NCBI GenBank assembly: GCA_019670725.1
Contig: AP024629.1
Span: 2,480,001 to 2,544,000, forward strand
Direction of reading: 5' to 3'
From: Alphaproteobacteria bacterium SO-S41
Lineage (GTDB): Bacteria > Pseudomonadota > Alphaproteobacteria > Micropepsales > Micropepsaceae
Length of the DNA: 64,000 bases
Shown here: positions 1-64,000 of the stretch, in pieces
Layout of the letters: each line of letters starts with the position of its first letter
Position numbering within the stretch: position 1 is the stretch's first letter
Position numbers and translations under genes: made by a program
The notes under the pieces: generated by a model
What the model was told of the DNA's origin: nothing
Seen by the model: the letters and a program-made list of their open reading frames with translations, nothing else
Databases searched by the model: none

Positions 1-728
1 ACATACTTGTAGATCTGCATGTAGTCGCCGCACTTCACGAGCGTGTTGTACTTGAAGCCAAGCTCGTGCTGCGAGGGCGCCACTTCGTGGTGGTGCTTTT
101 CGGGCTGGATGCCCAGCTCGCCCATGACGGCGAGCATTTCGGAGCGGATGTCCTGCCCGCTGTCGACCGGCGGCACGGGGAAATAGCCGCCCTTGATGCC
201 GGGACGATGGCCCAGATTTCCGGTCTCGAATTCGGTGCCGGAATTGTAGGGGCCCTCGCTGCTGTCCAGGAAGTAGTAGCCCTGGTGCATGCCCTGCGAG
301 AAGCGCACGTCGTCGAAGATGAAGAACTCGGCTTCGGGACCGAAATAGGCGGTGTCGCCGACGCCGGCCGACTGCATATACGCCTCGGCCGCCTTGGCGA
401 TCGAGCGCGGGCAGCGGTTGTAGCGCTCGCCCGTCGAGGGCTCGCACACGTCGGCGACCAGCACCATCGTGGTCTGCGCGAAGAAGGGATCGATGAAGGT
501 CGTGTCGAGGTCCGGCTTCAGCAGCATGTCGGACTCGTTGATCGCCTTCCAGCCGGCGATGGACGAACCGTCGAACATCGTGCCTTCGGTGAGGAAATCC
601 TCATCGACCAGCGAGAGGTCGAACGTGACGTGCTGCCACTTGCCCTTGGGGTCGGTGAAGCGCAGGTCGACGAACTTGACCTCCTTCTCCTTGATCATTT
701 TCTGGATGTCGTCCGGTGTCGTCGCCAT
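1..728 (-). CDS. glnA: Glutamine synthetase, type I (C-terminal part outside window)
   Basis: Glutamine synthetase joins ammonia and glutamate using ATP. The first 242 residues are present; the gene runs off the left edge. The N-terminal beta-grasp domain carries FDGSSIAGW (residues 52-60). The catalytic domain begins with EAEFF (132-136) and the metal and substrate region HHHEVAPSQHEL (212-223). The ATG at 728 is chosen because AGGAGAG lies about ten bases upstream and the protein begins like other GlnA. It follows glnB by 61 bases on the same strand, the usual glnB-glnA operon of alphaproteobacteria, so its nitrogen control probably comes from the promoter upstream of glnB. The adenylylation site lies in the missing part. 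Confidence 0.97.
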   Translation of the reverse strand, partial: MATTPDDIQKMIKEKEVKFVDLRFTDPKGKWQHVTFDLSLVDEDFLTEGTMFDGSSIAGWKAINESDMLLKPDLDTTFIDPFFAQTTMVLVADVCEPSTGERYNRCPRSIAKAAEAYMQSAGVGDTAYFGPEAEFFIFDDVRFSQGMHQGYYFLDSSEGPYNSGTEFETGNLGHRPGIKGGYFPVPPVDSGQDIRSEMLAVMGELGIQPEKHHHEVAPSQHELGFKYNTLVKCGDYMQIYKY

Positions 729-789
729 GGTTCCATACTCTCCTGGATAGGTCGGTTTAGACGTACACGCCCCCGCGGCGCGTCAACGA

Positions 790-1191
<402 letters not shown>

Positions 1192-1198
1192 TTAGCGG

Positions 1199-1216
1199 TA
1201 TAGCACGGCGCGTGCC
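1199..1216 (-). promoter_or_regulatory. Candidate sigma-54 (RpoN) promoter of glnBA
   Basis: Read on the minus strand, the sequence is TGGCACG, four bases (CGCC), then GTGCTA. The consensus is TGGCACG-N4-TTGCW, so the -24 element matches fully and the -12 element differs at one base. The start point would fall near 1191, giving a leader of about 60 bases before glnB. NtrC/RpoN control of glnBA is established in other alphaproteobacteria. I did not identify the enhancer site. Confidence 0.6.
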
Positions 1217-1339
1217 AAAGAGTTGGAGCGCAAAGACGGCGATTTTCCCCGGATTTGGTGGCACCGATGTCGCACCGCCTACTAGGTCTAGCGCGAGCCT
1301 GAGCAGAACTTAGGCACTTGCATAAGGATTGAGCAGTTC

Positions 1340-2503
1340 ATGAGCGCCACCCCACCCGCTCCAAACCCGGTTTTCGCCGGTCTCGGCACCACAATCTTCA
1401 CGGTGATGTCGGCGCTCGCGACCGAGCATGGCGCGGTCAATCTCGGCCAGGGCTTTCCCGATGAGGACGGGCCGACGACGATCCGCGAGGCGGCCGCCAA
1501 GGCGCTGCGCGACGGACCGAACCAGTATCCCCCGATGATGGGCCTGCCGCTGCTGCGCCAGGCGCTCGCCCGGCACGCCAAGCGGCACTACGACCTCGAC
1601 TTCGACTGGGAGCGCGAGGTGGTCGTCACCTCCGGGGCGACCGAAGCGCTGACCGACTGCCTGATCGCGCTGCTGAGCCCGGGCGACGAAGCGATCCTGA
1701 TCGATCCTGCCTATGACTCATACCGCCCGATCATCGAGTCGGTCGGCGCAAAGGCCATCGGCGTGAAGCTGGACGAGGACGGCTGGCGTCTGCCGCTCGG
1801 CGATATCGCTGCGGCGGTGACCAAGAAGACGAAGCTGGTCGTCATCAACTCGCCGCACAATCCTTCGGGACGCGTCTTCAGCCGCGCGGAGCTGGAAGGG
1901 CTGGCGGCGATCGTGCGGGAGAACAACCTGCTGCTGATCTGCGACGAGGTTTATGAGCACCTGACCTTTGACGGCCTGCCGCACATTCCGTTGATCTCGC
2001 TGCCCGGTATGCGCGAGCGCACGGTGCGGGTGGGATCGGCGGGCAAGATCTTCTCGCTGACCGGCTGGAAGATCGGCTGGATTATGGGTCCGGCGGCGCT
2101 GATGAACGTCATCTCGAAGGTCCACCAGTTCGTCACCTTCACGACCGCCCCTGCTTTGCAGATCGGCGTCGCGCATGGGCTGGATCACGAGCAGGACTGG
2201 TATCTGGAACTGCCGCGCCAGTTCCAGAAGCGGCGCGATGCGCTGGTCGCCGGATTGAAGACGGCGGGCTTCCGCACCATGCCGTGCGAGGGCACCTACT
2301 TCGTCACCGCCGATTTCAGTCCGCTGGGCGTGAACGAGGACGACGTCGCGTTCGCGCGGCGCATGGTGCTCCAGCAGGGCGTGGCGTCGATCCCGCTGTC
2401 GGTGTTCTACGGCAAGGAGGCGCCGACGCGGTTCGTGCGGTTCGCGTTCTGCAAGAAGCAGACGACGATCGACGACGCGCTGGCGCGGCTGAACGCGCGC
2501 TAG
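1340..2503 (+). CDS. PLP-dependent aminotransferase, class I/II
   Basis: Fold-type I aminotransferase of 387 residues, close in pattern to methionine/kynurenine aminotransferases of the YbdL/CCBL group. Visible landmarks are NLGQGFPDEDGP (34-45), the cofactor loop TSGATEAL (96-103), NSPHNPSG (170-177) with the conserved Asn, CDEVYEHL (201-208) and the Schiff-base lysine K236 in GSAGKIFSLTGWK. The substrate cannot be assigned from sequence. It stands alone: glnB diverges upstream and a secreted protein follows after about 190 bases. The ATG at 1340 has AAGGA about 13 bases upstream. Confidence 0.9.
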   Translation: MSATPPAPNPVFAGLGTTIFTVMSALATEHGAVNLGQGFPDEDGPTTIREAAAKALRDGPNQYPPMMGLPLLRQALARHAKRHYDLDFDWEREVVVTSGATEALTDCLIALLSPGDEAILIDPAYDSYRPIIESVGAKAIGVKLDEDGWRLPLGDIAAAVTKKTKLVVINSPHNPSGRVFSRAELEGLAAIVRENNLLLICDEVYEHLTFDGLPHIPLISLPGMRERTVRVGSAGKIFSLTGWKIGWIMGPAALMNVISKVHQFVTFTTAPALQIGVAHGLDHEQDWYLELPRQFQKRRDALVAGLKTAGFRTMPCEGTYFVTADFSPLGVNEDDVAFARRMVLQQGVASIPLSVFYGKEAPTRFVRFAFCKKQTTIDDALARLNAR

Positions 2504-2692
2504 ACGCGCAAAGACGGCGGAATCTGGGCGAATCCGCTGCGGAACCTGAGCCGGTTTGCCGCGTTGACTTTAGGCCCTGACCGCCCGGTCATAGGGCGTT
2601 CTCAGGCCGGTCCGGCGACGGCCTGTCCGCAGGTCGTCTTGGCGATCGCGGAAGAGACAACCGACTTCAACGCCGGCAGGAGAAACGTTTTC

Positions 2693-3217
2693 ATGAAACA
2701 GCACTCCCTTTCCCTCGCGATCGCCTTCGGCGCCCTCTTGGCGACGTCCGCGCTCGCACAGACGCCCTCGCCCGCCACACCGCCCGCGGCACCGGGACCG
2801 GCGCCAGCCGCCGCGCCTGCAACGCCGCCTGCCGCGCCCGCAGCGACGACAGATGCGACGCTCGACAAGCTGTTCGGCAGCCATGAGGAGTTCAAGACGT
2901 TCCTCGCCGACCTGCAGAAGGCGGCCGCTGCCGAAGACAAGAAGGCGGTGACTGCGCTCGTCGCCTATCCCTTCAAGACCAAGGTCGGCGGCAAGGATGT
3001 CGAGTACAAGGATGCGAAGGCGCTGACGGCGGCCTATGACGACGTGTTCACGCCGAGCATCCTGCTCGCGATCAAGAACCAGACCTACGAGACGCTGTTC
3101 GCGACCGATATGGGCGTGATGATCGGCAGCGGCCATGTCTGGTTCAGCCAGATCATGTCCGACGCGCCGGAGCCCAAGCCCGAGGGCGTGAAGATCATCG
3201 CGATCAATCAGATGTAG
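2693..3217 (+). CDS. Secreted protein of unknown function with Ala/Pro linker
   Basis: I do not recognise a named family. The 174-residue protein starts with a signal peptide (residues 1-22, cleavage after ALA), then a low-complexity Pro/Ala stretch (about 24-52), then a compact domain of about 120 residues beginning at TLDKLFGSHEEF. The domain resembles small periplasmic proteins with an NTF2-like feel (alternating VGGKDVEYKDAKAL and later strands), but this is weak inference. The frame is open further upstream, but ATG 2693 is preferred for AGGAGAAA at the right distance and the immediate signal peptide. A strong terminator follows. Confidence 0.75.
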   Translation: MKQHSLSLAIAFGALLATSALAQTPSPATPPAAPGPAPAAAPATPPAAPAATTDATLDKLFGSHEEFKTFLADLQKAAAAEDKKAVTALVAYPFKTKVGGKDVEYKDAKALTAAYDDVFTPSILLAIKNQTYETLFATDMGVMIGSGHVWFSQIMSDAPEPKPEGVKIIAINQM

Positions 3218-3240
3218 GTCGGCGCGAACGCCGAAATGAC

Positions 3241-3274
3241 GAAGGCCCGAAGTTCAACTTCGGGCCTTTCGTTT
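3241..3274. terminator. Bidirectional intrinsic terminator
   Basis: Perfect 11-bp stem (3242-3252 with 3258-3268), five-base loop, followed by TCGTTT on the plus strand. It sits between the convergent ends of the secreted-protein gene and the DEAD-box helicase gene and could serve both. Confidence 0.8.
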
Positions 3275-3295
3275 ATCTTGAGAAGGTTCCGGCGA

Positions 3296-4996
<1,701 letters not shown>

Positions 4997-5341
4997 TCAA
5001 CTCTTCAATGGATCGGAATGGCGTTTCAAGCGAGCGATGCCGATCCGGGCGTCCGCCAACTCCATCGTACCGACGAGAGAACACTTGGGTCGGGGTGTCC
5101 GGGAGCGGGTTCAGGGCTCGACCGGCAAGCCGCCTGGTGACCGTGGCCACCGCGACTCTCTCGTTACGTTGCGCTGCAATATGGTAAGAGATATCCACAA
5201 GTCAATGGAAATCCTCGGATTTCGCGGATTTCAGGGGCTGATTGAGCGCACCAAAGCGCCGAAATCCGCCCGATCAGGTGATGGGCCGGAGCGGCAGGCG
5301 ATGCTAAAACGCAGCCACCCTTCCCTGACGATCCGGTTCCC
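4997..5341. other. 345-base intergenic region between divergent genes
   Basis: Separates the helicase gene (minus) from the DUF4105 gene (plus). I find no tRNA, terminator, convincing small reading frame or recognisable operator. It must hold both promoters. A long, possibly cold-regulated leader for the helicase is conceivable but nothing in the sequence proves it. Confidence 0.5.
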
Positions 5342-6373
5342 ATGGCGCGGCCTTCCCTGACCTGGCGCATCCTGCGTACGATCGGGCGCGCGTTCCTGAC
5401 GCTCATCGTCCTGTTGAGCGCCGTCTGGGTCTTGGGGGCGCTGACCTATCAGGGACCTGTCTCAGTCGTCCTCTACTACGTGCTGGTTGCCGCTTGGGGC
5501 GTGCTGGCGCTTTGGGCGATCGTCCAGCTCTGGCGGCGCGGCGTGCGTGGGCTGGCCCTTTATGTCGCGGCGTTCGTCGGGGTGCAGATCTGGTGGGCGA
5601 CGATCCTGCCCTCGAACGATCGGATCTGGACGCCTGAGATGGCGCAGGATCTGACTTACGAACGCCAGGGCGACACGATCACCGTTCACAACGTGCGCAA
5701 TTTCGACTGGGCGACGCTGACCGGCGCCGTCGAGCGCTGGGAGACCCGGACCTACGATCTGAAGACGTTGACCGGGGTCGATATCGGCCTGCTCTACTGG
5801 ATGGGGCCGGCGATCGCGCATTCCTATTTCGAGTTCAACTTCGCGGACGGCCAAGTGCTCAGCCTCTCCGTCGATATCCGCAAGGAGAAGGGCGAGCCGC
5901 ATTCCTCGATCGCCGGCATCTTCAAGGCCTATGAGCTGGCGGTGACGGCGGGCGACGAGCACGACTTCATGGGCTGGCGTGTCAACGATCCCAACCAGAC
6001 CGTGACGCTGTTCCGCACCAATGCGACGCGCGAAGAAGCGCAATTGCTGCTGCTCGCGCTGCTCGACAAGGCCAATGCGCTGACGGTGACGCCGGAGTTT
6101 TACCACACGATCACCGAGAACTGCACGACGATGCTGTGGAGCCTAACCCAGGCGATGGAAGCGCCGCTGCCGCTCGATTATCGCATCCTGCTGTCAGGGT
6201 ATCTTGCCGACTATCTCTACGATCTCGGGCGGCTCAACACGCAGTATTCGCTGGACGAGCTGCGCCGGCTTGGCAGCGGCACACTGCCGAAAGCCAAGGC
6301 GGCGCTCGCGGCGGGGCTGACCGGGCCGGCCTTCTCGACCGCGCTGCGCGAGGGTGTGCCGGCCGGGCGCTAA
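5342..6373 (+). CDS. DUF4105 membrane protein
   Basis: 343 residues. Three hydrophobic segments near the N-terminus (about 15-35, 40-62 and 68-88) anchor the protein. The remainder, expected in the periplasm, matches the DUF4105 (Lnb N-terminal periplasmic) pattern: NVRNFDW, RTYDL, SYFEFNF (near 160), SVDIRKEKGE and the late NCTTMLW segment (near 259). The conserved Cys in NCTT and the His in FYHTITENC are typical of the family, whose members may act in envelope lipid or lipoprotein chemistry; that function is not proven. Its stop overlaps the end of the convergent next gene by four bases. Confidence 0.85.
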   Translation: MARPSLTWRILRTIGRAFLTLIVLLSAVWVLGALTYQGPVSVVLYYVLVAAWGVLALWAIVQLWRRGVRGLALYVAAFVGVQIWWATILPSNDRIWTPEMAQDLTYERQGDTITVHNVRNFDWATLTGAVERWETRTYDLKTLTGVDIGLLYWMGPAIAHSYFEFNFADGQVLSLSVDIRKEKGEPHSSIAGIFKAYELAVTAGDEHDFMGWRVNDPNQTVTLFRTNATREEAQLLLLALLDKANALTVTPEFYHTITENCTTMLWSLTQAMEAPLPLDYRILLSGYLADYLYDLGRLNTQYSLDELRRLGSGTLPKAKAALAAGLTGPAFSTALREGVPAGR

Positions 6374-7176
6374 CCCGGCGCGATCTCAGGCGTGCAGGTG
6401 ATGCCGAGGCTCTGAACGCGGCCGCCATTGACGGTACCGAAGACGGCGTCTGCAGCGGTGCCGTCAAGGGGATTGGCCCCTGCCCGGCCGCACTGGATGC
6501 GTTCAACCTTCAGCGCGGTGCCTTTTTTCTTGCCGGGTTTCACCTCCGGCCAGGCACCGACGGCGCGTGAGGCGCCCGCGCCGCCGTCGCCGCACATGAT
6601 CTGGATCGCGGCGAGTTCGTCGCCTTGTGAGCCCGTGCGGAGGCCCTGAACGAATTCGCCGCTGGGGCACAGGAGATCGCGCGATGAGCGGGTATCGACG
6701 AAGGGCAGCAGGTAGCGCGGACGCTCGTCGCGTTCGCCGCTGTCTGTGCGGGGCGGCGGCTCGGGTGCGCGGGGCACGCTGATGACCAGAGCCCGGCTTC
6801 CGCGATAGCGCATCACCGTGCCGGATTCGGCGCGCAAGACCGTGCCTTCCGCACGCGGCGGAGGAGGCGGTGGCGGCGCAGGCGGTGGCGGCATGGCGGG
6901 CGCCATCCAGACCCGGGGCTTGGCCAGCCAGGCGACGGCGCCGTCGCGGCGCGCGAGGCCGGCGCAGATCGCCTCGACACCGGCGATGCGGCGATCGGCA
7001 TGGACGCGCAGGCCCACCAGCCGCGTACCGTTGGCGCAGCGCATCATCCAGAACGGTTCGAGATCGCGGGCATTCTTGCCGGGGCCGTCGCGCATTTCGA
7101 CCGCTTCTCCGCCCGTCGCCGCTGCGGGCGCGAGGCCCGCCAGCGCGACCAGAAGGGCAAAAGCGAGACGGCGCAT
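6370..7176 (-). CDS. Secreted protein with three Cys-framed repeats, unknown function
   Basis: 268 residues with a signal peptide (MRRLAFALLVALAG, cleavage near AAA-TGG). I know no named family. Three related segments are visible: CANGTRLVGLR...AGVEAICAG, CPSGEFVQGLR...AAIQIMCGD, and a C-terminal one ending GGRVQSLGITCTP. Each has a leading Cys, a central G-(R/F)-V-x-x-L, and a final hydrophobic-x-C, suggesting three copies of a small disulfide-closed beta unit. A Pro-rich linker separates the first two. The frame opens nine codons earlier, but ATG 7176 has AGAGG upstream and starts the signal peptide. Confidence 0.7.
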   Translation of the reverse strand: MRRLAFALLVALAGLAPAAATGGEAVEMRDGPGKNARDLEPFWMMRCANGTRLVGLRVHADRRIAGVEAICAGLARRDGAVAWLAKPRVWMAPAMPPPPAPPPPPPPRAEGTVLRAESGTVMRYRGSRALVISVPRAPEPPPRTDSGERDERPRYLLPFVDTRSSRDLLCPSGEFVQGLRTGSQGDELAAIQIMCGDGGAGASRAVGAWPEVKPGKKKGTALKVERIQCGRAGANPLDGTAADAVFGTVNGGRVQSLGITCTPEIAPG

Positions 7177-7268
7177 CGACTCCAACCTCTTCCAACCCCA
7201 CATGCTAAGATCATGGACCGGCAGCGCGCGCGACGCTATGCCTGCCTTTAACCGTAAGAGTCGCCGCT

Positions 7269-7898
7269 ATGTCGTTGTTGAATATTGCTGCCTTCGAGCG
7301 CACACCAGCCGCCGAGAAGCCCTTCCCTTATGTGATCGTGCCCAACTTCGTGGCGGGCCAGGCGTTCGACGACGCGATCGCCGATTACCCCAAGATCGCC
7401 AAGCCGGGCTCGTTCCCGGTGTTCACGCAGAAGCCCGGCCCTGGGCTGACCGCGGTGCTAGAGGCGCTGAAGGGCGATGAGTTCCGCACGGCGGTGGAGC
7501 GGAAATTCGGCGTCGATCTTTCGGGTAAGCCGACCATGACGACGCTGCGCGGCCAGGCTCGCGCGCGCGACGGGCAGATCCACACGGACTCCAAGACCAA
7601 GATCGTGACCGTGCTGCTCTATCTCAACCGCGCCAAGGAGGCGTGGGAGAGCCATGCGGGGTGTCTGCGCATCCTGAACGGGCCCGACAGCCTGGAGGAC
7701 TTCGCCGCCGAGGTGCCGCCGGTGGACGGCACGCTGCTGGTCTTCCCTTGCCTGCCCCATGCCTGGCACGGGCATAACTCGTTCGAGGGCGAGCGCCGGG
7801 TGATCCAGCTCAACTGGGTGACGGGCGAAGATGTCGTACGCCGCGAGCAGCGCCGTCACGCGGTATCGGCGTTCTTCAAGGGGTTGAACCCTTTCTAA
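7269..7898 (+). CDS. 2-oxoglutarate/Fe(II)-dependent oxygenase
   Basis: 209-residue protein with a prolyl-4-hydroxylase-like facial triad: H105-x-D107 in GQIHTDSKT and a distal His in HAWHGHNSFEGERR (H167 or H169), followed by an Arg (176/177) placed to bind 2-oxoglutarate. It would couple 2-oxoglutarate decarboxylation to hydroxylation of an unknown substrate. Similar cytosolic proteins occur near sugar or glycosyltransferase genes in other bacteria. Here the neighbours (a secreted repeat protein and parE) give no clue. A second, unrelated oxygenase lies beyond parE. Confidence 0.85.
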   Translation: MSLLNIAAFERTPAAEKPFPYVIVPNFVAGQAFDDAIADYPKIAKPGSFPVFTQKPGPGLTAVLEALKGDEFRTAVERKFGVDLSGKPTMTTLRGQARARDGQIHTDSKTKIVTVLLYLNRAKEAWESHAGCLRILNGPDSLEDFAAEVPPVDGTLLVFPCLPHAWHGHNSFEGERRVIQLNWVTGEDVVRREQRRHAVSAFFKGLNPF

Positions 7899-7910
7899 CC
7901 ACACCACCAT

Positions 7911-7950
7911 CGTCATCCTCGGGTTCCGCTGCGCGGCCCCGAGGATGACG
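7911..7950. repeat. Palindromic repeat, CGTCATCCTCGGG type
   Basis: Perfect 13-bp arms (7911-7923 and 7938-7950) around a 13-base GC-rich loop, in the 65-base gap between the oxygenase gene and convergent parE. The arm sequence differs from the other palindromes in this window, so it is a second family. It may also serve as a terminator, though no T-run follows. Confidence 0.7.
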
Positions 7951-7963
7951 AAGAAAGACAGGG

Positions 7964-9934
<1,971 letters not shown>

Positions 9935-10100
9935 GTATGGGGAACTGGGTCTGCAGGGTGCGAATCGCTTGGGCCCACACTACCGCAAAGCGATTCCGCG
10001 GCGGAACAGCGCGCTTTCACCGGCCCCGCTTGTTGAATGCGCAAATCGCGGGCACCCTTTGAGTCTGCCTCAATTCGGGCAATGACGCAGGTGGAGCGCG

Positions 10101-11246
10101 GTGGGGGCATCGGCATTCAACCAGGAGGCGATCGACGCATTGAAGCGCGGCGACGGCATGTCCGCGCGGGCGTTGTTGACGGCCGCGGTTGACGCGGGCG
10201 GCGCAAATGCCGGGACGTGGATCAATCTCGCCATCGCCAATCATCTGCTGAAGGACGATGCGGGGATCGACCTGGCGCTCGAGGAAGCACTGCGTCTGGA
10301 GCCTGCCAACCTGCGCGCGCTGATGATGAAGGGCGACCTGCTCGCCGGGCGGGGCGACCGGCGGGGCGCTCTCGCCTTCTACAATGTCGTCGTGGGACGC
10401 GCGCAGGACACGCGGACGCTGCCGCCCGGGATGGGTTCCGAGGTCAAGCGCGCCCAGGCCGCGCGCGACCGGCTGAGGGCGGAGATCGCCGACCACATGC
10501 TCTCGGAGGTACGCGGGGCGGGTTTTGATCCGGCGACGGCGAGTGCGCGTTTCACCGACGGCCTCGCGATGCTCACGGGCCGCAAGCAGCGTTATGAGCA
10601 GGAGCCGCGTTCGTTCTTCCTGCCGGAACTACCGGCGATCCAGTTCTATCCGCGCGAGACCTTTCCGTGGGTCGCGGCGGTAGAGGCGGCGACCGACGAC
10701 ATCCGCAACGAACTGCTGCCATTGCTCGACGATCCCAGCGCTTGGGCGCCCTATCTGGAAAGCGACTCCACCCGCCCGATCGATCGCACCAAGCATCTGC
10801 TCGGCAATCGCGACTGGAGCGCCTGCTATCTTTGGAAGAACGGTGCGCCGGTGCCCGAGATCGCGGCGCGCTGTCCCAAGACGGTGGCGGCGATGGCGGG
10901 TGTGCCGTTGGAAGAGGTCAAGGGCCGCGCGCCGTTCGTGCTGTTCTCGAAGCTCGTGCCGGGGACCTGGATCAGGCCGCATACCGGCTATTTCAACACG
11001 CGGCTCGTCTGCCACCTGCCGCTGATCATTCCGCCGAAATGCTCGATCCGCGTCGGCAACGAGACGCGTGGTTGGGAGATGGGCAAAGCGATGGTGTTCA
11101 ACGACTCCATCAACCACGAAGCCCGTAACGACAGCGGCGAGACGCGCGTGGTGCTGATCTTCAATATCTGGCGCCCGGAGCTCGATGCCGAGGAGCGGCG
11201 ACTGGTCGCGAAGCTGCTGGAGAGCGTCGATACCGTCGATCCCTGA
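10101..11246 (+). CDS. Aspartyl/asparaginyl beta-hydroxylase family protein with N-terminal TPR
   Basis: 381 residues, GTG start. Residues 1-100 form TPR-like helices (NLAIANHLLKDDAGIDLALEEAL, then LRALMMKGDLLAGRGDRRGAL). The C-terminal domain is the Asp/Asn hydroxylase cupin, with IRPHTGYFNTRLVCHL (the HTG iron ligand motif), then FNDSINHEARND and RVVLIFNIWRPEL carrying the distal His and the 2-oxoglutarate Arg. Members hydroxylate Asp or Asn side chains or modify lipids such as LpxO substrates; the target here is unknown. The gene diverges from parE across 166 bases. Confidence 0.88.
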   Translation: MGASAFNQEAIDALKRGDGMSARALLTAAVDAGGANAGTWINLAIANHLLKDDAGIDLALEEALRLEPANLRALMMKGDLLAGRGDRRGALAFYNVVVGRAQDTRTLPPGMGSEVKRAQAARDRLRAEIADHMLSEVRGAGFDPATASARFTDGLAMLTGRKQRYEQEPRSFFLPELPAIQFYPRETFPWVAAVEAATDDIRNELLPLLDDPSAWAPYLESDSTRPIDRTKHLLGNRDWSACYLWKNGAPVPEIAARCPKTVAAMAGVPLEEVKGRAPFVLFSKLVPGTWIRPHTGYFNTRLVCHLPLIIPPKCSIRVGNETRGWEMGKAMVFNDSINHEARNDSGETRVVLIFNIWRPELDAEERRLVAKLLESVDTVDP

Positions 11247-11386
11247 CGGTAACCTCTCGTTCATTAAGCTCGCCAGCCGGTTAAACGGAATCCACGCATT
11301 TCCCTTCCCGCTCGCAAGCCACCTTAAGGTTGCGCGCGTAGTCTCGTTCGTGCCGGCAGAAGGTCGGTGGATGAGCTGACGGAAGA

Positions 11387-12808
<1,422 letters not shown>

Positions 12809-12815
12809 ACGGCGG

Positions 12816-14282
12816 CTATTTCTTGATCTGCTTCGTCATCATGTTGCGCAGCTTCTCGCCATAGGGCGGGCGCAGGCCCGCGATACCCGCGACGTCGAAG
12901 CGCGACTGACGATAGACCGCCTTGGCGTGGCTGAAGGTCTTGAAGCCGTCGATGCCGTGATAGGCGCCCATGCCCGAGGGCCCGACGCCGCCGAAGGGGA
13001 TGTCTTCCATCGACACGTGCATGATGACGTCGTTCACCGTGACGCCGCCCGACGTGGTGCGCTCGAGCACCTTCTTCGTCTCCGCGCCGTCGCTGCCGAA
13101 ATAGTAGAGACCCAACGGACGCGGGTGATCATTCACATAGCCGACGACATCGTCGATCGAGGCATAGGTCTTCACGGGCAGCAGCGGCCCGAAGATCTCG
13201 TCCTGCATGATCTTCATGTCGTCGGTGGGGTTCAGCACCAGCGTCGGCGGGATCTTGTGGTAGGGCTGCTGGGTGAAATCTTCCTTGGCCGGATTGATTT
13301 CCACGACCTTCGCGCCCTTCGCCTTGGCGTCCGTGACATAGGACTGGAGGCGGTCGTAGTGGCGCTGGTTGATGACCGAGGTGTAGTCGGGATTGTCCTT
13401 CAGGGTCGGATACATCTTGCCGACCGCGGTCTCGGCGGCTGACACGAAGGCTTCGGCCTGGCCGTCGGGGACGTAGACATAGTCCGGTGCGAGGCAGATC
13501 TGGCCGGCGTTCAGCATCTTGCCGACCATGATCTTCTGTGCCGCCTCGGCCATGTTGGCGCCCTTGCCGACGATGGTCGGGGACTTGCCGCCGAGCTCGA
13601 GCGTCAGCGGGACGAGGTTCTCCGCCGCGGCGCGCATCACGTGATAGGCGATCGAGGTCGCGCCGGTGAACAGAAGGTGGTCGAAGGGCTGCTTGGAGAA
13701 GGCCTCGCCGACGGCCGCGCCGCCGGTGATCACCGCGACTTCGGTCTCGTCATAGGCCATGCGGAACATGCGGGCCATCAGCTCGGACGTCGCCGGGGTG
13801 AACTCAGATGGCTTGATCATCGTCCGGTTGCCCGCGGCGAAGATGCCGGCGAGCGGGGTGAAGGTCAGGTTCACCGGGAAGTTCCACGGGCTGATGACGC
13901 CGACCGTGCCCTTGGGCTGGAACTGCACCTCGGCGCGGGCGCCGAGCAGGCCCAGCGGGAAGCTGGGCTTGCGCTTTTCCGGACGCATCCAGGCACGCAG
14001 GTTTTTCTTCGCGTGCTTAAGGGCCTCGATCGAGCCGAAGACGTCGGTAAGCATCGACTGGTCGTGGCTGCGGTGACCGAAGTCGGCGGCCATGGCTTCG
14101 GCGATCTGGGTCTTGTGGGTCACCAGCAGGTCGATGGCGCGGTCGAGCCAATCGATTCGGCGCTCGGCGGGGGCCGGGCCTTCCTTCACATGCGCCTTCT
14201 TCTGCTTGTCGAGAATGGCGCGAATGGTCTTTTCGATGGGATTGCGCTCGGGCAGCGGGGCGATGTTTTCCGCCAGGCTCAT
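12816..14282 (-). CDS. Coniferyl-type aldehyde dehydrogenase
   Basis: 488-residue NAD(P)-dependent aldehyde dehydrogenase. Key residues are visible: cofactor loop SPWNFPVNLTF (131-141), FTGATS (205-210), general base E229 in LELGGKSP and nucleophile C263 in NAGQICLAPDY. The NAGQxC-APDY form and overall pattern match the coniferyl aldehyde dehydrogenase (CalB) group, which oxidises a broad range of aldehydes, so the true substrate is open. ATG 14282 is chosen because GGAGGA stands eight bases upstream; the frame is open for 35 codons before it without such a site. It diverges from the diguanylate cyclase gene. Confidence 0.9.
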   Translation of the reverse strand: MSLAENIAPLPERNPIEKTIRAILDKQKKAHVKEGPAPAERRIDWLDRAIDLLVTHKTQIAEAMAADFGHRSHDQSMLTDVFGSIEALKHAKKNLRAWMRPEKRKPSFPLGLLGARAEVQFQPKGTVGVISPWNFPVNLTFTPLAGIFAAGNRTMIKPSEFTPATSELMARMFRMAYDETEVAVITGGAAVGEAFSKQPFDHLLFTGATSIAYHVMRAAAENLVPLTLELGGKSPTIVGKGANMAEAAQKIMVGKMLNAGQICLAPDYVYVPDGQAEAFVSAAETAVGKMYPTLKDNPDYTSVINQRHYDRLQSYVTDAKAKGAKVVEINPAKEDFTQQPYHKIPPTLVLNPTDDMKIMQDEIFGPLLPVKTYASIDDVVGYVNDHPRPLGLYYFGSDGAETKKVLERTTSGGVTVNDVIMHVSMEDIPFGGVGPSGMGAYHGIDGFKTFSHAKAVYRQSRFDVAGIAGLRPPYGEKLRNMMTKQIKK

Positions 14283-14440
14283 GACTCGATCCTCCGAAGA
14301 CGTATTTTGTGGGAGTATTATAGCGCCAATGCGGGGTTGTGACACGCTGGACGCCATATTAACCGGAAATTGGTCGTTTTGCGGCATTTATGTATATCAC
14401 CGCGTGTATAGCGGTCTCAGTTGTTACAAACGGTTCCCGA

Positions 14441-15499
14441 ATGACGTCCTCTCTCGTCGATCTCTCGCACACCCGCTCCATTGCTGAGCAGGCGATGGAG
14501 ACGATGCGGGCGTATGGCGTGCCGCCCACCCCGGCGAATTTCGAAATCTGGTACGCGCAGGCCTCCTCGGCCAGCGCCGAGCTGTCGGCCGCACTGGCCG
14601 CGGTGTTCGCCGAAGGCGGCGAGTGGACGGAAGATACCGGCGCCAAGCTGCGCGAGGCGTTCTTCCCGCTGCCCAACGAAGCGCAGGCGCTGGCTGCGAT
14701 CAGCCAGTCGCTCGGTGCGGAAATCGCCTCGATCCAGAAGACGGTCGTCCAGGCCGGCCAGCATACCCAGTCCTACGGGAATGCGCTTGAGGTCGTCAGC
14801 GGCCAGATGGACCGCGGCGTCGACGGTCAGACCCTGACGGCGGTCGTCCACCAGCTCGCCGCCGCGACGCGCTCGATGCGGGCCCGGGCGGAGACGCTGG
14901 AGAATCGTCTGTCCGTCGCTTCGACCGAAATCGATGGGCTGCGGACCAAGGTTGAAACGGTGCGCCGGGAAGCGCGCACAGATGCCCTGACCGCGCTCGC
15001 CAACCGCAAGTATTTCGACGAACGCCTGACCGAGGCGGCGGCGGAAGCCTTCGAGACGGGCAAGGATCTCTGCATCGTCATGGGCGATGTCGACCACTTC
15101 AAGATGTTCAACGACACCTGGGGCCACCAGACCGGCGACCAGGTGCTGCGCCTCGTCGCCTCGTGCTTCGCCGACAACGTCAAAGGCCGCGATACGGCCG
15201 CGCGTTACGGCGGCGAGGAGTTTGCAGTCATTCTGCCCGATACGACACTCGCCAATGCGCGCACGCTGGCCGACCAGATCCGCAAGCACGTCCAGACCAA
15301 GAAGGTCGTGAAGCGCAGCACGGGCGAAACGATGGGCTCGATCACCATCTCGCTGGGCGTCGCGTCCCTGCTGCCCGGCGAAACGCCGTCCGAGCTGCTG
15401 CGCCGGGCCGATACCTGCCTCTACACCGCCAAGCGCGGCGGCCGGAACCAGGTGGTCACCGAGGACGAACTCGCGCCGCGCACGACCTCAGCGGCCTGA
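14441..15499 (+). CDS. Diguanylate cyclase (GGDEF domain) with N-terminal helical region
   Basis: 352 residues, no membrane segment. Residues 1-140 form a helical region starting LSHTRSIAEQAMETMRAYGV, of a kind seen in soluble alphaproteobacterial cyclases. A coiled coil (about 140-178) leads into the GGDEF domain. The active-site signature is GGEEF (257-261), which permits catalysis and c-di-GMP synthesis from GTP. The RxxD inhibitory site expected just upstream reads KGRD, a conservative Lys-for-Arg change, so product inhibition may be weaker. Another open ATG lies 17 codons upstream, and neither start has a strong ribosome site. Confidence 0.88.
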   Translation: MTSSLVDLSHTRSIAEQAMETMRAYGVPPTPANFEIWYAQASSASAELSAALAAVFAEGGEWTEDTGAKLREAFFPLPNEAQALAAISQSLGAEIASIQKTVVQAGQHTQSYGNALEVVSGQMDRGVDGQTLTAVVHQLAAATRSMRARAETLENRLSVASTEIDGLRTKVETVRREARTDALTALANRKYFDERLTEAAAEAFETGKDLCIVMGDVDHFKMFNDTWGHQTGDQVLRLVASCFADNVKGRDTAARYGGEEFAVILPDTTLANARTLADQIRKHVQTKKVVKRSTGETMGSITISLGVASLLPGETPSELLRRADTCLYTAKRGGRNQVVTEDELAPRTTSAA

Positions 15500-15571
15500 C
15501 GTAACGATAGCTTTGCGTCGGCGTCGCGTGCGCCTAGTCTCCCGGGAAACGATAACACCGGGAAACGCACC

Positions 15572-16369
15572 ATGGCCTTCACCACCATCACGCTCGCCAT
15601 CGAAGGCGGCGTGGCAGAGCTGACGCTGAACCGGCCGCAGGCGCTCAACAGCATCAACAAGACGCTGATCGACGAGACGCGCGTGACGCTCGGCGATCTC
15701 GCCAAGGACGATGCGGTGCGCGTCGTCCTGCTGACCGGCGCCGGGCGCGGCTTCTGCGCGGGCGCCGATCTTGCGGGCAGCGGGTTCTCGAACGACGCGG
15801 GCCGTTCGGTCGGCGAGCAGACGGCCCACTCGATGGAGATCGGCTACAATCCGCTCGCCGCCGATCTCGGCGCATTTCCCAAGCCTGTGGTGGTTGCCGT
15901 CAACGGCGTCTGCGCCGGCGGCGGGGTTGGCCTGGCGCTCGCGGGCGACATCGTGCTCGCCGCGAAGTCCGCCTATTTCGTGCAGGTGTTCGGACCCAAG
16001 CTCGGCCTCGTGCCCGATGTCGGGGTGACCTGGTACACGCCGCGCCTTGTCGGCCGCGCGCGGGCTCGGGCGCTGGCTCTGCTGGGCGATCGCCTGCCGG
16101 CGCCGAAGGCCGCCGAATGGGGTCTCATCTGGGAGGCGGTCGACGACGACAAGCTGATGAGCGAAGCGCGCGCCCTCGCCGCCCGCCTGGCCAAGGGCCC
16201 GCGCCGCGCCTTCATGAAGATCAAGGAGGTGCTCGACGCCTCGCCCAACAATTCGCTGGAGCAGCAGCTGGATCTGGAGCGCATCACGCAGGGCGAGCTC
16301 GGCGATCTGCCCGAGTTCGTCGAAGGCGTGAGCGCTTTCCTGCAGAAGCGCGACCCGAACTTCGCCTAA
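15572..16369 (+). CDS. Enoyl-CoA hydratase/isomerase (PaaG-like)
   Basis: 265-residue crotonase-fold enzyme. Oxyanion-hole segments are GRGFCAGADL (near 60-69) and CAGGGVGLALAGD (near 113-125). The catalytic acid position reads GLVPDVGVTW with Asp rather than the hydratase Glu, the pattern of PaaG-type isomerases. It is followed after four bases by a CoA ligase and then by a second paralogue, so the three probably form an operon that activates an acid and isomerises or hydrates its CoA ester. The substrate is not identifiable. Confidence 0.87.
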   Translation: MAFTTITLAIEGGVAELTLNRPQALNSINKTLIDETRVTLGDLAKDDAVRVVLLTGAGRGFCAGADLAGSGFSNDAGRSVGEQTAHSMEIGYNPLAADLGAFPKPVVVAVNGVCAGGGVGLALAGDIVLAAKSAYFVQVFGPKLGLVPDVGVTWYTPRLVGRARARALALLGDRLPAPKAAEWGLIWEAVDDDKLMSEARALAARLAKGPRRAFMKIKEVLDASPNNSLEQQLDLERITQGELGDLPEFVEGVSAFLQKRDPNFA

Positions 16370-16373
16370 GCCC

Positions 16374-17957
16374 ATGACCCACCGCCCGCCGCCGCTCGCC
16401 GCGCCACACGCCATGCCCTTCAGTGGGCAGGACATCCGGACGCTGATCGATCTCCAGGCGCAGGTCCGCGGCGACAAGCCGTTCCTGATCTGGGAACCGT
16501 TCGAGGGCGAGGGCGAGACCTGGGCCTTCGCGCGGTTCGCCGACCGGGTCCGCCGCTTTGCCGCGGCGCTGGCGGCGCGCGGCGTCGGTCTCGGCGACCG
16601 GGTGCTGGTGCATCTCGACAATTGCCCGGAGGCAGCGATCGCCTGGATCGGCTGCGCCTATGCCGGCGCGGTAGCCGTGACGACGAATGCGAAATCCTCG
16701 CCTGACGAGCTCAGCTATTTCGCCGATCACAGCGGCGCGGTGGCGGCGATCACCCAGCCGAAATTCGCGAGCCTCGTAAACGGCGCGGCCCGATTCAAAT
16801 GGCTGGCGGTGACGGAGACGGACAACGGCGACGCAGCGCGGGCCGGACAGCCCGACGCAGCCTCGTCGTTCGAGCGGCTCGACGCCGACCCAGGCACCCT
16901 GCCCCCGCGGCCGCATGATCCGCTGGCGGACTATTCCATTCAGTACACCTCCGGCACGACCTCGCGGCCCAAGGCGGTGCTGTGGAGCCATGCCAATGCG
17001 TTGTGGGGCGCACGCATCAATGCGGTGCATGAGACGCTGACACCACACGATGTCCATCTGACGACGCTGCCGCTGTTCCACACCAACGCGCAGGCCTATT
17101 CAGTGCTGGCGGCGCTGTGGGCGGGTTGCGCCTGCATTCTGCAGCCGCGCTTTTCGGCGTCGCGCTTCTGGCCGATCTCGCTGAAGCATCGTGCGACCTG
17201 GGCCTCGATCGTGCCGTTCTGCCTGCGCGCGCTGATGGAGCATGAGGTGCCGCGCGACCATAGCTATCGCCTGTGGGGTAACGGCGCCTGCGACATGCCG
17301 ACCGATGCGCATTTCCGGGTGAAAACGATGGGCTGGTGGGGCATGACCGAGACCATCACCCACGGCACGGTCGGCCAGGCGCATCTGCCGGACCTGCCGA
17401 TGTCGATGGGCCGTCCCGCGCCGGAATACGAACTGCGCGTCACGCGCGACGACGGTCGCCCCGCCGAACTTGGCGAGACCGGTGATCTCGCGATCAAGGG
17501 CGTGCGCGGGCTTTCGCTCTTCGCGGAATATGCCGGCAATGCCCAGGCGACGGCGGATGCCTATGACGAGCACGGCTTCTTCCTGACCGGCGATCGCGTG
17601 ACGATCGGGCCTGCGGGCTATCTGATCTTCGCCGACCGTTCCAAGGACATGCTGAAGGTCGGCGGCGAGAACGTCGCGGCGTCCGAAGTCGAGCGCGTCG
17701 TCGCGACAGTGCCGGGCGTGCAGGAGGTCGCGGTAGTCGCCAAGAAGCACCGCATGCTGGACGAGGTGCCCGTCGTGTTCGTGATCCCCCTGCCCGGCGC
17801 ACCCGATGGCCTTTCCGACGCGATCATGACCGCCTGCACGGCGCAGCTCGCGACGTTCAAGCGACCCCACGAGATCCGCGTGGTCGATGCCTTCCCGCGC
17901 TCGACCCTGGAGAAAGTCGCCAAGGCGGAATTGCGCCGCATGCTCGAAGAAACCTGA
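16374..17957 (+). CDS. AMP-dependent acyl-CoA synthetase (CaiC-like)
   Basis: 527 residues of the ANL superfamily, forming an acyl-adenylate and then an acyl-CoA. The phosphate-binding loop is YTSGTTSRPKAVLWSH (about 189-204). The A5 motif is WWGMTETITHG, the A7/A8 hinge is TGDRV...FADRSKDMLKVGGENV, and the C-terminal catalytic Lys lies in STLEKVAKAELR. The pattern is near crotonobetaine/carnitine-CoA ligase, although closely related enzymes act on other acids. It lies between two crotonase-fold genes with gaps of 4 and 32 bases. Confidence 0.88.
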   Translation: MTHRPPPLAAPHAMPFSGQDIRTLIDLQAQVRGDKPFLIWEPFEGEGETWAFARFADRVRRFAAALAARGVGLGDRVLVHLDNCPEAAIAWIGCAYAGAVAVTTNAKSSPDELSYFADHSGAVAAITQPKFASLVNGAARFKWLAVTETDNGDAARAGQPDAASSFERLDADPGTLPPRPHDPLADYSIQYTSGTTSRPKAVLWSHANALWGARINAVHETLTPHDVHLTTLPLFHTNAQAYSVLAALWAGCACILQPRFSASRFWPISLKHRATWASIVPFCLRALMEHEVPRDHSYRLWGNGACDMPTDAHFRVKTMGWWGMTETITHGTVGQAHLPDLPMSMGRPAPEYELRVTRDDGRPAELGETGDLAIKGVRGLSLFAEYAGNAQATADAYDEHGFFLTGDRVTIGPAGYLIFADRSKDMLKVGGENVAASEVERVVATVPGVQEVAVVAKKHRMLDEVPVVFVIPLPGAPDGLSDAIMTACTAQLATFKRPHEIRVVDAFPRSTLEKVAKAELRRMLEET

Positions 17958-17989
17958 ATTACGCTTTCAACAAAACTGGAGAGAGGACC

Positions 17990-18799
17990 ATGACTGTTTT
18001 GGAATTCACCAAGACCACTCTGAAGATCGAAGACGGCGTCGCGACGCTGATCATGAACGACCCGCCGGTCATGAATGCCATGGGCGGGGAAATGGCCGGC
18101 GGGTTGCTCGCGGGCATCAACGAACTTCAGAAGCCGTCGCATGGCGTGCGCTGTGTCATCCTGACGGGCGAAGGCCGCGGCTTCTGCACGGGCGCCAATC
18201 TCTCGTCGGGCGCGGGCTCCAATACGCCGGACCCGGAAGATCGCGATGCCGGCGCTGCGCTGGAGACGGTGTATCACCCGTTGCTGCGCAAGATCCGCAA
18301 TCTGAAGGTGCCGCTGATCACCGCGGTGAACGGTCCGGCCGCCGGCGTCGGCATGAGCTTCGCACTCATGGGCGACATGATCCTGGCGTCGAAGTCGGCC
18401 TTCTTCCTGCAGGCGTTCCGCCGCATCGGCCTGGTGCCGGATGGCGGTTCGACCTGGCTGCTGCCGCGCCTCGTCGGCCTTGCCCGCGCCAAGGAACTCT
18501 CGCTGCTGGGCGAACGCCTGCCTGCCGAGAAGGCGCTGGAATGGGGCCTCATCAACCGCGTCTATGACGACGCGAACCTGATGCCCGAGGCGAACAAGCT
18601 GGCCAAGGATCTGGCGAGCGGCCCGACCGTGTCGCTGGGCAATATCCGCAGCCTCTACAATCGCAGCTTCGACCGCACCTATGAGGAGCAGCTCGACGCC
18701 GAGCGCTGGGCGCAGCTCACTGCCGGCCGGTCGAAGGATTTCGGCGAAGGCGTCGCGGCGTTCCTGCAGAAGCGCCCCGCCGACTTCAAGGGCGAGTAA
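17990..18799 (+). CDS. Enoyl-CoA hydratase/isomerase (second paralogue)
   Basis: 269-residue crotonase-fold enzyme and a clear paralogue of the gene at 15572. Oxyanion-hole segments are GRGFCTGANL and AAGVGMSFALMGD. The acid position is GLVPDGGSTW, again Asp. GGAGAGAGG before the ATG gives a strong ribosome site. It ends the ligase cluster and is followed by a palindromic repeat 11 bases later. Two isomerase-type paralogues flanking one ligase suggest consecutive steps or different chain positions on one substrate, which is inference. Confidence 0.87.
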   Translation: MTVLEFTKTTLKIEDGVATLIMNDPPVMNAMGGEMAGGLLAGINELQKPSHGVRCVILTGEGRGFCTGANLSSGAGSNTPDPEDRDAGAALETVYHPLLRKIRNLKVPLITAVNGPAAGVGMSFALMGDMILASKSAFFLQAFRRIGLVPDGGSTWLLPRLVGLARAKELSLLGERLPAEKALEWGLINRVYDDANLMPEANKLAKDLASGPTVSLGNIRSLYNRSFDRTYEEQLDAERWAQLTAGRSKDFGEGVAAFLQKRPADFKGE

Positions 18800-18809
18800 T
18801 CCCCATAGC

Positions 18810-18874
18810 TGTCATGCCCGCGAAGGCGGGCATCCAGCACTGCCCCGTGGATGCCCGCCTTCGCGGGCATGACA
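18810..18874. repeat. Palindromic repeat, ATGCCCGC-GAAG-GCGGGCAT type
   Basis: Two perfect 27-bp arms (18810-18836 and 18848-18874) around an 11-base loop. Each arm itself contains a hairpin ATGCCCGC-GAAG-GCGGGCAT. The arms are identical to those at 38504-38576. It lies between the hydratase gene and the TauD-like gene. It looks like a dispersed REP/BIME-like element and may act as a transcription barrier. Confidence 0.9.
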
Positions 18875-18937
18875 AAAAGGGGTAAGTTAGCGCCACAATG
18901 ACCGCCGCCGAATGAGGCGGCGGCGAGGGAGGCGCGC

Positions 18938-19789
18938 ATGACCACACTTCGCATTGAACCGACGGGCGGCCCGCTCGGCGCGTTCGTCACCGGCATCGAT
19001 CTCACCCGGCCGCTGGACGCGGCGACCGCAAGTGCGTTGCGGGATGCCGCGGTGACCCACAAGGTCGTGTTCCTGCCCGGCCAGGACATCTCGCTCGACG
19101 ATCTGGAGCGCACCACGGACGATCTCGGCGGCCGCACCGACACACCGTTCGTCACGCCGTTGCCCGGCCGGCCCATGGTCGTCCGCGTGCTGAAGGAAGC
19201 CGACGCCAAGATCGGCTTCGGCGAGGCGTGGCACACCGACCTCTCCTACCTGCCCGAACCGCCGGCTTTCACGTGCCTGTGGTCGTCGGAAATCCCGCCC
19301 AAGGGCGGCGATACGATGTGGTCGAACCAGGCCGCCGCCTATGCCGCGCTGAACGATGAGACCAAGGCGGAGATCGACGGGCTCTATGCCATCCACAGCG
19401 CCGGGCGACCCTATGGCGCGAACGGCTACTACGCGCAGGTGAAGGACCAGCTCTCGATGGGGATCGAGCCCTCGGCCGAGGCGGACAAGGAGTTCCGCCA
19501 TCCCGTCGTCGCCAAGCATCCCGACACCGGCGAGCCGGTGTTGTTCGTCAATCAGACCTACACGATCCGCATCGACGGCTATGAGAAGGAGCGGTCAGAC
19601 CGGCTACTGAAACGCCTGTTCCTCCATGCCGTGCAGGAGCAGTTCCGCTATCGCGTACAGTGGCAGCCGCACATGCTGACCATCTGGGACAACCGCGCGA
19701 CCCAGCATTTCGCAATCAACGACTATCAGGGTCATCGACGCGAAATGTTCCGCACCAGCGTGAAGGGCGCGCCGCTGCTCGCGGTTTAG
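18938..19789 (+). CDS. TauD/TfdA-family dioxygenase
   Basis: 283-residue 2-oxoglutarate/Fe(II) dioxygenase. The facial triad is H99-x-D101 in EAWHTDLSY and H257 in DNRATQHFAINDY, with the 2-oxoglutarate Arg in GHRREMFRTS (267/268). Relatives oxidise taurine, 2,4-D, sulfonates or other small acids, and the substrate cannot be told. GAGGGAGG precedes the ATG. Its last four bases overlap the convergent valS. Confidence 0.88.
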   Translation: MTTLRIEPTGGPLGAFVTGIDLTRPLDAATASALRDAAVTHKVVFLPGQDISLDDLERTTDDLGGRTDTPFVTPLPGRPMVVRVLKEADAKIGFGEAWHTDLSYLPEPPAFTCLWSSEIPPKGGDTMWSNQAAAYAALNDETKAEIDGLYAIHSAGRPYGANGYYAQVKDQLSMGIEPSAEADKEFRHPVVAKHPDTGEPVLFVNQTYTIRIDGYEKERSDRLLKRLFLHAVQEQFRYRVQWQPHMLTIWDNRATQHFAINDYQGHRREMFRTSVKGAPLLAV

Positions 19790-22593
19790 CCCAGGCGCGC
19801 GATCGCTTCGTTCAGGCGGTCGCGGGTCGCTTCGGCGGCGGCGCGGCGGTCCTTCTGTTCCTCGATCACCTCTTCGGGCGCCTTGGCGACGAATTCGGCA
19901 TTGCCCAGCTTGGCGGTGATCTTGGCGATCTCGCCGTCCTGCTTGGCCGCGTCCTTCTTCAGGCGGGCGAGTTCCTTCGCCTTATCGATATGGCCGCCAA
20001 GGTCGAGCACGATCGTGCCGAAGCTGACCACGGCGCTGCCCGTCGTTTCGGCAACGATGGCGTCGGCCTGGTACTTCGTGCGCGACAGGCGCTCGAAGGC
20101 GGGCTGGAACTCCTCGAACACGCTGGACTTCACCGCGCCGGTGAAGGCAATGGACGACTTGATATCGGCGGCGGCCGGCGAGACGTTCAGCAGCGAGCGC
20201 ACGCTGCGCACCGCGGCGCAGGCTTCGATCACGGCGTTGAGGTCGCCGGTCGCGACCGGGTCGATCAAAGCCTCGTTATAGCTCGGCCAGGTTGAGAGCA
20301 TCAGGAAGCCATCGCGGCCCCCTGCCCGTTCGCCGATCTGCACCCACAACTCTTCGGTGATGTAAGGCGTGAAGGGGTGCATGAGGTGCAGGATCTGGTC
20401 GAACACCCAGGCCGCGGTCGCGCGCGTCTCGGTCTTCGCCGCGCCGTCCTCGCCCATCAGCGCGGGCTTGATCAGCTCGACATACCAGTCGCAATAGGTG
20501 TTCCAGACAAACTGGTAGAGTGCGGTCGCCGCATCGTTGAAGCGGAACGCAGCTAACGCTTCGCGCACCAGGCGCTCGGTCTTCACCGTCTCGCCGATGA
20601 TCCATTTGTTGATCTTGAATTCGGCCTTGGACGGATCAAATCCGGTGACGGGATCACAGCCGTTCATCTCGCAGAAGCGCGCTGCGTTCCACAATTTGGT
20701 GCAGAAGTTGCGGTATTCCTCGACGCGGCTGGGACCCATGCGCACGTCCTTGCCCTGCGCCGCCGCGATGGCGAGGCCGAAGCGCAGCGCGTCGGCGCCG
20801 TACTTGTCGATCAGGGTCAGCGGATCGACGACATTGCCCTTTGTCTTCGACATCTTCTGGCCCTTCTCGTCCACGACGCGGGCGTGGATGAGGACCTTGG
20901 CGAAGGGTGCGCGGTGCTGGTCGTCGAACTTCACGCCGAACATCATCATCCGGGCGACCCAGAAGAAAATGATGTCGAACATCGTGACGAGCACGGAGGT
21001 CGGATAGAAGCGCGCGAGGTCCGTCGTCTGTTCCGGCCAGCCGAGCGTCGAGAACGGCCACAGGCCCGAGGAGAACCAGGTGTCGAGCACGTCGGCGTCG
21101 CGACGTAACCAGATCGGCTCTTCGCCACCTGCGTTCCGAGCGCCATCAGCCGCTCGCATCCAATCGCCAGCGGTTGCGCTCTCCCCAGCAATCTTCACTG
21201 GCTTCCCATAGAAACGTTCGGCAGCCGCAAGGGCTGAGACTTCATCTTCTTCGACGAAGATTTGGTGTTTTTCATTACCCGTCAGGATCGGCTGGCCGTC
21301 AGCATTTTCCTGGACTTTGGCAGGCCCGTACCACGCCGGGATCTGGTGGCCCCACCAGAGCTGGCGCGAAACGCACCAGGGCTGGATGTTTTCCATCCAC
21401 TGGAAATAGGTCTTCTGCCAGTGCTCCGGCACGAACTGCGTTTCGCCCGAACGCACCGCCTTCATCGCCTCGTCGGCGAGCGGCTGGACGTTCAGGTACC
21501 ACTGCTCGGTCAGGTACGGCTCGATGACGACGGTCTTGGTCTTTTCGTCATGCGGCACGGCGTGGGTGATGTCCTCGATGTGGTCGAGCAGGCCCTGCTC
21601 TTCCAGATCGGCGACGATCTTCTTGCGCGCGCCGGCGGTGGTGAGGCCGCGATAGGCCTCGTGCACCGCGTCGTTCAGCGTGCCGTCGCGGTTGAGAATG
21701 TTGATCGCGGCAAGACCGGCGCGCCGGCCCACCTCGAAGTCGTTGAAGTCGTGCGCCGGGGTGATCTTCACCGCGCCGGAACCCTTCTCGGGATCGGCAT
21801 AGCTGTCCGCGACGATCGGGATCAGCCGATCGGTCAGCGGCAGGCGCACCATTTTGCCGACGAGGTCCTTGTAGCGCTCGTCGTCCGGATGCACCGCGAC
21901 GCCGGTATCGCCCAGCATCGTCTCGGGCCGCGTCGTCGCCACGATGATGAAACGCTCGGCATCGTCGGCCAGCGGATATTTGAGGTGCCAGAGATGGCCC
22001 TTCATATCGATGGACTCGACCTCGAGGTCCGACACGGCCGTCTGCATCGCCGGGTCCCAGTTCACCAGGCGGTTGTCCTTGTAGATCAGCCCGTCCTTAT
22101 GGAGCTGCACAAAGACCTTGGTCACTGCGCGGCTGAGACCCTCGTCCATCGTGAAGCGCTCGCGGCTCCAGTCGCAGGAGGCGCCGAGGCGGCGCAGCTG
22201 GCGGGTGATCGTGCCGCCGCTTTCGGCCTTCCATGCCCACACGCGCTTCAGGAATTCGTCGCGCCCGATGGCCTTACGGCTGGTCTGCTGCTCGCGGAGC
22301 TGGCGCTCGACGACGAGCTGGGTCGCGATGCCGGCATGGTCGGTACCGGGCACCCACAGCACGTCCTTGCCGCGCATCCGCTCAAAGCGGCAGAGAATGT
22401 CCTGCAGCGTCGAGTTCAGCGCGTGGCCGATGTGGAGCGAGCCCGTGACGTTGGGCGGCGGAATGACAATCGAGAACGGCTCGGCCTCCGGGCGCGTGCC
22501 GCCCTTGAAGGCGCCGGACTGCTCCCACGCCGCATAGAGCCGCTGCTCGATGGCGGCGGGGTCGAAGGTCTTGTCGAGGGTCTTGTCGGACAT
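19786..22593 (-). CDS. valS: Valyl-tRNA synthetase
   Basis: Charges tRNA-Val. The 935-residue class Ia synthetase has the HIGH signature in PPNVTGSLHIGHALN near the N-terminus, the CP1 editing domain with TTRPETMLGDTGVAVHP, the KMSKS loop as KMSKTKGN, a DALRF block and the C-terminal coiled coil starting near LDLGGHIDKAKELARL. The ATG at 22593 (MSDKTLDKTF) is preferred; another ATG 14 codons upstream has no better ribosome site. It is downstream of popZ and tolC on the same strand, a neighbourhood known around Caulobacter popZ. Confidence 0.96.
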   Translation of the reverse strand: MSDKTLDKTFDPAAIEQRLYAAWEQSGAFKGGTRPEAEPFSIVIPPPNVTGSLHIGHALNSTLQDILCRFERMRGKDVLWVPGTDHAGIATQLVVERQLREQQTSRKAIGRDEFLKRVWAWKAESGGTITRQLRRLGASCDWSRERFTMDEGLSRAVTKVFVQLHKDGLIYKDNRLVNWDPAMQTAVSDLEVESIDMKGHLWHLKYPLADDAERFIIVATTRPETMLGDTGVAVHPDDERYKDLVGKMVRLPLTDRLIPIVADSYADPEKGSGAVKITPAHDFNDFEVGRRAGLAAINILNRDGTLNDAVHEAYRGLTTAGARKKIVADLEEQGLLDHIEDITHAVPHDEKTKTVVIEPYLTEQWYLNVQPLADEAMKAVRSGETQFVPEHWQKTYFQWMENIQPWCVSRQLWWGHQIPAWYGPAKVQENADGQPILTGNEKHQIFVEEDEVSALAAAERFYGKPVKIAGESATAGDWMRAADGARNAGGEEPIWLRRDADVLDTWFSSGLWPFSTLGWPEQTTDLARFYPTSVLVTMFDIIFFWVARMMMFGVKFDDQHRAPFAKVLIHARVVDEKGQKMSKTKGNVVDPLTLIDKYGADALRFGLAIAAAQGKDVRMGPSRVEEYRNFCTKLWNAARFCEMNGCDPVTGFDPSKAEFKINKWIIGETVKTERLVREALAAFRFNDAATALYQFVWNTYCDWYVELIKPALMGEDGAAKTETRATAAWVFDQILHLMHPFTPYITEELWVQIGERAGGRDGFLMLSTWPSYNEALIDPVATGDLNAVIEACAAVRSVRSLLNVSPAAADIKSSIAFTGAVKSSVFEEFQPAFERLSRTKYQADAIVAETTGSAVVSFGTIVLDLGGHIDKAKELARLKKDAAKQDGEIAKITAKLGNAEFVAKAPEEVIEEQKDRRAAAEATRDRLNEAIARLG

Positions 22594-22646
22594 CTGATTT
22601 CGTTCGGCTGGCGCTTTGGGGCGCGGAAATGGCATTTCAGGGTGCG

Positions 22647-22677
22647 AAAAGCAAAACGGCCGGGGATGGCCCGGCCG
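22647..22677 (-). terminator. Intrinsic terminator downstream of popZ
   Basis: On the minus strand, an 8-bp GC stem (22677-22670 with 22664-22657) with a five-base loop is followed directly by TTTTGCTTTT. It lies between popZ and valS, so valS probably has its own promoter or depends on read-through. Confidence 0.8.
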
Positions 22678-22700
22678 CTTGGAAACTCAAGGCAACGGAC

Positions 22701-23216
22701 CTAGCGGCGTCGGTTCGTTACGCGTTCTACTTCCTCACGTACGACACGCTCCACCAGTTCGGGCAGATTCGTGTCCAGCCACTGCTTCAGCAGGGGCTTC
22801 ATCATCTCGCGCACCAGACCTTCCAGCGAGCCGCCGGCCTTGGTTTCCGCGATATCGATATTGCGGTGCAGGGCGTCGAAGGCCGAGGCGGCGCGATCCA
22901 CGACCGCGGAAGCCACCAGACCGTCGTCGTCGAAGGCACCGGACGCTTCCGGCTCAGGCGGCGCGGCGTCGAAGACGATATCGTCGGCAGGCTGCACGAG
23001 GGCCGGACGCGGCCGTGGCGGCGGAGGCGGCGCCGGTTCCGGCACCACATCGGTCAGTTCGAGAATATCGTCATCCTCGGCGTCCGGCTCGGCTGCGGCC
23101 TCGGGGGCTGCGGCTGCGGCGGGCGCGTCGGATTCTTCCTCGGAGATGATCCGCCGGATGGAGGCGAGGATCTCCTCCATGGTGGGCTCGCCGGTCTGTG
23201 GCGCGGCATTGGACAT
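22701..23216 (-). CDS. popZ: PopZ-type polar organising protein (DUF2497)
   Basis: 171 residues with the PopZ layout. An N-terminal helix EPTMEEILASIRRIISEE (about 11-28) is the client-binding region. The middle, about residues 29-95, is acidic and Pro/Ala-rich and disordered. The C-terminal oligomerisation helices include LEGLVREMMKPLLKQWLD and LPELVERVVREEVERV. In Caulobacter PopZ forms a polar hub that tethers ParB-parS and binds cell-cycle regulators. The middle is shorter than in some relatives. ATG 23216 is chosen because the conserved N-terminus begins there. Flanked by tolC and valS. Confidence 0.9.
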   Translation of the reverse strand: MSNAAPQTGEPTMEEILASIRRIISEEESDAPAAAAAPEAAAEPDAEDDDILELTDVVPEPAPPPPPRPRPALVQPADDIVFDAAPPEPEASGAFDDDGLVASAVVDRAASAFDALHRNIDIAETKAGGSLEGLVREMMKPLLKQWLDTNLPELVERVVREEVERVTNRRR

Positions 23217-23283
23217 CGTCAATCCCCGGTCGGCGCGGCGACTCTCTCGCCCCGCGCCTGATTCCCGATCATGGACGCAAAGA

Positions 23284-24651
23284 CTAGTCTTCGCCAACCC
23301 CGATCAACTGCCCGGCGACGCTGTCGCCGTGCGGGACGGGATCGTAGACCTCGACGGGCAGGCCGAGATCGGAAGCCGACAACGTGCCCATCGCCGCGCG
23401 CAGCGAATAGGCGGCGATGTAGACGTTGCTCTGGTTGGTGATCAGCGTCGCCTTGGCGTCCAGCAGCGCCTGCTCGGCGTTCAGCACGTCGAGCGTGGTG
23501 CGGGCGCCGACCTCAGCTTCCTGACGGACGCCCTCATAGGCGATCTCGGAGGCGCGGACCTGATCCTCGGCGGACTGGATCGAGGCCTTCGCCGCGGCGA
23601 GGCCTTCCCAGGCGTTGGTGACGGCCTCGGTCGCCTGGCGCTCGGTCAGGGTCGCCAGCAGGCGGTTCTGGCTGTTGGTCTGCTTCGCCTGCCGGATCGA
23701 GGAATATTCCGCGCCGCCCTGGTAGAGCGGGACGCTGGCGCCAATGCCTACCTCTCCCGAATCGGTCTCACGATCGGTCGAAAGGATGGAGTCGGTATTG
23801 GTCTCGCCGCGGCTGTAGGACGCTGAAAGGTTGACGCTGGGCAGCAAGGCGCCAATCGCCAGATCGACGCCGGCTTCGGCCGCCAGCTGATTCTCGCGCG
23901 CTGCGACGAGATTGGGGTTCTGACGCAGGGCGCTTTCAATCGCTTCGTCCAAGGTCCGCGGGAGGTTCGGCAGCGCGGGCTGAGCCTGCAGCTTGCCGGG
24001 CGCGTGGCCGACGATGCGGACATAGGCGGCGCGGCTGGCTTCCAGATTCGCCTGGGTGGCGATCAGGTTGGTCTGCGCGCCGGAGAGCGCGGCGTCGGCC
24101 TGCGCGACGTCGGTGCGGGTAATTTCGCCCACATCGAACCGGTCCTGCGCCGCCTGACGCTGGCGGCTCAGCACGTCGATCTGGTTCTTCGACAGCTCGA
24201 CCAGCGAAAGATCGCGGACGACGTTCATGTAGGCCGTGACGGCCGAGAGCAGCGTGTCGCTTTCGGTTCCGGCCAGGACGGCGCGGCCGGCGCGGATCTG
24301 CGCCTTGGCGATGTCGCGGCGGGCAATCACCCGGCCGCCCTCGTAGAGAGGCTGGGTCGCGGTGATCGAGGCGTTCCAGGAATCGCCGCTAATATCGTTG
24401 CTGTAGTCGGTCGAGGCGCCGGCATTGCCGTTGATGGTGACGGTCGGACGCCAGCCGGCATTGGCCTGGGCCAACTCTTCGTCGGTCGCGCGCTGGCGCG
24501 CCCGCTCGGCGAGCAGGCCAGGGTTGGAGTTATAGGATTCGACCAACGCTTCCTGAAGCGATTCGGCAAAGGCCGGCGTCACGGCGAATAGGCTGAGAGC
24601 CGACGCCGCCGACAGGAGAATCGGGCGAAGGCGGCGCGGAAGTGACGTCAT
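23284..24651 (-). CDS. tolC: TolC-family outer membrane efflux protein
   Basis: 455 residues. A signal peptide ends at AFA-ESLQ (about residue 29). Two homologous halves follow, each with long helices rich in Ala/Gln (IAKAQIRAGRAVLAGTESD; AKQTNSQNRLLATLTERQA) and the family turn motifs DVGEITRTDVAQADA and EVGARTTLDVLNAEQ. It forms the trimeric outer-membrane channel for type I secretion or RND pumps. No pump genes are adjacent. It sits between pcm and popZ on the same strand. Confidence 0.93.
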   Translation of the reverse strand: MTSLPRRLRPILLSAASALSLFAVTPAFAESLQEALVESYNSNPGLLAERARQRATDEELAQANAGWRPTVTINGNAGASTDYSNDISGDSWNASITATQPLYEGGRVIARRDIAKAQIRAGRAVLAGTESDTLLSAVTAYMNVVRDLSLVELSKNQIDVLSRQRQAAQDRFDVGEITRTDVAQADAALSGAQTNLIATQANLEASRAAYVRIVGHAPGKLQAQPALPNLPRTLDEAIESALRQNPNLVAARENQLAAEAGVDLAIGALLPSVNLSASYSRGETNTDSILSTDRETDSGEVGIGASVPLYQGGAEYSSIRQAKQTNSQNRLLATLTERQATEAVTNAWEGLAAAKASIQSAEDQVRASEIAYEGVRQEAEVGARTTLDVLNAEQALLDAKATLITNQSNVYIAAYSLRAAMGTLSASDLGLPVEVYDPVPHGDSVAGQLIGVGED

Positions 24652-24675
24652 GGGTCGAACCGTCCGGAAAATGAA

Positions 24676-25332
24676 CTAGAACACGAAGCTGGGGGCTGCG
24701 GCGAAGCCAGGCAATGGCGCCGCCGAAGAATCGAACGCAATCCGACTCGAAGTGCCGGACGACGCTTTGACGAAGATGTGGGCTTTTCCGATGCCGCTGT
24801 CTGTGACGATTCCGACAAGCCGGCCACCGGGCTTCAACTGCGCCAACAGCTTGTCGGGACGGCCGGGAACCGAGCCGTTGAGGAAGATCACGTCGTAGGG
24901 CGCGTCGGCCGCGTGGCCCTCGGCCAGTTTTCCGGTCACGGCTTTGACATTGGCCGCGCCGGTTTGCGCCAGGATTTCCACGGCTTTCTGCGACAGCGCG
25001 GCGTCTTCCTCGAGGGCGACCACCGTGCCCGTAAGATGCGCCAGCACCGCGGCCGAGTAGCCGGTGCCGCCGCCGATATCGAGCACGCTGTCGCCAGGCT
25101 TGGGATCGGCCAACTGGGCCAGCTTGGCGAAAGTGCGGGGGTCGAGCAGGAGACGGCCGCCGGCGTCGATCGCCTCGCCCATATAGGCGAGGCTTTCCCG
25201 GCCCTTGGGCACGAAAAGCTCGCGCGGGACGATGCGAATCGCCGCGATCAATTCGGGATCCGTCACGTCGGCCGTGCGGATCTGGCAATCCACCATATTG
25301 GCGCGTGCGGCAGCGTAACCTGTCATGGACAT
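24676..25332 (-). CDS. pcm: Protein-L-isoaspartate O-methyltransferase family
   Basis: 218 residues. The Pcm-type N-terminus runs ANMVDCQIRTADVTD and RELFVPKGRESLAYMGEAI. The SAM-binding motif I is VLDIGGGTGYSAAVLA (about 84-99), followed by VVALEEDAAL and the late PGGRLVGIV. The family methylates isoaspartyl residues for repair. This alphaproteobacterial subgroup found beside tolC differs from E. coli Pcm, so repair activity is probable but unproven. ATG 25332 is picked from two close ATGs for an upstream AGGG. Confidence 0.85.
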   Translation of the reverse strand: MSMTGYAAARANMVDCQIRTADVTDPELIAAIRIVPRELFVPKGRESLAYMGEAIDAGGRLLLDPRTFAKLAQLADPKPGDSVLDIGGGTGYSAAVLAHLTGTVVALEEDAALSQKAVEILAQTGAANVKAVTGKLAEGHAADAPYDVIFLNGSVPGRPDKLLAQLKPGGRLVGIVTDSGIGKAHIFVKASSGTSSRIAFDSSAAPLPGFAAAPSFVF

Positions 25333-25494
25333 TGAACTGGCTGAACCCTGGAGTCCGGCGCTTATAACATCGCATCTCGCACCTGCAATCCAATTGGACT
25401 GACGAGTGAAATCAGACAGAAGCGCGTTGTAGCGCCGCAACGCGTCTGTTATGAGCCCCGCTTCGTTCCGCCAGAGCGATCGACTGCGTTCTGA

Positions 25495-25568
25495 GGCCAC
25501 GTGGCGGAGTGGTTACGCAGAGGACTGCAAATCCTTGTATCCCGGTTCGATTCCGGGCGTGGCCTCCA
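25495..25568 (+). tRNA. tRNA-Cys (GCA)
   Basis: 74-nt cloverleaf. Acceptor GGCCACG pairs with CGTGGCC, discriminator T, encoded CCA. The anticodon loop CTGCAAA sits in an AGGA/TCCT stem, giving GCA. The T arm is CCCGGTTCGATTCCGGG. Confidence 0.97.
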
Positions 25569-25613
25569 CTTTCTTCATCGTTATGAACCAAACGACTCCA
25601 CAAACGGGTAGCG

Positions 25614-25629
25614 TTAACCGCGCTTTAAC
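25614..25629 (+). promoter_or_regulatory. Perfect CtrA-binding box
   Basis: TTAA (25614-25617), seven bases, TTAAC (25625-25629), the full CtrA consensus TTAA-N7-TTAAC. Because the left half sits in GTTAAC, the consensus also reads on the minus strand. The only element just downstream on the plus strand is a candidate small RNA ending in a strong terminator. Confidence 0.65.
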
Positions 25630-25650
25630 CCTCCTGAAGTATCCATTCAT

Positions 25651-25723
25651 TGTCTTCCCTTGAAGACACCCCACCATTCGAGTTTACCTTTTACGGGCCG
25701 CAGCAATGCGGCCCGCTCTTTTT
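25651..25723 (+). ncRNA. Candidate small RNA (CtrA box, hairpin, C-rich linker, terminator)
   Basis: Starting about 22 bases after the CtrA box is a 7-bp hairpin (25651-25657 with 25662-25668, loop CCTT). A single-stranded stretch beginning CCCCACC (25669-25693) follows, then the rho-independent terminator at 25694-25723. This is the plan of a roughly 70-nt trans-acting RNA, with a C-rich patch that could bind Shine-Dalgarno sequences. No protein frame is convincing here. The alternative is that the terminator merely ends read-through from tRNA-Cys. Confidence 0.4.
25694..25723 (+). terminator. Strong intrinsic terminator
   Basis: Nine-bp perfect GC stem (25694-25702 with 25707-25715), GCAA tetraloop, then CTCTTTTT. 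It lies between tRNA-Cys and tRNA-Asn and ends either the tRNA-Cys transcript or the small RNA candidate. Confidence 0.88.
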
Positions 25724-25782
25724 GTGCAATGCCGTCACCGGCATTGACGTGGGTGGGCGCTTTCGTTACGCACCGCACGCGA

Positions 25783-25857
25783 TCCGCGGTAGCTCAGTGG
25801 TAGAGCAGCCGGCTGTTAACCGGCTGGTCGTAGGTTCGAATCCTACCCGCGGAGCCA
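25783..25857 (+). tRNA. tRNA-Asn (GTT)
   Basis: 75-nt cloverleaf. Acceptor TCCGCGG pairs with CCGCGGA, discriminator G, encoded CCA. Anticodon loop CTGTTAA gives GTT. The T arm is GTAGGTTCGAATCCTAC. Confidence 0.97.
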
Positions 25858-25980
25858 TTCCCTTAAATGGCTGACCTGAGGCAGTGACGGCGCTTCATGC
25901 GCTCTCGCTGCCGTTCGGCTTTTTGAAGCGAAGCGCCTGCGCTTCGTGGCATGATGGGGCAACCATCATTCGAGAGCCTC

Positions 25981-26757
25981 ATGGATTCGATCTTTCGCCT
26001 GGACGGCACGACCGCCGTCACCAGTCCCAATGCGGCCGGTCCTTGGGGACCCATGCAGCATGGCGGCGCGCCGGCCGCGCTGATCGTCAAGGTCGCGGAG
26101 GCGACCCCTGCCCTTGCGCCGATGCGGATCGCGCGCCTGACCATCGACCTGATGCGTCCGGTGCCGCTGGCGCCGCTGACTATCGATTCGCAGATCGTGC
26201 GCGAAGGCAAGAAGCTGCAGCTCCTGTCGGTTCGGCTGCTGCACGAGGGCACGGAAGTCGTGCGCGCCAGCGTTTTGCGGCTGCGGCGGCTCGACACGCC
26301 GCTGCCGCCCGAAGCCGCGCCGCCTCCCATCGATTTGCCCGGGCCTGACGCAGCCCAGCCGCCCGCCATGGGGCCGCGCGGGCGCGGCTGCGCCTTCAAC
26401 GAGGGCGTCGAGATGCGCCGCGCGAAGGGCGCGTTCGGTACGCCGGGACCGGCGGCGATGTGGATCAAGGTCGATTGGACGATCATCGCCGGCGAACCGA
26501 TCCTGCCCGTGATGCGCGCGGCGATCGCCGGCGACTATTGCAACGGCACGTCGGCGTGGCTGGACTTCAACCACTGGACCTTCATCAACGCCGACCTGCA
26601 GCTGAGCTTCGCGCGCGATCCGGTCGGCGAGTGGGTGCTCCTGGACGCCGAGACCTATCCCGGCCCCGACGGCGCCGGTGTCGCGTTCGCGCGGCTGGGC
26701 GATTCGCAGGGCTGGTTCGGACGCGCGGCGCAGAGCGTCCTGTTTGAGAAACGCTAG
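25981..26757 (+). CDS. Thioesterase-family protein (double hot-dog, TesB-like)
   Basis: 258 residues in two halves, each with hot-dog features. The N-terminal half has GPMQHGGAPAALI followed by RLTIDLMRPVPL. The C-terminal half has GDYCNGTSAWLDF and NADLQLSFARDPVGEWVLLDA. This is the pattern of acyl-CoA thioesterase family proteins that hydrolyse acyl-CoA esters. The start is uncertain: ATG 25981 has GAGAG upstream, while an ATG ten codons earlier has no ribosome site. A phosphatase gene follows after 11 bases. Confidence 0.8.
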   Translation: MDSIFRLDGTTAVTSPNAAGPWGPMQHGGAPAALIVKVAEATPALAPMRIARLTIDLMRPVPLAPLTIDSQIVREGKKLQLLSVRLLHEGTEVVRASVLRLRRLDTPLPPEAAPPPIDLPGPDAAQPPAMGPRGRGCAFNEGVEMRRAKGAFGTPGPAAMWIKVDWTIIAGEPILPVMRAAIAGDYCNGTSAWLDFNHWTFINADLQLSFARDPVGEWVLLDAETYPGPDGAGVAFARLGDSQGWFGRAAQSVLFEKR

Positions 26758-26768
26758 GGAGAGACGAA

Positions 26769-27494
26769 ATGCGGCTTCCCTTCGAGAACGGTAGGCGGCG
26801 GCGGATCTATCTGATGCGCCACGCACAGGCCGCGTATTTCGACGATGCCGGCGCGCGACGTCCGGAACCCAACACCGTGCCGCTGACGCCCAAGGGCCGT
26901 CAGGAAGCTCTGGCGATGGCCGACTGGCTGGCGCCGGTGCCGTTCGACCGGGCGATCTGTTCCGGCCTGCCGCGGACCGAGGAGACCGCCTCCATCGTGC
27001 TGGGCGGCCGTGAGCTCACGCTGGAACACGCGCCCGGGCTGAAGGAAATCCAGGGCGCCGGCCTGGAAGAGCGCGCGGCGCTCGATCCCAGCGTCTATGC
27101 CTATGCGATGTTCCGCGCCGGCGAGCCCGATGCGCGCTTCGCGGCGGGCGAGCGGTTTGCGGATTTCCAGACCCGCGTGCTGCCGGCGTTCATGACGATC
27201 CTGCAGGATACGGCGTGGACCAATCTCCTGCTGGTCTGCCACGGCGGCACCAACCGGGCGATCCTCACCTGGTTCCTCGGCCTCGGGCTCGACACGTTCG
27301 GCCAGTTCGAACAGGATTCGTGCTGCCTCAATATCCTCGATTTCGACCAGCTCGACGTCACCGGCATGATCGTCCGCCGCATCATCCGGGCGGTGAACAT
27401 GACGGCCTACGACACCGCCAAGACGGGTTCGAGCTATCTGTCGATGGAAGGTTTGGCGCACCAGCATGAGCTGGCGAAAGCCGTGAAGCCCTAG
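26769..27494 (+). CDS. Histidine phosphatase family protein
   Basis: 241 residues of the phosphoglycerate-mutase-like superfamily. The catalytic LMRHAQ motif (R17-H18-A-Q) is phosphorylated in the mechanism. The second half of the site is LVCHGGTNRAIL, with an acidic residue in KEIQGAG between. The substrate is unknown. It is probably co-transcribed with the thioesterase. GAGAGACGAAATG supplies a ribosome site. Confidence 0.87.
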   Translation: MRLPFENGRRRRIYLMRHAQAAYFDDAGARRPEPNTVPLTPKGRQEALAMADWLAPVPFDRAICSGLPRTEETASIVLGGRELTLEHAPGLKEIQGAGLEERAALDPSVYAYAMFRAGEPDARFAAGERFADFQTRVLPAFMTILQDTAWTNLLLVCHGGTNRAILTWFLGLGLDTFGQFEQDSCCLNILDFDQLDVTGMIVRRIIRAVNMTAYDTAKTGSSYLSMEGLAHQHELAKAVKP

Positions 27495-27498
27495 AGGC

Positions 27499-28146
27499 TC
27501 AACGGAACAGGAAGCGTTCCGCCAGACGTGCCCAGGGGCTGGCGAACTTCAGCGGCGCTTCGATCACCGTGAAGCAGACGCAATGACCGCCCGCGTCGGC
27601 GATCGGCCGGTGGGTCAATGTCGGGTCGGCCGTCGCAACGTCGCCGACGCTGTATTGGCCGGTTTCGTCGGTATAGCTGCCATGCAGCACGATCGTCAGT
27701 TCATCGCCACCATGGGTGTGGATCGGCATGCCCTTGCCCGAAGCGAGACGAAGCAGGCTGACATCGGCGGCCGGGTCGCTCTTGGTATGAATGCGGACGG
27801 TCTGCATGCCGGGCCAGAACGTGCGCCAGCGGATGCCAGAAAGCCGGGCACCCATATAGGGCTGTAGCGGCAAGGGAATGTCGGAGATCGGCGCCGCGGC
27901 GGGCGCAACCTGCGGCGCTTCGGGCGGCAGGTCGAACGGGAAACGCGCCAGAGCAGCGACGACATCGACGGGGTTAGCCGCATCTTCCTCAAGAAAGGCA
28001 CCGCCCAGCGCTTCCGCCTGACGCACGGTTTCCCGGCATTCCGGGCAGAAGGTCAGGTGCGCAGCCACGAGCAACGCCTGGCCTTCCGGCAGAGCGCCGG
28101 CGGCGTGGTGAAGGAGGTACTCTTCCGTGGGGTGATGCTGCGTCAT
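27499..28146 (-). CDS. chrR: ChrR-like zinc-dependent anti-sigma factor (cupin)
   Basis: 215 residues in the two-domain plan of Rhodobacter ChrR. The N-terminal anti-sigma domain has the zinc ligands His4 or His5, H30, C34 and C37 (HLTFCPEC). The C-terminal cupin has H143-T-H145, E149 and H179. ChrR holds an RpoE-type (ECF11) sigma factor inactive until singlet oxygen or another signal triggers its loss. In known systems it lies directly after rpoE. Here no sigma gene is beside it: the phosphatase is convergent and a sulfurtransferase diverges. A candidate RpoE-type promoter precedes it. Confidence 0.85.
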   Translation of the reverse strand: MTQHHPTEEYLLHHAAGALPEGQALLVAAHLTFCPECRETVRQAEALGGAFLEEDAANPVDVVAALARFPFDLPPEAPQVAPAAAPISDIPLPLQPYMGARLSGIRWRTFWPGMQTVRIHTKSDPAADVSLLRLASGKGMPIHTHGGDELTIVLHGSYTDETGQYSVGDVATADPTLTHRPIADAGGHCVCFTVIEAPLKFASPWARLAERFLFR

Positions 28147-28192
28147 GATCTTTACTAGGCGGTATCTTAGCCTGGAATGTTAGCGCCTGAGA

Positions 28193-28222
28193 CATTTACG
28201 TCATCTTGGGGGTATCGGATCA
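28193..28222 (-). promoter_or_regulatory. Candidate RpoE/ECF11 promoter of the ChrR-like gene
   Basis: On the minus strand, TGATCC (28222-28217), exactly 18 bases, then TAAATG (28198-28193). The Rhodobacter RpoE promoter is TGATCC-N18-TAAGA, so the -35 and spacing match fully and the -10 differs at one base. The start would be near 28187, about 40 bases before the gene. Confidence 0.5.
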
Positions 28223-28293
28223 CGCCCTTTTTGAAGCGTGGACGTCAAACGGCCCGGCGATTACAAGGCATTCCTGTCCAGAAGCAGAGTCCC

Positions 28294-29148
28294 ATGCCGT
28301 CCACCGATCAGCCCGTAATCGTCACCAGCGACTGGCTCAAGGACCGCCTTGGCTCGCCCGACATCCGAATCATCGATGCATCCTGGCACATGCCGGCCGC
28401 AGGCCGCTCGGGCGCCAAGGAGTTCGACGAGGCGCACATCCCCGGCGCCCTGTTCTTCGACATCGACGAGATCGCCGACACCGCGTCCTCCCTGGCCCAC
28501 ATGCTGCCGCCGCCGGAGAAGTTCTCGGCGCGCGTGCGCAAGCTGGGGATCGGCGACGGCACGATGGTCGTCGCCTATGACGCCTATGGGATGCACGCGG
28601 CCGCCCGCGCCTGGTGGATGTTCCGCGCGATGGGGCACGAGAATGTCGCGGTGCTCGATGGCGGCTTCCTGAAATGGCGGGCAGATGGGCTGCCCGTCAC
28701 GACGGATACGATCTCGCCCTTCCAGCGCCACTTCGTCGCGCGCCCCAACTGGTCGCTGGTGCGGAGCTATGGCGACGTGCGCAAGATTGTCGATACCCAC
28801 AGCGCGCAGATCGTCGATGCCCGGCCCGCCGGGCGCTTTGCCGGAACCGAGCCCGAGCCGCGCGCGGGGCTGCGCGGCGGGCATATGCCGGGCGCGCTCA
28901 ACTTGCCCTCCGCCTCGCTGCTGCGACCCGACGGGACGCTGAAGCGCAAGGAGGACATCCTGCGCGCCTTTGCCGAGGCTGGCGTCGATCTGAAGAAGCC
29001 GATCGTCACGAGCTGCGGTTCGGGCGTCACGGCGTGCGTGCCGCTGCTGGCGCTGGCGAGCATCGGCCTGCGTGACGGCGCGCTCTATGACGGCTCGTGG
29101 ACCGAATGGGGCGGCCGCCCGGACGCGCCGGTCGAAACCTCGGCCTGA
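28294..29148 (+). CDS. sseA: Sulfurtransferase (3-mercaptopyruvate/thiosulfate type)
   Basis: 284 residues with two rhodanese domains. The N-terminal inactive domain has DASWHMP and the C-terminal domain has IVDARPAGRF and the active-site loop CGSGVTAC with C241. The CG-S-G-V-T-A loop is that of 3-mercaptopyruvate sulfurtransferases rather than the CRKGVT loop of thiosulfate enzymes. It would move sulfur from 3-mercaptopyruvate to a thiol acceptor. The frame is open 39 codons further up, but ATG 28294 begins the conserved domain. The GNAT gene starts one base after the stop. Confidence 0.9.
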   Translation: MPSTDQPVIVTSDWLKDRLGSPDIRIIDASWHMPAAGRSGAKEFDEAHIPGALFFDIDEIADTASSLAHMLPPPEKFSARVRKLGIGDGTMVVAYDAYGMHAAARAWWMFRAMGHENVAVLDGGFLKWRADGLPVTTDTISPFQRHFVARPNWSLVRSYGDVRKIVDTHSAQIVDARPAGRFAGTEPEPRAGLRGGHMPGALNLPSASLLRPDGTLKRKEDILRAFAEAGVDLKKPIVTSCGSGVTACVPLLALASIGLRDGALYDGSWTEWGGRPDAPVETSA

Positions 29149-29149
29149 C

Positions 29150-29731
29150 ATGCTGCCGATCCCCACGACCGTCACCTTCCTCCAGATGTTCGAGCGGCCC
29201 GAGCGGCGCGCGCAGATGCCGTCCAGACCGCGGCTGATGCTGACGCGGGCCGAGAACCTGCCGGTGCAGTTCTACCGCTATCTCTATGAGAGCGTCGGCA
29301 AGCCGTGGGTCTGGGTGACGCGGCGACGGATGCGGGACGAGGATCTCGCCCACGCGATCCACCGGCCGGGGATCGAGGTCTATGTCCTCTATGTCGAGGG
29401 CTCGCCGGCGGGCTATGCCGAGATCGACGCTCGCAACTCACAGAACATCGAGCTCTCCTATTTCGGCCTGACGCCCGACTTTACGGGGATGGGGCTCGGC
29501 GCCTTCTTCCTGGGTGAGGCGATCGCGATCGCCTGGGACAAGGGGCCGCGACGCGTGCATGTGCAGACCTGCACGCTGGACCATCCGCGCGCCCTGCCTC
29601 TCTACCAACGCATGGGCTTCGTGCCGTTCTCGCAGGTCGAGACGACCGTCAATCCGATCGGCGACGAGCCGCATCCGCTTGTCGAGGCGCAGCGCCGGCG
29701 GCAACCCCTCCATTCGGGGGAGTCACATTGA
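29150..29731 (+). CDS. GNAT-family N-acetyltransferase
   Basis: 193 residues. The acetyl-CoA binding core is visible: VLYVEGSPAGYAEID, then ELSYFGLTPDFTGMGLGAFFLGEAI, where the usual R/Q-x-x-G-x-G/A loop reads TGMGLG, and HVQTCTLDHPRALPLYQRMGF as the C-terminal motif. The substrate is unknown. The ATG follows the sulfurtransferase stop (TGA-C-ATG), so translation is probably coupled. Confidence 0.88.
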   Translation: MLPIPTTVTFLQMFERPERRAQMPSRPRLMLTRAENLPVQFYRYLYESVGKPWVWVTRRRMRDEDLAHAIHRPGIEVYVLYVEGSPAGYAEIDARNSQNIELSYFGLTPDFTGMGLGAFFLGEAIAIAWDKGPRRVHVQTCTLDHPRALPLYQRMGFVPFSQVETTVNPIGDEPHPLVEAQRRRQPLHSGESH

Positions 29732-29804
29732 CGCTTCGCCGCAGCCGCAATGCCGCCATGGTGGGGTAAGATGATCTCCAGGCGTTGAAGCGAGGGAGAG
29801 ACCC

Positions 29805-30218
29805 ATGAATTTCCGCACAGTATTGTTGATGAGCGTTGCGCTTGGCATTGGCGGCGCCCTTGGCGTTCCGGCGATGGCCGAAACCACCCCGGCCCCGACA
29901 GCCGAGCCGGCCCCTGTCCCCACGGCCGATCCGAAATGCGATGACGGCCCGGGCAATGGCGGCGGCTATACCGACGAAGAGAAGAAAGCGGCCGGCTGCG
30001 ACGACAAGAAGAAGGAAGGCGATGACGGCCCGGGCGTCGGCGGCGGCTATGCCGATGAACCCGCGCCCGCTCCGACCACGGTCGATCCGAAGTGCGAAGA
30101 CGGCCCCGGCGCCGGCGGCGGGTACACCGACGAAGAAAAGAAGGCGGCCGGCTGCCCCGAGACGAAGAAAGAGGGCGATGACGGCCCGGGCGTCGGCGGC
30201 GGCTACAAGGCGCACTGA
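29805..30218 (+). CDS. Small secreted protein with duplicated Cys/Gly-rich unit
   Basis: 137 residues, family unknown to me. A signal peptide (1-25, cleavage AMA-ETT) is followed by a Pro/Ala/Thr linker and two nearly identical 41-residue units (42-82 and 94-134), separated by a Pro/Ala linker. Each unit has two Cys (C45, C65; C97, C117), a YTDEEKKAAGC helix and two copies of DGPGxGGGY, so that motif occurs four times. It is acidic and highly charged. GAGGGAGAG gives a strong ribosome site and a terminator follows, so it is a monocistronic gene. The acidic Gly loops might bind metal, which is inference. Confidence 0.75.
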   Translation: MNFRTVLLMSVALGIGGALGVPAMAETTPAPTAEPAPVPTADPKCDDGPGNGGGYTDEEKKAAGCDDKKKEGDDGPGVGGGYADEPAPAPTTVDPKCEDGPGAGGGYTDEEKKAAGCPETKKEGDDGPGVGGGYKAH

Positions 30219-30234
30219 CCTCGCCTGACATGAA

Positions 30235-30275
30235 AAGAAGCCCCGGATCGCAGCGCGGTCCGGGGCTTCTTCTTT
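30235..30275 (+). terminator. Intrinsic terminator
   Basis: 13-bp perfect stem (30235-30247 with 30259-30271), 11-base loop, then CTTTG. It stands after the secreted repeat gene and before the convergent GST gene. Confidence 0.8.
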
Positions 30276-30292
30276 GTGGCAATCGCTACCGA

Positions 30293-30907
30293 TTAAGTGG
30301 CGCGCGCCTTCGTCTCGGCGGCGAGCGCTTCCTGGACTTTCGGGCGCGCGCCGACGCGGGCGTGATAGGCGGCGAGCTTGTCCCACTGCTTCATGTCGAT
30401 GCCGACAAAGCCGGTCCAGTTCAGCAGCGTGAAAAGATAGGCGTCGGCGACGCTGAAATCCTTGCCCATCAGATAGTCGCGGCCGTCGGCGAACTGCTTC
30501 TCGAGATAACCGAACTTGCGGCCGAGATTTTCGACCGCCGCCTTCTTCGCCTCGTCGCTGCCGCCGGCGAAGAGTGGGCCGAAGCCCTTGTGCACTTCGG
30601 AGGTCAGGAAGTTCAGAGTTTCCTGAAGACGCGCGCGGGCGAGCGTGCCGTTCTTCGGCGCGAGGCCTGCCTCGGGCTTCTGGTCGGCGAGATACTGCAC
30701 GATGGCCGGGCCTTCGGTCAGTACGTCACCGCTGTCGAGCTTCAGCGCCGGGACCTGGCCCTTGGGATTGATCTCGTAGTAGTCGCCACCGGCGGCCGTC
30801 TTCTTGGCGCGCGCATCGACCTTCTCCATCTCGAAGTCGAAGCCGAGTTCGCGCAGCACGATGTGCGGCGACAACGAACAGGCGCCCGGTGCGAAATACA
30901 GTTTCAT
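30293..30907 (-). CDS. Glutathione S-transferase, beta class
   Basis: 204 residues. The thioredoxin-like N-terminus MKLYFAPGACSLSPHI carries the beta-class cysteine C10. NPKGQVPAL contains the cis-Pro, and LTEGPAIVQYLAD binds the glutathione glutamyl group. The helical C-terminal half has SVADAYLFTLLNW with the N-capping Asp. It diverges from an HxlR-type regulator, which probably controls it. The substrate is unknown. Confidence 0.92.
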   Translation of the reverse strand: MKLYFAPGACSLSPHIVLRELGFDFEMEKVDARAKKTAAGGDYYEINPKGQVPALKLDSGDVLTEGPAIVQYLADQKPEAGLAPKNGTLARARLQETLNFLTSEVHKGFGPLFAGGSDEAKKAAVENLGRKFGYLEKQFADGRDYLMGKDFSVADAYLFTLLNWTGFVGIDMKQWDKLAAYHARVGARPKVQEALAAETKARAT

Positions 30908-31114
30908 GGTCTTCCTCCCTGTTGGCCGACCAGCGCATTCATGAGCGCCGGTACGGCGTGGTGCTCGAGGTTAGGGCTCGTCCGCCCGACCCCGTCTATT
31001 GCGCGCCAGAGATAGGCAGGTTCCTTTCCAATTGAAACGAGGTATCTGATGGTAACGATCACTTTCGACTATCCGCCCGGTAACTCGGTTTCCCGGCGGT
31101 GAGCAGGACACGTC

Positions 31115-31465
31115 ATGGTGCTGAAAATCCGCAAAACGAAGGTGGCGGCGCCGGCCTGCCCTCTGACGGCCTGCATGGCCGTCATGAAGGGCGCGTGGAC
31201 GCCCAACATCATCTGGAGCCTGTCAGGCGGGCCGCGACGGTTCGGCGAACTGCAGCATGATATTCCGCGCGTGTCGTCCAAGGTGCTGAGCCAACGCCTG
31301 CGCGAGTTGCAGGCCCGCCGCGTGGTGCGGCGACGCGTGTTGGATACCTCGCCGCCGTCGGCGGAATATGAGCTGACCGAGCTCGGACTGGAACTCGTGC
31401 CCGCCATCCAGGCGATCGTCCGGGTCGGGGTCAAGATCGCACACCCGGAGCGCGCAGCGGCCTAA
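31115..31465 (+). CDS. HxlR-family transcriptional regulator
   Basis: 116-residue winged-helix protein. The family N-terminus ACPLTACMAVMKGAWTPNIIWSL includes the typical redox-prone Cys pair (C15, C20). The recognition helix region is VSSKVLSQRLRELQARRVV and the wing is SAEYELTELG. HxlR proteins sense electrophiles or oxidants. The divergent GST gene is the obvious target, and its operator should lie in the 207-base gap, where I could not identify it. The stop is eight bases from the convergent ABC ATPase gene. Confidence 0.88.
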   Translation: MVLKIRKTKVAAPACPLTACMAVMKGAWTPNIIWSLSGGPRRFGELQHDIPRVSSKVLSQRLRELQARRVVRRRVLDTSPPSAEYELTELGLELVPAIQAIVRVGVKIAHPERAAA

Positions 31466-31472
31466 GCGGCGT

Positions 31473-32246
31473 CTAGTGCCCCTGCAGGATCTGGCTGAGG
31501 AACTGCTTGGTACGTTCGTGCTGGGGGTTTTCGAAGAACTGTTCGGGCGGCGCTTCCTCGACGATGCGGCCGTAGTCCATGAAGATCACGCGGTCGGCGA
31601 CCTTGCGGGCGAACCCCATTTCGTGGGTCACGACCAGCATGGTCATGCCTTCGTCGGCCAGCTCGATCATGACCTCCAGCACTTCGCCGATCATTTCGGG
31701 ATCGAGGGCCGAGGTCGGCTCGTCGAAGAGCATGATCTTGGGGTCCATGGCGAGCGCGCGGGCGATGGCCACACGCTGCTGCTGGCCGCCGGAGAGCTGG
31801 CCGGGATATTTGTAGGCCTGCTCGACGATGCGGACGCGTTCCAGCAATTCGAGCGCGGTTTTCTCGGCCTCGGCCTTGGAACGCTTGCGTACCCAGATCT
31901 GCGCGAGGGTGCAGTTCTCCAACACCGTCAGGTGGGGGAAGAGATTGAACTGCTGGAAGACCATGCCGACCTCGCGGCGCACATCGTCGATGGCGCGCAG
32001 ATTCCGCGTGAGCTGGTGGCCCTCCACCATGATGCGGCCGGACTGGTGTTCCTCAAGGTGATTGATGCAGCGGATCAGCGTCGACTTGCCGGAGCCGGAG
32101 GGGCCGCAGATGACGATGCGCTCGCCCTTCGCGACCTTCAGACTTGCATCCTTCAGCACGTGAAAGCGGCCGTACCATTTGTTGACGCGGTCCATCTCGA
32201 TGGCCCACGGCGCCTCGGCCGCCAGCGGTGTCACGATCTCGCTCAT
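31473..32246 (-). CDS. aapP: Amino-acid ABC transporter ATPase
   Basis: 257-residue PAAT-family ATPase. Walker [11 protein letters not shown]-loop [16 protein letters not shown], signature [15 protein letters not shown], Walker [15 protein letters not shown] and switch His in VVTHEMGF are all intact. It is the last gene of the aapJQMP operon and overlaps aapM by four bases (ATGA). The frame is open through aapM upstream, but the protein clearly begins at ATG 32246. Confidence 0.94.
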
Positions 32247-33364
32247 GCCTTGCCCGTTCCGACTTTGCCGCCGCCGACGGTCCGTTCCAGATAGGCGCTG
32301 TAGCGCGACATGCCGAAGCAGAACGCGAAATAGACGAGCGCCGCGAAGAGATAGCCGGTGAACGCTGTGTTGGGCGTCGACCAAACCGGGTCCGAGTTGC
32401 CGGACTTGATGACCTGCAGCAGGTCGAAGAAACCCATGATCGAGATGAGCGAAGTGTCCTTGAAGAGGCTGATGCAGCTCGAGACGATCGAGGGCAGCGA
32501 GATCTTCAGGGCCTGCGGCATGGTGATCAGCCCCATGGTGCGCCAATAGCCAAGGCCGAGCGCCGCGGCGGCTTCGGTCTGTCCCTTGGGGATCGCCGCG
32601 AGGCCGCCGCGCACGACTTCCGCCATATAGGCCGAGCTGAACAGGGTGATCGCGACCAGCGCACGCAGGAGTTTGTCGGGGTTCCAGCCGGACGGCAGGA
32701 ACAGCGGCATCAGGTTCGAGGCCATGAAGAGGATCATGATCAGCGGCACGCCGCGCACGAACTCGATGAAGCCGATCGAGAGCCAGCGGATGATCGGGAG
32801 CTCGGAGCGGCGGCCAAGCGCCAGCAGAATGCCGATGGGCATGGAGAAGATGATGCCGGTGAGCGAGATCAGCAGCGTCAGCAGCAACCCGCCCCACTTG
32901 CTCGACGGCACGATGGACAGGCCGAACATGCCGCCGGACAGCAGGACATAGACGAGGATGGGAAAGCCGACGTACATCGCGACGCCGACCCAGAACTTGC
33001 CCGGCAGGCGCGGGATCATCAGCCAGGCGATGCCGACCGCGCCGACGATATAGACGATGTCCACGCGCCAGCGCTGCGGATCGTCATAGAAGCCGTAAAT
33101 GATCTGGCCCCAACGCGCGCCGATATAGGGCCAGCACGCGCCCTTGTCGGGGCCGAGGCAGGCCTCGCGCGTCTCGCCGCTCCACACGGCGCTGATGATG
33201 CCCCAGTCGACGATCGGCGGCACGACGACCACGACGAAGGCGACCGCCAGCAGGGTCAGCGCGATGTTGACCCAGGACGAGAACAGGTTCTCGCGCACCC
33301 ATTCCATGGCCATCGCGGCCCACGGGCGATCGGGCGGCTCGCGCTGGGGCAGCGCCTGGCTCAT
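32243..33364 (-). CDS. aapM: Amino-acid ABC transporter permease
   Basis: 373 residues. N-terminal hydrophobic segments are followed by the BPD permease core: [23 protein letters not shown]-like [13 protein letters not shown], and the EAA loop [29 protein letters not shown] (split here). Extra N-terminal segments and loops make it longer than HisM, as is typical of AapM. It pairs with AapQ to form the membrane pore for L-amino acids. One base separates it from aapQ. Confidence 0.93.
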
Positions 33365-33365
33365 C

Positions 33366-34559
33366 TCAGCGCTCCGTCAACTGGATACGGCGGTTGTAGA
33401 GGTTCATCACCAGCGAGGTGACGAGGCTGAGCGTCAGATAGATCAGCGCGGTGATGCCCAGGATCTCGATCTCGCGGCCCTCTTTCGCCAGCGCGGTCCC
33501 GGCGAACACCGCCACAACATCGGGATAGGCGATGGCGGTGGCGAGCGAGGAGTTCTTGGTGAGATTCAGATACTGGCTGGTCAGCGGCGGAATGATGATC
33601 CGCATCGCCTGGGGGATCACCACCAGGCGCAGGCGCTGGCCACGTGACAGGCCGAGGGCCGAGGCGGCCTCCGACTGGCCCTTGGAGACGCCCTCGATGC
33701 CGGAGCGGACGATCTCAGCGATATAGGTCGCGGTGTAGATCGTCAGCGCCAGCACCAGCGCGAACAGCTCGGGCTGCAGCGCCAGGCCGCCCTTGAAGTT
33801 GAAGCCCTTCAGTTCGGGATATTCTAGGCTGACCGGCATGCCCGCCGCAAAGAAGGCCAGCACCGGCAGACCGACCACCAGGGCAATGCCGATCAGCAGG
33901 TCCGGCGGGCGCTTGCCGGTGGCGAGCTGGCGCCTCCGGGCCCAGCGCGTGGTGGCGATGGCGCCGATGATCGCGGCGATGAAGGCGACCAGGACCATCC
34001 AGGCGGTTTCCCCCCAGTGCAGCTTGGGGATGAAGAGGCCGCGATTGGTGAGGAAGAGCCAGTCGCCAAGCGAGACAGCCTGTTTGGCGACGGGGAGCGT
34101 GGGGATGAGGGCGAGATAGAAAAACAGGATCCACAGCAGCAGCGGCACGTTGCGGACGAACTCGACATAGGCCGTCGCCAGCCGCGAGACGATCCAGTTC
34201 GGCGACAACCGGGCGATACCGACGACGAAGCCCAGCACTGTCGCGAGCACGATGCCCAGCGCCGCAACCAGCAGCGTGTTCAGCAGCCCGACGATCAGGA
34301 CGTCCAGATAGGTGCCGGCGCGGTCATAGTCGATCAGCTTGAAACTGATCTCGAAGCCAGCGGTGTTGCCCAGGAAGCTGAAGCCGAAATTCTTCAGCTC
34401 GCCCCACGCATTCGACCCCATCCAGACGACGACGCCGACAACCGCCGCCAATACCACGAACTGGAAGACAAGCCCGCGCCAGCGGCCGTGTTCCCACGGC
34501 CACGGACGCGGCGGCAGAGACGGCGGCAGTACGGCGGCGACGTCGTCCTGCCCGCTCAC
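33366..34559 (-). CDS. aapQ: Amino-acid ABC transporter permease
   Basis: 397 residues, GTG start with GGGGGG about ten bases upstream. It has a first membrane span (FQFVVLAAVVGVVVWM), the permease core with VEFVRNVPLLLWI, and the EAA loop IAEIVRSGIEGVSKGQSEAA. The long central insertion with extra hydrophobic stretches is characteristic of AapQ. The upstream open frame overlaps the end of aapJ and is not used. It lies 34 bases after aapJ. Confidence 0.92.
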   Translation of the reverse strand: MSGQDDVAAVLPPSLPPRPWPWEHGRWRGLVFQFVVLAAVVGVVVWMGSNAWGELKNFGFSFLGNTAGFEISFKLIDYDRAGTYLDVLIVGLLNTLLVAALGIVLATVLGFVVGIARLSPNWIVSRLATAYVEFVRNVPLLLWILFFYLALIPTLPVAKQAVSLGDWLFLTNRGLFIPKLHWGETAWMVLVAFIAAIIGAIATTRWARRRQLATGKRPPDLLIGIALVVGLPVLAFFAAGMPVSLEYPELKGFNFKGGLALQPELFALVLALTIYTATYIAEIVRSGIEGVSKGQSEAASALGLSRGQRLRLVVIPQAMRIIIPPLTSQYLNLTKNSSLATAIAYPDVVAVFAGTALAKEGREIEILGITALIYLTLSLVTSLVMNLYNRRIQLTER

Positions 34560-34593
34560 GATGCTATGCCCCCCGGCACCTCCGCGCTTTCCC

Positions 34594-35613
34594 CTAGTGG
34601 ATCGGCGGGGCGTATTGCAGGCCGCCCTGGTTCCACAGCGCGTTCTTGCCGCGCGGGATCTTGAGCTGCGAGCCCATGCCGACATTGCGCTCGAAGATCT
34701 CGCCGTAATTGCCGACCTTGCGGATGACGCGCACCGCCCAGTCATTGGTGAGGCCGATCTGCGTGCCGAAATCGCCCTCGACGCCCAGCAGGCGGCGGAT
34801 TTCGGGGCTGGGGCTCTTCAGCATCTCGTCGACGTTCTGCGACGTGACGCCCATCTCCTCGGCATTGACCATCGCGTAGAAGGTCCAGCGCACCAGATCT
34901 TCCCAGGCGTCGTCGCCCTGGCGCACGGCCGGCCCGAGCGGCTCCTTGGAGATGATCTCCGGCAGGATGGTGTGCGCGTTGGCGTCGGCGAGTTCCAGCT
35001 TGGCGGCAAAGAGGCCGGACTGGTCGGTCGTGTAGGTGTCGCAGCGGCCGCTGTCATAGGCCGATAGCGCCTCGGATTCCTTCTCGAAGGCGAGGATCTG
35101 ATAGGTCATGCCGTGCGCGCCGAAATAGTCGGCGACGTTCAGCTCGGTCGTCGTGCCGGTCTGAGTGCACACCGTTGCGCCGTTCAGGTCGTTGACGCTG
35201 GCGACGCCGCTGTCGGTTTTCACGATGAAGCCCTGGCCGTCGTAATAGGTGACGCCCGTGAACTCCATGCCGAGGCCGGCATCGCGCTGCATGGTGATGG
35301 TAGTGTTGCGCGACAGGATGTCGAACTCGCCCTTGGTGAGCGCGGTGAAGCGCTCCTTGGCGGTCGTCGAGGTGTAGCGGACGGCATTCGGATCATCGAA
35401 GATCGCGGCGGCGACGGCGCGGCAGACATCGACATCGATGCCGCTCCAGTTGCCCTGCGAGTCCGGGTTGGAGAAGCCGGTGAGGCCGTCGCTGACGCCG
35501 CATTTCAGGTAACCGCGGGCCTTCACCTCTTTCAGCGTCGCGCTTTCGGCGGCGGCTACCCCCCCAAGGGCGGCGGCGGCGGTCAGCGTGACGGCAATGA
35601 TCGCTGTTTTCAT
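34594..35613 (-). CDS. aapJ: Amino-acid ABC transporter periplasmic binding protein
   Basis: 339 residues with a signal peptide (1-22, cleavage AAA-ES). The family-3 solute-binding core has GYLKCGVSDGLTGFSNPD, SGIDVDVCRAVAAAIF, the hallmark FDILSRNTTITMQRD and the late GNYGEIFERNVG. AapJ binds a broad range of L-amino acids in rhizobia. It is first in the operon, divergent from the cystathionine-lyase gene over 118 bases, where the operon promoter should be. I did not identify an NtrC site there. Confidence 0.94.
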   Translation of the reverse strand: MKTAIIAVTLTAAAALGGVAAAESATLKEVKARGYLKCGVSDGLTGFSNPDSQGNWSGIDVDVCRAVAAAIFDDPNAVRYTSTTAKERFTALTKGEFDILSRNTTITMQRDAGLGMEFTGVTYYDGQGFIVKTDSGVASVNDLNGATVCTQTGTTTELNVADYFGAHGMTYQILAFEKESEALSAYDSGRCDTYTTDQSGLFAAKLELADANAHTILPEIISKEPLGPAVRQGDDAWEDLVRWTFYAMVNAEEMGVTSQNVDEMLKSPSPEIRRLLGVEGDFGTQIGLTNDWAVRVIRKVGNYGEIFERNVGMGSQLKIPRGKNALWNQGGLQYAPPIH

Positions 35614-35731
35614 GGAGAACCATCCTGTCTCGAAAAAACGCGCCAGCCGGGTTCCTCCCCCTGACATGGTGCGCTGCACACCCCTATGCTCACCGAAACG
35701 AAGCGCGGCGCAAGAGGCGAGCAGCGGCCCG

Positions 35732-36883
35732 ATGAAAGACAGAACCCGGCTCATCCATTCCGGCCGCCACCCCGCGGACCATGCCGGGGCGGTCAATATT
35801 CCCGTCTACCGGGCCTCGACGCTCATTCAACCGACGGTAGAGCGGCTCGAAAACACCCCTACACCCTTCGGCTATGGCCGCCGGGGCACGCCGACCACGC
35901 GCGGTCTGGAGGAATCGGTCTGCGCGCTGGAGGGCGGCGCGCGGACCATGCTGACCCCGTCCGGGCTTTCGGCCTGTACGGCGGCGCTGATGGCGGTACT
36001 GGGCGCGGGCGATCATCTGCTGATGGTCGATACGGTCTACGGCCCCACGCGCGCGTTTTGTCGCGGGCCGCTGAAGCGGTTCGGGGTGGAGACGACGTTC
36101 TACACTTCGACAATCACGGCGGCCGATCTTGAGGTTCTGATCCGCCCGAACACCAAGGCGATCTTCCTGGAGTCGCCGGGGTCCGGCACGTTCGAGGTGC
36201 AGGACGTCCCTGCCCTCGCCGCCACGGCCAAGGCGCACGGCATTGCGGTACTCGTAGACAATACCTGGGCGACGCCGCTGCTCTTCAAGCCGCTGACCCA
36301 TGGCGCCGATCTCAGCATTGTCGCGGCGACGAAGTATCTCGTCGGTCATGCCGATGTGCTGATCGGTACGATCACCGCGAACGAGGCGACCGCCGACAAG
36401 CTCAACGACTTCCACGGCAAGTTCGGCCTGACGACATCGGGCGACGATGCCTATCTGACCCAGCGCGGGATGCGCACGCTCGGTGTGCGCCTTGCCCAGC
36501 ATCAGACGACGGCGCTGAAGCTCGCCCGCTGGTTTCAGGCGCGGCCGGAGGTGGAGCGCGTGCTCTACCCCGCGCTCGAAACTGATCCCGGTCATGCGAT
36601 CTGGAAGCGCGACTTCGCGGGGGCCAGCGGCCTCTTCGGCGTCGAGCTGAAGCCGGCTTCCAAGACGGCCGTGCCGGCGATGCTGGACGGCTATGAGCTC
36701 TTCGCGATGGGTTGGTCGTGGGGTGGCTATGAGAGCCTCGCGGTCACCACCAAGATCGACCGCAGCGCCCCCGGCTATCGCCCCGCAGGCACCCTGCTCC
36801 GCTTCCATGCGGGTCTCGAAGACCCCGACGACCTGATCGCCGATCTCGCGGCCGGCTTCGAGCGCTTCAACGCGGCCGGTTGA
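35732..36883 (+). CDS. metC: Cystathionine beta-lyase (Cys/Met metabolism PLP enzyme)
   Basis: 383 residues. PLP-dependent gamma-family enzyme with YGRRGTPT (48-55), the cofactor-stacking PSGLSA (76-81), EVQDVPALAATAKAHG, DNTWATPLLFKPLTHGAD and Schiff-base K201 in SIVAATKYLVGHAD. WSWGGYESL near the C-terminus is a lyase-type marker. It would cleave cystathionine to homocysteine, pyruvate and ammonia. Some MetC act mainly as cysteine desulfhydrases. Confidence 0.88.
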   Translation: MKDRTRLIHSGRHPADHAGAVNIPVYRASTLIQPTVERLENTPTPFGYGRRGTPTTRGLEESVCALEGGARTMLTPSGLSACTAALMAVLGAGDHLLMVDTVYGPTRAFCRGPLKRFGVETTFYTSTITAADLEVLIRPNTKAIFLESPGSGTFEVQDVPALAATAKAHGIAVLVDNTWATPLLFKPLTHGADLSIVAATKYLVGHADVLIGTITANEATADKLNDFHGKFGLTTSGDDAYLTQRGMRTLGVRLAQHQTTALKLARWFQARPEVERVLYPALETDPGHAIWKRDFAGASGLFGVELKPASKTAVPAMLDGYELFAMGWSWGGYESLAVTTKIDRSAPGYRPAGTLLRFHAGLEDPDDLIADLAAGFERFNAAG

Positions 36884-36946
36884 TCCGGGCTGGACGCAGC
36901 GCGTTCCAGCCCCGACACTCCGCGTAACAAGAAATTGGAAGCGCCG

Positions 36947-38470
36947 ATGGCCTACGAGAAGCAGTTGGAAGACCTCGCCGCGCGCGAGGCCAAGGCCCGC
37001 GCCATGGGGTCGCCCAAGCGCCTCGCCGAGCGCAAGGCCGCCGGCATCCTCAATGCCCGCGAACGCGCCGCGCTGCTGTTCGACCCCGGCACGCTCGATG
37101 AGGTCGGCCTGCTCGCCCAGTCCACGCGTCCCGACATGCACGGCAAGACGCCCGCCGACGGCGTCGTCTCGGGCTTCGGCAGGATCGGCGGGCGGCTGGC
37201 GGGCGCGAATGTCGCTGATTTCACCACCTATGGCTCCTCATCGGCCGAGGTGCACGGCAAGAAGCAGGGCTATGTTCGCCTCGCCTGCGAGAAGAACGGC
37301 CTGCCGCTGATCTATCTCAACGAATGCGCGGGTGGGCGCATTCCCGACATCATGGGCGCCGCCGGGATCGGCCGCGCCGGTGAAGGCGGGCGCTATACGC
37401 GCCGCCGCAGCTCGCCCGTCCTTGCCGCCTGTCTCGGTCTCACCTATGGCGGCGGTGCCTTCGCCTGCATCAATTCCGATCTCGTCGTGATGCGCAAAGG
37501 CGCGGTGCTGGCGGTCTCTAGCCAGATGACGACTTCCGTCGCGATCGGCGAGGAGTCAGACCCACAGAATCTCGGCGGCTGGCGGCTGCACACCGAAACC
37601 ACCGGCTATGTCGACGCCGCCGTCGACACCGACGAGGAAGCCATCGCCTGGATCAAACGGGCGCTCGGCTATCTCCCCGATCACGCCAATGCGCTGACTG
37701 CGCCTGCCCCGTTCGACGATGAGGCGCGCTCCGACGCGCTGCTCGACATCGTGCCGGAGTCGCGGGCCAAGACCTACGACATGCGCAAGGCGATCGCCGC
37801 GATCGCCGATGCCGGAAGCGTCCTGCCGGTGAAGGATCGCTACGCCAAAGTGGCGGTCACCGCGCTCGCTCGCATCAAGGGCCGCGCGGTCGGCATCATC
37901 GCGACCAATCCGATGTTCAAGGGCGGCGCCCTCGACCCTGACTCCTGCGGCAAGATCGCGAGCTTCATCGTGCTCTGCGACAGCTTCAACCTGCCGATCG
38001 TCTTCCTCGCGGATACGCCGGGCTTCTTGGTCGGGCTCGAAAGCGAGAAGCGCGGGCTGCCCGGCAAGATCATGAACTTCATGGCGGCGCTGGAGCTCTC
38101 GACCGTGCCGAAGATCGCGCTGGTCCTGCGCAAGAGCTTCGGCCAAGCCTATCTCAACATGGGCGCGGGGCGCTCCGACGCGACTGCCGTGTGGGCGGGT
38201 TCAGAGATCAGCTTCATGGACCCGGCGGTCGCGGTGAACATCGTCTATGCCGTGAAGAAGGACGACGACCCTGCCCGCTTCGAAGAGCTGGTGAAGGCGG
38301 TCTCGAAGGACACGTCCGCCTACGACCTCGCCGCGCCCTTCATGGCACAGGCGGTGATCGACCCGCGAGACACGCGCGCCTATCTGGCGAACCAGCTCGA
38401 CATTTTCAGCCGGCGGCTGACCGGCGGTATCGGCGAACACCGCCTGGCCGACTGGCCGCCCGCGATCTGA
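36947..38470 (+). CDS. Acyl-CoA carboxylase carboxyltransferase subunit (PccB-like)
   Basis: 507-residue carboxyltransferase with N- and C-terminal crotonase-like halves. The N-half has GKTPADGVVSGFGRI and ECAGGRIPD; the C-half has KDRYAKVAVTALARIKGR, LADTPGFLVGLESEKRG and FGQAYLNMGAGRSDA. It would move a carboxyl group from carboxybiotin to an acyl-CoA. A separate biotin carrier gene follows 143 bases later. No biotin carboxylase is present in the window, so that subunit must be elsewhere. The substrate (propionyl-, methylcrotonyl- or another CoA) is undecided. Confidence 0.87.
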   Translation: MAYEKQLEDLAAREAKARAMGSPKRLAERKAAGILNARERAALLFDPGTLDEVGLLAQSTRPDMHGKTPADGVVSGFGRIGGRLAGANVADFTTYGSSSAEVHGKKQGYVRLACEKNGLPLIYLNECAGGRIPDIMGAAGIGRAGEGGRYTRRRSSPVLAACLGLTYGGGAFACINSDLVVMRKGAVLAVSSQMTTSVAIGEESDPQNLGGWRLHTETTGYVDAAVDTDEEAIAWIKRALGYLPDHANALTAPAPFDDEARSDALLDIVPESRAKTYDMRKAIAAIADAGSVLPVKDRYAKVAVTALARIKGRAVGIIATNPMFKGGALDPDSCGKIASFIVLCDSFNLPIVFLADTPGFLVGLESEKRGLPGKIMNFMAALELSTVPKIALVLRKSFGQAYLNMGAGRSDATAVWAGSEISFMDPAVAVNIVYAVKKDDDPARFEELVKAVSKDTSAYDLAAPFMAQAVIDPRDTRAYLANQLDIFSRRLTGGIGEHRLADWPPAI

Positions 38471-38503
38471 CGATGCGCGTTGTGCCCAGATGTTCACTCA
38501 ATC

Positions 38504-38576
38504 TGTCATGCCCGCGAAGGCGGGCATCCAAAACCACGTTCTAAGCCATGGATGCCCGCCTTCGCGGGCATGACAG
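38504..38576. repeat. Palindromic repeat, same family as 18810-18874
   Basis: Arms 38504-38530 and 38549-38575 are perfect complements and identical in sequence to the arms at 18810. The spacer (18 bases) is unrelated. Each arm carries the ATGCCCGC-GAAG-GCGGGCAT hairpin. It lies inside the carboxyltransferase/biotin-carrier gap. Confidence 0.9.
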
Positions 38577-38613
38577 CCTATGTAAAACGAAAAATACTGA
38601 AGAGGGTTCGAGG

Positions 38614-38835
38614 ATGAAGCGCACGAAGGTTCCGAGCGAGATCACCGGCAAGGTCTGGAAGATCGAAGCCAAGCCCGGCGACAAGGTCGCCGAGGATGAG
38701 CCGATCATCATCCTGGAGAGCATGAAGATGGAGATCCCGGTCTCGGCACCGGTGGACTGCACCGTGGTCGAAATCCTGGTCGCCGAGGGCGACACGGTCG
38801 CCGAGGGTCAGACGGTCGCGATCATCGAGAGCTGA
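38614..38835 (+). CDS. Biotin carboxyl carrier protein (biotinyl domain)
   Basis: 73 residues, a stand-alone biotinyl/lipoyl domain. The lysine in ESMKMEIPV is the biotinylation site; the EAMKM/ESMKM form indicates biotin rather than lipoate. GCVWKIEAKPGD-type first half (GKVWKIEAKPGDKVAED) and GDTVAEGQTVAII complete the barrel. The frame is open back into the palindromic repeat, but ATG 38614 has GAGG and starts the fold. It presumably serves the carboxyltransferase upstream. Confidence 0.88.
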   Translation: MKRTKVPSEITGKVWKIEAKPGDKVAEDEPIIILESMKMEIPVSAPVDCTVVEILVAEGDTVAEGQTVAIIES

Positions 38836-38853
38836 TCGCACTTCTCGCCCTCA

Positions 38854-38937
38854 TGTCATGATCCGCGGGGGCGGACCATCCACGGCTTTGCCGACCTACA
38901 GTTAGTCGTGGATGGTCTGCCTTCGCAGACCATGACA
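38854..38937. repeat. Palindromic repeat, diverged copy with compensatory changes
   Basis: Arms of 31 bases (38854-38884 and 38907-38937) share TGTCATG ends and CCATCCACG inner parts. Between them the inner hairpins are TCCGC-GGGG-GCGGA in the left arm and TCTGC-GAAG-GCAGA in the right arm: different bases, same pairing. It lies 19 bases after the biotin-carrier gene. Confidence 0.8.
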
Positions 38938-38956
38938 GCGGGGAGAGCGGTCGGCT

Positions 38957-39367
38957 CTATCCCACGCTGAACGTAATGGGCTGCGCACCGTCCCACAGCG
39001 TCTTGCGGCCGAACTCGGCGAGCAGGTGTTTGTCGCTCGTGATGGTCATGAAGTGGTTGCCGGCGAGCTGGCCCATCTTGCTGGCGAAGCGCACGGCGCC
39101 GTAGCCGATCAGCAGCTCGGTCTCGCTGAAGCCGCCCGGGTAGAACAGCACGTCGCCCGGCGCGGGAAAGCTGGTGGCGTTCTCGTAGGCCAGCCCGAAA
39201 TCCTTCTCACCGAAGGGAATCCAGCAGGCCTCGCCGCTCCAGCGCACATGGATGATGCGGTCGGTCAGCGGCAGCGCCGCGAGGAAAATGGCGCAGGTCT
39301 TGGGGGCTTCCGCCGTCAGCAACAGGGCGTCGAACGCATATGCGCCGCTGGTGATCTTGATCTGCAT
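38957..39367 (-). CDS. DUF3830 family protein (cyclophilin-like fold)
   Basis: 136 residues, cytosolic. The central sequence IHVRWSGEACWIPFGEKDFGL and YPGGFSETELLIGYG are the hallmarks of DUF3830, predicted to adopt a cyclophilin-like barrel. No activity is known. A tiny membrane-protein frame lies 24 bases upstream on the same strand, and the flavoenzyme gene lies beyond it. Confidence 0.75.
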   Translation of the reverse strand: MQIKITSGAYAFDALLLTAEAPKTCAIFLAALPLTDRIIHVRWSGEACWIPFGEKDFGLAYENATSFPAPGDVLFYPGGFSETELLIGYGAVRFASKMGQLAGNHFMTITSDKHLLAEFGRKTLWDGAQPITFSVG

Positions 39368-39391
39368 CGGTGATCCCGCGTCATTCGCCGC

Positions 39392-39571
39392 TTACCACTC
39401 GCGGCGGCCCATCGCGTTCCAGGGAATTGAGGCGAAGCCGAGCGCGGCGATGAGGCCTGTGCCGAGGCCGATGGCCAGCCCGTCGATCGTGTCGAGACCT
39501 TGAGCGACTTGAGAGAGCCAACCGCCAAAGGCCAGACCGGAGACGGCACCGAAGACGAGCCACGCTTTCAT
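39392..39571 (-). CDS. Possible 59-residue small membrane protein
   Basis: ATG 39571 to TAA 39392, encoding MKAWLVFGAVSGLAFGG... and ending NAMGRREW. It has two hydrophobic stretches (about 3-18 and 31-48) joined by a polar loop, giving a helical hairpin. It fills the gap between two same-strand genes and has no good Shine-Dalgarno. The upstream bases contain TTAA-N6-TTAAC, one base short of CtrA spacing. No family recognised. Confidence 0.45.
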   Translation of the reverse strand: MKAWLVFGAVSGLAFGGWLSQVAQGLDTIDGLAIGLGTGLIAALGFASIPWNAMGRREW

Positions 39572-39607
39572 AGGGTTAAGATAGCTTAAGATCCGGCGGC
39601 GCGAAAA

Positions 39608-40930
39608 TCACGTTTCCAGCAAGCTGCGCATGTAGGGCGACAGGAACTTGCCCTCCGGATCGGCCCTGCGGCGCGCCGCCTGGAACGACTCCCATTTGGG
39701 ATAGATCGCGGCGAACTCCTTGGCGGTGAGGGTGTGCTGCTTGCCCCAATGCGGACGCCCGTCGAAGCCCCGGCAGACCTCTTCGGCGGCCCGGAACAGG
39801 CCCCACTGGTTCATCGAGGCGTGCTGGTGCACCGACAGGGTCGCGCTGTCGCGGCCGTAGAACGGACTGAGCCAGAGGTCGTCGCCTTTGACGTAGCGGA
39901 ACTCAATCGGGAAGGCCGTGGGGATACGGTCGCGCCGGATGCGGTCGACCAAGGCGCGTATCGCGGCACCGGCCTGCGGGCGCGGCACGGCGTATTCCAT
40001 CTCGTTGAACCGGGTCGTCCGGGCCGAGGGAAAGGTCTCCCAGCTCCAGCGGACCCGGCCGGACCTGGCCTCGCCCTCGGCCATCTGGTTGGTCAGCAGC
40101 TTGTGGAACCAGGCGCTCGTCCAGGGGAGGAAGCGGACGGAGCGGCAGATCATCGCGAACAATTTCTCGTCGCGCGAGACCCGTTCGCCCCGCGCCTTCA
40201 TGGCGGGGATGTCGAGGACGCGTTCGGGGCGGATGCCTTCCGCCACATCCAGCGTTTTCACCACCACGCGGTCGGCATAGGGAAACCAGAAAAACTCGAA
40301 GTGACGGTGCTTTGCGGCCATATCCTCAAGCTGATTAAGGATGGTGCCGGCGTCCGCCACGTAGCTGGATTCGGTCAGCGCGAAGGACGGGACGAGCTTC
40401 AGGCGGAAACGGGTGATGACGCCCATCGATCCGAAGGAAAGACGAGCAGCTTCAGCAAGTTCTGGCTCATTGTTGATATCCAGATTCAGGATATCGCCGG
40501 TGCCCGTCACCAGCGTCACTCCGGCCACCATTGTGGAGAGCGAGCCCAGGGTAAGGCCGGTGCCGTGCGTGCCGGTGCCGATGGCCCCGCCCAAGGTCTG
40601 GCGGTCGATGTCGCCCTGATTGGCGAGCGCGAGCCCATGGGGATGGAGCAGCGGCCCGGCGGCGTAGACGGGGGTCCCCGCCCACAACTCGGCCTCGCCC
40701 TGCGCCGGGTCGGCCGAGATCAGGCCGGTCATGTTCTCGAGGCTTACCATCGCGCCGGGGCTCTCGCAGAGCCGGGTGAAGGAGTGCCCCGACCCCGCCG
40801 GACGGATCGGGCCGCGATAGGCCTTGATCAGCCCCGCCAGCTCCGCCTCGTCGCGGGGACGCCAGATGACATCCGGCGTCGCCTTCACGCCGCCGGACCA
40901 GTTCGACCATTTGAGATTCGCGCCGCTCAT
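39608..40930 (-). CDS. FAD-linked sugar-lactone oxidase (ALO/GULO family)
   Basis: 440 residues. The FAD-binding PCMH domain has RPAGSGHSFT, where H49 is the usual covalent flavin attachment, and TLGGAIGTGTHGTG. The C-terminal ALO domain ends with GRPHWGKQHTL and DPEGKFLSPYMRSLL. Relatives are D-arabinono-1,4-lactone, L-gulono-1,4-lactone and alditol oxidases. The HWGK motif places it in this group, but the substrate is open. No signal peptide. Confidence 0.88.
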   Translation of the reverse strand: MSGANLKWSNWSGGVKATPDVIWRPRDEAELAGLIKAYRGPIRPAGSGHSFTRLCESPGAMVSLENMTGLISADPAQGEAELWAGTPVYAAGPLLHPHGLALANQGDIDRQTLGGAIGTGTHGTGLTLGSLSTMVAGVTLVTGTGDILNLDINNEPELAEAARLSFGSMGVITRFRLKLVPSFALTESSYVADAGTILNQLEDMAAKHRHFEFFWFPYADRVVVKTLDVAEGIRPERVLDIPAMKARGERVSRDEKLFAMICRSVRFLPWTSAWFHKLLTNQMAEGEARSGRVRWSWETFPSARTTRFNEMEYAVPRPQAGAAIRALVDRIRRDRIPTAFPIEFRYVKGDDLWLSPFYGRDSATLSVHQHASMNQWGLFRAAEEVCRGFDGRPHWGKQHTLTAKEFAAIYPKWESFQAARRRADPEGKFLSPYMRSLLET

Positions 40931-40960
40931 GGCGCGACGCTAGCTGACGGGCGCGTCAGA

Positions 40961-42004
40961 TCAATCCACGATCGGCTTGAAAGCGGCGGCGCGCTTCTCG
41001 GCTTCCTCGACATCCGGGACGGGCATCGACTGGCGGAGGTTCAGCAGCGGGTCGAGCGCGTTCTGGTCGACCCGGCCCTCGGCGTCCATGGGGATGCCGC
41101 GAAAGCCGTTCGCCGCGGCCAGCGTGTAGAATTTCAGGGCCTCGATGCGGTCCTGGGCGATCCCCTCGCCCGTCTCCAGCATGGTCGCGATGTTGTACTG
41201 GCCCTGGGGGTGGTTGCGCTCGGCGGCCTTCAGGTACCAGGACGCGGCCTCGGCGAGGTTCGCCGTCATGCCGTTGCCGTTCTCATAGAGGCTGCCGAGC
41301 TCGAACTGCGCGCGCGGCTCGTTCCATTCGGCGGCCATGCGGATCCATTTCGCGCCCTCGTTGAGGTCGCGCTGCACGACGCCCGGCTTGCCGTCGAGAT
41401 ATTCGATACCGACCCGGTAGGCGGCGACCCGGTCGCCCGCCTCGGCGGCGGCCTTCCACGTCGCCAGCGCCTCGGGATAGAGGCCGTCGCGGAACTGCTT
41501 TTCACCGCGCGCGGCCGAGGGGCCGTCGGAAGTCTTGGCGGCGTCGGGCGCCCGCTTGGCATCCGGCTTGGCGTCATAGGTTTCGGTCTTGGCGATGGTG
41601 CCCGAGACAAGGCCGGCCGAGGTGCCGATCCGCATCCGCTGGTCCGTCACATCCTCTTCCGGCTGGGCCGAGGGCTTCGCCGCCAGCATCGGTTCTGGCG
41701 CGGCAGCGGCCATCGCCTCGAGCGGCATGTCGGCCATCTCGTCGCGCGTGCTGAGCGCATCGGCGGCGCGCTCGGCCCGCGCGACGGCACTCGGACGCGG
41801 CGCCATCGCCTGGCGTTCGGCGATCAGCTTGTCGATCTCGGCGCGGTTCATCGGCGTCGCGGCCGCCATCACCTGCTCGCGGGCGGCGCCGGGCTCAGGC
41901 ACGTTGGCGAAGAACATGAAGCCGCCCAGGGCGGCCAAGATGCCAGCCGCAATAACGCCGCCGAGCAGCAGCGCGCGAGACGGATCTTTGATTACTTCAG
42001 GCAT
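40961..42004 (-). CDS. Membrane-anchored Sel1-like repeat protein
   Basis: 347 residues. A single N-terminal hydrophobic anchor (about 12-34) is followed by an Ala/Pro-rich linker and then helical repeats of the Sel1 type: ALATWKAAAEAGDRVAAYRVGIEYLDG, EGAKWIRMAAEWNEPRAQFELGSLYENG and EAASWYLKAAERNHPQGQYNIATMLETG (each split in families). Such proteins scaffold others at the envelope, as PodJ does in Caulobacter. No enzymatic domain is visible. Confidence 0.8.
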   Translation of the reverse strand: MPEVIKDPSRALLLGGVIAAGILAALGGFMFFANVPEPGAAREQVMAAATPMNRAEIDKLIAERQAMAPRPSAVARAERAADALSTRDEMADMPLEAMAAAAPEPMLAAKPSAQPEEDVTDQRMRIGTSAGLVSGTIAKTETYDAKPDAKRAPDAAKTSDGPSAARGEKQFRDGLYPEALATWKAAAEAGDRVAAYRVGIEYLDGKPGVVQRDLNEGAKWIRMAAEWNEPRAQFELGSLYENGNGMTANLAEAASWYLKAAERNHPQGQYNIATMLETGEGIAQDRIEALKFYTLAAANGFRGIPMDAEGRVDQNALDPLLNLRQSMPVPDVEEAEKRAAAFKPIVD

Positions 42005-42270
42005 AACAAACCGTGATTTGAGTCACACTGAACGTGCCTGTGGACTATGGCAAGACAGCGGCGCAGGCGCGGCGGAGGCAGGGGCGAAATCATGGCAGGT
42101 CGGGTCGTTTCCGCAGCGCTCGGCACGAGCCATACCATGAGCAAACGGCGTGTGGATGCGGTTAATCCGCCGGCGGCCTCCGAAGCAATTGCGACTCCCA
42201 TTCGGGCTTAACCAGGAAGCGCCGCTCGCGCGCCGGCGGTAGGCCGACTCAGCCCGTCTGGGTTGGAGGA

Positions 42271-42347
42271 TGGCGACCCCGGCGTGACTCGAACACGCAA
42301 CATCCTGCTTAGAAGGCAGGTGCTCTATCCGGTTGAGCTACGGGGTC
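42271..42347 (-). tRNA. tRNA-Arg (TCT)
   Basis: 77-nt cloverleaf on the minus strand. Acceptor GACCCCG pairs with CGGGGTC, discriminator G, encoded CCA. The loop CTTCTAA gives anticodon TCT. Nucleotides 8-10 (TAG) are also the stop codon of the small membrane-protein frame that runs into it. Confidence 0.97.
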
Positions 42348-42565
42348 TCCGGACCGAGGCGCTTATACCAGCGCCGGAGGGCGACGACAGACCAGATCGC
42401 CTCGACGACGCCGAACGGCCATGCCCCTTGCAGGAAGCCATAGACCGAACCCGCAACGCAGGCAAAAGCGAAGAGAAGCGTGAAGACGGCGCCGCGTTCC
42501 TCCAACGCATAGGTCACCAGCATCGTGGTGACGGCCGCGAGGCCGAAGGCGGTCAGTGCGTCCAA
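42338..42565 (-). CDS. Small conserved membrane protein ending inside tRNA-Arg
   Basis: 75 residues with two or three hydrophobic segments (MDALTAFGLAAVTTMLVTYA; VFTLLFAFACVAGSVYGFL; WPFGVVEAIWSVVALRRW). The YGFLQGAWPFGVVEAIW stretch is a pattern I associate with a widespread small family of unknown function. Its start overlaps the end of the NDUFS4-like gene by 13 bases. Its stop TAG is tRNA-Arg nucleotides 8-10, so ten bases are shared with the tRNA. RNase P cleavage would remove the stop codon from the message. Confidence 0.7.
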   Translation of the reverse strand: MDALTAFGLAAVTTMLVTYALEERGAVFTLLFAFACVAGSVYGFLQGAWPFGVVEAIWSVVALRRWYKRLGPETP

Positions 42566-42855
42566 AGGCCCTTGCGGTCGAATCTGAAATTATCCGCATA
42601 GGCGCGGATATTGGGCTTGCGGACGCGGGGCTCGAACACCTGGAACGGAATGGCGTTCGCCTCAGCATAGGCGATGGCCTCATCCTTCGTGTCGAAGGTC
42701 AGGCGAAGCTGCTGGCGCGTATCGCCCGACGAGGTCCAGCCCATCAGCGGCTCGACCACGCGCTTTTCCGCCGGCTCGAACTCGAGCAGCCAGACGGACT
42801 TCGCCTGGCCGGACTGCATCGCGGTCTTGGCGGGCTGGTAGATGCGGGCAAGCAT
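42553..42855 (-). CDS. ETC complex I accessory subunit, NDUFS4-like
   Basis: 100 residues. The family pattern is clear: ARIYQPAKTAMQSG near the start, WLLEFEP, PLMGWTSSGDTRQQLRL, FDTKDEAIAYAEANAI, and the end YADNFRFDRKGLWTH. Mitochondrial NDUFS4 and its alphaproteobacterial homologues stabilise complex I. The other nuo genes are not in this window. Probably co-transcribed with the following small membrane gene and tRNA-Arg. Confidence 0.9.
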   Translation of the reverse strand: MLARIYQPAKTAMQSGQAKSVWLLEFEPAEKRVVEPLMGWTSSGDTRQQLRLTFDTKDEAIAYAEANAIPFQVFEPRVRKPNIRAYADNFRFDRKGLWTH

Positions 42856-42947
42856 GGGCGGCCGATTCCGGAAGCTACTGACGGCGGCGGTTTAGCAGGA
42901 AGCGCGGGCGGGGCCAAATGGATTGGCCGCCGCCCGTCCCCGCCCCG

Positions 42948-43337
42948 TCAGCTCTTCTTGCAGGACTCCGCGATCTTGGTCTCGGCCTCGTCTTCCGCGG
43001 CGCCGAAGACCTTGATGATGGCGTAGAGCTCCTTGCTCTCGTCGCCGCTCTTCCACTTGCCGGTCGCTTCCACGCCCTTCTGCATGGCGCTGGCGGAGCC
43101 GCGGCCTTCCACCCGGCCGATCAGGAAGATCGTCTGCTGGTCGGCGTCGAAGGCCGAGCCGTATTTGCCCGCCACGCAGGAACAGTCGAGCTGCTTGAAA
43201 TCGAGGCTGCCCTTGGCGCCGCCTTTTTCGCACCAGGCCGCGACCTTGGTCTCGAATTCGGACGCGCCGCAGCCCGCGAGCGCCAGCGTGCAGGCGAGCG
43301 CCGCCAGCACCGATGTCTTCGGCATTCCAAAACGCAT
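42948..43337 (-). CDS. Lipoprotein of unknown function
   Basis: 129 residues. A lipobox (LALAGC, Cys at about 23) ends a signal peptide. The mature part has a further four Cys (AWCEKGG, LDCSCVAG and ESCKKS), probably disulfide-bonded. The family is unknown to me. It lies 11 bases after another exported protein gene on the same strand, so the two probably form an operon. Confidence 0.7.
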   Translation of the reverse strand: MRFGMPKTSVLAALACTLALAGCGASEFETKVAAWCEKGGAKGSLDFKQLDCSCVAGKYGSAFDADQQTIFLIGRVEGRGSASAMQKGVEATGKWKSGDESKELYAIIKVFGAAEDEAETKIAESCKKS

Positions 43338-43348
43338 CTTCGTCTCCT

Positions 43349-44239
43349 TCAGAGCTTGGGCCCGGACGGGCCGCCCGAACTGTTCGCGATGGCATCCGCC
43401 AGCGCCTTGTCGAGGAAGGCGTCGGTCGCGTTGAAGTTCTCGTTGATGCGCTTGGGGCCTTCCAGCAGGACCTCCATCGTCCGTACGAGACCCTGTGAAT
43501 CGTAGTCGTTCGTCAGGCGGATCATCAGGACCGCATTGCAGTCCTTTTTCAGCTTCTCGAAATGGCGGCGTTCCGGCCCGCCGGGCTGGGCTTCCGGCTC
43601 GTAGTCATAGGTCGGCACCGCGTTGAGGTTCCACAGGCAGCCGGACGCGTCGGCCGTCGCGTCGATCTTCTTGGCCGTCGCGTCGTCGATCGTGAACTTC
43701 TGACCGGTGTAATAGCCCCAGTAATAGACGGAGCTGTTCGGCCCCGGCGCCGCATAGGTGGGCGGGCCGTATTTTTCGATCAACGCCTTCTCCATGTCAG
43801 GGAAGCGCGGCAGATCGCTCGTCCAGTCCGTGCGCCGGGTCATGCCCGTCACCCGTTCGCCGGAAATGCCGGTGGAGAACGAGAGCTGGATGGCGTCGCG
43901 GCTGGGCCCCGTGGAGACGGTCGCGGCGTTCCACCAATAGACGTACTTGAAGAAGACCTGGGTGCCGTACTGGTCGGCGATGCCCTTCTCCTGCGCGCTT
44001 TCCACGATGCTGTTCGGATCGATCGGGAGCGCCGCGGAGATGACCTGCACCGCCTGCTCGCGGGGCATGCCGAGCTTCACGCCGAGGATGTCGATGGGCA
44101 TGTCGGCCCCGCCCATGTCCCAGCCCTCGGGCAGATCGTTCTGCAACGGGAACGGCGGCGCGCTGGCATCCTCGGCGAGCGCAACGCCCGCGAGCGCGAT
44201 GGCGGCGACGGCGGATAACAGTCTGGATACGGGCTTCAT
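43349..44239 (-). CDS. Secreted protein of unknown function
   Basis: 296 residues with a signal peptide (1-22, cleavage ALA-EDA). The mature protein has an opening segment PIDILGVKLGMPREQAVQVI, reminiscent of periplasmic repeats that begin with a G-V-x-L-G-M motif, then IEKYGPPTY and YYWGYYTG. Only two Cys (in GCLWNL and KDCNAVL). No family is assigned. Divergent from the LuxR-type regulator across 160 bases, which hold the imperfect palindrome TCCC-AAAT-GGGA (44307-44318). Confidence 0.65.
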   Translation of the reverse strand: MKPVSRLLSAVAAIALAGVALAEDASAPPFPLQNDLPEGWDMGGADMPIDILGVKLGMPREQAVQVISAALPIDPNSIVESAQEKGIADQYGTQVFFKYVYWWNAATVSTGPSRDAIQLSFSTGISGERVTGMTRRTDWTSDLPRFPDMEKALIEKYGPPTYAAPGPNSSVYYWGYYTGQKFTIDDATAKKIDATADASGCLWNLNAVPTYDYEPEAQPGGPERRHFEKLKKDCNAVLMIRLTNDYDSQGLVRTMEVLLEGPKRINENFNATDAFLDKALADAIANSSGGPSGPKL

Positions 44240-44399
44240 TCCCCTCGCCTTTGCTAACGCATGGTGGCGAAAGCAGAATTCGGCGAGGCGATCCCGTTAG
44301 ACAATATCCCAAATGGGACATGCCGGGCGCGGCGCTATACGTAGGGTTGCTTGCCAGTAGGGGTTACGCCGTTACACTTCCGCCTCATCGGGGGATGAG

Positions 44400-45455
44400 A
44401 TGACGAGGGCGACATCGGCCGAGACATTCGTCGCGGCCTGCGTATCAAGCGACCAGATGCCGTTCGCGCTGGAACAGCTGTCGCGCTCGATCGGCGCGGA
44501 AGGCGCCACGCTGATACGCTCGCGGGGCGCCGCGACGCTGGAACTCGCCGCCTCCGAAAGCCTCGCCGCGGATGTCGCCACCTATGCCCTGGGCGATCGC
44601 CCGCCCGATCCGCGCGCGACCCGCGTGCTGCCGCTGCTGACGGAGGGTTTTCGCGTCGACGGCGATGATTTCACGGCCGATGAAATCCGGCACGATCCCT
44701 TCTACCAGGAGTTCTTGAGGCCCCGTGGCCTTGGCTGGCACGCCTGCGCCTTGTTGGTCGGCGGCGGCGCGGCTGACAGCGTCCATCTCAGCTTCAAGCG
44801 CAAGCTGAAGGCGGGACCGTTTTCGGACCGCGATCTCGCCATGCTGTCGGCGCAGCTCCCCCTGCTGCGGGCGGCCGTGGCGTTCAGCCGGCGGCTCGGC
44901 GGGGACGGCTTCGCGCATGAGCGGCTACTCGCGACGGAGGCGCGCGGGCTTTACGGGATCGACGCCGACCTGAAGGTCAGCCTGCTCCACAGCACCGCCG
45001 AGACCGACACCGTGCTCGTCCTCCGGCGCGGCCGCTTCATCGCGGTGCAGCGGCGCAATCAGACCAAGATCGACGAGGTCTTCGCCGGCGCGGCGCAGGG
45101 CCAGTCGCGCGCGGCCATGCTGCGCGACGAGGCGGGACGGCGCTGGGCCTTCCGTATCGATGTCTCGCCCGCCTCGGGCCGGGTCGGCCCGTTCACCGCC
45201 CTCGCCGCCCTCACCTGCCTCGACGCCGTCAGCGCGCCCGGCCCGGCGACCGTCCGCACGCTCTCGGACCTCTTCGGCCTCTCGACCGCCGAGGCGCGCA
45301 TCGCGATCTGGATCGCGCAGGGCTTCTCGATCGAGGATGTCGCGGCGCAGTTCCTCATCCGCCCCGGGACGGTGCGCAATCACCTGAAAGCGATCTTCCA
45401 GAAGATGGGCGTTTCGCGGCAGACGCAGCTCAGCGCGCTGATGCTGCGGCTCTAG
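44400..45455 (+). CDS. LuxR-family HTH transcriptional regulator
   Basis: 351 residues. The C-terminal 60 residues are a LuxR-type HTH: LFGLSTAEARIAIWIAQG, FSIEDVAAQFLIRPGTVRNH and LKAIFQKMGVSRQTQL. The first 280 residues show no receiver domain and no autoinducer-binding signature I recognise. Similar large stand-alone regulators occur widely in alphaproteobacteria. The signal is unknown. It may control the divergent secreted-protein gene. The start is followed at once by sense sequence with GGGGATGAG upstream. Confidence 0.82.
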   Translation: MTRATSAETFVAACVSSDQMPFALEQLSRSIGAEGATLIRSRGAATLELAASESLAADVATYALGDRPPDPRATRVLPLLTEGFRVDGDDFTADEIRHDPFYQEFLRPRGLGWHACALLVGGGAADSVHLSFKRKLKAGPFSDRDLAMLSAQLPLLRAAVAFSRRLGGDGFAHERLLATEARGLYGIDADLKVSLLHSTAETDTVLVLRRGRFIAVQRRNQTKIDEVFAGAAQGQSRAAMLRDEAGRRWAFRIDVSPASGRVGPFTALAALTCLDAVSAPGPATVRTLSDLFGLSTAEARIAIWIAQGFSIEDVAAQFLIRPGTVRNHLKAIFQKMGVSRQTQLSALMLRL

Positions 45456-45468
45456 CCATCCGTCTTAA

Positions 45469-45545
45469 TGGTCGGGGCGGTGTGATTTGAACACACGACC
45501 CTCTGCTCCCAAAGCAGATGCGCTACCAGGCTGCGCTACGCCCCG
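45469..45545 (-). tRNA. tRNA-Pro (TGG)
   Basis: 77-nt cloverleaf on the minus strand. Acceptor CGGGGCG pairs with CGCCCCG, discriminator A, encoded CCA. The loop TTTGGGA gives anticodon TGG. Nucleotides 8-10 (TAG) are the stop codon of the PaaI-type thioesterase gene. Confidence 0.97.
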
Positions 45546-46039
45546 CCATTTTCCGGGTCCGGCCCAGAGGGCGCGGGCGTATCACTCGCGGCCTCGCGGC
45601 TCAAGCGCCGCTTCTCGCGGGCGGCGTGGGCGGTCATCAGCTTGAAGACCGCGCTGGCGGTGAACAGCAGCCGGCCGTTGCAGGTGAGTTCGGCCTCGGC
45701 GAAGGCGAGCGTGCGGGTGACGCGGCTGGTGCGGCCGGAGCCTTCGACCCAATCGCCGACCCGGGCACTCGCCAGGAAGTCGCTGGTCATGCGCACCGTC
45801 AGCGAGGGCGCGCCCGAGCCGCGAAAGACGGCCTCGGCCAGCACGCCATCGACGAAGCTCATATACCAGCCTCCATGGACGAGGCCGTAGCTGTTGCAGT
45901 GGCGCGGCAGGACGCGGAAGCCGCGCTTCCAGATGCCGTCCTGGTCGAATTTGTAGACCGGGCCGTTATGGGTCGTGTACGGCCCGCGCCCGGCGGCCTC
46001 GACATAGCCGGGCGGCGGCGGCTCGATCTCGTAGCTCAC
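45536..46039 (-). CDS. PaaI-family thioesterase ending inside tRNA-Pro
   Basis: 167 residues, single hot-dog domain. Active-site region [19 protein letters not shown], where HGG follows the general PaaI pattern, then [22 protein letters not shown] and [20 protein letters not shown]. It would hydrolyse an aromatic or acyl-CoA thioester. The GTG start (46039) overlaps the DUF192 stop as GTGA. The stop TAG is tRNA-Pro nucleotides 8-10, sharing ten bases with the tRNA. Confidence 0.82.
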
Positions 46040-46518
46040 GGTGCGGCGTTCCCAAAGAGGGCGTGGCGCACGGTGTCGCCGCGGCGGAGGCCGATCCGGT
46101 CGACCGTGCCGGCGTTCAGCTCCAGCACCGCGCGGACGGGACCGCCGGAGCGGATGAAGTCGAGGCTGTAGGGGACCGCGCCCTTCACATTGTCGAACAC
46201 CGTGCCGTCGCTGCGGATGAAGACCATGTCGAGCGGCAGGACGGTGTTCTTCATCCACATCGTGATCTCCTCCTCGGTCGGGTAGAAGAAGAGCATCCCG
46301 GCATCCTCGGCCATTTCCGTGCGGTACATGAGGCCGCGCTCGCGCTCGGCGTCGTCGACGGCGAGTTCGATGTCGAAGCGGTGCGGGCCGCTGGCGGTGT
46401 CGATGACGAGGCTGGATTTCTCCCAGGTGACAGGCGGCGGGGGCTTGGCGCCTTCGCTGCTGCAGGCGGGCAGGACCAGCAACAGGCCGGCGACGACGGC
46501 GGTGACAACGCGCTGCAT
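46036..46518 (-). CDS. DUF192 lipoprotein
   Basis: 160 residues. The signal sequence MQRVVTAVVAGLLLVLPACSSE has a lipobox-like LPAC. The DUF192 fold is evident in ERERGLMYRTEM, DAGMLFFYPTEEEITMWMKNTVLPLDMVFI and VLELNAGTVDRIGLRRGD. The function of DUF192 is unknown. An ATG 16 codons earlier falls close to the divergent TPP riboswitch; 46518 is preferred since it begins the signal peptide. Confidence 0.8.
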   Translation of the reverse strand: MQRVVTAVVAGLLLVLPACSSEGAKPPPPVTWEKSSLVIDTASGPHRFDIELAVDDAERERGLMYRTEMAEDAGMLFFYPTEEEITMWMKNTVLPLDMVFIRSDGTVFDNVKGAVPYSLDFIRSGGPVRAVLELNAGTVDRIGLRRGDTVRHALFGNAAP

Positions 46519-46567
46519 GAAACGACTCGATCCCGACAGGTTTTCCCCTTTATACAGGGTCTTCATC

Positions 46568-46671
46568 CGGGGGGAGCCGCAGGCGGCGCGAAAGCGCCCG
46601 CAGCGCGGCTGAGAGGTTCCGACAAGGAACGACCCCTTGAACCTGAACCGGTTAGCACCGGCGGAGGGACG
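46568..46671 (+). promoter_or_regulatory. TPP riboswitch (THI element)
   Basis: All conserved blocks are present in order: GGGGGAGC at 46570-46576, CGGCTGAGAGG (46606-46616), the ACCCCTTGAACCTGA core (46632-46646) and CCGGTTAGCACCGGCGGAGGGA (46648-46669, split). It controls the ThiZXY-type importer that starts five bases later. The final GGAGGG doubles as the Shine-Dalgarno for a TTG start, which suggests translational control by ligand-dependent sequestration. Confidence 0.93.
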
Positions 46672-46675
46672 GACC

Positions 46676-47398
46676 TTGACGCCTCACCCCGCGGCAACGC
46701 GGATCGACATCACCGCACTCAGCCTCGCCTATGGGCGGGCGCCGCTGTTCGATCGGCTCGACCTCAGCGTCGCGCCGGGCGAGGTGCTGTGCCTGCTGGG
46801 GCCGAGCGGTGCCGGCAAGTCGACGCTGCTGCGCGCCATGGCCGGGCTGGTGCGGCCCGAGGGCGGCAGCGTCGTGGCCGGCGGCGCGGTGGCGCTGATG
46901 ACCCAGGACGATGCTCTGCTGCCCTGGGCGCGGGTGGTCGAGAATGTCGTGCTGGGCGCGCGCCTGCGGGGGGAGCGGCCGGATGTGCCGCGCGCCGAAG
47001 CGCTGCTGCATGCGGTGGGCGTGAACGATCTCGCCAAGCGGCCGGATGCGCTTTCCGGCGGCATGCGCAAGCGGGTGGCGCTGGCCTGGCTGCTCTATGA
47101 GGACCGGCCGATTGCATTGCTCGACGAGCCCTTTGCGGCGCTCGACGCGATCACGCGGCGCAGCGTCCAGGCGCTGACGCTGCAGAGCCTGATCGGCTGT
47201 ACCGTCGTGCTGGTCACGCACGATCCGTTCGAGGCGCTGGCGATGGGCACGCGGATCGTCGTGCTGGCCGGCGTGCCGGCGCGGATCGCGCTCGACGAAC
47301 GCCTGCCGCCCGCGCCGCTGGGGACGTTGCGCGATCCCGCCGATCCCGATCTGCGCCCGGCCTATCTGCGCATCCTTGCCGCACTGGAAGCGCCATGA
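46676..47398 (+). CDS. thiZ: Thiamine-precursor ABC transporter ATPase (ThiZ-like)
   Basis: 240 residues. Walker A GPSGAGKST (42-50), Q-loop MTQDDALLPWARVVEN, signature LSGGMRKRVALAW and Walker B IALLDEPFAALDA. The DDALLPW form matches nitrate/taurine/HMP-type ATPases. The TTG at 46676 is chosen because GGAGGG of the riboswitch stands eight bases before it; the frame is open earlier only through riboswitch sequence. The next gene overlaps by ATGA. Confidence 0.9.
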   Translation: MTPHPAATRIDITALSLAYGRAPLFDRLDLSVAPGEVLCLLGPSGAGKSTLLRAMAGLVRPEGGSVVAGGAVALMTQDDALLPWARVVENVVLGARLRGERPDVPRAEALLHAVGVNDLAKRPDALSGGMRKRVALAWLLYEDRPIALLDEPFAALDAITRRSVQALTLQSLIGCTVVLVTHDPFEALAMGTRIVVLAGVPARIALDERLPPAPLGTLRDPADPDLRPAYLRILAALEAP

Positions 47399-48153
47399 GG
47401 CTGGCGCTCTCTTCACTTGCCGTGCTCGCCGTGTTGATCGCAGCGTGGTGGGCGCTTGCGGCCGGGCTTGGCCTGCCCGCCTACATCCTGCCGGCACCGG
47501 ACGCGGTGGCAGCCGCCTGGTGGGAGCGGCGGGATTTCATCCTGCACAATGCGGGCGTCACCGCGCTGGAGATGCTGCTCGGTTTTTGCGCCGGAGCGGT
47601 TCTGGGCGTTCTCTGTGCCCTGACGATGGCGGCGGCGGCGCCCGCGCGCCTTGTCCTGCGCCCCGTGCTGATCGCCAGCCAGGCGATCCCCGTCTTCGCG
47701 CTCGCGCCGCTCTTCGTGGTCTGGATGGGCTATGGCATGGCGCCGAAGATCGCGATCGCCGCCATCGTCATCTTCTTCCCCGTCGCCGCCGCTTTCGCCG
47801 ACGGGCTGCGCCGGACGCCGCCCGCGCTCGCGGAAGCCGCGCGCCTAATGGCCGGCAGCGGCTTCGGCGCGCGCCTGCGCACCCTGCGCTTCGTCGTCTT
47901 GCCGGCCGCCCTACCGGCGCTTGGTACGGGGTTGCGGGTTGGGGCCGGTGTCGCGGCGATCGCGGCGGTCATCGGCGAATGGGCGGGGGCAAGCGAGGGG
48001 CTCGGCTATCTCATGCTGTGGGCCAATGCGCGCACGCAGATCCCGCTGATGTTCGCCGCCCTCGTCACGCTTTTCGTGCTCGCCATCGCCTTTGCGGCGC
48101 TGGTCGATTTTCTCACCCGCAGGATGACGCCATGGATCTCGGAAACCGACTGA
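47395..48153 (+). CDS. thiX: Thiamine-precursor ABC transporter permease (ThiX-like)
   Basis: 252 residues, about six membrane segments. The permease loop is in APLFVVWMGYGMAPKIAI and LAEAARLMAGSGF. The pattern belongs to the SsuC/TauC/ThiX group. With ThiZ and ThiY, and under a TPP riboswitch, it should import a formylaminopyrimidine or hydroxymethylpyrimidine precursor. The start overlaps thiZ, and the end overlaps thiY by 22 bases. Confidence 0.9.
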   Translation: MRLALSSLAVLAVLIAAWWALAAGLGLPAYILPAPDAVAAAWWERRDFILHNAGVTALEMLLGFCAGAVLGVLCALTMAAAAPARLVLRPVLIASQAIPVFALAPLFVVWMGYGMAPKIAIAAIVIFFPVAAAFADGLRRTPPALAEAARLMAGSGFGARLRTLRFVVLPAALPALGTGLRVGAGVAAIAAVIGEWAGASEGLGYLMLWANARTQIPLMFAALVTLFVLAIAFAALVDFLTRRMTPWISETD

Positions 48154-49115
48154 CCCTCACCCGTCGCGCACTGATGGCCGGCGCTGCCGCCGCGGGCGCC
48201 GCGTTGGCGATGCCGACCGGTGTGCGCGCGGCGGAGACGCGGAAGCTGCGTCTGCTGCTCGACTGGTACATCAATCCCAATCATGCGCCGCTGCTAGTGG
48301 CGCAGGAGATCGGTGCGTTCGCGGCCAATGGTCTCGAGGTCGAGATCATCGAGCCGGCCGATCCCAACGACCCGCCCAAGCTGGTCGCGGCCGGCCAGGG
48401 CGACATCGCGATCTCCTACCAGCCGCAGCTGATGATGCAGCTCGACCAGGGCCTGCCGCTCGCCCGCATCGGCGTGCTGGTCGATACGCCGCTGAACATG
48501 CTGCTGGCGTTGGGTGGCGGCGCGATCAAGACGCTCGCCGATCTGAAAGGAAAGAAGATCGGCTATTCCGTCGGCGGGTTCGAGGATGCGCTGCTGACGA
48601 CCATGCTCGCGACCGCCGGGCTGACGCTGAAGGATGTCGAGCTCGTCAACGTGAACTTCGCGCTGGCGCAGTCGCTGCTGTCCGGCGCGGCCGATGCGGT
48701 GATCGGCGCTTATCGCAATTACGAGCTCAACATTCTCGCGATCGAGGGCAAGACGCCCCTGCCCTTCTTTGTCGAGGAGTATGGCGTGCCGGCCTACGAC
48801 GAACTGATCTTCATCGCCGCGAAGGACCGCGCCGCGCAGCCCGCAAATGCCGCGTTCCTGAATGCGGTGCAGGCGGGCATCGCCTTCACGATGAACAAGC
48901 CGGATGAGGCGTGGCAGCTCTTCATCAAAGGGCGTGCCCAGCTTGACGACGAGCTCAACAAGCGGGCCTTCCAGGACACGCTGCGCCGGTTCTCGCATAC
49001 GCCGGCCGCTGCGGATGCCGTTCGCTACGAGCGGTTCGGCGCGTATCTCCAATCGCTGGGACTGATCAAGGAAGCTCGTCCGGTTACGGACTATCTCGTC
49101 CGTCCTGGCGCCTGA
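48132..49115 (+). CDS. thiY: Thiamine-precursor binding protein (ThiY/NMT1-like)
   Basis: 327 residues. A twin-arginine signal (LTRRALMAGAAAAGAALAM, cleavage VRA-AETR) suggests Tat export. The NMT1/THI5-like domain follows: LRLLLDWYINPNHAPLLVAQEIG, GQGDIAISYQPQLMMQLDQG and KIGYSVGGFEDALL. DWxxNPxH is the ThiY/THI5 hallmark for pyrimidine binding. The ATG lies 22 bases inside thiX; the Tat signal fixes this start. Confidence 0.92.
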   Translation: MDLGNRLTLTRRALMAGAAAAGAALAMPTGVRAAETRKLRLLLDWYINPNHAPLLVAQEIGAFAANGLEVEIIEPADPNDPPKLVAAGQGDIAISYQPQLMMQLDQGLPLARIGVLVDTPLNMLLALGGGAIKTLADLKGKKIGYSVGGFEDALLTTMLATAGLTLKDVELVNVNFALAQSLLSGAADAVIGAYRNYELNILAIEGKTPLPFFVEEYGVPAYDELIFIAAKDRAAQPANAAFLNAVQAGIAFTMNKPDEAWQLFIKGRAQLDDELNKRAFQDTLRRFSHTPAAADAVRYERFGAYLQSLGLIKEARPVTDYLVRPGA

Positions 49116-49120
49116 AACAG

Positions 49121-49150
49121 AAAGGGCCTCCGCGAGGAGGCCCTTCCGAA
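49121..49150. terminator. Intrinsic terminator between convergent genes
   Basis: Ten-bp perfect stem (49122-49131 with 49136-49145) with a GCGA loop. T residues follow only on the minus strand (TTTCTGTTT), so it chiefly ends the cold-shock gene, and may also block thiY read-through. Confidence 0.75.
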
Positions 49151-49170
49151 CTGCAAGCGAGGCGACTGCC

Positions 49171-50082
49171 TCACTCCTCGACCTTGATCTCCGCGACCAT
49201 CACGCCCTTGGGGCCGTTGCCAAGGCGGACGGTGACCTTCTGGCCAGGTTCCAGCTCGCGCAGGTTGGCGCGGCGCAGGGTTTCCATGTGGACGAAGATG
49301 TCCGGCGAGTTGTCGCTGCGCGTCACGAAGCCGTAGCCCTTGGCGCGGTTGAACCACTTGACCGTGGCGGGCTCGGGATCACCGGTCGGCACGACCTCCG
49401 GCATCGAGGAACCGCCGCGCGGGCCGCGATCGTTGAAATCACGCCGCGGGCGGTCCTGATAGCCGCCGCCGGCCGGTGCGCCGCCGAACCGGTCGCCACC
49501 ACCACCGAAGCGATCGCCGCCGCCGCCGAACCGGTCACCGCCGCCGCCACCGAAATCGCGCTTGGGACGACGCTCGCCGAAGCCGCCGCGATCACCGCCG
49601 CCGCCGAAGCGGTCGCCGCCACGATCGCCAAAACCGCCGCCACCGCCGAAGCGATCACCACCGCCGCCACCAAACCGGTCGCCGCCGCGGTCGCCAAAAC
49701 CGCCGCCACCGCCGCCGAAGCGGTCGCCGCCACCACCACCGCCACCAAAGCGGTCGGGGCGCGGTTCACGCGGCTGGTATTTCGGCGCTTCGGTGATTGT
49801 CACCGGCGTGCCATCGGCATCTGCCAGATTGACGAGGCGAACCGCCTGAAGGCCCTTCGGGCGCTTGGCGATTTCGAGGAGCATGCGGGCGTTCTGCGGC
49901 GGGTTCTCGACGCCTGAATTACGCAGGCACGTCTGATGGATCAGGGCGTCGCCCTGGTTGTCTGCCAGCGTCACGAAACCGAACCCCTTGCCGGGGTCAA
50001 ACCACTTCAACGTCCCTTCGGACGTGAAAATCTCTTCCGGCGCGCCGCCGCCACCGCGACCGCCAAACCCACGATCCGACAC
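49171..50082 (-). CDS. Double cold-shock-domain protein with Gly/Arg-rich linker
   Basis: 303 residues, GTG start with GGGGG upstream. CSD1 (about 22-95) has GTLKWFDPGKGFGFVT (RNP1), but its RNP2 region reads DALIHQTCL and is degenerate. A long linker (about 105-230) follows, built on DRFGGGG repeats with Arg/Asp, RGG-like. CSD2 at the end has VKWFNRAKGYGFVTRSD and IFVHMETL, both RNP motifs intact. It probably binds single-stranded RNA as a chaperone. Two-CSD proteins are typical of alphaproteobacteria, but a linker this long and repetitive is unusual. Confidence 0.88.
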   Translation of the reverse strand: MSDRGFGGRGGGGAPEEIFTSEGTLKWFDPGKGFGFVTLADNQGDALIHQTCLRNSGVENPPQNARMLLEIAKRPKGLQAVRLVNLADADGTPVTITEAPKYQPREPRPDRFGGGGGGGDRFGGGGGGFGDRGGDRFGGGGGDRFGGGGGFGDRGGDRFGGGGDRGGFGERRPKRDFGGGGGDRFGGGGDRFGGGGDRFGGAPAGGGYQDRPRRDFNDRGPRGGSSMPEVVPTGDPEPATVKWFNRAKGYGFVTRSDNSPDIFVHMETLRRANLRELEPGQKVTVRLGNGPKGVMVAEIKVEE

Positions 50083-50310
50083 CCAAGCCCCCAACGCGTA
50101 ACAGCCTCACCCTTGCATAAATTAACAGATTGTTTCGGAATGGGAAGGCGGCGTGATCCGCAGTTGCAGGAAACGTCAACCCATGGATTTAAATGGTTAC
50201 CAACGTACCGACCGCCGATCGAAGGCGGTGCGGCATGCGGTAACGCCCGCGGAAAGCGGCGCGCGGCGATGTACGCCTGCGCGCGCCCGGCAAGAAGGAA
50301 TGTTCCAAGT

Positions 50311-50421
50311 ATGACCGGCGAGAACATCGATAGCCCCCGCGGCGGATTGCCGCCCCTTGTCTGGGCGACCGGTCTGGTTCTGGTCGTCGCCGCGTTGATC
50401 GCACTGGCGCTGGCGCTCTGA
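50311..50421 (+). CDS. Possible 36-residue membrane microprotein
   Basis: ATG 50311 to TGA 50419-50421. The product MTGENIDSPRGGLPPLVWAT... ends in a hydrophobic stretch VLVVAALIALALAL, a single C-terminal membrane helix. AGAAGGA stands about 12 bases upstream. It occupies an otherwise empty 440-base gap. Similar tiny proteins are annotated in alphaproteobacteria, but I cannot name a family. Confidence 0.4.
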   Translation: MTGENIDSPRGGLPPLVWATGLVLVVAALIALALAL

Positions 50422-50523
50422 TTGTCTGCGACACGACACCGCATCGTGTCGCGGACGTTTGCCCGTGCGGCGCTATCCGGACCGCGCCAGATTTAGCGCA
50501 CGCCCACAGGCAAGGAGGCGACC

Positions 50524-51069
50524 ATGGTCGTCAAAGGTCCCGATCACGCGCAAGCCAGGAAAGAACACAAAGCCTTCATCAGCGACCCCGCGCGGTCCAG
50601 CAAGTTCATCACGGACGCGATGCAGTACGGCTGGTTCGTCGCGATCGAACAGGCGCGGATCAAGGGAACGATGGGCATGGCCCATTTCCACTACGAATAT
50701 CGCCGGTACTACGAAATGATGGGCGAGTCCCTGAAGAAGGGAGAGAGCCATACAACCCATATCGCCGCCGCCTTGAAGCGGATGGCGGCGACCGCCCGGC
50801 GCGGCGCGCACCGTCTCGATACTCCAGGTGTCGGCATGGCGCCGGACGACGCGGCTTTCCAGCGCGATCTGCTGGCGTTTCAGGGCTGGTTGGCAAGCCT
50901 CTATGAAGTCTACATCACGCTGTTCGGCATGATCGAAGGCTCAAACGGCGCGACCCGAAAAGTCGAAGAGCTGGCCGTCGCCGCCAACGCGCTTATTCAA
51001 AAGCGGCTGGCGGAAAAGGACGGGCTGTCCTCGCACCCCGAACTCTTCAAGGCGATGACCGAGCTGTAG
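50524..51069 (+). CDS. Conserved-looking cytosolic protein, unknown function
   Basis: 181 residues, not recognised. It is mostly helical with no signal peptide. Notable segments are SKFITDAMQYGWFVAIEQARIKG, MAHFHYEYRRYYEMMG and FQGWLASLYEVYITLFGMIEG. The His/Tyr-rich segment HFHYEYRRYY could line a cofactor or metal site, which is speculation. AAGGAGG gives a strong ribosome site. It is convergent with the EamA permease gene. Confidence 0.7.
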   Translation: MVVKGPDHAQARKEHKAFISDPARSSKFITDAMQYGWFVAIEQARIKGTMGMAHFHYEYRRYYEMMGESLKKGESHTTHIAAALKRMAATARRGAHRLDTPGVGMAPDDAAFQRDLLAFQGWLASLYEVYITLFGMIEGSNGATRKVEELAVAANALIQKRLAEKDGLSSHPELFKAMTEL

Positions 51070-51092
51070 CTGTCGCGTGGCTCTCGCGACGG

Positions 51093-52040
51093 TCACGGCA
51101 AAGCGGGCGGCACCGACGGGCTCAGCGCAGCGCGGCGCTGGATCTGGGCTTCGCGGATCGTGATGTAGGCGCCCGAGACGAAGATGATCGTGCCGCCGAG
51201 CAGGACGAAGGCGTCGGGCGTCGTGTGGAAAATCAGCAGGCCGATGATCGACGACCAGATCAGCTTGGTGAAATCGAGCGGCAGCACCGCCGACATTTCG
51301 GCGAAGCGGAACGCCTGGGCGAAGAGATACTGGCCGAGCGTCGCCGTGCAGCCGACGAAGGCGAGCAGCGCAAGCTGGTGCCAGTCGGGAGTCACCCAGA
51401 CGAGCGCGGCCAGCACCCCCGCGATCGGCGTCAGGATGATGCCGATATAGAGCGACTGGGTGAGCGCGCTTTCGGTGGTCGACAGCGAGCGGATCATCAA
51501 CAGCACCGCGGCCCACAGGATCGACGCGACCAGGATGAAGCCGTGGCCCTGGTTGATCTCGGCGAAACCGGGCCGGAGGGCAATCAGCGCACCCAGAAAG
51601 CCGCAGGCCATGGCGATGAGCCGCCGCGCACGGATGGCCTCGCCCATGAAGAGGACCGCGAACAGCGTCGCGAAGATGGGCGAGGTGAATTCCAGCGCAT
51701 TGCCCTCGACCAGGCTGATCGAGACGATGCCGGAGAAGAAGCAGATCATCGACGCGGCCTGGACGATCCCGCGAATGCCGTGCGTCACCAACCGATCGGT
51801 CTTGAGGACGCCGGGGGTCATCAACGCGAAGGGCGTCAGCAGGATCAGCGATACAAGGGCGCGGAAGAAGACGGTCTGGACGGGCGGAATGCCGGATTCG
51901 GCGAGCAGCTTGATCACCGCATTGCCCGACATGAACAGCAGCGCCGAGGCGGCCATGCAGGCCATGCCGATCAGCGTCGTGCGCCCCTTCCGCGCTGCGG
52001 CTTCCGCCGCAGCGCCGGCTGCTTTAACCTCGGTGTCCAT
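51093..52040 (-). CDS. EamA-family (DMT) permease
   Basis: 315 residues, ten membrane segments in two EamA halves (first starting LIGMACMAASALLFMSGNAVIK, second near ILVASILWAAVLLMIRSL). Each half has a typical conserved glycine or proline (PVQTVFFRAL; PLDFTKLIW). The family exports amino acids, sugars or drugs; the substrate is unknown. ATG 52040 begins a short cytosolic lead. The N-terminal RAL-x-x-L-x-L is the RhaT/EamA signature region. Confidence 0.87.
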   Translation of the reverse strand: MDTEVKAAGAAAEAAARKGRTTLIGMACMAASALLFMSGNAVIKLLAESGIPPVQTVFFRALVSLILLTPFALMTPGVLKTDRLVTHGIRGIVQAASMICFFSGIVSISLVEGNALEFTSPIFATLFAVLFMGEAIRARRLIAMACGFLGALIALRPGFAEINQGHGFILVASILWAAVLLMIRSLSTTESALTQSLYIGIILTPIAGVLAALVWVTPDWHQLALLAFVGCTATLGQYLFAQAFRFAEMSAVLPLDFTKLIWSSIIGLLIFHTTPDAFVLLGGTIIFVSGAYITIREAQIQRRAALSPSVPPALP

Positions 52041-52103
52041 GAGCCATACCTTACCGGACGCCATCGATCAGACTTCGCTTCTGGTGTCCACCCGGGCCGC
52101 GCC

Positions 52104-52532
52104 GTGAGCGAAGACCTCTACCAGAAGGCGCTGCTGCGGCTGGCCTCGGCGGCGCATGGCGCGGGACGGCTGAGTGGCGACTGCTGCTCGGCGCGTGAGG
52201 CGAATGCGATGTGCGGGGATGCGGTGATCTTCGATGCGCGGGTCGATCAGGCCGGACGCATCACGGAAGTCGCCAATGAGCTGAAGGGCTGTGTGCTGGT
52301 GCAGGCGTCGGCGTCGCTGCTGGCCGAGCATGCGGTGGGTGAGGACGCGGCCGGCGTCGAGGCGTTGCGCAGCGGCGTGGCGGGGATGCTGGACGGGGGT
52401 GAGGCGCCCACCGGAGTCTGGGCCGCTTACGAGGTGTTCAAGCCGGCGTCGGCCTATCGCAGCCGGCATTCGTGCGTGCTGCTGCCGATCGATGCGCTGG
52501 TGAAGGCGCTGAAGGATTGCCCCGCTAGCTGA
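52104..52532 (+). CDS. Iron-sulfur cluster scaffold protein (NifU N/IscU-like)
   Basis: 142 residues, GTG start. Three cysteines occupy the cluster-ligand positions: C37 in MCGD (with D39), C63 in KGC and C124 in RHSC. IscU-type proteins assemble Fe-S clusters on these residues. The usual LPPVK HscA-binding motif is absent, and no isc or suf genes are nearby, so it may be an accessory scaffold or carrier. The next gene overlaps convergently by eight bases. Confidence 0.8.
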   Translation: MSEDLYQKALLRLASAAHGAGRLSGDCCSAREANAMCGDAVIFDARVDQAGRITEVANELKGCVLVQASASLLAEHAVGEDAAGVEALRSGVAGMLDGGEAPTGVWAAYEVFKPASAYRSRHSCVLLPIDALVKALKDCPAS

Positions 52533-53295
52533 ACTTCGGGGCGCGCTTTTCCTTGAAGGCGGCGACGCCCTCTTGGTGGTCGGGGCTGATGAAGCTCATC
52601 GCCTGATAGGTGCGTTCCAGATCGAGGGCGTGGTCGAGCGAGGTGGGTTCGGCATTCAGCATGCGCTTGAGGCGGGCCTGGGCGCCGGCTGGCTGTGCGG
52701 CGAGACGCTTAGCGAGATCGAGCGCGGATTGCTGGACGTCGGCGTCGGCGACGACCTCGTCGAAGAGGCCAAGTCTCAGGGCTTCGTCCGATTTGACCGT
52801 GCGGGCCTGCATGAGGATCAGGCGGGCGGGACCGAAGCCAATGCGCTGCGGCAGAGTGTGGGCGATGCCGTAATCTGGCACGAGACCGAGATTGAAGAAG
52901 GGGAAACCGATCTTCGCGCCCTGCCCCGCCGCGATGGCGTCGCAGAGCAGCGCGAGGCCGGCGCCGGCGCCCATGGCGAAACCCTCGACGGCGGCGACGA
53001 CGGGTTTCGGCGCGCTGGCGAGGCGGCGGACGACGACGTGGTTCTTGGCCATGCGGTCGGAGCCGGTGCGTTCGTCATAGCTGCCCATGGTCGCGACATC
53101 GCCGCCGGCGCAGAACGTGCCGCCTTTGCCGGTGATGATCAGGGCACGGACGGTATCGTCTTCCAGCGCCTCGTCGAGGACGCCGTAGAATTCGTCGCGG
53201 GTGGCGGTGTCGAACGGGTTGCGCTTCTCGGGCCGGTTGAGCGCGATGCGGAGGACGCGGTCGTCGGGACGGTCGATGACGAGAAGGTCGCTCAT
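52525..53295 (-). CDS. Enoyl-CoA hydratase/isomerase family protein
   Basis: 256-residue crotonase-fold enzyme. Oxyanion segments GKGGTFCAGGDV and EGFAMGAGAGLALLCD; the acid position reads GLVPDYGIA with Asp. It is more distant from the two paralogues at 15.6 and 18.0 kb. It follows the alpha-glucosidase gene with a two-base gap on the same strand, so the two may be co-transcribed, although their substrates are unrelated. Confidence 0.86.
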   Translation of the reverse strand: MSDLLVIDRPDDRVLRIALNRPEKRNPFDTATRDEFYGVLDEALEDDTVRALIITGKGGTFCAGGDVATMGSYDERTGSDRMAKNHVVVRRLASAPKPVVAAVEGFAMGAGAGLALLCDAIAAGQGAKIGFPFFNLGLVPDYGIAHTLPQRIGFGPARLILMQARTVKSDEALRLGLFDEVVADADVQQSALDLAKRLAAQPAGAQARLKRMLNAEPTSLDHALDLERTYQAMSFISPDHQEGVAAFKEKRAPKFS

Positions 53296-53297
53296 GT

Positions 53298-54902
53298 CTA
53301 TCCGATCTGGCCGATAAAGGCGCCGAGGGGCTTCAGCGTCAGCCCGCCGCCGCCGAACCCCCAGCCGCCGGGGCCGAACTCGAACGGCGAGATCGAGGAC
53401 CGTTTCGGCATGGCATAGACCGCCGGTTCACGGCTGAGATTGAAGACGCAGAGCAGGCTCTGTTCCGGCGTGAAACGGCGGAAGGCAAGCACCTGATCGT
53501 TGGCTTCCAGGATTTCGATGTCGCCGGTGATGAGGGCCGGGAACTCGCGGCGGGCGGCGATGGTGGTGCGGGCGAAGTTCAGCACCGAGTCCGGGTCGCC
53601 CTCCTGCACGTTCGCCGCCATTTCGGCATGGACGGAATCGACGGGAAGCCACGGTTTGCCGGTGGAGAAGCCGGCATTCACGGCGTCGGCGATCCACGGC
53701 ATCGGCGTCCGCTCCGGATCACGGCCGGCGCCGAAGGGGAAATAGAGTTCGCCGACGGGATCGCGCACTTCGTCCATGGCGACATCGCCGGCGCCGAGGC
53801 CAAGCTCCTCGCCCTGATAGATGAGGATCGTTCCCTTCAGCGAGAAGAGCAGCGTCAGCGCGAGCTTCGCCAGCGCGTCGTCGCGCTTGCCGCCGCCATA
53901 GCGGGTGACGGTGCGCACCACGTCGTGGTTCGAGAAGGTGACGCATGGCCAGACATGCGGGCGATCGGCGAGGAAGCGGTAATAGGCCGCGAAGATTTGC
54001 GGGCTGAAGCTGCGATCGTCCAGGAAGGTGAAGGTGTAGCCGGACTGGAGGCCGTGGGTCGCACCGACGAACTCGCCGATGAGGCCGGGCTCTTCGGAGA
54101 ACTCGCCGAAGACAAAACGGTCTTCGAAGCCCTCGACCACGGCGCGGACCTCGTCGAGCACCTTGCGGTTCTCGGGCAGGTTCGAGTCGTGGATGCGCTT
54201 CTGCATGTTGGGGGCGTGGCCCCAATGCGCCTTGCCGCGGAGGGCCGGCGGGATGGCAGGATTGTCGCGCAGCTTGTCGTCGTGGAGGAACGAGTTGGCG
54301 ACGTCGAGGCGGAAGCCGTCGACGCCCTTCTTCAGCCAGAAGCGCAGGACTTCGAGCGCCGCCGCCTTGGCGCCGGGGTCGCGCCAGTTGAGCTTGGGCT
54401 GGCTGCGCAAGAATTTGTGGAAGTAATGCTTGCGGCGCTTGGGGTGGTAGGACCATGCCGCGCCGCCGAAGACGCTGAGCCAGTTGTTGGGCGGGCCACC
54501 ATCGTCCTTGGTGTCGGCCCAGACATACCAGTCGGGCTTGTTGCCCTCGTCGCCCTTGAGGCTTTCGGCGAACCAGGGATGGCGGTCGGAGGTGTGGGCG
54601 AGCACCTCGTCCATGATCAGCTTGAGGCCGCGCTGGTGCATGGCCGCGGTCAGCGCCTCGAAGGCCGCCATGCCGCCCATCTGGGGCGCGACGTCCTCGA
54701 AATCGCTGACGTCGTAGCCGAAATCCTTGTTGGGACTGGGGTGAACGGGCGACAGCCAGACCGCGTCCGCTCCCAAGGCCTGGATGTAATCCAGCTTGGA
54801 GAGCAGTCCGGGGAGATCGCCGATGCCGTCGCCGTCGCTATCGCAGAAGCTGCGCGGATAGACCTGGTAGACGACCGCCCCCTTCCACCACGGCGCGGTC
54901 AT
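53298..54902 (-). CDS. Alpha-glucosidase, GH13 family
   Basis: 534 residues. (Beta/alpha)8 domain with region I DEVLAHTS (98-105), region II GFRLDVANS with nucleophile D200, region III FGEFSEE as acid/base, and region IV FSNHD. The DEVLAHTS form resembles DQVLSHTS alpha-glucosidases (GH13_23) acting on short alpha-glucosides such as sucrose or maltose. No signal peptide, so it works on imported sugar. The C-terminal beta domain ends GLTLKPLGAFIGQIG. Confidence 0.9.
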   Translation of the reverse strand: MTAPWWKGAVVYQVYPRSFCDSDGDGIGDLPGLLSKLDYIQALGADAVWLSPVHPSPNKDFGYDVSDFEDVAPQMGGMAAFEALTAAMHQRGLKLIMDEVLAHTSDRHPWFAESLKGDEGNKPDWYVWADTKDDGGPPNNWLSVFGGAAWSYHPKRRKHYFHKFLRSQPKLNWRDPGAKAAALEVLRFWLKKGVDGFRLDVANSFLHDDKLRDNPAIPPALRGKAHWGHAPNMQKRIHDSNLPENRKVLDEVRAVVEGFEDRFVFGEFSEEPGLIGEFVGATHGLQSGYTFTFLDDRSFSPQIFAAYYRFLADRPHVWPCVTFSNHDVVRTVTRYGGGKRDDALAKLALTLLFSLKGTILIYQGEELGLGAGDVAMDEVRDPVGELYFPFGAGRDPERTPMPWIADAVNAGFSTGKPWLPVDSVHAEMAANVQEGDPDSVLNFARTTIAARREFPALITGDIEILEANDQVLAFRRFTPEQSLLCVFNLSREPAVYAMPKRSSISPFEFGPGGWGFGGGGLTLKPLGAFIGQIG

Positions 54903-54908
54903 CGCGGC

Positions 54909-55520
54909 CTACTTAATATCGGTGATGCTGCCCACGATGTGGGACACGATGCCGTAGGCCTTGGCGTCCTGCGGGCCCATCCAGAAGTTCCGCTCGGTGT
55001 CGACGTCGACCTTCTCGTAGGGCTGGCCGGTCTCGCGGGCGATGATCTCGTTGATGCGCTTGCGCATCTTGATGATCTCTTCGGCTTCGATCTGGATGTC
55101 CGACGCCTGGCCGCGCACGCCGCCGAGCGGCTGATGCAGCATGAAGCGCGTGTTGGGCAGGCAGTAGCGGTTCTCTTTCTTCGCGCCGAGGAAGATATGC
55201 GCGCCGGCGCTGGCGACCCAGCCCGAGCCGATCATGATGACGCGCGGCTTCACGAACGAGATCATGTCGTGGATGACGTCGCCGCTTTCGACATGGCCGC
55301 CGGGCGAGGAGATGATGATCTTGATGTCGCCTTCGCCTTCGGCCGAGAAGGCGAGGAGCTGGGCGCAGACGCGCTCGGCGACCTTGTCGTTGATCTCGCC
55401 GAAAATCAGGATCGTGCGGGCCTTATAGAGGGCCGCGGCAACCGGGGGCATCGCCGGGGCGGCCTCGGGCTTCTCGTCTTTCTTGTCATCGCCTTCGTCG
55501 AGCATCCAGGTCACAGGCAT
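54909..55520 (-). CDS. ClpP-like protease subunit with altered catalytic triad
   Basis: 203 residues with the ClpP fold: SSPGG (71-75), nucleophile S104 in GWVASAGAHIF and H129 in RFMLHQPLGG. The triad Asp, found in ERDRF of E. coli ClpP, is N178 in TERNFWM here, an Asp-to-Asn change by alignment. The N-terminal 30 residues are charged and lack the usual ClpP propeptide and axial loop. It is a paralogue to the main ClpP, which must be elsewhere. No Clp ATPase is adjacent. It may act with a ClpP partner or be self-limited. Confidence 0.85.
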   Translation of the reverse strand: MPVTWMLDEGDDKKDEKPEAAPAMPPVAAALYKARTILIFGEINDKVAERVCAQLLAFSAEGEGDIKIIISSPGGHVESGDVIHDMISFVKPRVIMIGSGWVASAGAHIFLGAKKENRYCLPNTRFMLHQPLGGVRGQASDIQIEAEEIIKMRKRINEIIARETGQPYEKVDVDTERNFWMGPQDAKAYGIVSHIVGSITDIK

Positions 55521-55661
55521 CTCCGGTTTGGCTGCGGATCAGAGCCGCGCAATTGAGGCATTTAGATAGGGCGTTCGGGTGACTCGCGAAAGAGCGGCGT
55601 CCGCGGGCCTACACGCAATTTTATTTCGTGACCATGACGAGTTGACGTAGCGACAACCGGT

Positions 55662-56429
55662 TTAGTTCACCTTGGCGACGGCGCTCAACACCGGGCCGAT
55701 TTCGGCGTTGATGACGAGGTCGGCGGCTTCGTCCAGTTCGGTTTCCTCGCGGTTGAGGATGACGAGGCGGGCGCCATTGCGCTTGGCGGTCAAGGGCACG
55801 CCGGCGGCGGGATAGACGACGAGCGAGGAGCCGATGGCCAGCATGAGGTCGCAGGAGAGGGCTTCGATCGTCGCGCGCTCCATCTCCGCCTCGGGCATCG
55901 GCTGGCCGAACGAGATGGTCGCGGCCTTGATGATGCCGCCGCAGTTATCGCAGTCCGGGGCGTCGTGCGTCTCGGCCCAGATGCGGCGGACCTCGGCATT
56001 CTCGAAGCGCTTGCCGCAGGAGAGGCACTTGCAATAGCGCACCGTGCCGTGGACCTCGATCAGCTTCTCCTCAGGAACCCCGCCCAGCTGATGCAGACCG
56101 TCGACATTCTGGGTGACGACGGCGGAGACGATGCCCTGCTCCACCAGCCGCGCGACAGCGCGGTGGCCGGCATTGGGCGAGGCCTGCGCGATCGTGTCCT
56201 CGCCTTCGAAACGGCGGGTCCAGGCCTCGCGGCGGATCTCGCGCGACCGGACGAAGTCCTGGAACTGGATCGGCTTCATCCGGGTCCACAGGCCCGAGGG
56301 CGAGCGGAAATCGGGGATGCCGCTTTCGGTGGAGATGCCGGCCCCCGTGAAGACGACGGCGCGCTCGCAGGCAGCGATGACTTCGCTGAGAGCGGCGATC
56401 GCTTCGGGTTGCGAGGTGATGCGCCTCAC
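55662..56429 (-). CDS. cobB: NAD-dependent sirtuin deacylase
   Basis: 255 residues, GTG start. NAD loop GAGISTESGIPDFRS (29-43), TQNVDGLHQLGG, catalytic His in EVHGT, and zinc Cys pairs CKCLSC and DCDNC. It removes acyl groups from lysine, for example on acyl-CoA synthetases. It overlaps the end of phnE2 by four bases (GTGA) and so is the last gene of the phosphonate importer operon. The frame is open upstream inside phnE2. Confidence 0.9.
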   Translation of the reverse strand: MRRITSQPEAIAALSEVIAACERAVVFTGAGISTESGIPDFRSPSGLWTRMKPIQFQDFVRSREIRREAWTRRFEGEDTIAQASPNAGHRAVARLVEQGIVSAVVTQNVDGLHQLGGVPEEKLIEVHGTVRYCKCLSCGKRFENAEVRRIWAETHDAPDCDNCGGIIKAATISFGQPMPEAEMERATIEALSCDLMLAIGSSLVVYPAAGVPLTAKRNGARLVILNREETELDEAADLVINAEIGPVLSAVAKVN

Positions 56430-57283
56430 CGGCGTTCCCCGGTGATCAGCCCCCTCAGCCGCTTGGAGACCATGTCGATGAGGGCGACGATGACCAGGAA
56501 GACGATGAGGATGAACGCGACCATATCCCAGTGGTTGTTGCGGCTGAGATCGGAGAGGTAGTAGCCGATGCCGCCCGCGCCGACGATGCCGAGCACGGCC
56601 GCCGAGCGCACGTTGGATTCGAAGAAGTAGAGCGCCTGGCTGAGCTGCACCGGCAGGATCTGCGGCAGGAAGGCGAAGCGCAATATCTGCAGCTTCGACG
56701 CGCCGGTCGCCATGACGCCCTCGACGGGCTTGCGGTCGGCATTCTCGATGGCTTCGGCGCCGAGCTTCGCCAAGGCCGCGAAGTCGCTCATCATCAGCGC
56801 GAGCACGCCGGCCATGGGCCCGAGCCCGAGCGAGGCGACGAAGACGAGCGCCCAGATGAGCGAGGGGATGCCGCGGAAGATGTCGAAGATGCGCCGCACG
56901 ATGAAGTGGATGATGGGGTTCCGCACCACGTTCGAGGCGCCGCAATAGGCGAGCGGAAAGGCGATGATGGTGGCGAAGAAGGTGCCAAGGAACGCCATGC
57001 CGACGGTCTCGCCGGTGGCCTCCAGGAACTCCCACGCATAGGGCCCCGGATCGGGCGGGAACATGTTGACGATGAAGACGCCGAGCTTGGTCGCGCCCTT
57101 GAGCAGCAGCTCGGGCGTCAGGCCGAACTTGATCCAGAGCCAGCCGAGATAGCCGATCAGCAGCGCCGAGATCACCCACGGAGCGAGGCGACGCAACAGG
57201 CCGGGCGTGATGGTTGCGCCATAGGCCGCGCGAGCGGCGGCGAGATTGGCCTCGGTGAGGCCGGCGATCGGACGGGCGCTCAT
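56426..57283 (-). CDS. phnE: Phosphonate ABC transporter permease 2
   Basis: 285 residues. N-terminal cytosolic lead, then about five membrane segments with the permease loop near GAEAIENADRKPVEGVMATGAS, which is the PhnE form of the EAA motif. ALYFFESNVRSAAVLGIVGAGGIG is the family C-terminal signature. It pairs with the preceding permease, with an ATGA overlap at its start. Confidence 0.92.
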   Translation of the reverse strand: MSARPIAGLTEANLAAARAAYGATITPGLLRRLAPWVISALLIGYLGWLWIKFGLTPELLLKGATKLGVFIVNMFPPDPGPYAWEFLEATGETVGMAFLGTFFATIIAFPLAYCGASNVVRNPIIHFIVRRIFDIFRGIPSLIWALVFVASLGLGPMAGVLALMMSDFAALAKLGAEAIENADRKPVEGVMATGASKLQILRFAFLPQILPVQLSQALYFFESNVRSAAVLGIVGAGGIGYYLSDLSRNNHWDMVAFILIVFLVIVALIDMVSKRLRGLITGERR

Positions 57284-58197
57284 CGGCGGGCTCCGATGAA
57301 GCTGTGGCGGATGCGCTCCGAGGTCAGGTCGATGACGAAGATGAGGGCGATCACCATGGTGATGATGGCGAGGGCGTCGTCGAAGCGGAGGTTCTCGATC
57401 GCGATGACGAGTTCCTGGCCGATGCCACCGGCGCCGACATAGCCGACGGCGGCGGCGGCGGCGATGTTGATCTCGAGCCGTAGCAGCGCATAGGAAAAGA
57501 AGTTCGGCATGATCTGGGGCATGACGCCGAAGCGGATCATGTGGAACCAGTTGCCGCCCGAAGCGCGGACGCCCTCCAGCGGCTTCATGTCGATATTCTC
57601 GTGCACCTCGCTCATCAGCTTGCCGAGCGCGCCGGTCGTGTGGAGCGCGATGGCGAGGACGCCGGCCGCCGCGCCGGGGCCGAAGGCCTGGACGAAGACG
57701 AGTGCGACGATGATGTCGGGCAGCGTGCGGAGGAATTCGAGCAGGCGGCGCACGAACATCGAGGCCCAGCGATTGGGGCCGATATTGCGGGCGGCGACGA
57801 AGGACAGCAGGAACGCCGCGGCGCCGCCGAGGGCGGTCGCGAGGATCGCCATCTCGATCGACTCCCACAATAGGCTCAGCCATTTCGGCCAGGCGTAGAA
57901 CCAGTAGGCGAGCGAGCCGTCGACCGTCTTGGCGTCGCCGAGCTTCGCCCATTCGAGGTGCGGCAGCGAGCGGCCCAGGAACTCCGCCATTTGCGGAAAG
58001 CCCAAGAGCAGCCGGCCGAGATCGAAGTCGGCGATATAGGCGGCGGCGCTGAAAGCGACGATGAAGAGCACCGTGCCGAGGCCGAAGAACAGCCACCAGC
58101 GGCGGGCGTGACTGGCGCGATCCGCTTCGAAGGCGGCGATGGCGCCGCGTCCGTGATCGGGGCCAGAGGCAGCGACGAGATCGCTGAGGGTCGCCAT
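57280..58197 (-). CDS. phnE: Phosphonate ABC transporter permease 1
   Basis: 305 residues. PhnE-type permease with the loop SEVHENIDMKPLEGVRASGGNW and the signature ALLRLEINIAAAAAVGYVGAGGIG. The N-terminal 50 residues precede the first span. Two tandem PhnE genes are common in this transporter class. It adjoins phnD: its ATG is one base inside the phnD stop region. Confidence 0.92.
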   Translation of the reverse strand: MATLSDLVAASGPDHGRGAIAAFEADRASHARRWWLFFGLGTVLFIVAFSAAAYIADFDLGRLLLGFPQMAEFLGRSLPHLEWAKLGDAKTVDGSLAYWFYAWPKWLSLLWESIEMAILATALGGAAAFLLSFVAARNIGPNRWASMFVRRLLEFLRTLPDIIVALVFVQAFGPGAAAGVLAIALHTTGALGKLMSEVHENIDMKPLEGVRASGGNWFHMIRFGVMPQIMPNFFSYALLRLEINIAAAAAVGYVGAGGIGQELVIAIENLRFDDALAIITMVIALIFVIDLTSERIRHSFIGARR

Positions 58198-59147
58198 CAG
58201 ACCGCGCGCCTTGCGGCTTCTTCTTCGCGCTTGATCTCGAAGATGACGTCATAGAAGCCGGGCGGCGTGGGCACGAAGCCCTCGCCCTGCCCGCCGGTCA
58301 GCGCCTCGAACGCCGCCTTGTCGGCGGTGCGCAGCTTGATGTGGGCGTCAATGACCTGCTTCTGCAGATCCTCGGGCAGGCGCTTGCGCATCACGAAGGG
58401 GCCGTTCGGGATCGGGCCGCTTTTCCAGATGATGCGGATGTCCTTCATGTCGAGATCGCCGGCCTGGACCATCCGGCGGAGGATGCCGCGCGTGAAGCCC
58501 TCGCTCTGCTCGCCGACACCGGACGCCCAGGTGACGCCCGCATCGGTGGTGCCGGTGAGGACGGAGGAGACGGACTGTTCGTGCCCGCCGGCGAAGATAT
58601 AGCGGCTGAAGAAATTCTCGGGGTCCTTGCCTTCTTTGCGGAGGTAATAGCGCGGCACGAGAAAGCCGGAGGCCGAGTTCACGTCGGCGAAGGCCATAGT
58701 GTGGCCGCGCAGGTCGTCGAGCGTGTGGTAGGGGCTGGAGGCCTTCACGAAGATGACGGAGATGTAGCTTGTGGAGCCGTCGGCCTCCTTCATCGTCAGC
58801 GGCGCGTCGACCCGGTCGCCCATCTCCTTCTTGATGGTCGCGAAATTGGCTGGGCCCATGATGCCGAAATCGATCTGGTCGTTCGCCATGGCGAGCGCGA
58901 CGCCGGAATAGCCGGAGGCGCGGAACGAGACGAGCGGCAGGCCGATCTCCTTCTGGATGAAGGTTTCGTAGTCCTTCAGCGAGCCGATACGGGCCGGGTT
59001 GGTTTCAAGCACCGAGAAGCCGCTGACGAGATATTTCGGGCGGCCATTGGCGTCGAAGCGACTGGTGCCGCAGCCCGCGAGACCGAGCGCTGCGGCGCCG
59101 GCCATCAGGCCGCCAAAGCCGCGACGGGTGATCAGCGGTCCGCTCAT
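58197..59147 (-). CDS. phnD: Phosphonate-binding lipoprotein
   Basis: 316 residues. A twin-arginine-like start (ITRRGFGGLMAG) ends with a lipobox LAGC at about 26, so the protein is probably a Tat-exported lipoprotein. The PhnD domain has FGIMGPANFATIKKEMG, SSVLTGTTDAGVTWASG and IWKSGPIPNGPFVMRKRLP; SGPIPNGP is the PhnD phosphonate-binding loop. The first four bases overlap phnC. Confidence 0.92.
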   Translation of the reverse strand: MSGPLITRRGFGGLMAGAAALGLAGCGTSRFDANGRPKYLVSGFSVLETNPARIGSLKDYETFIQKEIGLPLVSFRASGYSGVALAMANDQIDFGIMGPANFATIKKEMGDRVDAPLTMKEADGSTSYISVIFVKASSPYHTLDDLRGHTMAFADVNSASGFLVPRYYLRKEGKDPENFFSRYIFAGGHEQSVSSVLTGTTDAGVTWASGVGEQSEGFTRGILRRMVQAGDLDMKDIRIIWKSGPIPNGPFVMRKRLPEDLQKQVIDAHIKLRTADKAAFEALTGGQGEGFVPTPPGFYDVIFEIKREEEAARRAV

Positions 59148-59890
59148 GCGGCTTTCAGATCCTGGCCGTAGATGCGCTGCTTGGTGGCGCGGTCGAGGCC
59201 GCTGGGCGGGCCGTCGAACACGACCTTGCCCTTCTCCATGCCGATGATGCGGCGGCAGTAATGCTCGGCAATGTCGAGGTCGTGGAGATTGCAGAGAACG
59301 GTGATGCCTTCGCTCTGGTTCACCGCGGCGAGCGCGTCCATGACGGCTTCGGAGTTCTGCGGGTCGAGCGAGGCGATGGGCTCGTCGGCGAGGATGAGCT
59401 TGGGCTCCTGCATCAGCGCGCGGGCGATGGCGACGCGCTGCTGCTGGCCGCCCGAGAGGAGTTCGGCGCGCTGGAGGGCGGCATCGGCGAGGTCGAAACG
59501 GGCGAGCGTCGCGACGGCGGCGGCGCGCTCCTGTTCGGAGAAGAGCTTGAAGAGGCTGGGCAGCGTGCCGCGCTTCTGAAGGCGGCCGATCAAGACATTG
59601 GTCAGCACGTCGAGGCGGCCGGAGAGGTTGAACTGCTGGAAGATCATGGCGCAGTCGGCGCGCCACTGGCGCAGCGCCTTGCCCTTGAGCGCGAGGATGT
59701 TGCGATCGCCGAAGATGATCTTGCCGGAGGTCGGCTCGGCCAGGCGGTTGATCGAGCGGATCAGGGTCGACTTGCCGGCGCCCGAACGGCCGATAATGCC
59801 GACGAATTCGCCGTCGGCGATGTCCAGCGTGACACTGTCGAGCGCGCGGCGCGTCCCGAACACTTTGGTCAGTTCGATCAGTTTGAGCAT
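59144..59890 (-). CDS. phnC: Phosphonate ABC transporter ATPase
   Basis: 248 residues. Walker A GRSGAGKST, signature [15 protein letters not shown] and Walker B LILADEPIASLDP. INRLAEPTSGKIIFGDRNI and FQQFNLSGRLDVLTNVLIGRL are characteristic of PhnC. First gene of phnC-D-E-E-cobB. No C-P lyase or phosphonatase gene is in the window. A candidate Pho-box-like repeat lies upstream. Confidence 0.93.
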   Translation of the reverse strand: MLKLIELTKVFGTRRALDSVTLDIADGEFVGIIGRSGAGKSTLIRSINRLAEPTSGKIIFGDRNILALKGKALRQWRADCAMIFQQFNLSGRLDVLTNVLIGRLQKRGTLPSLFKLFSEQERAAAVATLARFDLADAALQRAELLSGGQQQRVAIARALMQEPKLILADEPIASLDPQNSEAVMDALAAVNQSEGITVLCNLHDLDIAEHYCRRIIGMEKGKVVFDGPPSGLDRATKQRIYGQDLKAA

Positions 59891-59966
59891 GGACCCCGCC
59901 AGCAGCCGACGGGCTTAGGTTAGAGCCGAACTCCGCGAGGCCGCCAAGCGCCTATTTTGCAGCGCA

Positions 59967-59984
59967 GCGTCATCGGATTGTCAT
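59967..59984 (+). promoter_or_regulatory. Candidate Pho-box-like repeat near phnC
   Basis: Two heptamers, GCGTCAT and TTGTCAT, separated by four bases, giving the 11-base period of a PhoB box (CTGTCAT-N4-CTGTCAT). It stands 77-94 bases before phnC but in the orientation opposite to the operon, and overlaps the stop of the glycosyltransferase gene. Orientation and two mismatches make it weak. Confidence 0.3.
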
Positions 59985-62032
59985 GGAGCCGGCAGGCCCG
60001 CTCTGGCGGCGACGGCGGCGGCGAGACGGGCAGATTGGGGGCCGGCTGACGTGACCGTCTTGACCTGGAGGATGTCGGCCAGGGTCGCGAGAACAGCGAT
60101 GCGACGCGGGTCGGCGGCGGCATCGTTGCCTGCCCAGAGCGCGGGCGCGGACCAGATCCAGGCGCGGGCGCCGCCCTCGATCCAGGTGAGCCCAGGCCAG
60201 GCCGGTTCCTCGGGCGCGGGGCGGACGCCGGCGAGGAAGGTGGCGGGTTCGGGCGCGGCAGGCGGGGTCGCGGTGTAGGCGGTTTCGATGATGGCGAGGG
60301 TGCGGGGCGTGGCGCCGAAACGGCGGTTGGCTTCGGCGCGAAAGGTGGCGAGGGCTGGTGCGAACAGCTCTTGTGTCGTCAGCGGCGGAGGGGTGCCGAG
60401 ATAGCCGCCCATGCGCTCGTGATACTCGGCGGCGATGGCGGCGAGTGAGGCGAGGAAGACGTCGTCCGGGAGATCGAAGCGGAGGGTTTCGAGCCGGACG
60501 GTGAGCACCTCGGCGAAGGCCGCGAGGCTGCGCGAGAGTTCAAGGGTCAGCGCGCCGGCGTGACGGCGGTGGTCGTTCAGTGGCTCGGGTGCGAAGGCGA
60601 TGTGCCCTGCCCCGGCACAGGCCAGATAGACAAACCAGTCGCCGCATTGGCGGAATTGGGTGAGGCGCGTAGCGGCCTCGGCGGTGGCGCTGCGGCGCAT
60701 GAGGACGGCGCTGCCGTTCGGGATCGTGTTGCGATGCGCGAGGGCGGCGAGGACCTCGTCGCGGCCTTCGGCGACATAGGGCGTGCGCCAGCGGGTGAGC
60801 GAGAGGTCGTCCGTGTAGTCCCGATAGTCCGGCGCGAGGGCGCGGCCGTCGCCGGCGATCGGGCGGGACTGCGCGTAGGCGAGCGTGACGGCGGGATCGT
60901 CGAAGGCGGGCTTCAGCATCGCGATGAGCGTGGGGGCGCAGCGGTCGTCGGATTCGGCCATCCAGACGAGATCGGTCGTCGCGAGCGCAAGGCCCTTCGC
61001 CCACTGGCCGAAAGGCGAGCCGCTATTGGCCTCGGCGGGGACGATGCGGAACGGCATGGGCGCGCGGGCCGCATAGGCCTGAGCAACGGCGAGGCTATCG
61101 TCCGTAGACTGATCATCGAGGAAGATCACCTCGTCGGGCAGGACAGTCTGGGCGAAAATCGAGTCCAGCCGCTCCTTCAGGAAGCGCGCGTGGTTGTAAT
61201 TGGGGACGATGGCGGTGAGCGTGAGGCGCGCCGTTGCGGGAGGCGGCGGCGGGCGACTAGGCGCCGGTTCGCCGCCATAGCCGTTGAGCACGGCGTGGAC
61301 GAGCGGGTTGTAGGGGCTCACCCGCGCCGCCGGGGTCTGGCGCAGATAGCGCGCGGTGCAGAAATGCAGCGAGGGATCTCGGAGATCGCCGGCGCCGCCA
61401 AGCAGGAAATGCGCGAGCGGGTTGATGTCGGCGGCGGCGATGTCGGGATAGCGGGCGCGATAGAAATCGCTCTGGAAATGCGGGCCGGGGTCGAAGCCGC
61501 CGCGCGTGGCGAGGAAATGGGCGAGCGGGTTCTGGTCCGGCTTTAACTGGTTCGCATAGCGGGCGCGGTACCATTCGGTTTCGAACAGCGGATGCGGATC
61601 GAGGCCGGCGGCGGCGCCCTGTTTCACATAATGGGCGAGCGCGGAGTGGCCGCCGAGATTGCCGGCGTCGGCGGTATAGCGGGCGTCGTCGAAGACGGGG
61701 TTGGGGCCTGTGCCCCGCCCGGTCAGGTAATGCGCCAGCGGACCACCGCCGAAGCGCGCCGCTTCGGGATAACGGGCGGCGTACCAGGCGGTCCAGAACA
61801 GCGGCGACGGGTCGTGGCCGGCTGCTGCGCCGCGTTTCAGGTAGTGGCGGAGCGGGTCGGCCGTGCCGATGGCGGGATAGCGGGCGCGGTACCATGCGGC
61901 GTCAAAGACGCCGCTGTCGGCGATGAGCTTGCGGGCTTTGCGCGCGGAGAGGCCAGCACCCAGCCCGGCGTCGCGGAGGGTGCGGCGCGCGACGCGGGCA
62001 AGGCGGCGCAGCACCGCGCCGGCGCCGCTCAC
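59981..62032 (-). CDS. Family 2 glycosyltransferase with six N-terminal repeats
   Basis: 683 residues. Residues 43-260 contain six copies of an approximately 36-residue unit, each starting with F-x-x-x-(W/F/R)-Y-x-x-x-x and carrying a D/N-P-L-x-H-(Y/F/A)-x-x-x-G core (starts at 43, 79, 114, 150, 186, 224). The GT2 domain starts near 268 with LTAIVPNYNHARFLKERLDSI, has FLDDQSTDDS and the metal-binding MAESDD region, and closes with acceptor-site helices. The substrate is unknown; such proteins usually decorate surface polysaccharides. It is monocistronic. Confidence 0.85.
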   Translation of the reverse strand: MSGAGAVLRRLARVARRTLRDAGLGAGLSARKARKLIADSGVFDAAWYRARYPAIGTADPLRHYLKRGAAAGHDPSPLFWTAWYAARYPEAARFGGGPLAHYLTGRGTGPNPVFDDARYTADAGNLGGHSALAHYVKQGAAAGLDPHPLFETEWYRARYANQLKPDQNPLAHFLATRGGFDPGPHFQSDFYRARYPDIAAADINPLAHFLLGGAGDLRDPSLHFCTARYLRQTPAARVSPYNPLVHAVLNGYGGEPAPSRPPPPPATARLTLTAIVPNYNHARFLKERLDSIFAQTVLPDEVIFLDDQSTDDSLAVAQAYAARAPMPFRIVPAEANSGSPFGQWAKGLALATTDLVWMAESDDRCAPTLIAMLKPAFDDPAVTLAYAQSRPIAGDGRALAPDYRDYTDDLSLTRWRTPYVAEGRDEVLAALAHRNTIPNGSAVLMRRSATAEAATRLTQFRQCGDWFVYLACAGAGHIAFAPEPLNDHRRHAGALTLELSRSLAAFAEVLTVRLETLRFDLPDDVFLASLAAIAAEYHERMGGYLGTPPPLTTQELFAPALATFRAEANRRFGATPRTLAIIETAYTATPPAAPEPATFLAGVRPAPEEPAWPGLTWIEGGARAWIWSAPALWAGNDAAADPRRIAVLATLADILQVKTVTSAGPQSARLAAAVAARAGLPAP

Positions 62033-62218
62033 CCTACCCCTCCGCGCGCCACGTCCGGCATCTCGATTCCCCTTGGCTCAGTCATGGTCAGACTTAGCCA
62101 AGGCACGCGCAGTGCGCGACGGTTTTCCGTGCCGCCTGCAGCTCACGCGCCAATTTGAGTCAGTGTCCGGGCAGGCTATACGGCATGCATAGTCTTGGCG
62201 TTTCGGGGGCATTTCAGC

Positions 62219-63148
62219 ATGACGAGCAGCGCGCGATGGGCGGCCCTGACGGTTGGCTTGGTGTTGGCGGGGTGCGCCGGCATCCCGAAGGCGCCGCAGG
62301 AAAGCCTGAGGCTGGCATCGTGGAATCTGGAGCATCTGGCTGAAGCCGACGGCAAAGGCTGTCGTCCACGCGCCGAAGCCGATTATGCGAAGCTGCGGTC
62401 GTATGCCGCGAAGCTGGATGCCGATGTGATCGCGATCCAGGAGGTAGAGACCCCCGCCGCGGCTGCGCGGGTGTTCGACCCGGCCACGTATGACATCGTA
62501 TTGTCGGACCAGCCTTATCCGCCGCTGAAGGAGACCTGCGGCAAGGACAGCGCGGAGCAGATCCGCCCGCAGCGCAACGGCTTTGCGATCCGCAAGGGGA
62601 TCGCCTTCAAGGTCAATCCGCCGCTGACGGCGCTGGATGTGGAGCGCAAGGGCGGGCGTCCCGTGCGGTGGGGCATCGATGTGACGCTGGCGGGCAAACA
62701 TGCGATGCGCCTTCTCAGCGTACACCTGAAATCAGGCTGCGCGGCCGGGTTCAAGACGGATGACGAGGATTGTCCGTTGCTCGCCGAACAGGTGCCGACC
62801 CTGGAGAGCTGGATCGATGCGCGCGAAACGGCGGGCGAGGCCTTCGCGGTCCTGGGCGATTTCAACCGCCGCCTGAAGCCGGACGACGTTGAGGTCTGGC
62901 AGGCCTTGAATGACGGCGACCCCGCCGGCCTCAGCCTGCACATCGCCGCGCTGGAGGGCGACGGCGGCCCGCGCAAGCCGGCCTGCGACGGCGGTCGCTA
63001 TGCCGAGTTCATCGATCAGATCGTGCTGTCGGACCGCGCCTTCCAGCGCTGGGACAAGGGCTCGTTCGGCGAGCTTGTCTATGACGAACGGGGCGACGCC
63101 ATGCCGTCGGACCACTGCCCGATCGCGGTGACCATTCAGGCGCCGTGA
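62219..63148 (+). CDS. EEP-superfamily lipoprotein
   Basis: 309 residues. A lipobox (LVLAGC) follows a signal peptide. The endonuclease/exonuclease/phosphatase fold is shown by LRLASWNLEHL, IQEVE (general acid Glu), LLSVHLKSGC, FAVLGDFNRR and SDHCPIAV at the end. Catalytic residues appear complete. It would hydrolyse a phosphodiester (DNA, RNA or phospholipid headgroup) outside the cytoplasm. The ATG at 62219 is chosen over one eight codons earlier since the signal peptide starts there. Confidence 0.85.
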   Translation: MTSSARWAALTVGLVLAGCAGIPKAPQESLRLASWNLEHLAEADGKGCRPRAEADYAKLRSYAAKLDADVIAIQEVETPAAAARVFDPATYDIVLSDQPYPPLKETCGKDSAEQIRPQRNGFAIRKGIAFKVNPPLTALDVERKGGRPVRWGIDVTLAGKHAMRLLSVHLKSGCAAGFKTDDEDCPLLAEQVPTLESWIDARETAGEAFAVLGDFNRRLKPDDVEVWQALNDGDPAGLSLHIAALEGDGGPRKPACDGGRYAEFIDQIVLSDRAFQRWDKGSFGELVYDERGDAMPSDHCPIAVTIQAP

Positions 63149-63171
63149 CCGCGGCATTATCGAGATGAAAT

Positions 63172-63246
63172 TGGCGCGCCCTGCGGGAGTCGAACCCGCC
63201 TTTGCAACGTGAAAGGCTGCCGTCCTAACCGATAGACGAAGGGCGC
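63172..63246 (-). tRNA. tRNA-Glu (TTC)
   Basis: 75-nt cloverleaf on the minus strand. Acceptor GCGCCCT pairs with AGGGCGC, discriminator G, encoded CCA. The loop CTTTCAC gives anticodon TTC. It lies 47 bases after recJ on the same strand; no CDS overlap here. Confidence 0.96.
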
Positions 63247-63293
63247 GCGCGAGGGGCGGTGGATATAAGACCGCCCCCGGCTTTGCAAGCGAT

Positions 63294-64000
63294 TCAGACG
63301 GCGGCGGCGTCCTCAATTGACAGCTCGATTCGGCGTTGGCCCTGCCAGTCGTTGGCGAGCAGGCGGCCGGCGAGGTGGATCGGGCGGCCTTTCTGCATGA
63401 GCGCGGCGCCCACGGGCGTGTCCGCAGCCCGGAAAGCGATGGCTTTCAGCCGATCTCCGCCGCACATGGCGACCACGGACACGTGGTTTTCCCCGACAAT
63501 CCGGGCATCGACGATGCGGGCGTCGGGGACCGCGATGACCGGTTCCGGGTTCCCCGCGCCATAGGGTCCTGCCCGTTCGACCATGTCGTAGAAGGCCGGG
63601 GTGAGGCCCGCCGGGCCGACGACGGCGTCGATGGCGTAGAGGCCGCGGCCGGTGCGTGATTCGACGGCGGGGGCGAGGCGCTCGTCCAAGAAGGCGATGA
63701 CGTCCTCCAGCCGGGCGCGTTCGACGCTGAGGCCGGCGGCCATGGCGTGCCCGCCGCCGGAGACCAGCAGGCCCTCGGCCTTGGCCGCGCCGACGGCCGC
63801 GCCGAGATCGACGCCGGAGACCGAGCGGAGCGAGGCGCGGGCGATGTCACCTTCGATGGCGAAGACCGCGCTGGGGAGGTCGTATTTGTCCTTCAGGCGT
63901 CCGGCGACGATGCCGACGACGCCGGCATGCCAGCCTTCGCCCGAGGCGGCGACGAGGCCGGGCCGGGTGCCGGTCTTTTCGACCTGCTCGAGCGCGGCTT
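63294..64000 (-). CDS. recJ: Single-stranded-DNA exonuclease RecJ (N-terminal part outside window)
   Basis: About 235 C-terminal residues are present; the gene enters from the right edge. The DHHA1 domain motif SGGGHAMAAG is complete, and upstream are EGWHAGVVGIVAGRLK and RSVSGVDLG, as in RecJ. The C-terminal OB-like part reads AGPYGAGNPEPVI and ends RIELSIEDAAAV. RecJ degrades 5' single-stranded ends in repair and recombination. The catalytic DHH domain lies outside the window. Confidence 0.93.
   Translation of the reverse strand, partial: AALEQVEKTGTRPGLVAASGEGWHAGVVGIVAGRLKDKYDLPSAVFAIEGDIARASLRSVSGVDLGAAVGAAKAEGLLVSGGGHAMAAGLSVERARLEDVIAFLDERLAPAVESRTGRGLYAIDAVVGPAGLTPAFYDMVERAGPYGAGNPEPVIAVPDARIVDARIVGENHVSVVAMCGGDRLKAIAFRAADTPVGAALMQKGRPIHLAGRLLANDWQGQRRIELSIEDAAAV

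Follow-up and report, generated by a model that had tools for sequence, protein, structure and literature searches.

Results

A putative transcription unit between two tRNA genes

Does the spacer between the genes for tRNA-Cys and tRNA-Asn hold an RNA gene of its own, and if so, what drives its transcription? In the window, by which we mean the whole 64,000-nucleotide stretch of DNA that was analyzed, the tRNA-Cys (gca) gene at positions 25495 to 25568 (+) and the tRNA-Asn (gtt) gene at positions 25783 to 25857 (+) are separated by 214 nt. An initial annotation had placed a CtrA-controlled small RNA (sRNA) between two tRNA genes, and its spacer (25569–25782) is indeed exactly the interval between them. 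The elements that it had described are likewise found in series. A perfect TTAA-N7-TTAA sequence, matching the full CtrA box motif (25614–25628, +), lies 45 nt beyond tRNA-Cys and 22 nt ahead of a 7-bp hairpin (TGTCTTC-CCTT-GAAGACA, 25651–25668, +). The hairpin is followed by CCCCACC (25669–25675, +), which sits inside the unpaired and conserved stretch CACCCCACCA and forms a candidate pairing region, and then by an intrinsic terminator (25694–25723, +). The 9-bp stem of this terminator (25694–25715) has a loop of 4 nt, includes eight G-C pairs and continues into CTCTTTTTGT, with the T tract at 25719 to 25723. A −10-like hexamer, TATCCA, is present at 25640 to 25645 (+), and a search of the locus for a TTGACA/TATAAT-type promoter yielded none.

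The box is the sole match to TTAA-N7-TTAA on either strand of the 64 kb, where 0.04 matches are expected and where 4 of 100 shuffled sequences contained one. The segment from 25645 to 25725 folds with a predicted energy of −27.8 kcal/mol versus a mean of −13.3 kcal/mol for shuffled versions (z −5.7). Terminator-like sites as such were no rarer than chance (2 found versus 2.5 expected in 2.5 kb); it is conservation and covariation that set this unit above chance. Two mechanically called open reading frames overlap the unit (25451–25663 and 25650–25874, both +). Among relatives, however, the loop of the 5′ hairpin measures 3, 4, 5 or 6 nt, such that no reading frame through the hairpin is kept. 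Thus we rejected a protein-coding interpretation, in agreement with the initial annotation, which had found no fitting protein frame. Elsewhere in the window, a TPP riboswitch is found at 46560 to 46686 (+) with a score of 65.2 bits, above the Rfam cut-off.

Conservation within the genus and order

Searches with the spacer matched nothing in its own genome except the spacer itself. The spacer was matched in all five genomes of the genus (the matches in G003 and G004 are split or broken by a contig end), and the whole block can be aligned among them. Within the order, the core was matched in 76 of 96 genomes, including 57 of the 60 more complete ones, and outside of the genus these matches mostly cover all or some of the core TGTCTTCCCTTGAAGACACCCCACCATT. 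Fifty order loci were viewed, all fetched with a 126-nt query that itself contained the box; in 47, a perfect box starts 37 to 39 nt upstream of GTCTTC, and in the remaining 3 the box has one mismatch. Genomes labeled Rhizomicrobium belong to this order, as one stretch (L044, from G064) is identical to that of a Rhizomicrobium assembly (L200). Similarly, the stretch from G001, a genus mate of the window, corresponds to one labeled Hyphomonadaceae (L193). One order genome (G068) has two copies of the sRNA in opposite orientation on a single contig (L056, 1190–1269 on the minus strand and 3499–3575 on the plus strand), and another (G073) also gave two matches.

Relatives in several orders of Alphaproteobacteria

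A covariance model built from 29 order sequences, termed R2, was used to search 385 genomes of the class. Sixteen genomes, in seven families, gave matches at E < 1e-10, and weaker matches were obtained in G447 and G370, two genomes from an additional family (f63). At E ≤ 0.01 some match was found in 53 of the 385 genomes, many probably by chance. Twelve weak matches (L084, L086 and L088–L097) revealed no convincing core and no tRNA on viewing and were left out of the counts, and a second match in the window's own genome (G000:C1:3700813-3700891, E 0.0018) was attributed to chance, since the part of it that was viewed (L305) lacks the core. A simpler pattern combining the box with CCCACCAT was found in 22 of the 385 genomes, several of which are A+T-rich and probably represent chance matches.

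The R2 matches in G447 and G370 coincide with matches to RF01519, the Rfam model for the Caulobacter sRNA CC0196. This model matched 1 of 190 genomes in a thin sample of the class, and that match was partial, making it a poor tool at such distance. Within f63, it matched 53 of 60 genomes at E ≤ 0.1 (19 above the gathering cut-off), and within one f63 genus it matched 61 of 75 genomes at E ≤ 0.001 (55 above the cut-off). Because RF01519 matches in f63 and, among 14 named control genomes, in Caulobacter vibrioides only, we take f63 to be Caulobacteraceae and its tested genus to be Caulobacter.

A scan of named genomes for the box and a perfect hairpin separated by 15 to 30 nt returned at least 117 stretches, of which 80 were examined among the matches listed. 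The record titles of these listed matches include Caulobacter, Phenylobacterium, Maricaulis, Woodsholea, Hyphomonas, Robiginitomaculum, Hellea, Hirschia, Aquidulcibacter, Parvularculaceae and Rhizomicrobium electricum, as well as many metagenome assemblies. Rhizomicrobium, Maricaulis, Hyphomonas, Parvularculaceae and Phenylobacterium place the box and hairpin in five NCBI orders, namely Micropepsales, Maricaulales, Hyphomonadales, Parvularculales and Caulobacterales, respectively. Judged from these comparisons, the predicted sRNA gene is real, conserved, equipped with a CtrA-box promoter, and common to several orders of Alphaproteobacteria.

The CtrA box and a putative −10 element keep a near-constant distance to the predicted RNA

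In the 80 listed loci of the named-genome scan, the box and the hairpin are separated by 23 nt in 52 cases, 24 nt in 23, 25 nt in 4 and 19 nt in 1. The exception (L251) has neither a tRNA gene nor a CCCCACC-type stretch and was taken as a chance match. Since the scan selects for the box, the spacing was recounted on loci that were fetched without requiring it. This set of 126 loci, 13 of which gave no anchor under the rule applied, yielded 115 rows, or 98 after deduplication; its order loci, however, came from the 126-nt query that contained the box. A perfect box is present in 71 of the 98 rows, and a box with no more than one mismatch begins 37 to 39 nt before GTCTTC in 97; there are 3 box matches of this quality elsewhere in the 95 nt upstream. 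The remaining row (L038) has a perfect box at −38 when read on the proper strand. Of the 13 loci without a recognized anchor, 11 are apparently real and also show the box, again with no more than one mismatch, at −38 or −39; L155 and L156 appear to be false hits.

When loci from all sources were pooled, box-selected ones included, 119 remained after deduplication. The perfect box begins at −38 in 73 of these, at −39 in 29, at −37 in 1 and at −40 in 1, and in each of the 15 others the box, at −38 or −39, has a single mismatch. Where the box begins at −38, an A at −11 is present in 73 of 73 loci and a T at −7 in 68. Two C nucleotides at −23 and −22 continue the box, and apart from A−11 and T−7, no further column of the spacer carries more than 0.7 bits. 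At the 29 loci whose box starts at −39, the A is distributed between −12 and −11 and the T between −8 and −7, and across all 119 loci A−11 occurs in 105 and T−7 in 98. The window has the A at −11 as in its relatives, but an A rather than the usual T at −7. In −10 elements these two bases are the strongest, and their conservation therefore places the predicted +1 at position 25652, the hairpin's first G. The resulting predicted RNA of about 72 nt (25652–25723, +) agrees with the 60 to 75 nt product and the 5′ end near 25650 to 25660 that had been anticipated for this locus.

With this predicted start site, the 5′ base of the box falls at −38. In the report by Zhou et al. (PMC4287350), full CtrA motifs at activated Caulobacter promoters have their 5′ base near −35, and at −39 for ctrA P2, whereas repressing half sites lie over the −10 element; six noncoding RNAs are counted among the CtrA-controlled start sites. 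All five genomes of the genus encode a CtrA homolog (89% identity to the query). An arrangement in which CtrA or another protein represses transcription from the box, with stress or some other input as the main signal for the sRNA, would accommodate the 3.7-fold rise with mitomycin C listed, as a response that is not specific, for CCNA_R0004, very probably the Caulobacter homolog (PMC6237742). We consider repression improbable, however, given that full motifs beginning near −38 occupy the position typical of activation.

The comparison thus supports a predicted RNA gene with such a promoter plan and such an end. In the proposed mechanism, CtrA would bind the box that starts 38 nt before +1 and would work with RNA polymerase at the −10 element, and transcription would proceed from position 25652 to the terminator (~25723). 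If CtrA is the activator here, the RNA should appear when CtrA does.

Covariation of the RNA structure

Covariation was assessed on 85 rows aligned to the model. The terminator helix shows two-sided changes at all nine pairs, with 96.6% of its cells paired. All lettered cells of the 5′ hairpin helix pair as well, and this helix exhibits 25 one-sided and 2 two-sided changes. Because the 5′ hairpin hardly varies, covariation says little about it. Moreover, the rows had been fitted to the structure, and 11 of the 84 sources derive from a search that selected for perfect stems, so the weight of the covariation evidence rests on the terminator helix. The best-kept letters of the unit include the arms of the 5′ hairpin and CACCCCACCA, well upstream of the terminator.

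Neighboring tRNA genes

The downstream neighbor is nearly constant among relatives. A tRNA-Asn gene on the same strand follows in 73 of the 80 listed named loci, starting 134 to 772 nt after the start of the hairpin. Of the seven without it, six have less than 600 nt of contig left and one is the putative chance match L251. In the tested genus taken as Caulobacter, tRNA-Asn downstream and the box (at most one mismatch) are present in 29 of 29 loci viewed, of 30 listed. tRNA-Asn was not found at two (L143 and L148) of the 35 f63 loci viewed, and in some other Caulobacteraceae it is inverted. Part of the Caulobacter genus (L328–L334, L336–L339 and others) has two tandem tRNA-Asn genes after the sRNA.

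The upstream neighbor varies. A tRNA-Cys gene precedes the RNA in 34 of the 80 loci, ending 66 to 1251 nt away; it is absent from 40 loci with at least 1.6 kb of upstream sequence, from 5 with 0.7 to 1.6 kb and from 1 with less. These counts bear on whether the RNA might be a 3′ trailer processed from the tRNA-Cys transcript, with the TTAA box being incidental. The proximity of tRNA-Cys to the box in the window fits such an origin, and, as the title of one paper indicates, tRNA trailers can act as RNAs. Yet half of the listed loci lack tRNA-Cys over at least 1.6 kb, its distance is variable where it is present, and the box and −10 columns hold their distance to the RNA. Given that tRNA-Cys precedes only 34 of the loci and tRNA-Asn follows 73, the RNA is not simply a tRNA-Cys trailer, and we regard that origin as very unlikely; the possibility that transcripts always begin at tRNA-Cys is likewise weakened.

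Equally hard to sustain is the notion that the unit is mainly a boundary, in which the terminator insulates tRNA-Asn and the RNA has no targets, since despite the constancy of tRNA-Asn in the named and Caulobacter loci, the best-kept letters lie well before the terminator and tRNA-Asn lies at variable distances, or on the other strand in some Caulobacteraceae. The near-constant distance from box to hairpin, the −10 element, the covariation of the terminator and the catalogued Caulobacter homolog support an sRNA gene of its own behind a CtrA-box promoter, as the initial annotation had suggested.

Candidate targets

The exposed CACCCCACCA is a natural candidate for pairing, and a mechanism acting at ribosome-binding sites is plausible. 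With less certainty than the promoter, we suppose that this stretch might pair with G-rich sequences in or near the ribosome-binding sites of target mRNAs and thereby alter translation. The 10-mer complement TGGTGGGGTG occurs at seven sites in the own genome besides the sRNA itself. By crude frame calls, none of the seven is at the evident start of a long frame, and most lie inside longer frames; one (L314) has no frame of at least 80 aa over it, and another (L310) is located 99 nt upstream of a frame of 470 aa, which itself overlaps a further frame.

We also inspected ctrA and gcrA, in whose 5′ regions GGGG is the motif that the Caulobacter RNA CcnA is reported to bind (PMC8959179). In five of five genus genomes, both ctrA (L323–L327) and gcrA (L317–L321) have GGGG in the 20 nt preceding the start; these genes are orthologs and do not count as independent observations. 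Among crude starts in the window, 5 of 51 have GGGG there. Duplex energies for ctrA and gcrA were no better than those of shuffles, as 81 to 145 and 106 to 172, respectively, of 200 mononucleotide shuffles were as good. Neither the 10-mer search nor the duplex test thus yielded a convincing target. In the course of this analysis, a second, shorter GcrA-family match (40 bits) was seen in a 306-aa open frame of the own genome (G000:C1:1214143-1214454, L322).

Discussion

Taken as a whole, the explanation that we consider likely is an independent sRNA gene of about 72 nt, homologous to CC0196, transcribed from a CtrA-box promoter and bearing a candidate region for pairing with ribosome-binding sites. 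A CtrA-boxed sRNA kept so widely suggests a conserved RNA output of the cell-cycle circuit, and the comparison yields an exact predicted start site, box and pairing region as targets for mutation. A far more ambitious and rather doubtful proposal is that a CtrA-fired sRNA was already present when Caulobacterales, Micropepsales and several further orders diverged and constitutes a standing post-transcriptional arm of cell-cycle control, in which, once CtrA is active, CACCCCACCA would pair with G-rich ribosome-binding sites such as those of ctrA and gcrA, following the logic of CcnA in a more widely shared gene.

Comparison with known sRNAs

The RNA predicted here resembles CcnA (CCNA_R0094) of Caulobacter in being a noncoding RNA that is preceded by a CtrA box and exposes a CCCC stretch. 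According to the CcnA report (PMC8959179), however, that RNA is 182 nt long and lies at the replication origin, as opposed to about 72 nt predicted between two tRNA genes, and a Caulobacter table (PMC5988900) keeps CCNA_R0094 and CCNA_R0004 as separate RNAs. We therefore rejected identity with CcnA on length and neighborhood and view the two as different RNAs with similar logic.

The BjrC1505 RNA (RF02356) likewise shares a CtrA-like box upstream, a hairpin and a terminator, but differs in its core (...GACGCCTCCCTGTT...), which is absent from the spacer, and in its surroundings, as a tRNA was found at 0 of 28 loci viewed. The window scores 21.4 bits versus a gathering cut-off of 50, the own genome (G000) has no RF02356 match at E ≤ 0.01, and two genomes (G217 and G320) carry BjrC1505 and an R2-type RNA at separate places. 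BjrC1505 was thus rejected as the same family, its matches being another RNA at other places. Among BjrC1505 loci (within L158–L186), a box with at most one mismatch is found near the model start in 23 of 24 tested, 9 of them perfect, versus 8% of shuffles, although this count, from 24 tested of 28 viewed, is not independent because the Rfam model covers the stretch. BjrC1505 may be a second CtrA-linked sRNA family.

The closest known system is CC0196, for which Landt et al. 2008 is the likely discovery paper. By gene position, CC0196 (RF01519) is very probably CCNA_R0004, which lies between CCNA_00197 and CCNA_00196 and is listed in PMC6237742 with its own promoter and a length of 133 nt. The listed length is a misfit with a 72-nt unit, unless the Caulobacter RNA is longer at one end. 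The table in PMC5988900 annotates CCNA_R0004 as “cell cycle regulated” and gives it no phase, low reads with a maximum at 80 min, a single CtrA half site but no full site, and cpaE and maf as predicted targets. Among titles and abstract openings concerning CC0196 or CCNA_R0004, we found no treatment of its spread or promoter.

CC0196 and the window RNA have in common the 5′ hairpin, a (C)CCCACCATCAC stretch, the terminator and a nearby tRNA-Asn gene, in addition to a CtrA box that has no more than one mismatch and lies at a similar offset. They differ in the tail after CCACCATT (TCGAGTTTACC versus CACTGACTT), and the Rfam model leaves out the opening letters of the hairpin. Against RF01519, the window reaches 22.1 bits (E 0.011 for 551 bases), below the gathering cut-off of 35. 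The place and the order of box, hairpin, CCCACCA, terminator and tRNA-Asn are nevertheless orthologous, with G447 and G370 matched at the same places, and this architecture is present in 33 of the 35 f63 loci viewed (L155 and L156 being the apparent false hits) and in 29 of 29 loci of the Caulobacter genus. From these alignments, the window RNA is a wider relative and predicted homolog of CC0196 that falls outside the present, narrowly drawn RF01519 model. CC0196 has been catalogued as a Caulobacter RNA; the comparison here places putative relatives with the same promoter plan in five orders.
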